A stretch of DNA of 35,897 bases, taken from positions 1 through 35,897 of the IMG/VR virus record IMGVR_UViG_3300044678_001681; one strand, written 5' to 3'. The stretch is from a virus. Position 1 is the stretch's first letter. Every line of letters begins with the position of its first letter. The notes below the pieces were generated by a model. It saw nothing but the letters and a program-made list of their open reading frames with translations. It searched no databases and was not told the DNA's origin. Below are positions 1 through 35,897 of this stretch, piece after piece. A program made the translations under genes and the position numbers.

Positions 1-1
1 T

Positions 2-127
2 AACGTGCTAGCTGACCGGCCTGCCGCGCCTCTTGCGGCAGGTCCAGCGACCGAAGGGAGCGAGGTCGAGCGCCGGGTTGGGGGTCGCCGTCTCGCCGGC
101 GCCGACTTTTGAAAACGGAAAGGATTG
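2..127. repeat. Left copy of the 126-bp terminal direct repeat
   Basis: Bases 2-127 are identical to 35772-35897. The base before the repeat differs: t at 1, c at 35771. This is either the overlap left by circular assembly or two near-identical copies of one attC region. The repeat holds the 3' part of attC5 and the leader of the next cassette gene, so the contig junction falls inside the cassette array. Confidence 0.95.
95..110 (+). repeat. Dispersed motif GCCGGCGCCGACTTTT
   Basis: One of at least six close copies of a roughly 23-bp motif with core GCSRGCGCCGACTTT. Here it is between attC5 and the leader of the next cassette gene. An inverted copy lies at 35737-35760, so the two copies flank attC5 as an imperfect inverted repeat. 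Function unknown. Confidence 0.7.
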
Positions 128-129
128 AA

Positions 130-372
130 ATGACACCACAAGAACGAACCACCCTGATTGACCAACTGGACAGGTCTTTCACGATGCTGCCGGGCTGGGC
201 AAAAGCCGCCACGAAACACGCGATGGGAGCGCCAGAGATCAACCCGGCAACCGGGAAACCTTTCACTTCGTTCCGCGAAGTGATTGAGGTCGCCGCCGAT
301 CACTCGCTGGAAATCCTGCGCGACGACTTCGAGGACAACGGCGATTTGCTGCCGGCGGTGGCTACGCAATGA
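130..372 (+). CDS. Cassette C6 first gene, unknown 80-aa protein
   Basis: I do not recognise this family. The ATG at 130 follows the leader GGAAAGGATTGAA; an upstream in-frame start at 109 lies in the dispersed motif and was not chosen. The protein is acidic and probably soluble, with no membrane segment or signal peptide. It is the first gene after attC5 and is followed by a collapsed attC-like remnant (377-395) and then the PAPS-reductase-like gene, so the two genes now behave as one two-gene cassette. No promoter is visible in front of it; expression would depend on upstream transcription, as is usual for integron cassettes. Confidence 0.7.
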   Translation: MTPQERTTLIDQLDRSFTMLPGWAKAATKHAMGAPEINPATGKPFTSFREVIEVAADHSLEILRDDFEDNGDLLPAVATQ

Positions 373-376
373 AGAC

Positions 377-395
377 CCCCAACGTTGTGTTATGC
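377..395 (+). other. Collapsed attC remnant (R'' and R' only)
   Basis: CCCCAAC at 377-383 and GTTATGC at 389-395 are separated by only 5 nt. Both heptamers match core boxes found elsewhere in the array (GTTGGGG at 77-83; GTTATGC at 1570-1576), but the whole stem is missing. I infer a deletion inside an attC that fused two cassettes. A site without a stem should not be recombined by IntI. Confidence 0.5.
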
Positions 396-419
396 GGCAG
401 TTTTTAGACAAGGAAGAAC

Positions 420-1184
420 ATGGAACCAAGGATTGTTTCTCGATTTTCGTGCGGCGCGGCCTCGGCGGTAGCGACCAAGCTGGTTTTGGCCGAGTACGGA
501 GCGACACGCGAGACAGCGGTGATAAACGCCTACATCGAACAGGAACACCCAGACAACCGGCGATTCCTCGCCGACTGCGAGCAGTGGTTTGGAGTGCCGA
601 TTACAGTGCTGCGCGACACGAAATACAACGCCTCGACGGTTGAGGTTTTCCGGCGGCGGATGTACATGGCCGGAAGAACTGGAGCCCCCTGCACCAAGTT
701 TCTGAAACGCGAGTTGATGGACGCATGGGGCAAGCCTGACGACGTGTGGGTGTTGGGCTACACGGCTGAAGAGGAAAAACGGCTTGATGCCTTTCTTGAC
801 GCCAACGGAAGCCGGCGCGTGCTGACGCCGCTGATTGACCGGGGACTCGGCAAGGCCGACTGCCTCGCAATGGTTGAGAGGGCGGGGATTGAACTGCCGG
901 CGATGTACCGCCTTGGCTACCAGAACGCCAACTGCATTGGATGCGTGAAGGGCGGCGAAGGCTACTGGAACAAGATTCGGCGTGACTTCCCGGCGCAGTT
1001 TGAAGAACTGGCGACCGTGCAGGAATTGATTGGCCCGAGCGCCTACCTTTTCCGCGACCGCAAGACCGGCGAGCGGTATTCGCTCCGCGACCTGCCGCCG
1101 AACAAGGGGCGTTACCAAGACGAGCCCGACATCGAATGCGGGGTGATGTGCGAAATGGCGGAGCGCGAACTTGCTGCCGCATAA
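420..1184 (+). CDS. PAPS reductase-like PP-loop protein (cassette C6 cargo)
   Basis: A 254-aa member of the phosphoadenosine-phosphosulfate reductase / adenine nucleotide alpha-hydrolase-like superfamily as found in many phages. A PP-loop-like stretch FSCGAASAVA sits at residues 9-18, which departs from the usual SGGxDS. It is followed by an EHPD segment (42-45), GAPCTKFLKR (88-97) and a CIGC motif at 172-175 followed by KGGEGYWNK. Relatives activate or cleave adenylylated substrates; the phage forms have no settled role, and sulfur metabolism, DNA modification or nucleotide sensing are all possible. The start at 420 follows AAGGAAGAAC. The stop codon lies inside the R'' box of attC6 (GCATAAC), a typical cassette arrangement. 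It is the largest gene of the array. Confidence 0.85.
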   Translation: MEPRIVSRFSCGAASAVATKLVLAEYGATRETAVINAYIEQEHPDNRRFLADCEQWFGVPITVLRDTKYNASTVEVFRRRMYMAGRTGAPCTKFLKRELMDAWGKPDDVWVLGYTAEEEKRLDAFLDANGSRRVLTPLIDRGLGKADCLAMVERAGIELPAMYRLGYQNANCIGCVKGGEGYWNKIRRDFPAQFEELATVQELIGPSAYLFRDRKTGERYSLRDLPPNKGRYQDEPDIECGVMCEMAERELAAA

Positions 1185-1246
1185 CGACTGAGGTGTGGGG
1201 CCTGCGCGGCTTTTTGCGCAGGTCCCACACGACCGACGGGTTCTGC
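1179..1246 (+). other. attC: attC6 recombination site
   Basis: 68 bp running from R'' GCATAAC (1179-1185) to R' GTTCTGC (1240-1246). The inner arms GTGTGGGGCCTGCGC and GCGCAGGTCCCACAC pair over 15 bp with a single mismatch, and the loop is short and T-rich. R'' overlaps the stop of the preceding gene. This is the classic single-strand folded substrate of integron integrases, and with attC8 and attC9 it is one of the clearest sites in the array. Confidence 0.88.
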
Positions 1247-1270
1247 CCGGCGCAACTACGGAGAACAGAA

Positions 1271-1534
1271 ATGGAAGCACAACAGCAACAACCCAACATT
1301 CCGCCGCTGGCGGCACTGGTGTACCGCTTCGGCAAGGGATGCCGGCAATACGCCTTCGAGTCTGCGGACGATCTCGCGGCCTGGGCATCGCGGCACCCGT
1401 ACAAGAACGAGCAACTGCGCGTGATGCCGTTGAAAGACCGGAAATTCCTCGGCGACCGCTGGATGCCAGCAGCGGAGGCGGCAGAGTTTGTCCGCACGGC
1501 ACAAGGGCAGAACGCAGAGGTAAAGGGCGACTGA
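1271..1534 (+). CDS. Cassette C7 gene, unknown 87-aa protein
   Basis: Unrecognised small soluble protein. The ATG at 1271 is preceded by ACGGAGAACAGAA, the same Shine-Dalgarno leader seen on most cassette genes here. The N-terminus is Gln-rich (EAQQQQP). The central part alternates charged and aromatic residues, with no membrane segment or cysteine motif. It lies between attC6 and attC7, and its 3' end runs into attC7, so it forms a complete one-gene cassette. No own promoter is visible. I assign no function. Confidence 0.7.
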   Translation: MEAQQQQPNIPPLAALVYRFGKGCRQYAFESADDLAAWASRHPYKNEQLRVMPLKDRKFLGDRWMPAAEAAEFVRTAQGQNAEVKGD

Positions 1535-1576
1535 CGGCGCAGCCGGCAGGCGTCCGCTTTGACCGCCGGGTTATGC
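1507..1576 (+). other. attC: attC7 recombination site (weaker stem)
   Basis: R'' GCAGAAC (1507-1513) and R' GTTATGC (1570-1576) bound a 70-bp site. The pairing inside is less perfect than in attC6 or attC8: short GGT/ACC and AAAG/CTTT helices with several unpaired bases. The position is right, overlapping the 3' end of C7 and followed by a Shine-Dalgarno leader and a new gene. I call it attC with moderate confidence. Confidence 0.6.
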
Positions 1577-1602
1577 CTCGGCGGAAACAACGGAGAAACG
1601 AC

Positions 1603-1863
1603 ATGGACCACCTGATTGACGACAGCGACCGGCTCAAGCCGTGCCCATTCTGTGGCGCGGAAGCGGAAATCATCACGCTTGCCGGCGAGACCGACGACCC
1701 AAGCATTGGCGCGCAGTGCGTGCAATGCACTAGCAGCGCATGCGGCGCGGCCAGCGGGCTGATTTACCCGCTGATGGATGACGTGACCGACCTGCTTCGC
1801 GAGCGCTGGAACAAGAGGCATAACGTAGAGCTAACCGGCGCTGCGCGCCACGAAATGGAGTAA
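1603..1863 (+). CDS. Lar-like zinc-ribbon protein (cassette C8 first gene)
   Basis: An 86-aa protein with LKPCPFCG near residue 10 and a second Cys cluster further on (QCVQC and SSAC), ending in a pattern of DLLRERWNKR. This is the layout of the Lar / restriction-alleviation zinc ribbon family, in which LKPCPFCG at the N-terminus and a W-N-R motif near the C-terminus are typical. Lar of the Rac prophage modulates type I restriction; whether this protein does so is not shown. The start at 1603 has the leader CGGAGAAACGAC. The last 15 residues are encoded by an attC half site (1818 onward), so the C-terminus was probably replaced when that attC was broken. Confidence 0.65.
   Translation: MDHLIDDSDRLKPCPFCGAEAEIITLAGETDDPSIGAQCVQCTSSACGAASGLIYPLMDDVTDLLRERWNKRHNVELTGAARHEME
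1818..1850 (+). other. Half attC (R'' and left arm only)
   Basis: GCATAAC at 1818-1824, identical to the R'' of attC6, is followed by a left arm with CTAACCGGCGCTGCGCG. It then closes on a small GGCGC/GCGCC hairpin and no right arm or R' box follows before the next start codon at 1869. This looks like the surviving 5' half of an attC after a deletion, leaving a two-gene cassette. Confidence 0.5.
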
Positions 1864-1868
1864 GAGAG

Positions 1869-2195
1869 ATGACCGAACAAGTAACCACTGACGACAGCAG
1901 CGTTAATAGCGCAGCGTCCGTGTTGAGCGACGGGTTGGAGGGCGCTTACGGTGCGAAGGCACTTGACGTACTGCTGGCGATGGCGCGACTTGCTGCTGAC
2001 GGCAAAAGCCTGACGATTACAGAGGATTGGGGCTTCGGCTCGGCGACCGTGATTGACCAGGACGACGCGCACACGCACGTTGGCTGCGACTGCGCCGGCA
2101 GTGAGCTGGCGAACTTTGAGGCATTCGTGAGCCAGTTGCACAGCCTGCTGGTGGGTAAGCGAGGGTTGTCATGGGTCAAGCCCGCCAACGCTTAG
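1869..2195 (+). CDS. Cassette C8 second gene, unknown 108-aa protein
   Basis: Unrecognised acidic soluble protein. The start at 1869 comes only 5 nt after the previous stop and lacks the ACGGAGAA leader of other cassette genes (only AAGAGAG is present). That fits a gene whose cassette boundary has been lost. The N-terminus is Ser/Asp-rich. The middle holds a possible beta-rich segment, with two Cys spaced CDC near residue 74. Its 3' end overlaps the R'' box of attC8, so it is the distal gene of a fused cassette. No homologue or function is claimed. Confidence 0.65.
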   Translation: MTEQVTTDDSSVNSAASVLSDGLEGAYGAKALDVLLAMARLAADGKSLTITEDWGFGSATVIDQDDAHTHVGCDCAGSELANFEAFVSQLHSLLVGKRGLSWVKPANA

Positions 2196-2252
2196 GTGTG
2201 GGGCGATGCGCGGCTTTATCGCGCAGCGTCCCACACGACCGACGTGTTCTGC
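2183..2252 (+). other. attC: attC8 recombination site
   Basis: R'' CGCCAAC (2183-2189) to R' GTTCTGC (2246-2252), 70 bp. The arms GTGTGGGGCGATGCGCG and CGCGCAGCGTCCCACAC pair over 17 bp with two mismatches around a GCTTTAT loop. The arms and R' box are nearly those of attC6, showing two members of one attC family in one array. Strong call. Confidence 0.9.
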
Positions 2253-2284
2253 GGCACAGCGCCGCGACTGACAAGGAGAACGAC

Positions 2285-2581
2285 ATGGAAGGAAGCAGCT
2301 ACAGGATTTTGGACATGGGCACGGCGGAAGGCCGCGCCGAGGCTGAAAGCTACGAACGCTCGAAGGCCGAGAAGGTGCGCAGCGGCCAGCAGCTTTACGG
2401 CAAGATCAAGCGGTCGAGCAAGTACTACGGCCAGGGCGAGAAGGGCGCGCTGTTTGAGGTTTTCGTCGAAGCCGGCAACCCGCTGGCCTATCTGGTGCAA
2501 GGCGGCCCGGGCGGGCAATACCGACTGTCCGACGTGAACCTCTTCATCGTCGATGAAGGCCGCGAGGTGCGGATTTCGTGA
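2285..2581 (+). CDS. Cassette C9 gene, unknown 98-aa protein
   Basis: Unrecognised soluble protein. The N-terminal half is highly charged and probably helical (residues 12-35, rich in Glu, Ala, Lys, Arg). The C-terminal half looks beta-rich with ALFEVFVEAG and a Gly-rich turn GGPGGQYRL. The ATG at 2285 has the strong leader AAGGAGAACGAC; the 38 residues that an upstream in-frame start would add fall in attC8 and were rejected. It is a complete one-gene cassette between attC8 and attC9, with no visible promoter of its own. Confidence 0.7.
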   Translation: MEGSSYRILDMGTAEGRAEAESYERSKAEKVRSGQQLYGKIKRSSKYYGQGEKGALFEVFVEAGNPLAYLVQGGPGGQYRLSDVNLFIVDEGREVRIS

Positions 2582-2582
2582 C

Positions 2583-2654
2583 GCAGAACGCCCAAGTAAC
2601 CGGCGCTTCGCCGGCCCTTATGGCGAAGCGTCCGCGTTGACTGAAATGTTGGGC
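2583..2654 (+). other. attC: attC9 recombination site
   Basis: R'' GCAGAAC (2583-2589) to R' GTTGGGC (2648-2654), 72 bp. The arms CGGCGCTTCGCC and GGCGAAGCGTCCG pair completely except for one extra base on the right arm. This is the extrahelical base that integron integrases use to recognise the bottom strand of attC. One of the three best sites in the array. Confidence 0.9.
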
Positions 2655-2676
2655 GGAATTTTTACGGAGAAATGAC

Positions 2677-3003
2677 ATGAACGGACGAATACTCACCTGC
2701 GTTTATTGCGGGCACGAATACCCACAGGACACGCCGGCAGCAGGAAGCCAGGTGCTGACGGAGCACATCAAGGTTTGCGAGCGGCACCCGATGCGGAAGG
2801 CCGAAGGCGACATTGCCCTGCTGCGCGGCGCGCTCGTTGGCCTGATCGGCACAGACGGCGAGGATGATCTGCGGCAGATGGAAGCGACGATGCGACTGTT
2901 GCCGGCACCGGACGCCGACAAGGCGGTTTCGATCAACGCGATTCATGCGCTGCTGGCGACCATGCCGCCCAACTTAAATTCTCCGACACCTGATGTCGGA
3001 TAA
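2677..3003 (+). CDS. Cassette C10 gene, zinc-finger-like 108-aa protein
   Basis: A small protein with CVYCGHEYP at residues 8-16 and a later HIKVCERHP segment (about 30-38), a likely C2HC-type zinc-binding pair. I recall similar small proteins from phage genomes, without known function. The rest is helical and Leu/Ala-rich. The start at 2677 has the leader ACGGAGAAATGAC. It is the last gene before intI. Its final residues (NSPTPDVG) are encoded by a GCCCAAC box and a perfect 7-bp palindrome that appears to belong to the intI promoter region, so the native C-terminus may have been altered when the array was joined to intI. Confidence 0.7.
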   Translation: MNGRILTCVYCGHEYPQDTPAAGSQVLTEHIKVCERHPMRKAEGDIALLRGALVGLIGTDGEDDLRQMEATMRLLPAPDADKAVSINAIHALLATMPPNLNSPTPDVG

Positions 3004-3019
3004 CTCCATCACGTTACCC
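2967..3019 (+). other. Atypical attC-like boundary between array and intI
   Basis: GCCCAAC at 2967-2973 looks like an R'' box and GTTACCC at 3013-3019 like a weak R' box. Between them is a perfect TCCGACA-N5-TGTCGGA palindrome (2982-3000) in place of the long imperfect arms of the other sites, with no extrahelical bases. It may be a decayed last attC, a secondary recombination site, or a chance pairing with the intI regulatory region. Confidence 0.35.
2974..3003 (+). promoter_or_regulatory. Possible intI promoter with a palindromic operator
   Basis: A weak sigma70-like pair, TTAAAT (2974-2979) and GATAAC (2998-3003), is spaced 18 nt. The perfect palindrome TCCGACA-N5-TGTCGGA (2982-3000) occupies the spacer and overlaps the -10, where a repressor would block RNA polymerase. 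It is not a LexA box (CTGT-N8-ACAG), the usual regulator of intI genes. TGTCGGA half sites also occur upstream of the CII-like gene at 30868-30905. Confidence 0.4.
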
Positions 3020-3033
3020 GGAGACCAGCGTCA

Positions 3034-4068
3034 ATGCTGACCATCACCCGCCCAAACGCGACACACGCTCCCGCGTTATCCGTCACCACGCCGGCTGCGC
3101 AGCCTCCCCGACTGCTTGACCGCATGCGCGCGGCGATCCGGGTGCGGCACTACAGCCTGGCGACCGAGCGCACCTATATCGGCTGGGTCAAGCGCTTCAT
3201 TTACTTTCACCAGAAGCGACACCCCGCCGACATGGGGGCGCCCGAAGTCGAAGCCTTCCTGTCCGCGCTCGCCACCGAACTGGACGTGTCGGCCAGCACT
3301 CAGAACCAGGCCAAGCACGCGATCCTGTTCCTCTACAAGCAAGTCCTCGGCGTCACCCTGCCCTGGCTCGACGGCATCACCAGCGCCAAGATCAACAAGC
3401 GCCTGCCTGTGGTGCTCACTGTCACCGAAACACAAGCCCTGCTGCGCCGCCTGCCGCACGACACCAACGGCCTGATCGTCCGCCTGCTCTACGGCACCGG
3501 AATGCGCATCAAGGAATGTCTGCGCCTACGGATCAAGGACGTCGACCTTGATCGCGGCGAGATCATCGTCCGCGAAGGCAAAGGCGGAAAGGACCGCATC
3601 ACCATGCTGCCGGCCGCGCTGGTGCCCGAACTCACCGAACACATCGCCGAACGCCGCCGCTGGCACGACATCGATCTGTCCAGCGGGCACGCTGATGTCG
3701 AACTGCCCGACGCCATCGAACGCAAATACCCCAAGGCCGGCGCGCAATGGGCGTGGCAGTACATCTTCGCCGCGCCGACCTACAGCACCGATCCGCGCAC
3801 CGGCGTCGTGCGCCGCCATCACTGGTGCGAGCGCAACATCCAGCGCGCCGTGCGCACCGCCACCCAGGCCGCCGGCATCAGCAAGCTGGCCCATCCGCAC
3901 ACCCTGCGCCATTGCTTCGCCACCCATTTGCTCGAAGCCGGCTACGACATCCGCACCGTGCAGGAACTGCTCGGTCACAGCGATGTGGCCACCACCATGA
4001 TCTACACCCACGTCCTCAACAAAGGCGGGCGCGGCGTTGTCAGCCCGCTCGATCGGGTGACCGCATGA
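3034..4068 (+). CDS. intI: Integron integrase IntI
   Basis: A 344-aa tyrosine recombinase of the IntI family. The N-terminal SAM-like domain contains [20 protein letters not shown] (about 36-55). Catalytic residues visible: R158 ([11 protein letters not shown]), K183/K186 region (EGKGGKDR), H289-T-L-R292-H, H315 (ELLGHSDV), nucleophile Y324 (TMIYTHVL). The diagnostic part is the extra IntI segment at about residues 205-245, with [20 protein letters not shown] and then [13 protein letters not shown], found in integron integrases and absent from phage or XerC/D recombinases. It catalyses attI x attC and attC x attC exchange. The start at 3034 has CGGAGA upstream. Unlike classical integrons, it reads in the same direction as the cassettes, which lie on its 5' side. 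The stop overlaps the next start (ATGA). Confidence 0.95.
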
Positions 4069-4313
4069 GCAACGCCCTGCACATCGCCGCCATCGACGCC
4101 GCCATGGCCATCGAAGACAAGCTTAACCATTGGCGCAGCGGTCGGCGCGACATCACCATCGACGCCCGCGGGAAGATCAACACATGGGCGCACGGCACCG
4201 TCCCCGCCCGATGGCGTGACAACATCATCGGCACCTATGACGCCCGCGCCACCGCCGAAATGATCGCCGAAGACCTGCTTGTTGCGCCGGCCTTCGTTGA
4301 GGCGCACGTATGA
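4065..4313 (+). CDS. Unknown 82-aa protein downstream of intI
   Basis: Unrecognised small soluble protein. It starts within the intI stop codon (ATGA overlap) and its own 3' end overlaps the next gene by 4 nt, so it is translationally coupled in a run of genes from intI to the excisionase. The N-terminal half is helical and Ala-rich; the middle has a [13 protein letters not shown] stretch. No membrane or metal-binding motif is seen. Its position links it to the integrase module, but it could equally be a resident phage gene into which intI was inserted upstream. Confidence 0.65.
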
Positions 4314-4576
4314 CCGCCCTCGCCCTCTTCGCCAGCACCTTCGCCCTGGTCTTCCTGCTCGGCGTGCAGCAGCTCAACGTCCAGCACGGCCACCAGGTTG
4401 CCGCCTTCTTCACCAGCCTGTTCATCGGCCTGAGCCAACTCGCGCTATTCAAGATGGCCCCGGACGCCACTGGCTTCGAGATCGCCGGCTACCTCTCCGG
4501 CGGCCCGCTGGCCATCATCTGCGCCATGCGCGTGCATCCATGGCTGCGCAGGAACTGGGGCGCGCGCGCCACCTGA
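4310..4576 (+). CDS. Small membrane protein (88 aa)
   Basis: Two or three hydrophobic segments: residues 3-20, about 30-47 and about 60-75, followed by a basic tail WLRRNWGARAT. An inner-membrane location is likely. The start overlaps the previous stop (ATGA) and the stop is 2 nt before the excisionase-like gene. I recall similar short membrane proteins next to integrases in other proteobacterial phages, with no known role. Confidence 0.65.
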   Translation: MTALALFASTFALVFLLGVQQLNVQHGHQVAAFFTSLFIGLSQLALFKMAPDATGFEIAGYLSGGPLAIICAMRVHPWLRRNWGARAT

Positions 4577-4578
4577 CC

Positions 4579-4932
4579 ATGCGCACGCTCAACCTCACCG
4601 AGGCCGCCGCCTTCCTCGGCCTCCACCCCAATACACTGCAGGCCCGCGCCAAGGCCGGCACTATTCCGGGGGCAAAGGTGGGCAAGGAATGGCGCTTTCT
4701 TGATCTTGACCTGGCCGACTACCTCCGCGCACAATACCCGGCCAACAAACCACTGGAGCGGGCATGCTCTACCAGCGCGGCAAGACGTGGCACATCGACA
4801 TTCAGCACTGCGGCCGCCGCGTTCGAGAAAGCACTCGGACTACCGATAAAAAGGCTGCCCAGTGCCATCACGACCAGCGCCGCGCCGAACTCTGGTCCAC
4901 ACCTCACGCTGGCGCGGCGAACACCTGGCTAA
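4579..4932 (+). CDS. Excisionase-like helix-turn-helix protein
   Basis: A 117-aa protein. Residues 1-55 form a MerR/Xis-type winged helix (LNLTEAAAFLGLHPNTLQAR, then GAKVGKEWRFLDLDLADYL), typical of the DNA-binding excisionase family. The C-terminal third is Ser/Thr/Ala-rich and contains a degenerate C-S-T-S-A followed by a Gly/Ser stretch that I recall from related phage HTH proteins. For that reason I keep the full reading frame although its last 169 nt overlap the integrase in another frame. It probably directs Int toward excision by bending attP DNA. Located immediately upstream of int, as expected for xis. Confidence 0.7.
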   Translation: MRTLNLTEAAAFLGLHPNTLQARAKAGTIPGAKVGKEWRFLDLDLADYLRAQYPANKPLERACSTSAARRGTSTFSTAAAAFEKALGLPIKRLPSAITTSAAPNSGPHLTLARRTPG

Positions 4933-5795
4933 ACGCCTGCGCCGCCTGGCTCACCGCCGGCGACCGATCCGCCTCCGACAAATACAGCCTGCGCGCCCTC
5001 AACGCGGTCTACGCCGATCGCCCGCTTGACGCCTGCACCGCCGAATCCTTTGCCGACGCGCTCGCCGGCAAGACCCCGGCCACCTTCAACCGCTACCGCG
5101 CCCTGATCGTCGCCATCGTCCGGCACGCCGGCAGCGTCATCAAGATTCCGACCCGCAAGGTAAAGAAAGGCCGCATTCGTTTCCTTACGCAAGACGAGTG
5201 GAAACGATTGTACGCGGCGCTACCCGACTACCTCAAGCCGATCGCCGCCTTCGCCATCGCCACCGGCCTGCGGCAGAAGAACATCACCAACCTGCGCTGG
5301 ACCGAAGTCGACACCGCCCGCGCGGTGTTGTGGATTCACCCCGATCAAGCCAAAGGCGGCAAGCCGATCGGCATCCCGTTGTCCGACGAGGCCGTGGCCA
5401 TCCTGCGCGGGCAGGATGGCAAGCACGACGACTGGGTGTTCCCTTACAAGGGGCGAGGAAGGAAGGAAGGCGGCCCCGTGGTCAAGATCAAAACCGCCTG
5501 GCAACTCGCCATGGAGCGCGCCGGGCTGGGGCACTTTGAGCGATGGAAGGATGCCGCCGGCACCGCGCACAAGAAATGGCACGGCGACTTCACCTTCCAC
5601 GGCCTGCGCCACACATGGGCCAGTTGGCACGTCATGGCCGGCACGCCGCTCGAAGTGTTGCAAAAGCTGGGAGGATGGGAAGACCCGCGCATGGTGCAGA
5701 ACTACGCGCACCTGGCACCCGAGTACCTGGCGGGCTTCGCCGGCAATGCCAAGCCGTGGCAGCCGGAAAAGAAGAAGGCCGCGAAGGCGGCCTGA
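4764..5795 (+). CDS. int: Phage tyrosine integrase
   Basis: A 343-aa site-specific recombinase. The N-terminal arm-binding region (MLYQRGKTWHIDIQHCGRR) is followed by a core-binding domain (about 45-125) and a catalytic domain with R170 (ATGLRQKN), H279-G-L-R282-H283, W305 in place of the second His, and nucleophile Y314 (VQNYAHL). It lacks the IntI-specific insert, so it is the phage's own integrase and distinct from IntI. It should integrate the genome by attP x attB exchange at the tRNA-Val gene whose 3' part lies 100 bp downstream. The N-terminus overlaps the excisionase-like frame by 169 nt. A strong hairpin terminator follows. Confidence 0.93.
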   Translation: MLYQRGKTWHIDIQHCGRRVRESTRTTDKKAAQCHHDQRRAELWSTPHAGAANTWLNACAAWLTAGDRSASDKYSLRALNAVYADRPLDACTAESFADALAGKTPATFNRYRALIVAIVRHAGSVIKIPTRKVKKGRIRFLTQDEWKRLYAALPDYLKPIAAFAIATGLRQKNITNLRWTEVDTARAVLWIHPDQAKGGKPIGIPLSDEAVAILRGQDGKHDDWVFPYKGRGRKEGGPVVKIKTAWQLAMERAGLGHFERWKDAAGTAHKKWHGDFTFHGLRHTWASWHVMAGTPLEVLQKLGGWEDPRMVQNYAHLAPEYLAGFAGNAKPWQPEKKKAAKAA

Positions 5796-5851
5796 TCGTG
5801 TGACGTCCGTTGTGACGTCGCAGCACGGTTTTCGATGGTTTGTGACGTAAA

Positions 5852-5891
5852 AAGGGGATTCAGGTTAGTAATTACTCTCCTGAATCCCCTT
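5852..5891 (+). terminator. 13-bp perfect hairpin downstream of int
   Basis: AAGGGGATTCAGG (5852-5864) and CCTGAATCCCCTT (5879-5891) are perfect inverted repeats. The 14-nt loop contains a further palindrome, AGTAATTACT. A bidirectional terminator is likely, since int ends at 5795. It lies between left arm sites and the tRNA core, so a structural role in attP is also possible. There is no long T run. Confidence 0.6.
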
Positions 5892-5896
5892 GGTGT

Positions 5897-5941
5897 TGGT
5901 AGGCGCGATTGGACTCGAACCAACGACCCCCACCATGTCAA
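5897..5941 (-). tRNA. 3' part of tRNA-Val(GAC), attP core (not a complete tRNA)
   Basis: Read on the minus strand, the sequence runs from the anticodon loop TTGACAT through GGTGGGGGTCG and the T-arm GGTTCGAGTCC to CGCGCCTACCA. This matches the 3' half of a bacterial tRNA-Val with anticodon GAC, CCA included. The D-arm half is absent: similarity stops at the loop, where CGAGG replaces the expected stem. It is therefore the attachment core that would restore the host tRNA gene on integration, not a functional tRNA gene. Confidence 0.85.
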
Positions 5942-5952
5942 CGAGGGGCCAT

Positions 5953-5969
5953 GCCTTGCCGCGCAAGGC
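5953..5969. terminator. 7-bp inverted repeat near attP
   Basis: GCCTTGC-CGC-GCAAGGC is perfect, with a 3-nt loop, and is followed on the + strand by TTT. It may be a weak terminator for + strand transcription or a protein-binding palindrome in the right attP arm. Confidence 0.4.
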
Positions 5970-5999
5970 TTTCCGGCTGTTTGTGCCGTAGTTTGTGAC

Positions 6000-6434
6000 T
6001 TATTTCACCGCGTCGACGGCGCTGTAGCAGGCTTCAAGTCCGGCGTCGGTTCGTCCAGCGAGGGCAGCGAGCCGCGCAAGAAATCGGCCATGAGCGCCTG
6101 ATAGTTCAGCCCCGTTGGCACCCTCACAACCAGATCGGGGAGCTTCGGACACTCCGGCGGGGCGCTCGGGGCGGTCGCGCAGGCTGTCAAGAGCAGTATC
6201 GAGAGTGCGCTGAACACCTGCCAGGCGCGCGGCTTGTTTTTTCGTGGCTGCATCGTAAGCCTCCTGTAGTTTTCTTTCAGTGTCGCGGGCGGCTTTGAAA
6301 GAATCTGCCCGTTCCTTTTCAATCTTCGCCGTCCAACGGGTATCGGCCGAGTTGCTTCCCTTGGCGTTCCAATAGAATCCGTTCGCCACAAATGCCAGCA
6401 CCACGGCGAGGATAAGCATCGGATTGGGGATCAT
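6000..6434 (-). CDS. Rz: Inner-membrane spanin Rz
   Basis: A 144-aa protein with one N-terminal transmembrane segment (about residues 7-20, LILAVVLAFVANGF). A long charged coiled-coil region follows (about 30-85) and then a C-terminal domain. This is the layout of type II-membrane i-spanins. It spans the periplasm with the nested Rz1 lipoprotein and fuses inner and outer membranes in the last step of lysis. It starts in the stop of the endolysin gene (ATGA overlap) and is the last gene of the late - strand run, next to attP. Confidence 0.85.
   Translation of the reverse strand: MIPNPMLILAVVLAFVANGFYWNAKGSNSADTRWTAKIEKERADSFKAARDTERKLQEAYDAATKKQAARLAGVQRTLDTALDSLRDRPERPAGVSEAPRSGCEGANGAELSGAHGRFLARLAALAGRTDAGLEACYSAVDAVK
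6005..6253 (-). CDS. Rz1: Outer-membrane spanin Rz1 (nested in Rz)
   Basis: An 82-aa lipoprotein encoded in a different frame entirely inside Rz. The signal sequence carries a basic start (MQPRKNKPR), a hydrophobic stretch and the lipobox LLTAC, with C about residue 24. The mature part is Pro-rich (TAPSAPPECPKLP). The start at 6253 was chosen because it puts the lipobox at normal distance; upstream in-frame codons add only a shadow of Rz. Nested Rz/Rz1 pairs are typical of lambdoid phages. Confidence 0.85.
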   Translation of the reverse strand: MQPRKNKPRAWQVFSALSILLLTACATAPSAPPECPKLPDLVVRVPTGLNYQALMADFLRGSLPSLDEPTPDLKPATAPSTR

Positions 6435-6859
6435 GACTCGAACATCGCCCGTTCTGCCATCCGGCGCCGGGACAGGCCGGCCAGCACATTACCCCCAGCC
6501 TTGTTCCATCGGTCGAACTGCGCCGCGACGGCCTCGAATGCAGCGCCGCCATTCAGCAGTTTCAGCATGGTCGAATTCTTGAACGCTTCCCTTCCGATGT
6601 TGTAGATCAGGCTGCACAGGGCGTCGTATTGTCCCTGAGTCAGTTCCACGTCAACCAGATCATCAACGGCGTCTGCGGCCTCCTGTACGTCTTTGGCAAG
6701 CAGTTCGCGGGCGTCCTCTTCCGTTACCTCATCGCCAGGCTGAACGTGTTCAGTGGTGCCATATCCGATGGTCCAGACACCGGCAGGACATAAATACGCC
6801 TTTGACTTGAAGCCCTCGAATGACTTGACCAGATCAATGCAGGCGCTGGATGGCTTCAT
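6431..6859 (-). CDS. Endolysin, GH24 lysozyme with Glu-Cys-Thr triad
   Basis: A 142-aa T4-lysozyme-type muramidase that cleaves peptidoglycan. The catalytic arrangement is E15-8aa-C24-5aa-T30 (FEG, YLCPAG, WTIGYG). Cys replaces the Asp of T4 lysozyme; an E-C-T triad of this spacing is known in other phage lysozymes. No signal-arrest-release segment or signal peptide is visible, so it should need the holin for release. Start and stop overlap the holin and Rz genes by 4 nt each, giving a compact holin-endolysin-spanin lysis cassette. Confidence 0.92.
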   Translation of the reverse strand: MKPSSACIDLVKSFEGFKSKAYLCPAGVWTIGYGTTEHVQPGDEVTEEDARELLAKDVQEAADAVDDLVDVELTQGQYDALCSLIYNIGREAFKNSTMLKLLNGGAAFEAVAAQFDRWNKAGGNVLAGLSRRRMAERAMFES

Positions 6860-7170
6860 TTGACCGCCCCGAATTTATCCTCGGCCCACTTCTCCATGCG
6901 GAAGATGGCGCGGCTGCCCATGTGTCCGCTGATGCCGATCAGCACGGCGGAGAGCAATTTGTTGAGGTCGGCCGCCTCACATAGCCAGAAGGTGAGCAGA
7001 CCGGCAAAGCCGCTGGTAATCAACTCGCCAACCAGTTCCGTAATGTTGAAGGCTCTGGCGGTGCCCTCTTTCACCTTGCGCGCGAAATTCACCGCGCCGC
7101 CAAGTGCGGCAAGACCGAGCACCCACAGGTAGGTGATCAGCGGGTAATTGCTCGGGTCTTTTTCAGGCAT
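6856..7170 (-). CDS. Holin
   Basis: A 104-aa membrane protein with about three hydrophobic segments (about 10-25, 45-65 and 70-85) and a charged C-terminus (KWAEDKFGAVK). Size, topology and position just upstream of the endolysin indicate a holin. The sequence resembles the LydA / holin superfamily III group. It would form the inner-membrane lesions that release the cytoplasmic endolysin. The start at 7170 has GGAAAG nearby. Confidence 0.82.
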   Translation of the reverse strand: MPEKDPSNYPLITYLWVLGLAALGGAVNFARKVKEGTARAFNITELVGELITSGFAGLLTFWLCEAADLNKLLSAVLIGISGHMGSRAIFRMEKWAEDKFGAVK

Positions 7171-7206
7171 GATGCTTTCCTTCCCGCCCTCTATGGGGCA
7201 GATGCG

Positions 7207-7545
7207 TTAGTCGGCGATACGAAGTCTTGCGGAAAACTGTATAGCTTGGCTACCCACATACACATCATCAGGGTTCATCCAGAACTTGTATTCAGGCGCG
7301 TCGGCTCCATACACCTTCGCGCCGAGATAGCCCCGCCAGCCCCACAGATTCCACGCGATGAACGGCAACGGAACGTAGCTGTAGAACCGCAAGATGCGAG
7401 TGAAGTACGGCGGCTTGAACCAGTTACCTTCCTGCCCAAGCGGATGCAGTACATCCCCCCAGCGCAGCGCGAGGGTCACGCCGAAGGTGCTGCGCTTCGG
7501 GTTCGTGATGCCTTCGTCGCAGGTGGTGAGTTGAAAGACTCTCAC
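7207..7545 (-). CDS. Conserved phage protein of unknown function (112 aa)
   Basis: The protein is unusually rich in aromatic residues (WFKPPYFTRILRFYSYVPLP, then WNLWGWRGYLG). I recall it as a conserved phage protein found between tail fibre and lysis genes, without known function. It starts with GTG at 7545, overlapping the previous stop by 4 nt (GTGA), so translation is probably coupled. The hydrophobic centre might be membrane-associated. It is followed by a 36-nt gap and then the holin. Confidence 0.7.
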   Translation of the reverse strand: MRVFQLTTCDEGITNPKRSTFGVTLALRWGDVLHPLGQEGNWFKPPYFTRILRFYSYVPLPFIAWNLWGWRGYLGAKVYGADAPEYKFWMNPDDVYVGSQAIQFSARLRIAD

Positions 7546-7715
7546 GGAGCAGCCACAACATACAGGCGTCCCACTGTCACAACCAGCGTCTCATTCGGCT
7601 GTCGATTGACCGCCTTAAAATAATCGTCCTGCGAGACATCAATCACATCATCCGGCAGCGCATCAGGAAGTAGGTCATCCGGGTAGAACGTGGCGTAACG
7701 CGGGCTGAACTTCAT
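7542..7715 (-). CDS. Small unknown protein downstream of tail fibre (57 aa)
   Basis: A short acidic protein (MKFSPRYATFYPDDLLPDAL, then DDVIDVSQDDYF) with a strong Shine-Dalgarno sequence AAGGAGATTCCC before the ATG at 7715. The N-terminal half resembles the start of phage fibre-assembly proteins. It lies directly after the fibre gene (11-nt gap), so a fibre chaperone or accessory role is possible. It overlaps the next gene by GTGA. Confidence 0.6.
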   Translation of the reverse strand: MKFSPRYATFYPDDLLPDALPDDVIDVSQDDYFKAVNRQPNETLVVTVGRLYVVAAP

Positions 7716-7725
7716 GGGAATCTCC

Positions 7726-8838
7726 TTACGTTTTTGCTATGTAATATTCGTATGAATCTTGAATTACATCATTCAGAGCCGCACCAGCGCCCAGTGTCAC
7801 GGTCGCCTTTAATGTGATGATTCCCGAAAGAGTTTCTGCCGGAGTAGTAAAGGCAACGCCGCCAGTGATCGCCGTCGACCATGCGGGGGAATTTGATGTT
7901 TCGATTGCATCAACATAAGCCACTTGAGAAGTAGCCCCTGTCCGGATGATTCGTCCAGTAACAACAATGATTGCACTGTTGTGGGCAATGGCAGTGCTAT
8001 CCGCTATGACGGTCGCCCCGAAATAAACCCTGATTCGTTTCGTTGTGGCGTTTGCCGCGCACCGGAATAACAGGGAAAAAACCAGCGTATCTCCATTGGC
8101 AGAGAGAATTCCGGCAGGAATCGACGACGACTTGAGAATATTTTCAGCGGTATCGGCAGGGCTTCCACTGCCCGTTGCTGCGTCGACTAGTAGTTGTCGG
8201 TTTTTGTATTGATCGAATCGCAGTGCATGTTCTGGCGAAGTTGCTGTGCCTACGGCAAAGGCCGTAGAACTTGATCCAACAGATGTTCCGTCTTCTCTTA
8301 CTGGATACGCTCGACACGCCGTAGTCGTCTTGGTCTCCAGCACCCACGCATCGCCAGCGGCAGCCGTCAGGTTCGCATTACCTGCGATGTCGAACGTAGC
8401 GCCGTGCGTCAAGACAGTACCGGCCAGCGGATAGAACGTCCGAGTTGCTCCTGCTTGTGGCGCCGTGACAAAGCCTGTGATCGTCACAGCTGATCCAGTT
8501 CCGTCCAGAATATCCGGCGACGTGACAGCGAAGAAGTCCATCGTCGTCGCGTGCTGCGTGATGTTGCCTCGGGCAGAGTTGATGCCGCCGGTGAGGTTGC
8601 CGCCTGCCTTGTCTAGCGGGCCGGCCGTCAGGGTATAGAGCGTGATCCATGCGCTGTTCGCGGCATTGCGCTGCTTCAACAGCCCGGTGGTGGTATCCGC
8701 CCAATACTGATAGGCGAAGGTCACAGCGGGCGCGGTGGCACCGCTGCTGTTGCCGGCCAGTGCGACCAGTGCGAGATTGGCGTCGGCGCGGAAACTTGCG
8801 CCTGCGGCATTGGCTAGATCCATGTCATGTTGGCTCAT
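7726..8838 (-). CDS. Tail fibre / receptor-binding protein
   Basis: A 370-aa protein that directly follows the J-like gene with an ATGA overlap. The N-terminus (ANAAGASFRADANLALVALA, then YWADTTTGLLKQRNAANSAW) is a common phage fibre attachment module. The C-terminal two thirds are beta-rich with many Thr, Ser and Ala residues, as expected of a trimeric adhesin. No endosialidase or depolymerase motif is recognised. It is likely to set host range. Confidence 0.75.
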   Translation of the reverse strand: MSQHDMDLANAAGASFRADANLALVALAGNSSGATAPAVTFAYQYWADTTTGLLKQRNAANSAWITLYTLTAGPLDKAGGNLTGGINSARGNITQHATTMDFFAVTSPDILDGTGSAVTITGFVTAPQAGATRTFYPLAGTVLTHGATFDIAGNANLTAAAGDAWVLETKTTTACRAYPVREDGTSVGSSSTAFAVGTATSPEHALRFDQYKNRQLLVDAATGSGSPADTAENILKSSSIPAGILSANGDTLVFSLLFRCAANATTKRIRVYFGATVIADSTAIAHNSAIIVVTGRIIRTGATSQVAYVDAIETSNSPAWSTAITGGVAFTTPAETLSGIITLKATVTLGAGAALNDVIQDSYEYYIAKT

Positions 8839-11441
8839 GCGGGCACCTTTATGTCGATTGCGAGCGTTGATACGGCGATGTTGTGGGTAGCGCTGCCGCT
8901 GGCCAGGTCGAGCTTGAACTTGGCGGCGCGGCAGGTAAAATCGGCGACGAAGAAGGGCATCCACGACGACCAGGTCGGGCTGCCGGCAGGATCGTCGTCG
9001 GTGATCGCGGCGTACAGGGTGACGTCGCAATCGTTGATCGCGTCGCCGTCGATCGGGCCCCATTCGTCAATCGGATCGGTCTTGCTGTCGATCAGGTCGG
9101 CGGCGTCGAAACTGGTGGCAGCGATGTCGGCCTCGAAGCGACGCGTGGCGACGGTGGCCAGATCCACCGTGGCGCTGAAGGCATAGCTGCCGGTGCCGCT
9201 GATGCCGCCCAGCGCGTCGATAAAGGTCCAGTCGTCGATGGGGGTGGCCATGCTGTCGATGGTGCTGGCGCTGTCAAGCTGCAGCGCGCCGCCGACCACT
9301 GCCGTGTTGGTCTTGGCGCCGGTGAAGGCCGCCTGCTGCGTGCTGGTGGCGACCGTGGTCCAGCCGGTGACCATGCCTTCGGTGGCGACGAAGCTGGCCG
9401 CCGTGGTGCTGTAGTTGCCCGACGAGTCGAGCGCCTTGGCCATGTAGGTGCCGGTCATCAGCGGCACGCTGCCGGTGACCGCGTCACCGTTGAATTCTTC
9501 GATGATGATGCCGTTTTCCCATGCGGCGCCGGTGGTGGCCGGGGCGTGCCGGATGACGATGCGGCCGCCAATGCGAACATCGAGATCGGTAGTCAGCACC
9601 CAGCTCGCCAGCGCGAAGCCGCCCGACTTGATCACCGCGAAGCCGCTGACATTGCCCGGCACGGCGGTGAGGCCGAGGATCTCCTTGGCCCGCGTACCGC
9701 TGTAGCCCGAGCGCACGCCCAGGGCGTTGCGCTGGCGCAGGCGGAATTCGTAATCGCCCGGCGCGATGTCGTTGATGTCGATTGAGGTGCCGGCGGTGGC
9801 GGGCAGCACTACCCACGTGCCGGCCGCAACGCGGTACTCGGGCAGGTAGTCGAGGTGGAAGGCATCGGTGACGGCCGCCCAGGACATCGTGGCGCGCGCC
9901 TTGACGCCGGCGCTGCCAGTGGTCTCGAACAGGGTTTCGGTAACGTCCGGCGTGCCTGGCGCGGCGACGGTGTAGGGGTCGGGCAGGTTGGTGTCAGAGG
10001 CGGGGTCGACGGTGGTTTCTTCGGCGCTCCAGGTGTAGCAGGCGGCGGCTTCTTCCTGCAGCGTCAGGTTCACGCTGCCGGCTTCGTTGAACTGCCAGCC
10101 GGTGACCTTGAACACCTTGCTGCTCCAGCCCATTTGCGCCAGCGACAGCATCACGTTGTCCCAGGTGGCGAGCTTGAAGGCGGAGAGTTTCATCGGTGCC
10201 TGCACGGTGATGCCCTGGCGCGATTTCTCGACCATCATCTTCGCCAGACGCTGCGCGGTGGCCGGGCTGGTGGTGACCGGCAGGGCGATGTCGCGGAAGA
10301 TCGTGGCGCCGTCCTGCGTGGCGTAGGTGGCGTTGGTGACGGGCGTGAAGTCGCCCGGCTGCCAGTATTTGTCCGGGTCGACGTAGGTGCCCTTGATGGC
10401 GTTGTAGAGGTCTTGCCGGGGCACGCGGGCGCGCACTTGCACTTGCCCGGCAAGGTCGTCTTCGTCGAGCGTGACGGTGGGCGATTCGTAGGCGCCGACG
10501 TGCAGCGTCCACAGGCCGGCGGGCCAGGTCAGGGCGCCGCCGCAGCCGGACAGGAGCGATTCCATGCAGGCGCGCGGCGTGCTGCCGGTGTCGAGCACGC
10601 CGTTGACCGTGTAGCGCGCCTCGGTGCCGCCGGCGGCCAGCGCCACGGCTTCGTCGCAGATGTTGGCGGCGGCGGTCAGGGCGGTATCGTCGATCTCGGC
10701 TGAGGTGCTGGCCAGGCCGTAGCTGCCGGCGAGGTAATCGCGCACGGCCAGCGCGAGATTCTGCGACCAGACGGTGAGGCCGGTGCGCGGGTCGTAGAGC
10801 TTTTTGCCACGCACCACGGCCTTGATGTTGGGGATGCCGCGCGGGAATACGTCGCCGCTCCAGGTCAGCTTGATGTAGAGGTAAGCGACGCCCTGCAGGC
10901 GGTGGGCGCTGGTCCAGCCGAGGCCGGCGGCGACGAGATCGGCATCGGCCACCTGGTCGGTGGCGCCCAGGTGCGCGGTGACGGTGGCGAACCCGCTGAA
11001 CTTGGCGGCGGTCGATAGCTCGTCGTTGAAGTAGACCGCCTCGACGGCGTCGATCTCATGCCCGGCGATTCCGATCACCAAGTGCAGGGTGCTGTTGTCG
11101 GCGCTCGACGCGGCGAACACCAGCGGCCCGGAGACCATGGCGCGACCGTAGATGATCTGGCGGTTGGCGACGGCCGAGCGGATGACGTGGGTGCGCTGCG
11201 TGGCTTGGGAGGTGAAGGATGGAGACGTTGGTGTAGCCTCTCCTCCGCCGGACAAAGCCGCCCCGATCAGGCTGCTGGTCGCTTGACTGGCAATCGCGCC
11301 AGCGGCCCATCCGACGGCATTGCCCACGACCAACTCCGAGCCGAAGAACAATCCGGCATCGAGCGCGCCAAAAGCAACCGCAGACGCGACCTCGGTGGCC
11401 ACCACATCCGCAACGAGGGCGGCAACGACTGAGGACGGCAT
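8835..11441 (-). CDS. Tail tip host-specificity protein (J-like)
   Basis: An 868-aa protein at the lambda J position, after an NlpC/P60-like gene and before the fibre. The N-terminal part is Ala-rich and hydrophobic, with possible membrane-active segments. A hub-like domain includes the stretch SAVANRQIIYGRAMVSGPLV near residue 85, common in phage tip-attachment proteins. Fibronectin type III-like repeats follow (about 500-680), then a beta-rich C-terminal receptor-contact region. The start at 11441 overlaps the previous stop (TAATG). It is the longest protein in the genome and, with the fibre, the main host-range determinant. Confidence 0.88.
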   Translation of the reverse strand: MPSSVVAALVADVVATEVASAVAFGALDAGLFFGSELVVGNAVGWAAGAIASQATSSLIGAALSGGGEATPTSPSFTSQATQRTHVIRSAVANRQIIYGRAMVSGPLVFAASSADNSTLHLVIGIAGHEIDAVEAVYFNDELSTAAKFSGFATVTAHLGATDQVADADLVAAGLGWTSAHRLQGVAYLYIKLTWSGDVFPRGIPNIKAVVRGKKLYDPRTGLTVWSQNLALAVRDYLAGSYGLASTSAEIDDTALTAAANICDEAVALAAGGTEARYTVNGVLDTGSTPRACMESLLSGCGGALTWPAGLWTLHVGAYESPTVTLDEDDLAGQVQVRARVPRQDLYNAIKGTYVDPDKYWQPGDFTPVTNATYATQDGATIFRDIALPVTTSPATAQRLAKMMVEKSRQGITVQAPMKLSAFKLATWDNVMLSLAQMGWSSKVFKVTGWQFNEAGSVNLTLQEEAAACYTWSAEETTVDPASDTNLPDPYTVAAPGTPDVTETLFETTGSAGVKARATMSWAAVTDAFHLDYLPEYRVAAGTWVVLPATAGTSIDINDIAPGDYEFRLRQRNALGVRSGYSGTRAKEILGLTAVPGNVSGFAVIKSGGFALASWVLTTDLDVRIGGRIVIRHAPATTGAAWENGIIIEEFNGDAVTGSVPLMTGTYMAKALDSSGNYSTTAASFVATEGMVTGWTTVATSTQQAAFTGAKTNTAVVGGALQLDSASTIDSMATPIDDWTFIDALGGISGTGSYAFSATVDLATVATRRFEADIAATSFDAADLIDSKTDPIDEWGPIDGDAINDCDVTLYAAITDDDPAGSPTWSSWMPFFVADFTCRAAKFKLDLASGSATHNIAVSTLAIDIKVPA

Positions 11442-11854
11442 TACCCAATCCTCCACGAGCACAGCAGGCCCGGATGGTCGAGTGCCATCAGCAGCGTGCC
11501 TTCCGGCGCGGTGAGCACCACCTGACGGCCGACGCAGACGCCGAGATGGTCTTCGCCCTGGTCGTCCCGAAACAGCAGCAGATCACCGCGCATCGCCGAA
11601 AAAGTCGGCGCTGGCGACACGGCGAGCGTGGCGGTCACGGCCTCGCCGAGCGAGGGCGCGATCTTGGCAATACGCGCCAGCGCCTGGCGCTTGGTCTTGT
11701 AGCCTTTGAAGCGCGTCCAGTAATCCACATCGGTCAGCGCCTCGACCGCCGCGCAGGCGACACGCAGGCAGTCGTGCTGGCCCAACACATAGGGCTGCTG
11801 CCGGGCGGCCTCGATCACGGCGGTCAGGCGCTCGGGCCAGTCATGGCGACGCAT
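11441..11854 (-). CDS. NlpC/P60-like tail tip protein
   Basis: A 137-aa protein with QPYVLGQHDCLRVACAAVEA (about 21-40), the catalytic-Cys region of NlpC/P60-related phage proteins. A later part, DHLGVCVG, carries a likely catalytic His. These proteins sit in the tail tip beside J and probably help the tail through the cell wall. The segment SPAPTF (about residue 83) is encoded by a copy of the dispersed motif, so the repeat is read in frame here. Overlaps: TGATG with the gene before, TAATG with J. Confidence 0.75.
   Translation of the reverse strand: MRRHDWPERLTAVIEAARQQPYVLGQHDCLRVACAAVEALTDVDYWTRFKGYKTKRQALARIAKIAPSLGEAVTATLAVSPAPTFSAMRGDLLLFRDDQGEDHLGVCVGRQVVLTAPEGTLLMALDHPGLLCSWRIG
11600..11623 (-). 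repeat. Dispersed motif copy inside the NlpC/P60-like gene
   Basis: AAAGTCGGCGCTGGCGACAC on the + strand is an inverted relative of the copy at 95-110. It is read by the - strand gene as SPAPTF. Confidence 0.6.
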
Positions 11855-12411
11855 CAGCCCATCCCCCACGTAATCTGCTTTTCGACCATCTGCGGCACAA
11901 ACTCGAAACCCATGTCGCCGGGGTAATCGATCTGCTGGTCTTCGTGGTTGTAGCGGCGCACGCGAGGGCGGTCCCAGTCGGCCAGGCGCGATTCGGCGGA
12001 CACGGTGATGGTGGCGGTTTCGCCCAGCGCAATGTCCATGGTGTCGAGCCGGCCCCAGAAGATCAGCACCGGGTCGGCGATGATGGCGTGCGCGGAGGTG
12101 AGCGGCGCCAGCCACACCTTGCAGGCGCGGCCCTGGTACTGCGTGCCCAGCGCCAGCGAGATCGCGGCGGGGTCGATGCCGCTGATGCGGAAGGCCAGCC
12201 CGCGCGCCTGCAGGTCGGCGCCCTCGTTGATCGGGTCGATGCTGCCCAGGCGGCCGACGCCGAGCCAGTCGTAGCCGTTCCATGAGAAATTCACGCCGGA
12301 ATTGTTCACGCGCAGGAATTGCGACGGGAAATCCATTTCGACAAGCACGATGGCCGGTACATGACCAGCGGCCAGCGCGTTGTCGACGGCGGTGGTGACG
12401 GTGCGACTCAC
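11854..12411 (-). CDS. Minor tail protein (tail tip, 185 aa)
   Basis: A beta-rich protein between the M-like gene and the NlpC/P60-like gene, in the place of lambda L. It contains VPAIVLVEMDFPSQFLRVNN and WNGYDWLGVGRLGSIDP stretches that I recall from siphophage tail-tip proteins. It most likely forms part of the tail hub. The GTG at 12411 was chosen because it overlaps the previous stop (GTGA); a longer N-terminus from an upstream ATG would read antisense to real coding sequence. Confidence 0.7.
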   Translation of the reverse strand: MSRTVTTAVDNALAAGHVPAIVLVEMDFPSQFLRVNNSGVNFSWNGYDWLGVGRLGSIDPINEGADLQARGLAFRISGIDPAAISLALGTQYQGRACKVWLAPLTSAHAIIADPVLIFWGRLDTMDIALGETATITVSAESRLADWDRPRVRRYNHEDQQIDYPGDMGFEFVPQMVEKQITWGMG

Positions 12412-13010
12412 GACCACGCCTCGATGCAGTCGATCGGGAAGCTGGAAAACTTGCCGGGCTGCGTGTTCCACTTCAACTCGTCGGCGGCCAGCATGAAGGT
12501 GGTTGTCGGGCGGTCGAGCGTCACCGCAGCGTTGTCGGCGGGCGAGGCGCGCAGCGGCGGCTCAAAAGTCAGCGTCATCTGCCCGCTGCCGTTGGCCGTG
12601 GCATCGGTCACCACCATCTTCAGCTCGCCATTCACGGCGAAGTAATCGCCGGCCAGCAGCGTGGCGCCGACGGTGCAGCCATCGATAACCAGCGTGTTGC
12701 CGGTCTGCGCGGCGCCCATCACCAGAGGTGTGCCGGAGAGCGTGCCGCGCGGCGCCGTCCGCGCGAAGTTGTGGAGATAGAACCGCCCCGCCCTGCCGCG
12801 CAGCTTGACCAGGAAGGCCTGCAGCAGCGCCGCGTCGACCTCGGTGAGGTTCTCCATCATGAAGGAGGCCTTCCAGCGCGCGCCGGGCATTTCGACGGTT
12901 TGCACCGCGCCCGACAGCGGGCTGGAAAAGCTCTGCGTGTTGGGCACCAGCGACCAGTCGAGCACGCGCGGGGCGGCGCGGGTGAGCGTGGGCCAGGTCA
13001 GCGTCGTCAT
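12408..13010 (-). CDS. Minor/distal tail protein (200 aa)
   Basis: Immediately downstream of the tape measure gene with a 4-nt overlap, the usual place of lambda M or of a distal tail protein. The N-terminus (LTWPTLTRAAPRVLDWSLVP) and the segment YLHNFARTAPRG fit the family of tail proteins that start the tip complex. Predominantly beta. It probably links the tail tube to the hub. Confidence 0.7.
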   Translation of the reverse strand: MTTLTWPTLTRAAPRVLDWSLVPNTQSFSSPLSGAVQTVEMPGARWKASFMMENLTEVDAALLQAFLVKLRGRAGRFYLHNFARTAPRGTLSGTPLVMGAAQTGNTLVIDGCTVGATLLAGDYFAVNGELKMVVTDATANGSGQMTLTFEPPLRASPADNAAVTLDRPTTTFMLAADELKWNTQPGKFSSFPIDCIEAWS

Positions 13011-15058
13011 ATCGTCGCGCCCCGGCGCTGCGCATTGAATACGGCCTGCACGGCGGCATTCTTGGCCGCGACCATGGCCTGCATGATCGAGGCCTGATCG
13101 CTGCGCGAATCGACGTTGACGGTCTGGTGGATCACCACGCTGCCGCCGCCGCTGCCACCGACCACCGCGCCGTTCGGGATCACGGTGCCGGATTGCCCCG
13201 GCGCGAACAGCTCGGGGCCGTTCTCGCCGACCACGTACCACTTGCTGGCGTCGATCGCGCCGCCACCGGCCTTGCCGCCGCCGAAGAAGGATTTGACGAG
13301 GCCGGACAGGCCGCCGGCGGCATCGATGGATGATGTCAGTGGCTTCATGATCGAGCGCTGCACTTCGATTCGGATCAGGTCGGTAACGATCGAATCGGCC
13401 AGGCTCTTGAAGTCGAGCTTGCCGGTCTTGACGAAGTTCACCAGCGCGTCTTCCATGCCCTTGAAGGCGCGGGTCATGGCGCCTTCGACGGTGGCGGCGA
13501 CGGTGGCGATTTCCTCGCTATACTTGCGCAGCGCGGTGTCGGCGCCGTACTCCCACGACGCATTCAGCGCGTCCTGCTTGGCCTTTTCTTCATCCAGCGC
13601 TTTGGCGGTGGCGACGTGGGCTTTGTCGCGCGCCTGCGACAGTTCGTAGGTCTTGGCGCTGATGCCCTCGATGTCGCCGATCTTGCCCAGTTCCTCGTTG
13701 ACCTTCTTGACCGCTTCTTCGTAGTCCTTCTCGATGGCGCGCGCGGCTTCGGCCTGCTTGACTTCGAAGGGTGTCTTGCCCAGCGCGGCGGTGCGGCTGT
13801 CGATTCCGGCGACGTTCTGGTCCTGCTTGAAGCCGAAGTCGCTGACGGCCTTGTTCGCGGCATCTTCAATGTGCGATACCTTCTCCAGCACCCGCGCATG
13901 GTCTTCATTGGCCTTCGTCGCTTCTTTCAGCTTGTCGATCTTGCGCGCCAGCGCCAGGGCGGCATCCTTGGTCGCCTGCGAGAAATCCTTGGCCGGTCCG
14001 CTGCTGATGGCCGCGAGCTGCTTGCTGTATTCACTGGTGTCGCCGCTGGCGATCAAGAGTTGCTGGCTCAAGGCAGCGAGGTAGGCGGATTCCTTGTCGT
14101 TGGCATCCTTGCCGAGCAGTTCCTTGGCTTTTTTGCGCGCCTCGTAGCCCTTCACGTACTCGATAGTGGCGGCGTCGAATGCGGCCAGGTCCGCCTGCTC
14201 GCGCTCGGCTTGTCCGGCCGGCAGCCCTTGCGCATTCTTCGGGCCAGCATAGCCCTGGCTGCGCGATGGGCCGCCGTTGATAAACTTGTTCCAGGCGATC
14301 AGGCCGCGCGCCAGCGGGCTCTTGTCGGAGAGGAATTCCAGCGCCGTCTCGGCACGCTCGCCACCCGCCTTGAGGTCGTTCAGCCAGGTCGCCATGCCGA
14401 TCAAGCCGGGCAGCAGCAACGTGGTAATCGACATGCCGGCCTCTTTCGACTGCAAGGCGAGTTCGGCCATCTGGTCGTTGAACTTGTCAGCCAGCGGCGC
14501 CAGCAGCGCCATCTTGCGGCCGTATTCAGCGGACCTCTCGGCCGCTTCCTTCAAGCCGGCGCTGCCCTGGTTGAGCATGGGAATCATGTCCATGCCCGCC
14601 TTGCCGAACAGCTTGACGGCGAGCGCGGTCTTCTCGACGCCATCAGGCATGGCGGCGAACAGGTCGGCGAGCTGGATCAGCGCGCCATTGGCGTCGCTGG
14701 CGTCGACGCCGGCTTTCTTCAGCGCCGCGCCGTTTTCCGTCATGAACTTCGACAGTCCCTTGACGCCCTTGGCCACCGATTCGATGCTGGTGCCGGACTG
14801 ATTGGCGGCCAGCGTCCAGGTTGCCAGGTTCTGGACGCTGATGCCGACCCTCTGTGACAGGTCGTTCATTTCGTCGCCAAGATCGATGGCCGACTTGACC
14901 GACGCCACCAAACCCGCCACCACGGCGCCGCCGCTGATCGCGCCGAGCTGCGCATAGGCTTGCCCGAACTTCTCAAGACCGGCCTTGGCCGACGCGAACG
15001 CTCCCGCCGTTTCATCCTTGGCGGAAATGACGATCTGCGTCTTGTTGTCGGCGGCCAT
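13007..15058 (-). CDS. Tail tape measure protein
   Basis: A 683-aa protein with long helical, Ala/Lys/Glu-rich stretches (about 280-500). Hydrophobic segments lie near residues 40-55 and 210-225. The C-terminal part is lambda H-like, with a Gly-rich GGGKAGGGA and the motif WYVVGENGPELFAPGQSGTV common at tape measure C-termini. It sets tail length, is wound by the G/GT chaperones and is ejected with DNA. The length suggests a fairly short siphovirus tail of around 100 nm, using the usual 0.15 nm per residue. It starts within the GT stop codon (TGATG). Confidence 0.92.
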   Translation of the reverse strand: MAADNKTQIVISAKDETAGAFASAKAGLEKFGQAYAQLGAISGGAVVAGLVASVKSAIDLGDEMNDLSQRVGISVQNLATWTLAANQSGTSIESVAKGVKGLSKFMTENGAALKKAGVDASDANGALIQLADLFAAMPDGVEKTALAVKLFGKAGMDMIPMLNQGSAGLKEAAERSAEYGRKMALLAPLADKFNDQMAELALQSKEAGMSITTLLLPGLIGMATWLNDLKAGGERAETALEFLSDKSPLARGLIAWNKFINGGPSRSQGYAGPKNAQGLPAGQAEREQADLAAFDAATIEYVKGYEARKKAKELLGKDANDKESAYLAALSQQLLIASGDTSEYSKQLAAISSGPAKDFSQATKDAALALARKIDKLKEATKANEDHARVLEKVSHIEDAANKAVSDFGFKQDQNVAGIDSRTAALGKTPFEVKQAEAARAIEKDYEEAVKKVNEELGKIGDIEGISAKTYELSQARDKAHVATAKALDEEKAKQDALNASWEYGADTALRKYSEEIATVAATVEGAMTRAFKGMEDALVNFVKTGKLDFKSLADSIVTDLIRIEVQRSIMKPLTSSIDAAGGLSGLVKSFFGGGKAGGGAIDASKWYVVGENGPELFAPGQSGTVIPNGAVVGGSGGGSVVIHQTVNVDSRSDQASIMQAMVAAKNAAVQAVFNAQRRGATI

Positions 15059-15602
15059 CAGTCGGTGCTCCGGTTCTGGAAGTCCCTGATCACAGTCAAG
15101 TCAGTGATCAGTCCTTCGATGTCGTTCACGCCCAGCATTTCGACCACCACCGGCAGTGCCGCCCAGTCGAGGCCGCCCATCACGTTCCACGCCCGCACCG
15201 CCAGGGCGGACTGCGCGGGGCATGGGCCTGGCTCGATGGGGGATTGCGCCCCTTCAAGCCAGGCCGTCAGTTTTTTTTGGCGTCCTCCAGCCGCTCGCCG
15301 TGATCCTTGAAGCTGGCGAAGACGGCTTCGGCGAGTACCGCCAACAGGTCGATGCGATCGGTCAGCCATTCGGCGCAGACATCGGCGTCGAATTCCAGCG
15401 GATGACCGTCGCCGGAGGCCAGCACGTCGGATTCCTTGACGCCGTGCCAGTCGATGACAAATGGCAGGATGGCTCGACCGCGCGGCTGGGTCTGTATCTC
15501 GATCATTTCCAGCGCGGTCGGCCGGCGCACGGTGAACGTGAAGCCGCCGGCCTCGACGCTTGTTTCGCGCGCCTTGCGCATCTTGTCGACCAGCACGCTC
15601 AT
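15058..15602 (-). CDS. Tail assembly chaperone GT frameshift product
   Basis: The -1 frame continuation of G. After slippage on AAAAAAC, reading goes on with LTAWLEGAQSPIEPGPCPAQ and ends RDFQNRSTD, 70 residues beyond the shift, for a 181-aa fusion. As in lambda gpGT, the T domain would recruit the tail tube protein to the tape measure. The T frame has no good start codon of its own near its beginning, which supports frameshift expression. It ends at the tape measure start. Confidence 0.85.
15267..15602 (-). CDS. Tail assembly chaperone G
   Basis: A 111-aa protein between the tail tube and tape measure genes, in the lambda G position. It has the typical mix of beta-strands and helices, with FTVRRPTALEMIEIQ near residue 23. 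It ends EDAKKN-stop, where the last codons AAA AAA AAC form a slippery site. G binds the tape measure protein and keeps it soluble during tail assembly; a fraction of ribosomes produce GT. Confidence 0.85.
   Translation of the reverse strand: MSVLVDKMRKARETSVEAGGFTFTVRRPTALEMIEIQTQPRGRAILPFVIDWHGVKESDVLASGDGHPLEFDADVCAEWLTDRIDLLAVLAEAVFASFKDHGERLEDAKKN
15270..15276 (-). promoter_or_regulatory. Programmed -1 ribosomal frameshift site A-AAA-AAC
   Basis: Eight A residues followed by C on the coding strand give A-AAA-AAC directly before the G stop codon. Slipping back by one base lets ribosomes pass the TGA into the 70-codon T frame. The site and its distance to the stop match the lambda-type G/GT arrangement. 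Confidence 0.85.
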
Positions 15603-15604
15603 GA

Positions 15605-16264
15605 TCAGGCGCTGTAGTAGGTCGGCGTGCCCTGGCAGGTGATGACCGCCGAGGTGGTCACCTTGTCCTGCGCCTGCCCTTGCGGGGCGCCGGCAAAGCC
15701 GACATAGCCGCAAAACACCATGATCTTGCCGCCGGTGCCGAAGGTGAACTTGAAGGCGCGCTCGCCTTGCGCGTCGCTGGCGGCCTTCATGGCGGCCTGG
15801 CCGGCGTCGGTCGGGTCCCACAGGTTTTCGAAGGTGGCCGACAGCGGATCGGGCAGGCCGGGAATCTGGCTCTTCTGGTTGCCGTGGATGGTCGTGGTGT
15901 CGATCATGGCGAAGTTGCCGCCGGACACGTTCATGCTGGTGGCCGTGGTGATCGAGTTGCCGAAGGTGATTTTTTCGGCGCTGCCGCTAGTGAAGGTGTC
16001 GAAGCTCGCGGTGGATATGCCGACGCCGCTGGATACGTCCTCCAGGCCGAAACTGTCGGTGGCGACGCTGCACACGCGGAAGACGCGGGCATTGAGCTGC
16101 CACATGCCTTGGGCGGTGATGCGCACGTAATCGCCGTTGCTGTAGCCGTGTGCCGTCGAACTGACGACGCCGGGCGTGGCCTTGGTGATGGCCGTGATGG
16201 TCTTGGCCGCGGCCAGCGCCGACTGCATGGCGATGGCGACATTGCTCCATTTGGTGGTTGCCAT
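15605..16264 (-). CDS. Major tail tube protein
   Basis: A 219-aa protein at the lambda V position. It contains an SH3-like module (ATPGVVSSTAHGYSNGDYVR, then SFGLEDVSS) and a C-terminal tube region (GERAFKFTFGTGGKIMVF). The start ATG at 16264 has AAAGGAGCAAGC upstream. A start 18 nt earlier was rejected because it lies in the Shine-Dalgarno region. The stop is 2 nt before G. Hexameric rings of this protein should form the tail tube. Confidence 0.83.
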   Translation of the reverse strand: MATTKWSNVAIAMQSALAAAKTITAITKATPGVVSSTAHGYSNGDYVRITAQGMWQLNARVFRVCSVATDSFGLEDVSSGVGISTASFDTFTSGSAEKITFGNSITTATSMNVSGGNFAMIDTTTIHGNQKSQIPGLPDPLSATFENLWDPTDAGQAAMKAASDAQGERAFKFTFGTGGKIMVFCGYVGFAGAPQGQAQDKVTTSAVITCQGTPTYYSA

Positions 16265-16353
16265 GATGCTTGCTCCTTTCAAGACGCCTCACGGCGCTGT
16301 TGATTTGAGGCCCGCCCGGCGCTTCGCAGCGTTGGGGCGGGGTACTGCCAGTG

Positions 16354-16797
16354 CTAGTTCAGGACATCCGGCGCATTCGCGGCGGCCGTGAATGGGACGG
16401 TGAAACTCATGCGCTTGATGCCGACGGGCTTGTCGCTTTGCTCGTCGTCGAAACTCATGCCGGTATAGGTGAAGTCGAGGCGGCGCCCGCTGAGGGTGAC
16501 CCCGTTCGCAAGCGCCACTTCGACCTCTTTGCTTATCTGATCCAGCGTGTCGTCGAGCGCGCTGGTGGCCTTGACCACCGCCGCCACCGACAGCCGCAGT
16601 TCGCGTTCGCAGATCGGATTGGCGCCCAAGGTCAGCGGGCTGGCGGTTTCGTCGTCAAGCGTGATGAGCAGCGCGGGCTGCGTGGCATCGGGCAGCGGCA
16701 TCAGCCGATTGGCATAGACGCGCGCGCCGGTCGTCGTCAGGCCGGTCAGGGCGGTGACGATGGCGTCGCGGATCTGCTTGTGCAGGTGATTGGCCAT
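16354..16797 (-). CDS. Tail terminator / minor tail protein U-like
   Basis: A 147-aa protein between the head-tail joining gene and the tail tube gene, the place of lambda U. The pattern HKQIRDAIVTALTGL followed by PALLITLDDE and an alternating beta core with ELRLSVAAVVKA fits phage tail terminators, which cap the tail tube and join it to the head. No other motif. Confidence 0.75.
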   Translation of the reverse strand: MANHLHKQIRDAIVTALTGLTTTGARVYANRLMPLPDATQPALLITLDDETASPLTLGANPICERELRLSVAAVVKATSALDDTLDQISKEVEVALANGVTLSGRRLDFTYTGMSFDDEQSDKPVGIKRMSFTVPFTAAANAPDVLN

Positions 16798-16800
16798 GGA

Positions 16801-17073
16801 TCAGGCTTCCTGCATCCGCAGCAGCGTCATGCCGGTGCCGTCGGGCTCGATGCCGGTGACGGTGTAGCCGATGCTGGCGATGGTGACGCTGGCGCCCTGG
16901 GTGACGGCGGACACGGAGGCGCTGGCGCAGAGCAGCACCGGGCCGGTGCCGGCGACAAGCCCCATGGAGGTGATGAAGTCGTTGTCGAAGATGCCGCGCA
17001 CGGTGGCGGCGCCGATCGTGGCGTCGACGCCGAAGTCGGCGAAGAAGGGGGTGAGGTCTTCGGCGAAGGCCAT
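16801..17073 (-). CDS. Head-tail joining protein (FII-like)
   Basis: A 90-aa beta-rich protein that starts MAFAEDLTPFFADFGVDATI, a pattern common to lambda FII-type head-tail joining proteins. It completes the head connector so that tails can attach. The stop is 3 nt before the U-like gene, and the start abuts the stop of the gene at 17074. Confidence 0.78.
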   Translation of the reverse strand: MAFAEDLTPFFADFGVDATIGAATVRGIFDNDFITSMGLVAGTGPVLLCASASVSAVTQGASVTIASIGYTVTGIEPDGTGMTLLRMQEA

Positions 17074-17706
17074 TTAGTTCGTGGCGCTCTGAGCGGCCAC
17101 CGCCACCACGTATTCCGGGCTGACGGTGCCGCCGATGTCGTAGTTGACGCGCAGGTAGCGCGGCAACTTGTCAAAATCCAACGCCCTCTTCTGGATCGAG
17201 GCGACGGTGGTCAAGCCGGTGAAGGCGCCGCCGGAGACATCAGCATAGGTGCGTGCCGTGGTGACTATCACGAAGCTGTCGTTCTGGACGAAAGCGGCGT
17301 TACCTTGCGTTAACATGAATTCGCATATCGCCGACTGGTACAGGGTGCCGATAGTGGCATCCGCCATGGCGCCGCTGACCGAGCCGACCACGCTGGCGGT
17401 GGTTGCGCCAGCCTTGACGGTGACGGTGATGTTTTCCGCGACGGCATCCGGGCCGCCATAGACCTGCGTGCAGGTGCCGGTGCCGGTATTGCTGCCAGGT
17501 GTGACGCTGGTTACCACGTCGGTGTCCTGCGCGCCCTGCAGCTTAACGGCGAGCGTCGGGTTGGTGCCGGCGACGTTGTAGCCGGTGAGCAGGAGGGCAC
17601 CCTGGCCGATCAGGTTGCGGCAGTCGATGCCGGCGGTATTGCCGTCGGCAGTAATGCTGGCCGGAGCCTGCAGGGTGGTGAGTGTCGAATCGCCGATGAT
17701 GTCCAT
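17074..17706 (-). CDS. Unknown structural-region protein (210 aa)
   Basis: A beta-rich, Thr/Ala/Gly-rich protein with no Cys cluster except two or three isolated Cys residues. It lies between the FI-position gene and the FII-like gene. By position and composition it could be a head decoration or connector protein. I recognise no family. The C-terminal part, about 170-195, has a more defined RALDFDKLPRYLRVNYDIGG segment that resembles phage capsid-associated proteins. Confidence 0.65.
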   Translation of the reverse strand: MDIIGDSTLTTLQAPASITADGNTAGIDCRNLIGQGALLLTGYNVAGTNPTLAVKLQGAQDTDVVTSVTPGSNTGTGTCTQVYGGPDAVAENITVTVKAGATTASVVGSVSGAMADATIGTLYQSAICEFMLTQGNAAFVQNDSFVIVTTARTYADVSGGAFTGLTTVASIQKRALDFDKLPRYLRVNYDIGGTVSPEYVVAVAAQSATN

Positions 17707-17709
17707 GGC

Positions 17710-17934
17710 TTATTTGCCTTTCTTTGGGGGCTTCGAGGCCGAGGCAGCCGGCGCGCTAATAGTCGGCGCTGGCGGCACGGCGGGAGCAGCGGGCGCGGCC
17801 GGTGCCGATTCGGCGCGGCCCAGCGCGATGAGCTGCGCGGCCTGCGCAGCGGGCAGGTCGCGGATCTCGCCGGGGGCGGCATCGTTGCCGACGCCGCCCA
17901 GGGCCGTGCCGCGAAGGAAGCGGACGCAGGTCAT
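17710..17934 (-). CDS. Small Ala/Pro-rich head protein (74 aa, FI position)
   Basis: The N-terminal part (VRFLRGTALGGVGNDAAPGE, then DLPAAQAAQLIALGRAE) is a recurrent short phage protein found after the capsid gene. The tail is low-complexity Ala/Pro (APAAPAVPPAPTISAPAA) and ends in KPPKKGK. Part of that tail, PPAPTIS, is encoded by a copy of the dispersed motif. The ATG at 17934 is chosen from the conserved N-terminus. Probable role in DNA packaging or head completion, by position only. Confidence 0.6.
   Translation of the reverse strand: MTCVRFLRGTALGGVGNDAAPGEIRDLPAAQAAQLIALGRAESAPAAPAAPAVPPAPTISAPAASASKPPKKGK
17758..17782 (-). repeat. Dispersed motif copy in the FI-position gene
   Basis: The + strand reads AGTCGGCGCTGGCGGCACGG (17761-17780), a diverged copy in which AAAGTCGG is TAGTCGG. 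Encodes PPAPTI on the minus strand. Confidence 0.5.
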
Positions 17935-17942
17935 GACAACAC

Positions 17943-19856
17943 TCAGGCGATGGTCGCGCCGGTGGCCTTGCAGAAGCTGCCGACATGGCGCAGGGCCACG
18001 TCGCAGAGCTGGAAGCTGGTCACTTCGATCATGCCCTGCTTCTTCTTGGCATACGGATCGACCACGATTTCCAGCGCACCCCACATGCCGATCATGGCGT
18101 CGGCCCAGTTGGCGAAGATCAAGCCATGCTCTGAGCCGCCGCCAAGAACCGCCGACACCTGATTGGTAGCGACCGCCTTGTAGCCGGCGAGGGTGCCGTT
18201 ATCCAACGCACCCGCCCAGATCATGCGGGTGTCGGTCGAGGCCGCCACCACCGTCTGCGCCAGCTTGCCGGCCATGCCGGGCGTGGTGGCGAAGGCCAGG
18301 GACCCGGCCAGGGCGTTGTCCTTGAGGACTTCCGTAACCATGTCGACCAGTTTGCCGAAGGTCGGCACGCCGCCCATGGCAACCGCGTTGACGTTGCTGG
18401 CGGTGTAGATGCCGGTGGGCTGGTTGTTGCTGCCGGTGCCGTGCATCACCGCCACGTCCCAGGCCAGCGCGTGCGCGGCGGCCATGTCGGCGCGGATGAA
18501 GTTCTCCACATCGATGCTGGCCTGCGCCATCAACTGGCGCGACACGGACGTCGTGCTCTGCAGCGTCTTCGGCGACAGGCTCACGCTGGAGAGCGTGGCA
18601 TTGCTGGCGGTGGCGTCGGTGCCGTCGTTTTCAGGCATCCAGTAGGCGGTGACGCCGGCGGTCTGCGACGGGAAGCTGACCGGGCCGGTCAGGCCGGACA
18701 TGACACGGGCGCCCAGGGCCACGGCGACAGACTGATTTCGCAGCATATCGATGAATTCGCCGGCCTGCGTGAAGACGGTCGAGGCGCCCTTTCCGCTAGT
18801 GTTGTAGAGGGCTTCGGAGATCGCCGTGCGCTGCAAGGACAGCGGCACGAAGATGCCGCCGTTGCGCTTGGCGCCGTGCGGCATGTGGCGTTCGATTTCC
18901 TGACTGATTTCAACCTCGAAGCCGGAGACGTTCTGGCCTTCGGCGCGCGCCAGGGCGGCGGCGATGGCGCGGACATAGGAATACTGCTTGACCTCACGCT
19001 CGTTCAGATCGAGCGTGTCGGTCTGCGCGGCTTGTGCCGCCAGATCGAGCAGCGCGGCGCGGAACTCATCAACACTCTTGCCGTCGCGGATGTACTGCAT
19101 AGCGAGTTTGTCGCCGCCACGCTTGGCATGCGCTTCGCCCAGGGCGGCGATGTCGGCGGTGCGGGTGCGCTCGGCCTTGACGGCATCGGCGCGGTATTGG
19201 GCTTCGAGAACGGCGGGATCGGTGGCGGTGTTCATGGTTTGAATGCTCCTTGTAAAAAGGTCAGAGGGGGCTGCTGCGGGCTGCGCCGCCGCATCGTCTG
19301 CGGTTGCCTCGCCCTCGATTTCGGTGTCAAATTCTGCGGATTCATCGCCGCGACCGATGCCGACAGAGGCATCGGCGGGCACGGCGACAATGGAAACCTC
19401 AAGAGGCTCCCAGTCGGTAACGCGGTAGGTGGAATCGGCGCCGTCGACGCCCTCGGATTCGAGGATCATCTTGTGCACTCGGTAGCCAACGGATACATTG
19501 CGGCGAATGCCATCCTGCACGTCGATGAAGGCTTCCTCGGCAGCGGCGTTTTTTCCGAAACGCACCACGGCGCGTCCGACGCGATCCGGGCCGACGTCCA
19601 CACTTTCCACCACGCCGATGATGTCGTCGGGGCAATGCTCAAGCAGCAACGGGCCGCCGCTTTTCAGGCGATCGAGCCGGATGCTTTTTTTCTGGTGATC
19701 GAGAATCTCCGTGCCGAAGTAGCGCGTATAGGGCTCCTCGCTGGAGAACGCCAGCTCGACCGTGCGCGCCTCGACATTGACGGCGGCGCGATCAAACGTC
19801 GCGCTGCGGTGCAGGGTGCCGGTCTTGATCTTGCGGGTTGCGGGGGCTTCGCTCAT
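17943..19856 (-). CDS. Fused prohead protease and HK97-fold major capsid protein
   Basis: A 637-aa polypeptide. Residues 1-175 are a U35-type prohead protease: VELAFSSEEPYTRYFGTEIL, LLEHCPDDIIGVVES with the likely catalytic His, RRNVSVGYRV with the Ser, and EPLEVSIVAVPAD. A linker rich in Asp/Ala and a helical delta-like scaffold follow (about 185-300). The HK97-like capsid domain then runs to the end (QTAGVTAYWMPENDGTDA, DVAVMHGTGSNNQPTGI, MIGMWGALEIVVDPY). Such protease-capsid fusions are known in a subset of siphophages and must self-cleave during maturation. The start ATG at 19856 has AAAGGACG upstream. Confidence 0.9.
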   Translation of the reverse strand: MSEAPATRKIKTGTLHRSATFDRAAVNVEARTVELAFSSEEPYTRYFGTEILDHQKKSIRLDRLKSGGPLLLEHCPDDIIGVVESVDVGPDRVGRAVVRFGKNAAAEEAFIDVQDGIRRNVSVGYRVHKMILESEGVDGADSTYRVTDWEPLEVSIVAVPADASVGIGRGDESAEFDTEIEGEATADDAAAQPAAAPSDLFTRSIQTMNTATDPAVLEAQYRADAVKAERTRTADIAALGEAHAKRGGDKLAMQYIRDGKSVDEFRAALLDLAAQAAQTDTLDLNEREVKQYSYVRAIAAALARAEGQNVSGFEVEISQEIERHMPHGAKRNGGIFVPLSLQRTAISEALYNTSGKGASTVFTQAGEFIDMLRNQSVAVALGARVMSGLTGPVSFPSQTAGVTAYWMPENDGTDATASNATLSSVSLSPKTLQSTTSVSRQLMAQASIDVENFIRADMAAAHALAWDVAVMHGTGSNNQPTGIYTASNVNAVAMGGVPTFGKLVDMVTEVLKDNALAGSLAFATTPGMAGKLAQTVVAASTDTRMIWAGALDNGTLAGYKAVATNQVSAVLGGGSEHGLIFANWADAMIGMWGALEIVVDPYAKKKQGMIEVTSFQLCDVALRHVGSFCKATGATIA

Positions 19857-19887
19857 GGGGCGTCCTTTTTCGATGGATGCACTTTGC

Positions 19888-21420
19888 CTAGCCCGCCGGG
19901 ACATTTTCAGGGGGGAAATGTCCAGCGGTCTGCTGCGCCGCCGTGTCGGCGTAATTGATCAGCGTCACACCGCTGGCGGCCACCAGCTGTTCGAAGTCGG
20001 CAATCGCGGCGATCACGTCCTCGACATCGACGCCGGCCTGCGCCGCGATCATCTGCGGACTAGAAATGCCGGTCTTGATCGCCAGGCGCGAGGCCTCGAT
20101 GTCTTTCAGCGGATCGACCCAGCCCCAGCGCCGGCCCAGCCAGGCATGCTCGGCAAACTTGTCGTACTTCTGGATCGGCAGTGCCGACCCGCTGGGGAAG
20201 GCGATCTGCCCCTGCGTCAGCGCCTGCAACAACCACTCCCGATACACCGGCCTCATGAAGGATTCGGAAAACCAGCTTTGCAGCACCATCCAGGCGTCGC
20301 GCTCTTCCAGCGTGCCGCTCCTGATGCTGCTGAAATTCACGCCCTCCAAGTCATTGGCCAGGCCGTGATAAGTGACGCCCAGGCCCGATGCGATCGAACG
20401 CAGCCGCGTCTTCATAAACGCCTGATAGTTGGCGTGCGGGTAGTCCGGGTCAAAGCTCTTGAAGTCGTAGCCCTTGGGCAACACGTTGAAGGTGCCCGGA
20501 TCGGCGTCGGTGATGAAATTGCCGTTTTCGTCCTTGTCGTCGCCCAGCGCCGAGGCGTCGCCGTCGGCATTGGTGAAGAATCCCATCTTCGCCGCGCCGG
20601 TGCGGGCGGCGACAATGGCCGCTTCCTCGTACCCGTCCAGCATCTTGAGGCCGGCAATCACCGCGTGCATCGACGGAAAACCGCGCACCTGCTCGGGCCG
20701 GTACGGCTTGTAGACATGCAGCACCTGGTCGGCCGGCACCCGCGTCAGCGTGGCCTGCGTGGCATAGCCGCTGCCGGTAAGGCGCCCCAGGTTGAGCCAG
20801 TAGGCCAGCGGCCGATTCATGTCATCGACCTCGACCCCCATCACCGCCTGCACGCCGCTTTTCAGCTCCTTCGAATACTGCACCGGCAGGCGCTCGACCT
20901 CAAGCATCCGCAGCGCGTAGCCATACGGGTTTCCGGCGGCGCGACCGATCAGTTGCAGCACCAGCGCCTCGCCATCGCGCGCCCAGGTTTCGATCACGGC
21001 GCGCTGCACATCGATGAAGGAATACCGCCCGCTGATCTCGCAGCTGCCGCGCCGGCCCCATTTGACAAAGGCTGATTCGATCAGGTTGCGCGCCACGGTG
21101 TCCGGCTTGCCACCCTCGGAGGCCAGGCACTGCAGCGCAAAGCCGGACGGCCCGACCACATTGGCGGCCACCAACCCCAGGTACTTGCGCGCGAATTCGT
21201 TGTTCTTGGCCAGGTCGCGGGCGCGGTTGCGCGTGGCTTCCAGCGCACCCTTGATTTCCTCGTTAGCCGTCATGGCCGGGGAACGCCAGCTGGCAGTGAG
21301 ACGATCCGCCATGGCCGCCTCGAAATTGCGCGTCGCCTTGATCAGCGCCTCGGCGCGGCGCGGCATGCCCAGGGCGGTGGAGGGCTGCGCGCGGCCAAGC
21401 AGGCGATCCAGCCAGCGCAT
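19888..21420 (-). CDS. Portal protein (lambda B family)
   Basis: A 510-aa phage portal. The conserved N-terminal DNA-exit region ANEEIKGALEATRNRARDLA, then VVGPSGFALQC, and the stem EVERLPVQYSKELKSGVQAV identify the lambda-type family. Twelve copies would form the packaging vertex and bind the GpA-type terminase. The start at 21420 coincides with the gpW-like stop. The C-terminal 50 residues are loosely conserved and Ala-rich. Confidence 0.92.
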   Translation of the reverse strand: MRWLDRLLGRAQPSTALGMPRRAEALIKATRNFEAAMADRLTASWRSPAMTANEEIKGALEATRNRARDLAKNNEFARKYLGLVAANVVGPSGFALQCLASEGGKPDTVARNLIESAFVKWGRRGSCEISGRYSFIDVQRAVIETWARDGEALVLQLIGRAAGNPYGYALRMLEVERLPVQYSKELKSGVQAVMGVEVDDMNRPLAYWLNLGRLTGSGYATQATLTRVPADQVLHVYKPYRPEQVRGFPSMHAVIAGLKMLDGYEEAAIVAARTGAAKMGFFTNADGDASALGDDKDENGNFITDADPGTFNVLPKGYDFKSFDPDYPHANYQAFMKTRLRSIASGLGVTYHGLANDLEGVNFSSIRSGTLEERDAWMVLQSWFSESFMRPVYREWLLQALTQGQIAFPSGSALPIQKYDKFAEHAWLGRRWGWVDPLKDIEASRLAIKTGISSPQMIAAQAGVDVEDVIAAIADFEQLVAASGVTLINYADTAAQQTAGHFPPENVPAG

Positions 21421-21977
21421 CAGAATCGCACCAGCACTTTGTTTCCTCCGCCAAGGCCGGCGGCGATGCGTTCAGCGCGTTTTTCGGATGCCACGCGGGC
21501 CTCCCAGAAGTTGATCTGCGTCAGGATTTCGGCGGCACTGCGGTATTTCATGCGCCGCCCGGCGATTTCGTACTCAGCCACATGGCCGTTGCTTGCCGTG
21601 TAGGCGATATAAGCGGCGTTAAGCTGATCGAGGATCTTGGCCGCATCGGTGCGCCCATCCAGCGTAGTAAGCGCCGCGATGTTCGGCTTGACGGTGATCG
21701 TGCCGCTGCCGACGGTGACCCGCTCGCCGGTCTTTTCGACCCAGGCGGTCCACGCATAATCGCCGGCCGTGTAGGTAGCGGACGTGGTGCTGCTGACGGT
21801 GACCAGGTGATCGGTGCCGTCGGCTGTCGCCGTGATGTCGAATTTACCGGCGCTGTTGATCAGCCGGTACTTGAGCGTCCAGGTGCCGGCCGGATAATCG
21901 GCCAGCGTGCGCTTCCAGGTCAGGGTGTCGCCGGCAACAACGGAGGCCGGCTCAGTGGTGGGAACAGGGGCAGTCAT
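21420..21977 (-). CDS. gpW-like head-tail connector with N-terminal Ig-like domain
   Basis: A 185-aa protein between the terminase/Mor genes and the portal, the place of lambda W. Residues about 105-185 look like gpW: AKILDQLNAAYIAYTASNGH, then EIAGRRMKYRSAAEILTQI, with a basic C-terminal part. Lambda gpW is 68 aa; here about 100 residues with an Ig-like beta pattern (VVAGDTLTWKRTLADYPAGT, AGDYAWTAWVEKTGERV) precede it. I infer a fusion of a connector and a carbohydrate- or capsid-binding Ig-type domain. Confidence 0.65.
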   Translation of the reverse strand: MTAPVPTTEPASVVAGDTLTWKRTLADYPAGTWTLKYRLINSAGKFDITATADGTDHLVTVSSTTSATYTAGDYAWTAWVEKTGERVTVGSGTITVKPNIAALTTLDGRTDAAKILDQLNAAYIAYTASNGHVAEYEIAGRRMKYRSAAEILTQINFWEARVASEKRAERIAAGLGGGNKVLVRF

Positions 21978-22029
21978 GCTGCCACTGTGCCGAGACTACA
22001 TAGACATTTTCAGGGGGAGAATGTCCCGG

Positions 22030-22329
22030 CTATTTGCTGCCGCGCGCGATCCGCAGGACCTGCTTGATCGAGATCCCGAACTGCCCGGACAATTCCGCCG
22101 CGTTGCGCCCGGTAAAGCGTGCGCGGATCAGGTTGTCCCGGTCGCGCCGCAGCGCCACCGATCGCTTCGGCGTGAATTCGGGGATGTCCTTGCGCAACTC
22201 ATCCATCAGCATGCCCGGCAGCTCAGCCCGGATGCAGGCCAGAATCGCCGCCTCAACTTTCGGCGCGATCCGCGGCGCAATGTGTTCGGCCAGGGTGCGG
22301 ACGCGGTACTCGGAGAACCAGGTGCTCAT
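22030..22329 (-). CDS. Mor-like transcriptional activator
   Basis: A 99-aa protein whose C-terminal half, RRDRDNLIRARFTGRNAAEL followed by GISIKQVLRIA, matches the helix-turn-helix of the Mor/C family of phage Mu late activators. The N-terminal half is a helical dimerisation-like region. Its place, overlapping the terminase stop by 4 nt at the start of the head genes, suggests control of late transcription. The ATG at 22329 was preferred over one 9 nt upstream because GGAAAGC then lies at a better distance. Confidence 0.7.
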   Translation of the reverse strand: MSTWFSEYRVRTLAEHIAPRIAPKVEAAILACIRAELPGMLMDELRKDIPEFTPKRSVALRRDRDNLIRARFTGRNAAELSGQFGISIKQVLRIARGSK

Positions 22330-24491
22330 GCTTTCCATCCTTTCACAAAATTACCCCGCCGCGCCTTGCGCTGGGCCGCAACCACCGCACCGGCCAGCGG
22401 GTCAGATGCGCCCGCCGTATCGCCGGCGCCGACTTTTGCCGCCGGCACCACCACCAGCGCCTTGCCCGACAGCCGGCAGGCGGCCAGCGCATACACCAGG
22501 CAATCGAGCGCCTCGTTGCGCGGCCGGGTCTGTACCCATTCCTGGAACGGGCGGGTGCCCTTGATCTTGGTCACCAGCTTCTCGGCGGCGAGCTGGGCGA
22601 AGTATTCGTCGTCGAAGGCGGCGTCGCGGCGGAAGTGGATGTAGCCCGGCCCCGGCGTCATCAGCTTGGCCCGAGCGTAGATCAGCGCCTTGCCCTGGTC
22701 GACACCCAGCGGCTCGACCGGCTGGCCTTTCTTACGCCGCTGGCGCAGGCGCTGCAGGCGGCGCTTCGGGTCCTCGATCAACGGCCGGTGCAGGCCGGTG
22801 ACGCCCTTGACCGCCATTGCCCAGCGGCGTTTCTCGACGAAGGCATAGACCATCGAGGTGTTGAAGCCGGCATCGATGGCCGCGACCTGCACGCCGGCAT
22901 CGACCAGCGCGGCGTCGAGGTCCAGCCACACCTCGGGTCGCGCCGTGTCGCCATCGACGATGATATGGTCGAGCAGCCAGGCTTCCTCGCCCGCTCCCCA
23001 ACCGACGATTGACGCCTCGATGCGGTCCTTCTGCACGTCCACGCCGGCGCTGACCAGCGCGAGCGGCAGCGCCTCGCGCTCATAATCCTCGAGGCGCGAA
23101 ATCAGGCTGATGTCCTCAATGCTGTCGCCGCGTTCCTTCCACGGCTCGCCCAGGTAGGTATTCACAAAGCCCTTCAGCTCGGCGGTGTCGCCCTGGCTGG
23201 AGAGCCACTTCTGCGCCACCGCGCGCCAATTCAGCCCGAGGCCGACCGGCGCGTACAGCGCGTTCAGGTGGTAGCCGCGATGGTGACGAATGCCGGGCCG
23301 CTCGGCAATCCAGCGCCCGGCGGCCAGCATGTCGGCTTTGTGGCCTTCGTCGATCTCGGCGCCGCATTCGCGGCAGACGTACCAGGCGGCGGTGACCTGC
23401 GGCACGCTGTTGGCGTCCTCGCCTTCGGCATGCGGCGCGGTGCGCCATTTCAGGCCGTGCGGCTTGTCCTTGCCGCCAAACTCCAGGTGCTGCAGCTCGC
23501 CGCAATGCGGGCACGGCACATGGTAGCGGCGCCGGTCGCTGCGCTGGTACTGCGAATCGATGCGCGAGGCGCCGGCCTGCGTCGGCGTGCTGACCAGGTA
23601 GGTCTTTGCCCGCGAATAGGTGCGCTGGCGGTTTTCGATCAGCGTCATCGGATCGCCCTCGCCGCCCACGTCCCACGGAAAGGCATCGACCTCGTCGCAG
23701 ATCACATACGGCAGATGGTCCGAGCGCAGCGAATCCGGCGAATTCGATCCGGCCTTGATGATCCGCGCCCGCGCGCCGTATTCCAGCAGGTCGCCGCGGT
23801 TGGCCTTGCTGCGCGTGGCCGTGCTGACCAGTTCGGCCAGCCCCGCCGACTCGTCCAGCATCTTGGCCAGGCGCGGGTTGAAACTGCGGTCGCGCAGTTC
23901 CAGCGTCGGCATCACCACCAGCAGATCCTTGTTCGCCAGGTGCTGCATGATGTAGCCGATCCAGTTGAAGATCACCTCCGTACCGCCCACGCCCGACGAC
24001 TTGATGAAGGTCACCTGGCGCACCGCCGAATGCTCGGACAGCGAATCCATGATTTCCTCGAGGTAGGGCGTCAAGCTGGTATGCCAGCGCCCCGGCGCAT
24101 TGGTGCCCGACTTCATTTCCCGGTGGCGGTCGGCCCATTGCGACACGGTGAGCAAGTCGCGCGGCTTCACCCCGCGCTTGACCCGTTCGCCGACCACCGG
24201 CAACTGTGCAGACGCGCGCACCGCCGCCTCGCCGATACCGCCCAGCAAGTCGTGCGCCGCGTCCGACATCAGGTAATGCACCCGCGTCTCGTCCCGCTCG
24301 CCACGGATCGCGTCGAGGAAGCGTGAGGCGGCGCTGTCGATCGCGGACAGCAGCACTTCCCGCACCGCCGTGCCGGCGGCGATCAGGTCGGACTGCGCGC
24401 AGGTGGCGGCGTGCGCGGCCTCGAAGTCGGCCTTCGCCTGCGCCGCGCGCAGGGTTTCGCGTTCCGTCTGCAGGTCGGCGAGCGAGGCCAT
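22326..24491 (-). CDS. Terminase large subunit, GpA family
   Basis: A 721-aa packaging motor. Walker A is at about 164-171 (KSSGVGGTE) and Walker B at about 262-268 (VICDEVD). Two CxxC pairs (CPHC about 327, CREC about 373) give a zinc ribbon. The C-terminal RNase H-like nuclease includes SAGVDVQKDRIEASIVGWG and AIDAGFNTSMVYAFVEKRRW. GpA-type terminases cut at cos sites and translocate DNA with the small subunit. The first 105 residues form an N-terminal helical extension that looks like the C-terminal part of Nu1-type small subunits. KVGAGDT near the C-terminus is encoded by a dispersed motif copy. The start is adjacent to the methyltransferase stop. Confidence 0.92.
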   Translation of the reverse strand: MASLADLQTERETLRAAQAKADFEAAHAATCAQSDLIAAGTAVREVLLSAIDSAASRFLDAIRGERDETRVHYLMSDAAHDLLGGIGEAAVRASAQLPVVGERVKRGVKPRDLLTVSQWADRHREMKSGTNAPGRWHTSLTPYLEEIMDSLSEHSAVRQVTFIKSSGVGGTEVIFNWIGYIMQHLANKDLLVVMPTLELRDRSFNPRLAKMLDESAGLAELVSTATRSKANRGDLLEYGARARIIKAGSNSPDSLRSDHLPYVICDEVDAFPWDVGGEGDPMTLIENRQRTYSRAKTYLVSTPTQAGASRIDSQYQRSDRRRYHVPCPHCGELQHLEFGGKDKPHGLKWRTAPHAEGEDANSVPQVTAAWYVCRECGAEIDEGHKADMLAAGRWIAERPGIRHHRGYHLNALYAPVGLGLNWRAVAQKWLSSQGDTAELKGFVNTYLGEPWKERGDSIEDISLISRLEDYEREALPLALVSAGVDVQKDRIEASIVGWGAGEEAWLLDHIIVDGDTARPEVWLDLDAALVDAGVQVAAIDAGFNTSMVYAFVEKRRWAMAVKGVTGLHRPLIEDPKRRLQRLRQRRKKGQPVEPLGVDQGKALIYARAKLMTPGPGYIHFRRDAAFDDEYFAQLAAEKLVTKIKGTRPFQEWVQTRPRNEALDCLVYALAACRLSGKALVVVPAAKVGAGDTAGASDPLAGAVVAAQRKARRGNFVKGWKA
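22418..22440 (+). repeat. Dispersed motif copy in the terminase gene
   Basis: ATCGCCGGCGCCGACTTTTG on the + strand has the same 16-nt core as the copy at 95-110. Read on the minus strand as AKVGAGDT. Confidence 0.65.
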
Positions 24492-25712
24492 TTAGACGGG
24501 GAACTCCGCGCCGGTGGCTTCGAGCGTGGCGCGCTTGCCGGTGAATTGCTGCCAGCGGCGGACGGCGACGTCGACATACTGCGGCGACAGTTCCATCGCG
24601 TAGCAGCGGCGGCCGGTTTGCTCGGCGGCGATGATCTGCGATCCGCTGCCGCTGAACGGCTCGTACATCGCCTCGCCGGCTTTGGTGTGGTTCTCAATCG
24701 GCGGCAGCCACAGCGCGACCGGCTTCGCCGTTGGGTGGTCCTTGCTGGTCTCGCGCCCCACCGCCCACAGCGTTGTCTGGTTGCGCTGGCCGTAAAACGG
24801 TGGCCTGAATCCTTTGCGCCAGCCATAGAAGCACAGCTCATGCTGCCAGTGATAGTCCCCGCGCCCGAACACCAGCGACGGCTTCTGCCAGATCAACTGC
24901 CGATGCCCCAGAATTCCAGCAGCAGCAGCAGCAAAGAACGTGCCCTGCGTGAGCATCGGGTGCCACAAATAATAGGCGGCGTTGTCGTTCAGGTGCGGCA
25001 ACGCGGCGCGGATCATACCTTCGAGAAACGCCTGCAGCACCTCGCCGTCTAGGTCGTCGTTCTCGATGTCGGCATGATTCGTTCCGTTGATGTGCAGGTC
25101 TTTACTGTTGTAGGCAATGCCGTAGGGTGGGTCGGTCTGCATCAGCGCCGCCTTCGCGCCGTCCATCAGCAGCGCCACCGACCCGCCGTCCGTGCTATCC
25201 CCGCACATGATCCGGTGCTTTCCCAACAGCCACACATCGCCCGCGCGCGTCACCGCCACCGCCTCGGCAGGAGGCGCGGCATCGGGGTCGGTTTTGCCGT
25301 CCTTGGTGGCGTCCAGATCCGCCAGCAGCGCGTCGATTTCCTTTAGTTCGAAGCCGGTCAGGCCGACGTCGTAACCTTCCGCCATCAGTTCGCGCAGCTC
25401 GAGGCCCAGCATCTCCTCGTCCCAGCCCGCGTTCAATGCCAGTTTGTTGTCGGCGATCACATAGGCCCGCCGTTGCGCCTCGGTCAGGTGCCCAAGGCGG
25501 ATGCACGGCACTTCGGCCATCTGCAAAGCCCGCGCGCCCATCACCCGGCCATGCCCGGCGATGATGCCGCCATCGGCATCGATCAGCACCGGGTTGGTGA
25601 AGCCGAACTCGCGAATACTGGCGGCGATCTGCGCCACTTGCGCCTCGCTGTGCGTGCGGCTGTTGCGCGCGTAGGGAATAAGCCGCTCAACGGCGACGGT
25701 TTCGATCTGCAT
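24492..25712 (-). CDS. ParB/Srx-like and DNA methyltransferase fusion
   Basis: A 406-aa two-domain protein. Residues 1-130 are a ParB-like domain (ERLIPYARNSRTHSEAQVAQ, then IIAGHGRVMGA). Residues 155-395 form a DNA amino-methyltransferase with the catalytic DPPY at 194-197 and a SAM-binding EPFSGSGSQII near residue 350. The order (catalytic motif first, SAM motif last) is that of class beta N6-adenine or N4-cytosine methylases. ParB-methylase fusions are common in phages and may protect DNA from host restriction. It sits between the small and large terminase genes, so it could also mark DNA at packaging. No restriction endonuclease gene is adjacent. Confidence 0.9.
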   Translation of the reverse strand: MQIETVAVERLIPYARNSRTHSEAQVAQIAASIREFGFTNPVLIDADGGIIAGHGRVMGARALQMAEVPCIRLGHLTEAQRRAYVIADNKLALNAGWDEEMLGLELRELMAEGYDVGLTGFELKEIDALLADLDATKDGKTDPDAAPPAEAVAVTRAGDVWLLGKHRIMCGDSTDGGSVALLMDGAKAALMQTDPPYGIAYNSKDLHINGTNHADIENDDLDGEVLQAFLEGMIRAALPHLNDNAAYYLWHPMLTQGTFFAAAAAGILGHRQLIWQKPSLVFGRGDYHWQHELCFYGWRKGFRPPFYGQRNQTTLWAVGRETSKDHPTAKPVALWLPPIENHTKAGEAMYEPFSGSGSQIIAAEQTGRRCYAMELSPQYVDVAVRRWQQFTGKRATLEATGAEFPV

Positions 25713-25716
25713 TGGG

Positions 25717-25950
25717 TTACTTTTGGGGTGGGTTGATAACCATGTCGGCCGCGCTGATCTCGACCCCGCGCAGCGCCGGCAGCGGAACGCCGACCGTGCG
25801 CCCGCCCTCGCTGGCGTAAAAAGTGGGCAGGCCCTCGACCGTGGCTTTGCGGATCAGGCCGTCGATCAGGTCCGTGCCGAAGGCGCCGCGCAGGTCGTCG
25901 ATCCAGGCGGTGACCAGCGGCATGGCGGCGCGGGCGGGCTTGACGTTCAT
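25717..25950 (-). CDS. Unknown 77-aa protein between terminase subunit and methylase
   Basis: Small basic-to-neutral protein overlapping the terminase small subunit stop by 4 nt (ATGA). It contains AWIDDLRGAFGTDLIDGLIR and GLPTFYASEGGRTVGVPLPA. I recall similar short phage proteins in the packaging region, without known role. No motif. The methylase gene begins 4 nt after its stop. Confidence 0.65.
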   Translation of the reverse strand: MNVKPARAAMPLVTAWIDDLRGAFGTDLIDGLIRKATVEGLPTFYASEGGRTVGVPLPALRGVEISAADMVINPPQK

Positions 25951-26600
25951 GCGTCCGCCGTCCCGCCGGCGCCGACTTTCGCCCCGGCCCCAGCCGCCCG
26001 CATGCGGCGCAGGGCACGCGGCAGTTCCGACTTGACCATCCAGCGCAGTCGGTGCAGTTCGGCATCGAGCAGGCGGCGGCGGTCGAGGTCGTTGGTCATC
26101 ACCGCCAGGCGCGGGGCGGTCTGGTCGATCACGCGCTCCACCGCAGCGCGCAGGCTGCTGCCGATGCCGAGGCTTTCGCGCTTGACCAGGGCGATCGGGT
26201 AGCGCAGGCCGCGGCGCAGGGCCATTTCGAGTTTGATGGACTGGTTTTCGTACTGCATGGCGACGGCTTTGTAGCGGGTGCGGGTTTCGCCGCCGCCCGC
26301 CGCCGTTGCCGAAGTTGCGCCGGCCTCGCCCGCCGGTTGCGCCGGCGTTGCGGTTTTTGGCCACGCTGTGCCGTTTTCGGCCCGCGCCTGCGGCATGGAC
26401 CCCACTACGCCCCGGTTTTCGGCGTGGCGGGCCGCTACGTCGTCCCGGCCGGCCTTGGTTTCGTACCAGCGCTGGACGCTGGCTTCGACATTGACCATGC
26501 CGCCCGGCGTGAGCACGATGCGCCCGGCCTGCGCGGCGCGGGTGACGTTGCTTTTGTTGATGCCGATGCGCCGGGCGAAGGCGGCCTTGGTCTCGATCAC
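25947..26600 (-). CDS. Terminase small subunit / DNA-packaging HTH protein
   Basis: A 217-aa protein. The N-terminal helix-turn-helix (KAAFARRIGINKSNVTRAAQ, then GRIVLTPGGMVNVEASVQRW) is followed by an Ala/Gly/Thr-rich linker (about 75-105). A C-terminal helical domain follows (YKAVAMQYENQSIKLEMALR), which looks like the multimerisation region of Nu1-type small subunits. It would bind the cos/pac region; the repeat block at 26653-26887 lies just upstream of it. The C-terminus KVGAGGTADA is encoded by a dispersed motif copy. Confidence 0.75.
   Translation of the reverse strand: MIETKAAFARRIGINKSNVTRAAQAGRIVLTPGGMVNVEASVQRWYETKAGRDDVAARHAENRGVVGSMPQARAENGTAWPKTATPAQPAGEAGATSATAAGGGETRTRYKAVAMQYENQSIKLEMALRRGLRYPIALVKRESLGIGSSLRAAVERVIDQTAPRLAVMTNDLDRRRLLDAELHRLRWMVKSELPRALRRMRAAGAGAKVGAGGTADA
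25958..25982 (+). repeat. Dispersed motif copy at the terminase small subunit C-terminus
   Basis: TCCCGCCGGCGCCGACTTTC (25961-25980) on the + strand; read on the minus strand as KVGAGGT. Confidence 0.65.
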
Positions 26601-26652
26601 TTCTTCTTCTTTCCTCTTCCTGATAACGTTAAAAAAACAGGGCGCGCGTGCA

Positions 26653-26887
26653 ACTTACGTACTTACGCCTGCACTTACGGGTGCACTTACGCCCTAAGTG
26701 CATGAATGTGCGCACAACTTACGCACTTACACGTGTACGCGCCCGCCCACGAGAGACACGCGCATGCGTTGACGGTGTTTGTCTCTCCCGTATGCGCGCG
26801 GGAATTCGCGTAAGTGCGTAAGTTGTTCATGTTTTCAAATGGTTATGGTGTAAGTTTTGGTGTAAGTTGATGTGTAAGTTTGTAAGT
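26653..26887. repeat. Two opposed clusters of ACTTAC repeats (candidate ori or cos)
   Basis: Non-coding block. Six ACTTAC copies (26653, 26661, 26673, 26685, 26717, 26725) are followed by six GTAAGT copies on the same strand (26810, 26818, 26850, 26862, 26874, 26882). Several extend to GCACTTACG or its complement. A GC-rich centre with a GAGAGACA/TGTCTCTC hairpin separates the clusters. It lies between the primase-helicase stop and the terminase small subunit start. Iterons of a replication origin or small-subunit binding sites of a cos region are both possible. Confidence 0.7.
26751..26787. terminator. Hairpin between the ACTTAC repeat clusters
   Basis: GAGAGACA (26751-26758) and TGTCTCTC (26780-26787) pair around a 21-nt loop. 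There is no T run, so a cruciform or protein-bound element is more likely than a terminator. The centre of the repeat block lies here. Confidence 0.4.
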
Positions 26888-29386
26888 TCAGGCGGCGAAT
26901 CGGTCGTCCTGGCCTCGTTTTTCAAGGGCCGCCTCAACCGAGAAGTAGCATTCGGCCAGCCAGGCGGACTGCGACGTGCCTGGTTTCATGCGGTAATCGA
27001 CGGTTCCTTTCTTCAATGCGGCGGCTTCCAGTGCGGCGTCGTCAGGCACGCAGCAGCGCCAACTGCGGGTGGTGCTGCCGTGCAGGTTCTCCAGCCGGTC
27101 CTTGATGCCGACAAACCAGCCGCGCCGCTCGACCGATGGCCAGAAGTATTTGGACGGCCGGGGCCGCGGGTCGCCTTCGCGCTTGCAATACTTGAGGTAT
27201 TCGGCATAGAGCACGCTGCGCCCGATCGGGCAGAACGGAATGTCAAGGTGGTTGCCGGCCCATTCAGCGATGAATTGTTCCTCGCTGCCGGCGCCGACTT
27301 CGATCAGCCGCAGTTTGGCGGCTGTCATCGGCGGGCGCGTCCAGGGCTTGAAGGCGCTGGTATCGACTTCGAGCAGGTACTGGTGCAGCGCGGCGATGCC
27401 GCCCTTGTCGATTTCCTCGGTGACTTCGGCATAGAACTCGTCGCCCATCTTGATCGGGGTGTAGATGACGCAGTGCCGGCGGTCATCGTTTTCCAGCACC
27501 ACGGGCTGGATCTCGTTGGACAGGAACACCATGTTCATGTGGTTGCGCTCGCGGTGCGCGGCGACGTTTTTCGGGTTGATGCGCACCCAGTCCGACGTGA
27601 TGAAGTTCTTGAGCTGGTTTTTCAGGTGGTATTTTTCGGTGTTGGCGACGATCTCATCGGCCAGCACGAACAGCTTGCGCTCGGACCAGTCCGCGTTGAA
27701 CTTGTCTTCGATCGCGCCCTGGTTGAGGATGATGGAATACTCGCCGAATATCTTTGCGTAGGCTTCAAAGAAGCGGCTCTTCCCGGTGCCCTGCGGGCCA
27801 TGCACGACGATGGCGCTGTGCATCTTGGCGCCCGGATGTTGCAGCGGCCAAGCAAGCCAGCACAGCAGCCAGCGGTACAGCTCGTCGGCGTTTTCCTCGG
27901 CGCTGCACAGGTAGCGCAGCAGCTCGAGCAGCGTGGCGCAACTGCCGGCCTTCGGCACGGTCGGCCAGCCGGCCCAGCGGTTGCACTTGATGTTCGGGTC
28001 GTCCTCGCCGGGGTCAAAGCCGACCTGGTCGATATACACGGCGCGCGACATCCACAACGGGTGCCGCTTGATGTCGTCCGGCCGCATGCCAGCCGGCAGC
28101 AGCGCGGACATCTTGCTGCGCTTACAGACCGAGCGCGACCAGGTGTCGAACACGAAGTCGCCGGTGTCGTCGTCGATGAAGATGAAGCGCTCGACCACCG
28201 CATCCAGCCCCAGCACGGACACCGCACGGCGCCGGCCGGCTTCATCAACATCATCACTTCCCCCACCCCCCTGATTGCCGTTCCCCGCGACGGGTTGCGC
28301 GTCTTTCCACTTAAGCGCATCGAGCTTGGCGTTGATCTGGTGTGCCAGGGGGATGGTCAGCCCGGTCAGTACGTGCAGATCGTTGAAGTCGGTGAACTTC
28401 TTGCCGTTGCGGATGTCGGCGCCGTCGAAGATGAAGTCGGGCTTTATCCAGTCGGCCAGTTCGATGGCGCTGGCGGCGAGCTGCGCGGCGGACACGCCGG
28501 GGTTAGTGCCCTGCTTGGCCTCGGTCAGGTAGTCGTCGTCGGCACAGATGAGGATGCGCAGCTGCTTGTACTTGGTGCGGATCTCCTTGGCGGCCTTGCC
28601 CAGGTTGTTGGCGCTGAATGCATAGGCCACCGCCTGGCCGGTCGCCGCCGCGAGACTGGCCGCCGTGGCGAAACCCTCCGTCAGCAGCAGCACACCGCTC
28701 CTGCGCAGGTGGCCGATGATGCCGAAGCTGCCGCCCATGGCCATCCCGGTCGGCCAGAATTCCTTGCCGGTGCGCTCATGCCCGGCCGGGAAGATGAACT
28801 GGATGCCGCACACGTTGCCGTTGGTGTCGTGCATCGGCACCACCAAGGCGCCGACGGATTTGTCTAGACGCCAGCGGTTACCGTCATCTATTCCCATGAG
28901 ACGCAGGCCGCCGGTGTCCGTCAGGACGCGCGCCCCGCTGGGCGGGATCTGCTTGCGCGTCATGTATTCGTGCTCGACGGCCGGCGCGCATGCGGCCCAC
29001 ACCTGCGCCGCCCATCCGGCGGCGACCTTGGCCTCGCGCTTGCGCTCGTCGGCGATCGCCTTGGCCGCAGCCTTCTGCGCTTCCTTCGCGGCGGCGATGT
29101 CTTCGTCGGTCAGCGCCGGGCGCTGCGGATCGTCGTCCTTCTTCGGCAGCTCGATCTTGGTGTAGCCGTCGTGGTTGCCCGACCAGATGCCGTAACATCC
29201 CACCACGTAGCGGTGTCCCGCCTTCGACTGCCACTCCCGCAGCCGCGTCCACCCCGGCTTTTCGTTGCCCTTGCTGTCGGCCGTCTTCCAGCGCTGGATG
29301 CGACCGTCGACCACCAGGTCCTTGTCCGGCAAAATCCCGGCCGCCAGAATCTGCGCCTCGGCATCGCGGAAATTAACCCAGGTCAT
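26888..29386 (-). CDS. Primase-helicase (Toprim-like and DUF5906-type helicase)
   Basis: An 832-aa replication protein. Residues 1-85 form a small N-terminal region, followed by a helical linker (95-130). A Toprim-like domain follows at about 228-290, with LLLTEGFATA and CADDD as metal-binding acidic positions. A Gly-rich linker is at 368-380 (NGNQGGGGSDD). The helicase domain has Walker A GPQGTGKS at 530-537, LFVLADE as Walker B and the VFLSNE sensor, typical of phage/plasmid primase-helicases (P4 alpha-like, SF3-related). It should prime and unwind at the phage origin; the ACTTAC block begins at its 3' end. The start at 29386 overlaps the previous stop (ATGA). Confidence 0.85.
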   Translation of the reverse strand: MTWVNFRDAEAQILAAGILPDKDLVVDGRIQRWKTADSKGNEKPGWTRLREWQSKAGHRYVVGCYGIWSGNHDGYTKIELPKKDDDPQRPALTDEDIAAAKEAQKAAAKAIADERKREAKVAAGWAAQVWAACAPAVEHEYMTRKQIPPSGARVLTDTGGLRLMGIDDGNRWRLDKSVGALVVPMHDTNGNVCGIQFIFPAGHERTGKEFWPTGMAMGGSFGIIGHLRRSGVLLLTEGFATAASLAAATGQAVAYAFSANNLGKAAKEIRTKYKQLRILICADDDYLTEAKQGTNPGVSAAQLAASAIELADWIKPDFIFDGADIRNGKKFTDFNDLHVLTGLTIPLAHQINAKLDALKWKDAQPVAGNGNQGGGGSDDVDEAGRRRAVSVLGLDAVVERFIFIDDDTGDFVFDTWSRSVCKRSKMSALLPAGMRPDDIKRHPLWMSRAVYIDQVGFDPGEDDPNIKCNRWAGWPTVPKAGSCATLLELLRYLCSAEENADELYRWLLCWLAWPLQHPGAKMHSAIVVHGPQGTGKSRFFEAYAKIFGEYSIILNQGAIEDKFNADWSERKLFVLADEIVANTEKYHLKNQLKNFITSDWVRINPKNVAAHRERNHMNMVFLSNEIQPVVLENDDRRHCVIYTPIKMGDEFYAEVTEEIDKGGIAALHQYLLEVDTSAFKPWTRPPMTAAKLRLIEVGAGSEEQFIAEWAGNHLDIPFCPIGRSVLYAEYLKYCKREGDPRPRPSKYFWPSVERRGWFVGIKDRLENLHGSTTRSWRCCVPDDAALEAAALKKGTVDYRMKPGTSQSAWLAECYFSVEAALEKRGQDDRFAA
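27287..27301 (+). repeat. Partial dispersed motif copy in the primase-helicase gene
   Basis: TGCCGGCGCCGACTTCG shares 13-14 nt of the core but lacks the final TT and the outer part. Possibly chance in GC-rich coding sequence. Read on the minus strand as VGAGS. Confidence 0.35.
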
Positions 29387-30123
29387 CGGGCCGTCCTCAT
29401 GGCGGCATCGAACTCCTTGGCGAACTCGGCCTGCCACTTGCGATCGACGACCTGCTGGCCGATCTTCTTCAGGTCGATGAACTGCCGCCACTGGCCGCGC
29501 TGCACATACATGATCATCGGCAGCACCACGCTGCTGCTGCCGGTTTCGATTCGCTTCCAGATTCCGGGGTGCAGCTTGGTTGCCGCGCCTAGCGGCACGA
29601 CGAAATAGCCGACATTCTTTTCACGCTTGCCGCGGCCGGTGTGGCGAAAAATGCGGGTGTTGCGGATGCTGGACTTCAGGACGCCAAATATTTCCCGCAG
29701 GTCCATAAGGTACATATTCCCGCGCCGATCCAGCCGCGCAGCGCTGCCCGGAACCGCCATCATTCCGTCAGGGATTGCCCGCATGCCGCGCAGCAAACCT
29801 TCGACCTTTTTCCACTGCCGCGTGCCACCAGTGAAAAGGTGTCGCAGGGATTTGGTGTAGGTGGTGCCACCTTCTGGCGCGTCGTCACGCAGGCGCACGA
29901 TGGCGGTCAGGCTGCCGCGAGCGGCTTTGTCGACCCTGAATGCGCGCAAGGTATAAGGCGTGGCGCCGCCCTTAAAGACGCGCTGCATTTCCGTCTTGAT
30001 TTCGGCATTGGCGGCAAAGGCGACGGTGTTTAGCGCCTTGCTGGCGGCAAACTTAACCTGCTTTTGCATGCCGGCGATGTGCGCCAGCGTCTTGTCCAGC
30101 CCCTTGATCTCAACTTTAATCAT
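29383..30123 (-). CDS. Minor tail Z-like / morphogenesis protein (246 aa)
   Basis: The N-terminal pattern IKGLDKTLAHIAGMQKQVKF followed by ASKALNTVAFAANAEIKTEM and a Thr-Pro-Tyr-Thr-Leu turn resembles lambda gpZ-type minor tail proteins. The rest is basic with a beta pattern (GKREKNVGYFVVPLGAATKL). Its location next to the primase instead of between FII and U is odd, so either the family call is wrong or the gene has been moved. It overlaps the primase start by 4 nt and stands 166 nt from the next upstream gene. Confidence 0.45.
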   Translation of the reverse strand: MIKVEIKGLDKTLAHIAGMQKQVKFAASKALNTVAFAANAEIKTEMQRVFKGGATPYTLRAFRVDKAARGSLTAIVRLRDDAPEGGTTYTKSLRHLFTGGTRQWKKVEGLLRGMRAIPDGMMAVPGSAARLDRRGNMYLMDLREIFGVLKSSIRNTRIFRHTGRGKREKNVGYFVVPLGAATKLHPGIWKRIETGSSSVVLPMIMYVQRGQWRQFIDLKKIGQQVVDRKWQAEFAKEFDAAMRTAR

Positions 30124-30289
30124 AGTGTCAATCTATCGGTTGCCTATGTTGAATAGCCTTACCCTAGTGCTAGCTCGGGGTTCGCATTACCCGAGGTGCA
30201 GAAGCCCAGGAAGGACCCGTGAACCTGGTTGCTGCTTGTTGTTCGCGCAACCGTGCGCGGGCTGACGCATTGGTGGGGTGCGGGGTTTA
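30124..30289. other. 166-bp intergenic stretch
   Basis: I see no gene of convincing length and no strong hairpin. The minus strand could encode at most a 27-aa peptide without a good ribosome binding site. It may hold a promoter for the primase operon, but no clear -35/-10 pair was found. Confidence 0.5.
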
Positions 30290-30469
30290 TCACTTGATGG
30301 ACGGGCGCTTGAGGTAGTTGATGGCGGTCTGGATGGCGCCTCGCTTGGTGCGGTAGTCGAGGCAGCGGGCCACTGCTGGCGTGTGAAAGCGCGTGCACCA
30401 CAGACGTGGCATAGTGCTGCGGAAGCGGCGCTGCGACTGGGCGCAGCCGGTGCAGGGGGATGCGCTCAT
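30290..30469 (-). CDS. Small Cys-containing protein (59 aa)
   Basis: A short basic protein: CTGC near residue 6-9, then RLWCTRFHT and VARCLDYRTKR, ending NYLKRPSIK. Four Cys and a His could form a zinc site. The ATG at 30469 overlaps the CII-like stop (ATGA), so translation is coupled. No family recognised; the spacing of Cys and the overlap support a real gene. Confidence 0.65.
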   Translation of the reverse strand: MSASPCTGCAQSQRRFRSTMPRLWCTRFHTPAVARCLDYRTKRGAIQTAINYLKRPSIK

Positions 30470-30867
30470 GCTGCCAGGCGCGGGCCGGCCGTACGCTCGG
30501 TGCGCTCGATCCGCTCGGCGAGCCGTGACATAGTCTTGGCGGCCTCGATGTATTCGCGCTGCAGCTTGGCGCGTTCGTCTTCCGGTTCAACGGGCTGCGG
30601 TGCGGAGTAGCCGCAGCCCGTTGTGATGTAGTCCATGGCGGCGTGCGCGTTGGCCTTGCGACCCTCGGCCAATAACCACATGATGTGCTCTGGCGTGAGG
30701 TGTTCTCGCCGGTCCGGGTTCAGACAGTCGGACAGCCATCGCCCCGCGTGGTCGGCGGGCAGTTCCGGGCGCATGCGGGTGCCCACCTGCTTCATGCCGC
30801 CCAGCGCCGCCACCAGCTCGCGCAGTGCATCGTTGATGGATTCATGGAACAGCGCGGGTTGATTCAT
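30466..30867 (-). CDS. CII-like phage regulatory protein
   Basis: A 133-aa protein with the start ALFHESINDALRELVAALGG, then RWLSDCLNPDRREHLTPEHI and a C-terminal charged helix (EDERAKLQREYIEAAKTMSR). This matches the phage regulatory CII family of P2/186-like and related temperate phages, which influence the lysis-lysogeny choice. It sits downstream of a Cro-like HTH gene but behind a terminator, so it probably has its own promoter in 30868-30919. Three to four GTCCGA-type half sites lie immediately before its start. Confidence 0.75.
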   Translation of the reverse strand: MNQPALFHESINDALRELVAALGGMKQVGTRMRPELPADHAGRWLSDCLNPDRREHLTPEHIMWLLAEGRKANAHAAMDYITTGCGYSAPQPVEPEDERAKLQREYIEAAKTMSRLAERIERTERTAGPRLAA

Positions 30868-30905
30868 GTCCGACCCCTTCCGATATTGTCGGACGCCGTC
30901 GGACA
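30867..30905. promoter_or_regulatory. TGTCGGA half-site cluster upstream of the CII-like gene
   Basis: TCCGATA-T-TGTCGGA (30879-30893) is a near palindrome. Further half sites are TGTCCGAC (30867-30874) and GTCGGACA (30898-30905). TGTCGGA is the same 7-mer that forms the palindrome upstream of intI. A shared regulator is possible; the spacing differs (1 nt against 5 nt). Confidence 0.4.
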
Positions 30906-30919
30906 GACGGCGGCCGGAT

Positions 30920-30954
30920 AAAAAAATAGGCTGTAGCCCTATGGACTACAGCCT
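30920..30954 (-). terminator. Rho-independent terminator after the Cro-like gene
   Basis: On the minus strand, AGGCTGTAG and CTACAGCCT form a perfect 9-bp stem with a 9-nt loop, followed by A and a run of six T residues. It would stop transcription from the Cro-like gene before the CII-like gene unless an antiterminator acts. Confidence 0.85.
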
Positions 30955-30961
30955 GAACTAC

Positions 30962-31168
30962 CTATGCCGCTTGTTTCTGCTCGATCCCGTTGAAGTAATC
31001 GGACAGCTTCTGGATCGAATGCACCGACGGCTCTTTGATCAGGCCCTGGGCGATCTTGGTCAGGGTGGAGAACGGCACGCCGGACTCGGCAGCCACCTTG
31101 CGCTGGGGCACGCGCCGTGAGCGCAATTGCGCCATCACGAAGTCATACATCGGTGTATTGGTATCCAT
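30962..31168 (-). CDS. Cro-like helix-turn-helix regulator (68 aa)
   Basis: A short DNA-binding protein with VPQRKVAAESGVPFSTLTKI (about 20-39) as the helix-turn-helix. It is divergent from the CI-like gene, with the shared operator between them, as in a Cro/CI switch. The ATG at 31168 falls 9 nt after the -10 of the leftward promoter, so the mRNA is nearly leaderless. A terminator follows. It may repress the CI-like promoter and favour lytic growth. Confidence 0.78.
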   Translation of the reverse strand: MDTNTPMYDFVMAQLRSRRVPQRKVAAESGVPFSTLTKIAQGLIKEPSVHSIQKLSDYFNGIEQKQAA

Positions 31169-31176
31169 GGACGGGC

Positions 31177-31205
31177 ACTCTAAACCCATTTATGGGTTTG
31201 TGCAA
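31177..31205 (-). promoter_or_regulatory. Leftward early promoter with repressor operator
   Basis: On the minus strand, TTGCAC (31205-31200) and TAGAGT (31182-31177) are spaced 17 nt. The palindrome AAACCCAT-TT-ATGGGTTT (31182-31199) fills the spacer, the standard position for a phage repressor operator. A rightward promoter for the CI-like gene (TTGTGC at 31198, TTTTAT at 31220) overlaps the operator edge. Confidence 0.75.
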
Positions 31206-31243
31206 TACCCACCGCTGGATTTTTATCTGCGGACAATCCTAAT

Positions 31244-31642
31244 ATGGACATTACCAAGACAATAGCCGCCAACCTCGGCGCCTGGATGGACACCACTCCG
31301 GCGCTCGACACCCTGAAGAAGGTAGCCGCCAAGTCGGGTGTCGGATTTGGTACGGTGCAGCGCGCCCGTAATGGGGACGGCAACACCACGATCCAGAATC
31401 TGACCGCCATCGCGCGCGCCTTCCGGCGCCGCCCGGAGGATTTGCTGCTGAATGTTGACTATTCCACCGATGCCAATGTGAAGCGACTGACCGCCTGCGA
31501 ACCCGAGCCGCAGGCGCCCCTGATCGCGGAACTGGTCGCCATAGCCGAGCGCATGAGCGAACGCGGCCAGGCGCAGTTGATCGAGCGGGCGGAAATGCTG
31601 GCGCAGAAATATCCGAAGGCCAAAGCAAACCGTTTCAGTTGA
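31244..31642 (+). CDS. CI-like repressor without peptidase domain
   Basis: A 132-aa protein with an N-terminal helix-turn-helix (LKKVAAKSGVGFGTVQRARN, then TIQNLTAIARAFRRRPEDLL, about 23-68). The helical C-terminus (LIAELVAIAERMSERGQAQL) is probably for oligomerisation. There is no S24 self-cleaving domain, so induction by RecA would need another route such as an antirepressor. It is divergent from the Cro-like gene and next to the AAACCCAT operator, which recurs at 32472. Proposed keeper of lysogeny. Confidence 0.82.
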   Translation: MDITKTIAANLGAWMDTTPALDTLKKVAAKSGVGFGTVQRARNGDGNTTIQNLTAIARAFRRRPEDLLLNVDYSTDANVKRLTACEPEPQAPLIAELVAIAERMSERGQAQLIERAEMLAQKYPKAKANRFS

Positions 31643-31784
31643 TCCTTTTCCCGGAATTACCGCACCGCGCGATGCTATCGAAAAAGCATAAATATGACAA
31701 TATCACTAAGGCGATATGTTCACATTCGGCTCGCGGGGGCGCACACTATAGCCATCCCATTCCCGCCAATGAAAGCGAGTGCCC

Positions 31785-32234
31785 ATGAAATTGTTTTCCC
31801 TCCTGATTGCGGCCCTGCTGTTGGCCGGCTGCGCCTCCACCGTCACGCGCGCTACACCGGAAGCGCTGCGCTCCGCGCCGGGATCGACGCTGCGCATCGT
31901 ATCGCCCAAGCCCTATGATTTGGCCTATCGCAAGACGCTGGACCAGATGAAGTCCTGCTACGAGCGCAAGCTCGGCCTGACGGGATCGGCGCAGACGACG
32001 GTGTGGGGCGACAAATCAGCGAAAGAGGCGCAAGTCTCGCTGGCGTTTTCGTCGTTATTCAATTACCGGATTTTTTCCACCATCCTACTGGTGCCAGAAG
32101 CCGGCGGCACCGCGGTAACGCTCTACAGCGCCGGCGAGCAGCCGCCCCCGGCGCTTGTTTCTGCACTGAAGACGTGGCTGCTCGACGACGGCGCCGGCTG
32201 TCCCGGCGACACCCAAACCCAGGAGGCAAAATGA
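31785..32234 (+). CDS. Lipoprotein (149 aa), possible moron
   Basis: Signal peptide MKLFSLLIAALLLAGCAS with lipobox LAGC at about residue 13-16. The mature part is beta-rich (LRIVSPKPYDLAYRKTLDQM, then AQVSLAFSSLFNYRIFSTIL). Located just after the repressor gene and co-directional with it, so it may be expressed in the lysogen, as lysogenic-conversion lipoproteins are. Superinfection exclusion is one plausible role, unproven. The start at 31785 was chosen over GTG 6 nt upstream. Overlaps the next gene by 4 nt. Confidence 0.75.
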   Translation: MKLFSLLIAALLLAGCASTVTRATPEALRSAPGSTLRIVSPKPYDLAYRKTLDQMKSCYERKLGLTGSAQTTVWGDKSAKEAQVSLAFSSLFNYRIFSTILLVPEAGGTAVTLYSAGEQPPPALVSALKTWLLDDGAGCPGDTQTQEAK

Positions 32235-32416
32235 TTCCCACCATCGGCATTATGCTGGCCGCGTACATTTTTACGCGCATGGTTGAACTGGTCGACAAAA
32301 AAGAGGTACGCATGGGCGTCAAGCTGTTCGCCGTGCTGACCTTGCTAATCACTGTGATGTGCGCGGCCTCGCTCCTATTGAGCGGGTCCGGCGATCTCGG
32401 CGGCCGAATCCGCTAG
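32231..32416 (+). CDS. Small membrane protein (61 aa)
   Basis: Two transmembrane segments (about 3-18 and 30-50) separated by a charged loop (VELVDKKEVRMG). AGGAGG lies 4-10 nt before the ATG at 32231, a very strong Shine-Dalgarno sequence, and the start overlaps the lipoprotein stop (ATGA). It probably acts with the lipoprotein in the cell envelope. Ends in front of a terminator. Confidence 0.7.
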   Translation: MIPTIGIMLAAYIFTRMVELVDKKEVRMGVKLFAVLTLLITVMCAASLLLSGSGDLGGRIR

Positions 32417-32435
32417 ACCATCCCACGCCAGAAAC

Positions 32436-32463
32436 AGCCCGTCCAGACGGCGGGCTTTCTTTT
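32436..32463 (+). terminator. Terminator of the repressor-lipoprotein operon
   Basis: AGCCCG and CGGGCT (32436-32441, 32451-32456), with further pairing of GTC to GAC inside, followed by TTTCTTTT. A Rho-independent terminator that separates the repressor operon from the next promoter. Confidence 0.8.
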
Positions 32464-32471
32464 CGGCAAAT

Positions 32472-32516
32472 AAACCCATTTACGGGTTGACACAGCTACC
32501 CATTCATGGATAATAC
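32472..32516 (+). promoter_or_regulatory. Rightward early promoter with repressor operators
   Basis: TTGACA (32487-32492) and TAATAC (32511-32516), spacer 18, is the best sigma70-like promoter I found in the window. AAACCCATTTACGGGTT (32472-32488) overlaps the -35 and a second, weaker relative ACCCATTCATGGAT (32498-32511) lies in the spacer. Both resemble the switch operator at 31182. This promoter leads into five small genes and then the integron array. Confidence 0.8.
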
Positions 32517-32520
32517 GCCC

Positions 32521-32964
32521 ATGCCCACCCCAATCCCGCCCACCACCGCCGAGCTGCGCGCCGCGTTCAATCGCGCCGCATGGACGCAGGACACCGCCGC
32601 CCGGACCGATACCTGGGACCGCGACATCAGCCACCGGACCTACTGCCACATCGCCCAATACGAAGGCACCGATCGCTATTGCTGGCAGGCCGTCCATGGC
32701 GACTATCGACTGTCCGGCATCGAACCCGGCCGCGAAGCCGCCATGGCGCAAGCCGACGCCACCATGGCGCTGCCGCTGGACGAATTCAACGCGCAAGTAT
32801 CCGCCGCCATCAAAGAAACCATGGCGGACCTCGAACGCAAGCTGCTGAACATAGATCCCACAGCAGCCCTGCTGCCCGGCTACCACATCGGGTTTCAAGA
32901 CGGCATTGCCCACGCCCGCCGCCTCGTCGGCGAAGCCCTCGACCTCGGCGAAGTCAGCGCATGA
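32521..32964 (+). CDS. Unknown 147-aa early protein
   Basis: The first gene of the rightward operon. It contains PPTTAELRAAFNRAAWTQDT at the N-terminus, then a WDRDISHRTYCHIAQYEGTD region and a C-terminal helical part. I recognise no family. The ATG at 32521 is 5 nt from the -10 box, so translation would be leaderless; an ATG at 32506 overlaps the -10 and is excluded. A 44-bp stretch of its N-terminus is duplicated in the next gene. Confidence 0.7.
   Translation: MPTPIPPTTAELRAAFNRAAWTQDTAARTDTWDRDISHRTYCHIAQYEGTDRYCWQAVHGDYRLSGIEPGREAAMAQADATMALPLDEFNAQVSAAIKETMADLERKLLNIDPTAALLPGYHIGFQDGIAHARRLVGEALDLGEVSA
32535..32578 (+). repeat. 44-bp direct repeat, copy 1
   Basis: Identical to 32975-33018. 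Encodes the PPTTAELRAAFNRA segment at the N-terminus of two consecutive genes, indicating a recent partial gene duplication or recombination. Confidence 0.92.
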
Positions 32965-33149
32965 CCCCCATCGACCCGCCCACCACCGCCGAGCTGCGCG
33001 CCGCGTTCAATCGCGCCGGGCTGCTGCACCTGCGCGGCTGGACCTTCGCCCGCGCGATCGCCGCCCCGCTGGTTGCCTGGTCGCTGGAAAAGTCCGCGCT
33101 GGCGGCACGGCGAACCCACCACTACCCGGCGCAACCGCGCCTTATCTGA
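32961..33149 (+). CDS. Unknown 62-aa protein with duplicated N-terminus
   Basis: Its first 20 residues (TPIDPPTTAELRAAFNRAG) repeat the start of the previous gene; the remainder (RGWTFARAIAAPLVAWSLEK) is different and mildly hydrophobic. Overlaps the previous stop by 4 nt. May be a diverged paralogue truncated or refitted after the 44-bp exchange. Unknown role. Confidence 0.6.
   Translation: MTPIDPPTTAELRAAFNRAGLLHLRGWTFARAIAAPLVAWSLEKSALAARRTHHYPAQPRLI
32975..33018 (+). repeat. 44-bp direct repeat, copy 2
   Basis: Exact copy of 32535-32578. Confidence 0.92.
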
Positions 33150-33159
33150 AGGAGCAGAC

Positions 33160-33432
33160 GTGAACAAATACGCCATCCGCTTCATCCACAACGGCAAGAG
33201 CCGCACCTACATCGTGAACGACATCGGCAGCGTCGACGCCATCTGCACCGCGCTGGATCTGCTGGAATCCGATGTGCCTGACATCAAGAGCTGCATCGGT
33301 CTGGCCGTGATCGCCAAGGCGTGGCCCGAAGGCGCGCACCTTGCCAACGAAGGCGAAGGCCCGGTGATCGACACCACGCGCCAGCCGCTGCGGCTGGTGC
33401 CCGAACGCGACGCCGCGTTGGAGGCGGCATGA
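33160..33432 (+). CDS. Unknown 90-aa early protein
   Basis: GTG start at 33160, preceded by AAGGAGCAGAC. A mixed alpha/beta sequence (YAIRFIHNGKSRTYIVNDIG, then DAICTALDLLESDVPDIKSC) without known motif. Probably a small host-takeover or accessory protein, as is usual in early operons. Overlaps the next gene (ATGA). Confidence 0.7.
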   Translation: MNKYAIRFIHNGKSRTYIVNDIGSVDAICTALDLLESDVPDIKSCIGLAVIAKAWPEGAHLANEGEGPVIDTTRQPLRLVPERDAALEAA

Positions 33433-33713
33433 CGCGCGAGGAACTCACCTTCAACCTCCGGGCCCTGGGCGGCGCGCTGGCGCTGATCGCCCTGGCGCTG
33501 GGCGCGCAGGGCCTGCTCGACCGCATCGAGCGTGACACCGAAGACCGCATCGCCTATCGGAAGTGGGTCGCCGACGCCTGCATCCCGTCGCCTGGCGAAT
33601 CCGCCATCGCCATCCACGACGGCCAGCGGCTGCGCTGCACCATCTACAGCCAGCGCGGCTACGGCCTCGCCACTGAAGTCGTCAGCGCCGCCGTCATGGA
33701 AGTACCGCTGTGA
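33429..33713 (+). CDS. Membrane-anchored 94-aa protein
   Basis: One transmembrane segment (about 12-29, ALGGALALIALALGAQGL) followed by a charged part with two Cys (DACIPSPGES and LRCTIYS) that could be disulfide-bonded in the periplasm. Overlaps both neighbours by 4 nt. Unknown role. Confidence 0.7.
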   Translation: MTREELTFNLRALGGALALIALALGAQGLLDRIERDTEDRIAYRKWVADACIPSPGESAIAIHDGQRLRCTIYSQRGYGLATEVVSAAVMEVPL

Positions 33714-33994
33714 AAGCTGACGTCAAACCCCAGAGCAAGGCCGCCGGCGCAGGACCTCACGAATGGACGCCGCTCAATACCAAGCGCGCAGGCGTGGCAC
33801 TGCGCGCACCCGCACGAGCCAGCGGCCCCGCCGCACCCCTTTCGACGCCCAAGCCAGGCGCCAACGATATCGAGACAGCTACGCTCGGTAAGCCCCAGCG
33901 GGCGGTGGGCTCGTCAACACCCGCAGCAGGCGATCCCCTCGACCGTAGTGTTCGGCCACACTCGGCCGAGAAAGGACAAAGACATGAAGTTTGA
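33710..33994 (+). CDS. Low-complexity Ala/Pro-rich 94-aa reading frame
   Basis: Starts with GTG in the overlap GTGA and runs past the first cassette boundary into the start of the next gene. It is rich in Ala, Pro, Gly and Arg, with no predicted fold. It may be a real gene whose 3' end was altered by cassette insertion at about 33950, or only an open frame in GC-rich DNA. Confidence 0.4.
   Translation: MKADVKPQSKAAGAGPHEWTPLNTKRAGVALRAPARASGPAAPLSTPKPGANDIETATLGKPQRAVGSSTPAAGDPLDRSVRPHSAEKGQRHEV
33950..33956 (+). other. attI: Candidate attI core / left edge of array
   Basis: GTTCGGC at 33950-33956 equals the R' box of attC2 (34804-34810) and lies 28 nt before the first cassette gene. No paired attC arms are seen upstream, which fits attI, a simple site with one core box. 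Position is at the end of the array opposite to intI, as cassette polarity requires. Confidence 0.4.
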
Positions 33995-34409
33995 GATCAT
34001 CAACCCGAGCGACCCGTACACGATGACGGCCCCGGACCTCGAAGTGGCGGCGGTAGCGGTGTCGCTGCTCGGCGATGGCAAGTACCCGCTGAAAGGTGTT
34101 GGCGGTGATGCCGGCCAGGACGTGCCGCCCTTCTTGTTTGGCGGCCACGACGAATGGTTTGCCTCGAAATTCGGGATGAACTACGAGGCCACCGCAGAGC
34201 ATGTGCTGAACCACAGGGCGGGAGAGCTGGCCGAGACGTTGGACAGCGTGACCCTCGGGCGGGAGCAGCGTTCGTCGCTGAACGACATTGGCGGACTAGC
34301 TCGAATCCTGTCAACTGCGGTGCGGCGTCATGTGGGGCCGACGGTTGAGGTAACCCGGCTGGCGCAGGTTCATCGCGCCAGTCCGGTGAGCGAAGCGAAC
34401 GAAGGTTGA
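33984..34409 (+). CDS. Cassette C1 gene, unknown 141-aa protein
   Basis: MKFEIINPSDPYTMTAPDLE start, then a mixed fold with LFGGHDEWFASKFG and a helical C-terminus. I recall similar short phage proteins beginning FEIINPSDPYTM, function unknown. The ATG at 33984 has AGAAAGGA upstream; an earlier GTG start at 33948 would include the putative attI core. The C-terminus is encoded by attC1 (34348-34411), so the end of the protein may be a cassette by-product. First gene after the candidate attI. Confidence 0.7.
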   Translation: MKFEIINPSDPYTMTAPDLEVAAVAVSLLGDGKYPLKGVGGDAGQDVPPFLFGGHDEWFASKFGMNYEATAEHVLNHRAGELAETLDSVTLGREQRSSLNDIGGLARILSTAVRRHVGPTVEVTRLAQVHRASPVSEANEG

Positions 34410-34411
34410 CC
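34348..34411 (+). other. attC: attC1 recombination site
   Basis: R'' AGGTAAC (34348-34354) and R' GTTGACC (34405-34411). Arms CCGGCTGGCGC (34355-34365) and GCGCCAGTCCGG (34375-34386) pair fully with one extra T on the right arm, the expected extrahelical base. 64 bp. A cassette-type leader and gene follow. Confidence 0.78.
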
Positions 34412-34452
34412 GATGGGCTGGCCGGCTGGTGACAACGGAGAAAGGGCGAACG

Positions 34453-34758
34453 ATGGCACACGACGCACACGATTGGGAACGGCAGCGCCTGGGCGGGGAA
34501 ACGAACGCACCACGGAGCATAACGGAGCCGCTGATTTCGCAGGCGACCGGAAAGAAGATTGGCTGCGTGCAACACGACTGCGCCAAGTGCGAAACCGACG
34601 CCGAGGAAAGACGGCTGCTGGCCGCGCTGCTGCGCGAGTGGTACGAAATGTTTGCACACTGCCGGCGCGAAGGAACGGAAGGCGCGAACCTGATTGACCG
34701 GACTGCGCTGATGCTGCAAATGACCGATACGCTCAAGACGGCCAACCGTTTGACATGA
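34453..34758 (+). CDS. Cassette C2 gene, unknown 101-aa protein
   Basis: Contains the Cys/His segment CVQHDCAKCETDAEERR (about 37-53), which might bind a metal, and a helical Leu-rich part (LLAALLREWYEMFAHCRREG). The leader is ACGGAGAAAGGGCGAACG before the ATG at 34453. Bounded by attC1 and attC2. Not recognised. Confidence 0.7.
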   Translation: MAHDAHDWERQRLGGETNAPRSITEPLISQATGKKIGCVQHDCAKCETDAEERRLLAALLREWYEMFAHCRREGTEGANLIDRTALMLQMTDTLKTANRLT

Positions 34759-34810
34759 GGGGCGACGCGCGGCTTATTGCGCGGCGTCCCTCTCGATGGA
34801 TGGGTTCGGC
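34740..34810 (+). other. attC: attC2 recombination site
   Basis: R'' GGCCAAC (34740-34746) to R' GTTCGGC (34804-34810), 71 bp. Arms GAGGGGCGACGCGC and GCGCGGCGTCCCTC pair with two mismatched positions around a GGCTTATT loop. It overlaps the end of C2 and is followed by a variant of the dispersed motif (34814-34831) and by a Shine-Dalgarno leader. Confidence 0.78.
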
Positions 34811-34813
34811 GTC

Positions 34814-34831
34814 TTGCCGGAGCCGACTTTT
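34814..34831 (+). repeat. Variant dispersed motif after attC2
   Basis: TTGCCGGAGCCGACTTTT matches the dispersed core except for one base (GGAGCC for GGCGCC). It lies between attC2 and the C3 leader, the same relative place as the 95-110 copy after attC5. Confidence 0.55.
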
Positions 34832-34846
34832 GCAAGGAGAAGTGAA

Positions 34847-35056
34847 GTGACAACGATAGAAAAGCTGGTTGCGGCGGTACTCATTCCGATCTTCGCGTTC
34901 CTCGTGTACATGATGCTCGTGATGATGCCGGTGATGGCATACACCGAGGCCGAATGCCTGAGGAGCGGCTACCCGAAGGCGCACGTTACTGTAGGGCTGG
35001 AGCGCTACTGCTCGAATTTCGATGGCGCGGTAACTGTGCGGGTAACGAAACAGTGA
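34847..35056 (+). CDS. Cassette C3 gene, small membrane protein (69 aa)
   Basis: GTG start at 34847 behind AAGGAGA with ideal spacing; an upstream ATG in attC2 was rejected. One N-terminal transmembrane segment (about 5-28, LVAAVLIPIFAFLVYMMLVM) is followed by EAECLRSGYPKAHVTVGLER, then YCSNFDGAVTVRV. Two Cys in the probably periplasmic part may form a disulfide. I recall the C-terminal motif from short phage membrane proteins. Followed by attC3. Confidence 0.75.
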   Translation: MTTIEKLVAAVLIPIFAFLVYMMLVMMPVMAYTEAECLRSGYPKAHVTVGLERYCSNFDGAVTVRVTKQ

Positions 35057-35060
35057 TGAC

Positions 35061-35132
35061 GCCGGACGCAAAAAGTGAGCCGACGAGCGCGGCATTATCG
35101 CGCGATGTCGCGCCTGGAACGCAGGGTTAGAA
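35061..35132 (+). other. attC: attC3 recombination site
   Basis: R' GTTAGAA at 35126-35132 is clear. R'' is degenerate: GCCGGAC (35061-35067), or GGGTAAC further left at 35040. The inner stem pairs CGAC and GCGCG with CGCGC and GTCG, leaving unpaired G bases, around a GCATTAT loop. Moderate call. Confidence 0.65.
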
Positions 35133-35135
35133 CTC

Positions 35136-35429
35136 ATGGAGAAGCCTTACTACGGATGGGCGATCCGGTTGCCATACGAGTATGACGCAATGGCCGGGGT
35201 GCTGTTCTGGACATCCCCGCCGCCGCACTGTGCCGCGATTCGCACAGCGGTATTTGAAACGAGGCGTGAGGCGCGCGAGGCAAAGAAGCGGTGCCCGGCA
35301 GGTAGCAAGGTAGTGCATGTCAAGGTGACTATCTCCGAGACTGCGATGAGTTCTAACGCAAAAGCTGTGGGGCTGGACGCCGCAGGCGGACAGTCCCACA
35401 CGAGCGACGGGTTGTGCCCCGGCGATTGA
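35136..35429 (+). CDS. Cassette C4 gene, unknown 97-aa protein
   Basis: Starts only 4 nt after R' of attC3, so it lacks the leader of the other cassettes; GGTTAGAAC precedes the ATG at 35136. The N-terminal two thirds (YGWAIRLPYEYDAMAGVLFW, then REAREAKKRCPAGSKVVHVK) look like a small alpha/beta protein. The last 26 residues are encoded by attC4 and are probably not conserved. Not recognised. Confidence 0.65.
   Translation: MEKPYYGWAIRLPYEYDAMAGVLFWTSPPPHCAAIRTAVFETRREAREAKKRCPAGSKVVHVKVTISETAMSSNAKAVGLDAAGGQSHTSDGLCPGD
35351..35417 (+). other. attC: attC4 recombination site
   Basis: TTCTAAC (35351-35357) to GTTGTGC (35411-35417), 67 bp. The arms TGTGGGGCTG and CAGTCCCACA pair with one mismatch, and an inner CGCC-GCA-GGCG hairpin closes the stem. 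TTCTAAC is the exact complement of the attC3 R' box GTTAGAA. It lies inside the C4 reading frame. Confidence 0.8.
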
Positions 35430-35441
35430 ACGGAGAACGAA

Positions 35442-35882
35442 ATGCAGCAATGCGAGCGACTGCGAAAGCACAACCGCTGGAGGCGCGGCGACAAGCGCCT
35501 GAAGATGCCAGACCCGAAAGAACTCGGGGAACTGATCGACGGCGTGGCCGACCGGCTGGAAGTGCTGGAGCGCGAACACACGGAGTTTTTCGACCGCTGG
35601 CACGATGAGCGGCGGAAGCGAGAGAAGCTGGCGTACGACGTTGAGCGGTGTTATCGGATGCTGCTATCGGAGCCAGACACGAAGGGCGCACTTTTCAAGG
35701 CCGAAAACATCCTGCGCGAGGCGCTGGGCGACCAGAAAGTCGGCGCTGGCGGGACGGCACCCGAGGGGCACAACGTGCTAGCTGACCGGCCTGCCGCGCC
35801 TCTTGCGGCAGGTCCAGCGACCGAAGGGAGCGAGGTCGAGCGCCGGGTTGGGGGTCGCCGTCTCGCCGGCGCCGACTTTTGA
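35442..35882 (+). CDS. Cassette C5 gene, coiled-coil-like 146-aa protein
   Basis: The leader CGGAGAACGAA precedes the ATG at 35442. A basic N-terminus (RLRKHNRWRRGDKRLK) is followed by a long helical region, heptad-like (LGELIDGVADRLEVLEREHT, then RRKREKLAYDVERCYRMLLS), and a helix ending at about residue 97. The remaining 50 residues come from the dispersed motif (KVGAGGTA), attC5 and the inverted motif, with no stop until just after. The real functional protein is probably the first 100 residues. On the circle the frame ends at window position 112. Confidence 0.7.
   Translation: MQQCERLRKHNRWRRGDKRLKMPDPKELGELIDGVADRLEVLEREHTEFFDRWHDERRKREKLAYDVERCYRMLLSEPDTKGALFKAENILREALGDQKVGAGGTAPEGHNVLADRPAAPLAAGPATEGSEVERRVGGRRLAGADF
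35735..35760 (+). repeat. Dispersed motif copy before attC5 (inverted)
   Basis: AAAGTCGGCGCTGGCGGGAC (35737-35756), inverted relative to 35865-35880. The two copies bracket attC5. Encodes KVGAGGT in C5. Confidence 0.65.
35768..35853 (+). other. attC: attC5 recombination site at the contig junction
   Basis: R'' GCACAAC (35768-35774) to R' GTTGGGG (35847-35853; same as 77-83), 86 bp. The inner stem CCTGCCGC and GCGGCAGG is perfect around a GCCTCTT loop; outer pairing is looser. At the left end of the window the same site begins with t, so R'' there would end TAAC as in attC6 (GCATAAC). The site is longer than the others, with an extra GAAGGGAGCGAGGTCGAG segment. Confidence 0.7.
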
Positions 35883-35897
35883 AAACGGAAAGGATTG
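35772..35897. repeat. Right copy of the 126-bp terminal direct repeat
   Basis: Identical to 2-127. See the left copy for interpretation. Confidence 0.95.

Follow-up and report, generated by a model that had tools for sequence, protein, structure and literature searches.

An integron cassette array that probably forms the tail of a repressor-controlled early operon in a phage

The DNA analysed here in full, referred to as the window, comes from IMG/VR, where it is a virus record 35,897 bases long. Bases 2–127 are identical to bases 35772–35897, and this repeat was read as an assembly overlap of 126 bp between the contig ends, so that the map looks circular. Because of a single mismatch, at base 1, the record may be classed as linear. 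Since the contig ends overlap, the integron cassette array beginning near 33.9 kb crosses the join and ends at 2.97 kb, at attI and intI. The pairing of boxes persists across the join as well: GTTGGGG (35847) has its partner, CCCCAAC, at 377. The array placed at 33.9 kb in a preliminary description of the window is real; it does not terminate at the contig edge and continues through 0–2.97 kb. With 26.0–35.9 kb as the query, the phage collection yielded no nucleotide match.

The immunity region contains two divergent HTH genes. A Cro-like gene (30962–31171, minus strand; Pfam HTH_3) is the first gene of a lytic minus-strand operon, with a terminator-like site on the same strand at 30954–30928. 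The putative repressor, of 132 aa (31244–31642, plus strand), also matches HTH_3, as does its homologue in the relative L067 (=L023); it is 32% identical to the L023 counterpart. With Pfam this protein shows an HTH domain and no peptidase domain, and SOS induction of the RecA type should therefore not be taken for granted. The lysogeny-switch operator, AAACCCATTTATGGGTTT, lies between the divergent genes at 31182–31199. The repressor operon is followed by a terminator-like hairpin on the plus strand (32436–32456), which sets it apart from the early promoter immediately downstream; L067 and L045 have equivalent hairpins in this position.

The early promoter, TTGACA-16-GATAAT (32487–32514, plus strand), agrees with the consensus at 11 of 12 positions, and it is the only plus-strand promoter-like site in 29.0–35.9 kb as judged by −10/−35 rules that represent the sigma-70 consensus only. 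The host is uncultured. The TTGACA hexamer had been recognized previously; the 18-base spacer and TAATAC proposed with it are an alternative register, GATAAT with a 16-base spacer being the better one. Two operator copies cover this promoter, one overlapping the −35 hexamer (32472–32489) and a weaker, third copy, ACCCATTCATGG, overlapping the spacer and the −10 hexamer (32498–32509). When the window was searched for the 18-base pattern AAACCCAT-NN-ATGGGTTT, with up to three mismatches allowed, the only occurrences were 31182–31199 (perfect) and 32472–32489 (two mismatches). By chance, 0.03 matches would be expected, and none of 100 shuffled sequences contained two. The claim that the promoter is overlapped by two relatives of the operator at 31182 is thus borne out, by one match to the pattern and one partial copy. 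Because the promoter operators match the operator between the repressor and Cro-like genes, the phage repressor, presumably the 31244–31642 product, would be expected to bind them and to shut the operon in the prophage.

Five small early genes on the plus strand (32521–32964, 32961–33149, 33160–33432, 33429–33713 and 33710–33994) lead from the promoter to the array. They had been described as overlapping; the connection they make is as described, but one pair is separated by a 10-base gap. The gene at 33429 is 77% identical in L022–L024, and no relative of the gene at 33160 was found in the phage collection scan. The similarity of the window to its relatives ends at 33935. Shortly beyond this point, at the array edge nearest to the promoter, is an R′-like box, GTTCGGC (33950–33956, plus strand), which is possibly a decayed attC.

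The cassette genes are likewise on the plus strand, at 33984–34409, 34453–34758, 34847–35056, 35136–35429 and 35442–35882 and, past the join, at 130–372, 420–1184, 1271–1534, 1603–1863, 1869–2195, 2285–2581 and 2677–3003. The product of 420–1184 is PAPS-reductase-like (phrog_424) and that of 1603–1863 is Lar (Pfam), while cassettes of relatives encode Mom, Dam, an N6_N4 methylase and others. Judged by these matches, the cassettes of the phage family include anti-restriction genes (Lar, Mom and methyltransferases). Sites at 34740–34810, 35351–35417, 1179–1246, 1507–1576, 2183–2252 and 2583–2654 were identified as attC both by comparison of cassette edges and by an attC sequence model. The model also identified 35066–35132, 35768–35853 (the last part of which is the contig-end overlap) and, weakly, 34338–34411 (13.5 bits). 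A long attC at 1818–1940 was located by cassette edges, with a partial match to the model, and a degenerate one at 377–395 was recognized in the sequence by its R″ (CCCCAAC) and R′ (GTTATGC) boxes, the only parts present. RNAalifold gave no consensus structure for the MAFFT alignment of attC sites, so the model (R1) uses sequence only, and structure was judged by folding single sites. The array has both the R′/R″ pairing and the extrahelical bases of an integron; pairing was exact for 25 of 35 neighbours, as compared with 8% of random pairs. Many of the cassette genes take their stop codon from the following attC (..NA stop).

No plus-strand terminator with a T-run was seen between the early promoter and intI, the sole weak match in that interval (1193–1207) being an arm of an attC. 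Nor did the plus strand show a promoter-like site between 32515 and the end of intI, the array included; the first one after that is at 4706. The preliminary description had found no terminator between promoter and array and no visible promoters for the cassette genes. The present scans, using sigma-70 rules for promoters, agree with it on both points and extend the terminator-free interval as far as intI. Transcription from the early promoter would then be expected to read through the array. A point against such read-through is that the attC hairpins of the array may attenuate transcripts, since attC hairpins are capable of doing so (PMC8876359).

It could be argued that expression of the array takes place chiefly in the lysogen, to the benefit of the host, from cryptic promoters inside cassettes or through transcripts continuing from the repressor operon. 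Promoters within cassettes are known in some integrons, and the scan would miss promoters that are not of the sigma-70 type. Against this, the array is devoid of promoter-like sites, the repressor operon ends in a terminator-like hairpin ahead of the early promoter in the window, L067 and L045, and the recognizable cassettes (Lar, Mom and Dam) suit early infection. Expression chiefly in the lysogen is therefore considered unlikely, and expression from the early promoter is preferred.

The array ends at a putative attI. When the DNA preceding intI was aligned, AACTTAAATTCnnCGACA...TGTCG was found to be conserved in most viral loci, where it immediately precedes the start codon; to the left of a sharp AA|C edge the aligned loci have no similarity. 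In the window this element occupies 2973–3008 (CTTAAATTCnnCGACA...TGTCGG.TAACTC), with the crossover at 2972/2973 (GCCCAA|C). Adjoining intI, with that gene pointing away, it is in the canonical position of an attI. The window (2981–3003) and its relatives also have a conserved inverted repeat here, CCGACA...TGTCGG, which may bind IntI or regulate intI. Genes that read through the AA|C edge end within attI with a common tail, NLNSxTP(D/P)V(A/G) plus stop, in L013, L015, L018, L023 and the window (2971–3003). Placement of attI at 33.95 kb was considered and abandoned, as cassette edges, the alignment upstream of intI and cassettes shared between phages all put it at 2.97 kb. Position 33956 is indeed an edge of the array, the one nearest the early promoter, and not attI.

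The gene that follows attI, intI (3034–4068, plus strand), went unmentioned in the preliminary description. Its product matches the whole of the TIGR02249 profile (453 bits; cut-off 265) and the IntI4 structure 2a3v (E=4e-87), identifying it as an integron-type tyrosine recombinase, which is presumably active. The gene is on the same strand as the cassette genes and is the last in their run. A separate tyrosine recombinase, the phage integrase, is encoded at 4764–5795 (plus strand). After it, at 5898–5945, is a sequence resembling the 3′-end of a tRNA, which is probably attP.

In bacteria, the platform known as an integron has a single promoter (Pc), situated at attI. L023 and L024 have flanks that are more than 98.5% identical and differ by whole cassettes, the mobile unit on the gene strand being attC body, GTTnnnn, gene and nnnnAA. 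Cassettes common to unrelated phages have the same AA|C edges on the gene strand, and it follows that the attC body precedes the gene on that strand and moves with the gene behind it. One unit of the window (35358–35774) is also present in L015, at 99.3% identity over 430 bases; there it adjoins attI, and the L015 IntI is 69% identical. The pairs L023/L024, L018/L021 and L015/L016 differ at attI. Cassettes are thus exchanged or inserted at attI.

The attC sequence model, which was built on the strand opposite to the genes, gave 94 of 96 matches on the strand opposite to intI, in phage loci and chromosomal control loci alike. With sites folded on the intI strand, extrahelical bases in the phages numbered 74 in the right arm (mostly T and G) and 9 in the left; for the chromosomal controls the corresponding figures were 25 and 2. 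In the attC bottom strand the extrahelical bases are T and G on a single side (PMC3053210), so the intI strand is the bottom strand in both groups. Gene direction required some care, as calling by longest ORF produced false minus-strand genes in this G+C-rich DNA, and a codon model was used instead. Genes upstream of intI were mostly on the intI strand in 23 of the 26 loci with the attI motif; the exceptions are two chromosomal loci in which the motif is probably due to chance and one locus with no call. In the other genomic loci the upstream genes were on the intI strand in 7 of 44 and on the opposite strand in 35. Plus-strand Pfam and PHROG matches confirm the direction (Lar, 1603–1863; phrog_424, 420–1184; Mom, Dam and N6_N4 methylase in relatives). 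In two chromosomal loci, L101 and L102, genes called upstream of intI are mostly on the intI strand, which may reflect gene-caller error or the absence of an array.

As read from these sequences, the polarity of attC and attI relative to intI is canonical, and the cassette genes are on the attC bottom strand, facing attI rather than reading away from it and from Pc. The choice of the bottom strand normally orients a cassette for expression from Pc (PMC8946536). With genes inverted relative to both attI and attC, a canonical Pc could not express the cassettes. An arrangement of the Treponema denticola type, a reverse integron in which only intI is flipped, would resemble the window in having intI and the cassette genes on one strand. 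There, however, intI is inverted and transcribed toward attI, and the cassettes keep their canonical direction from attI (PMC3607928). In the window intI is transcribed away from attI and the cassette genes toward it, and attC polarity relative to intI is that of the chromosomal controls. A Treponema-type arrangement is for these reasons highly improbable.

Relatives of the window IntI are encoded by 43 viral contigs. In a tree that included 76 genomic loci, 27 viral rows and four genomic loci (L071, L072, L074 and L075) formed one clade of 31 loci (support 97/89), and its members also have a layout in common. L071, which lies next to a mutS-like gene in Aromatoleum toluolicum strain T, and L075, from an Azoarcus MAG, have early-type genes, array, attI, intI and phage integrase, followed by chromosomal genes. 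Both look like prophages by gene content, and the hosts of the lineage are, on that basis, probably Rhodocyclales. The best IntI match in the phage collection was below 60%.

The closest non-phage IntI proteins are chromosomal and betaproteobacterial. The integrons to which they belong have IntI proteins 55–65% identical, the same attC type and polarity, and attI 5′ of intI; in contrast, their cassette genes read away from attI, and they have no phage promoter–operator setting. That relationship could suggest a canonical integron captured from a bacterial host, expressed from Pc at attI, with the nearby phage promoter a coincidence. Known phage integrons, those of Shewanella phage M16-3 and of Vibrio anguillarum phages, likewise have intI and an attC array in a phage genome and have been described as captured host integrons (PMC9892861). 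M16-3 fits that description, but it differs from the window in that, according to the annotation, its cassette genes and intI diverge and intI is preceded by a LexA box; its IntI is only 45% identical. In the window, transcripts from Pc would be antisense to the cassette genes, which are directed toward attI; moreover, the phage IntI proteins form their own clade, and cassettes are shared between phages whose IntI proteins are 69% identical. Capture from a host is accordingly given very little credence. By its IntI, attI and attC sequences the locus is an integron, one that departs from the canonical gene direction and is not a captured bacterial integron.

The promoter–operator design recurs among the relatives. 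In L067 (=L023), L005, L045, L013 and L018/L021, the promoter heading the same-strand run has one operator copy near −35 and a second near −10, and a further copy is situated 0.8–1.8 kb upstream, beside HTH genes where these were identified. The operator sequences all differ among these phages and the window. Thus, in the window and for five further operator types or pairs, the operators found at an early promoter are those of the phage's own immunity region, as in a lambda-like early operon. L022 and L024 are 100% identical over 16.9 kb that include the array and intI, and differ in the immunity module and early promoter, the pattern expected of heteroimmune relatives whose early promoter is part of the immunity system. 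The automatic scan for a repeated operator found none in L015, L027, L028, L071, L074 and L075, and the match in L024 was weak. The earlier proposal that a repressor-controlled phage promoter replaces Pc is supported by the recurrent design and by the joint replacement of immunity module and promoter; what it lacked was the inversion of the cassette genes.

It is therefore proposed that the window represents a temperate phage of an integron-owning lineage, in which the early operon ends with attI and intI. Cassettes would enter at attI with canonical attC polarity, their genes lying on the attC bottom strand and directed toward attI and intI. Because the genes face attI and intI, the whole array, and probably intI as well, would be the tail of the phage early operon, which would start at the 32487 promoter, at the end of the array far from attI. 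Silenced by the repressor in the prophage, the operon would be released on infection or induction, and the array would supply exchangeable early genes, anti-restriction genes among them. That the array is the tail of a repressor-controlled early operon is regarded as likely, both as architecture and as its principal use. Expression on infection or induction would follow from that architecture.

The pL operon of lambda is a repressor-controlled early operon with accessory genes, including ral, which alleviates restriction, and with the phage integrase at its end. The window phage would be similar in these respects; unlike those of lambda, its accessory genes are integron cassettes with their own recombinase. 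It is somewhat more likely than not, though less assured than the operon itself, that a phage lineage domesticated an integron as a loader of exchangeable early genes. It would possess its own pool of cassettes with bottom-strand genes, useless to canonical integrons, added together with intI at the tail of the early operon, and anti-defence genes would be swapped and expressed only on infection or induction. In the open-access literature searched, no integron with all cassette genes facing attI was found, nor a phage-owned one, only captured cases. A phage-owned integron with inverted genes under the lysogeny switch would imply that cassette orientation is set by promoter location, that phages can readily swap anti-restriction genes, and that their cassette pool is separate from that of the host. 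It also makes testable the origin of gene orientation in cassettes and the timing of IntI action in the phage life cycle.

Several other viral loci deserve mention. In the phage-like L029 (9109–9663 and 10001–11026), IntI groups with chromosomal Gallionella/Thiobacillus types; the genes are inverted and one cassette is in common with the window (92% over 239 bases), a second origin or an integrase swap being possible on the basis of these sequences. More distant viral IntI loci (L031, L034, L036, L038 and L043) have upstream genes on the intI strand and a different sequence before intI. Finally, L151 (Virus Rctr41k), a 41-kb virus from an enrichment culture, has an IntI-like gene (45% identical) with all neighbouring genes on its strand.
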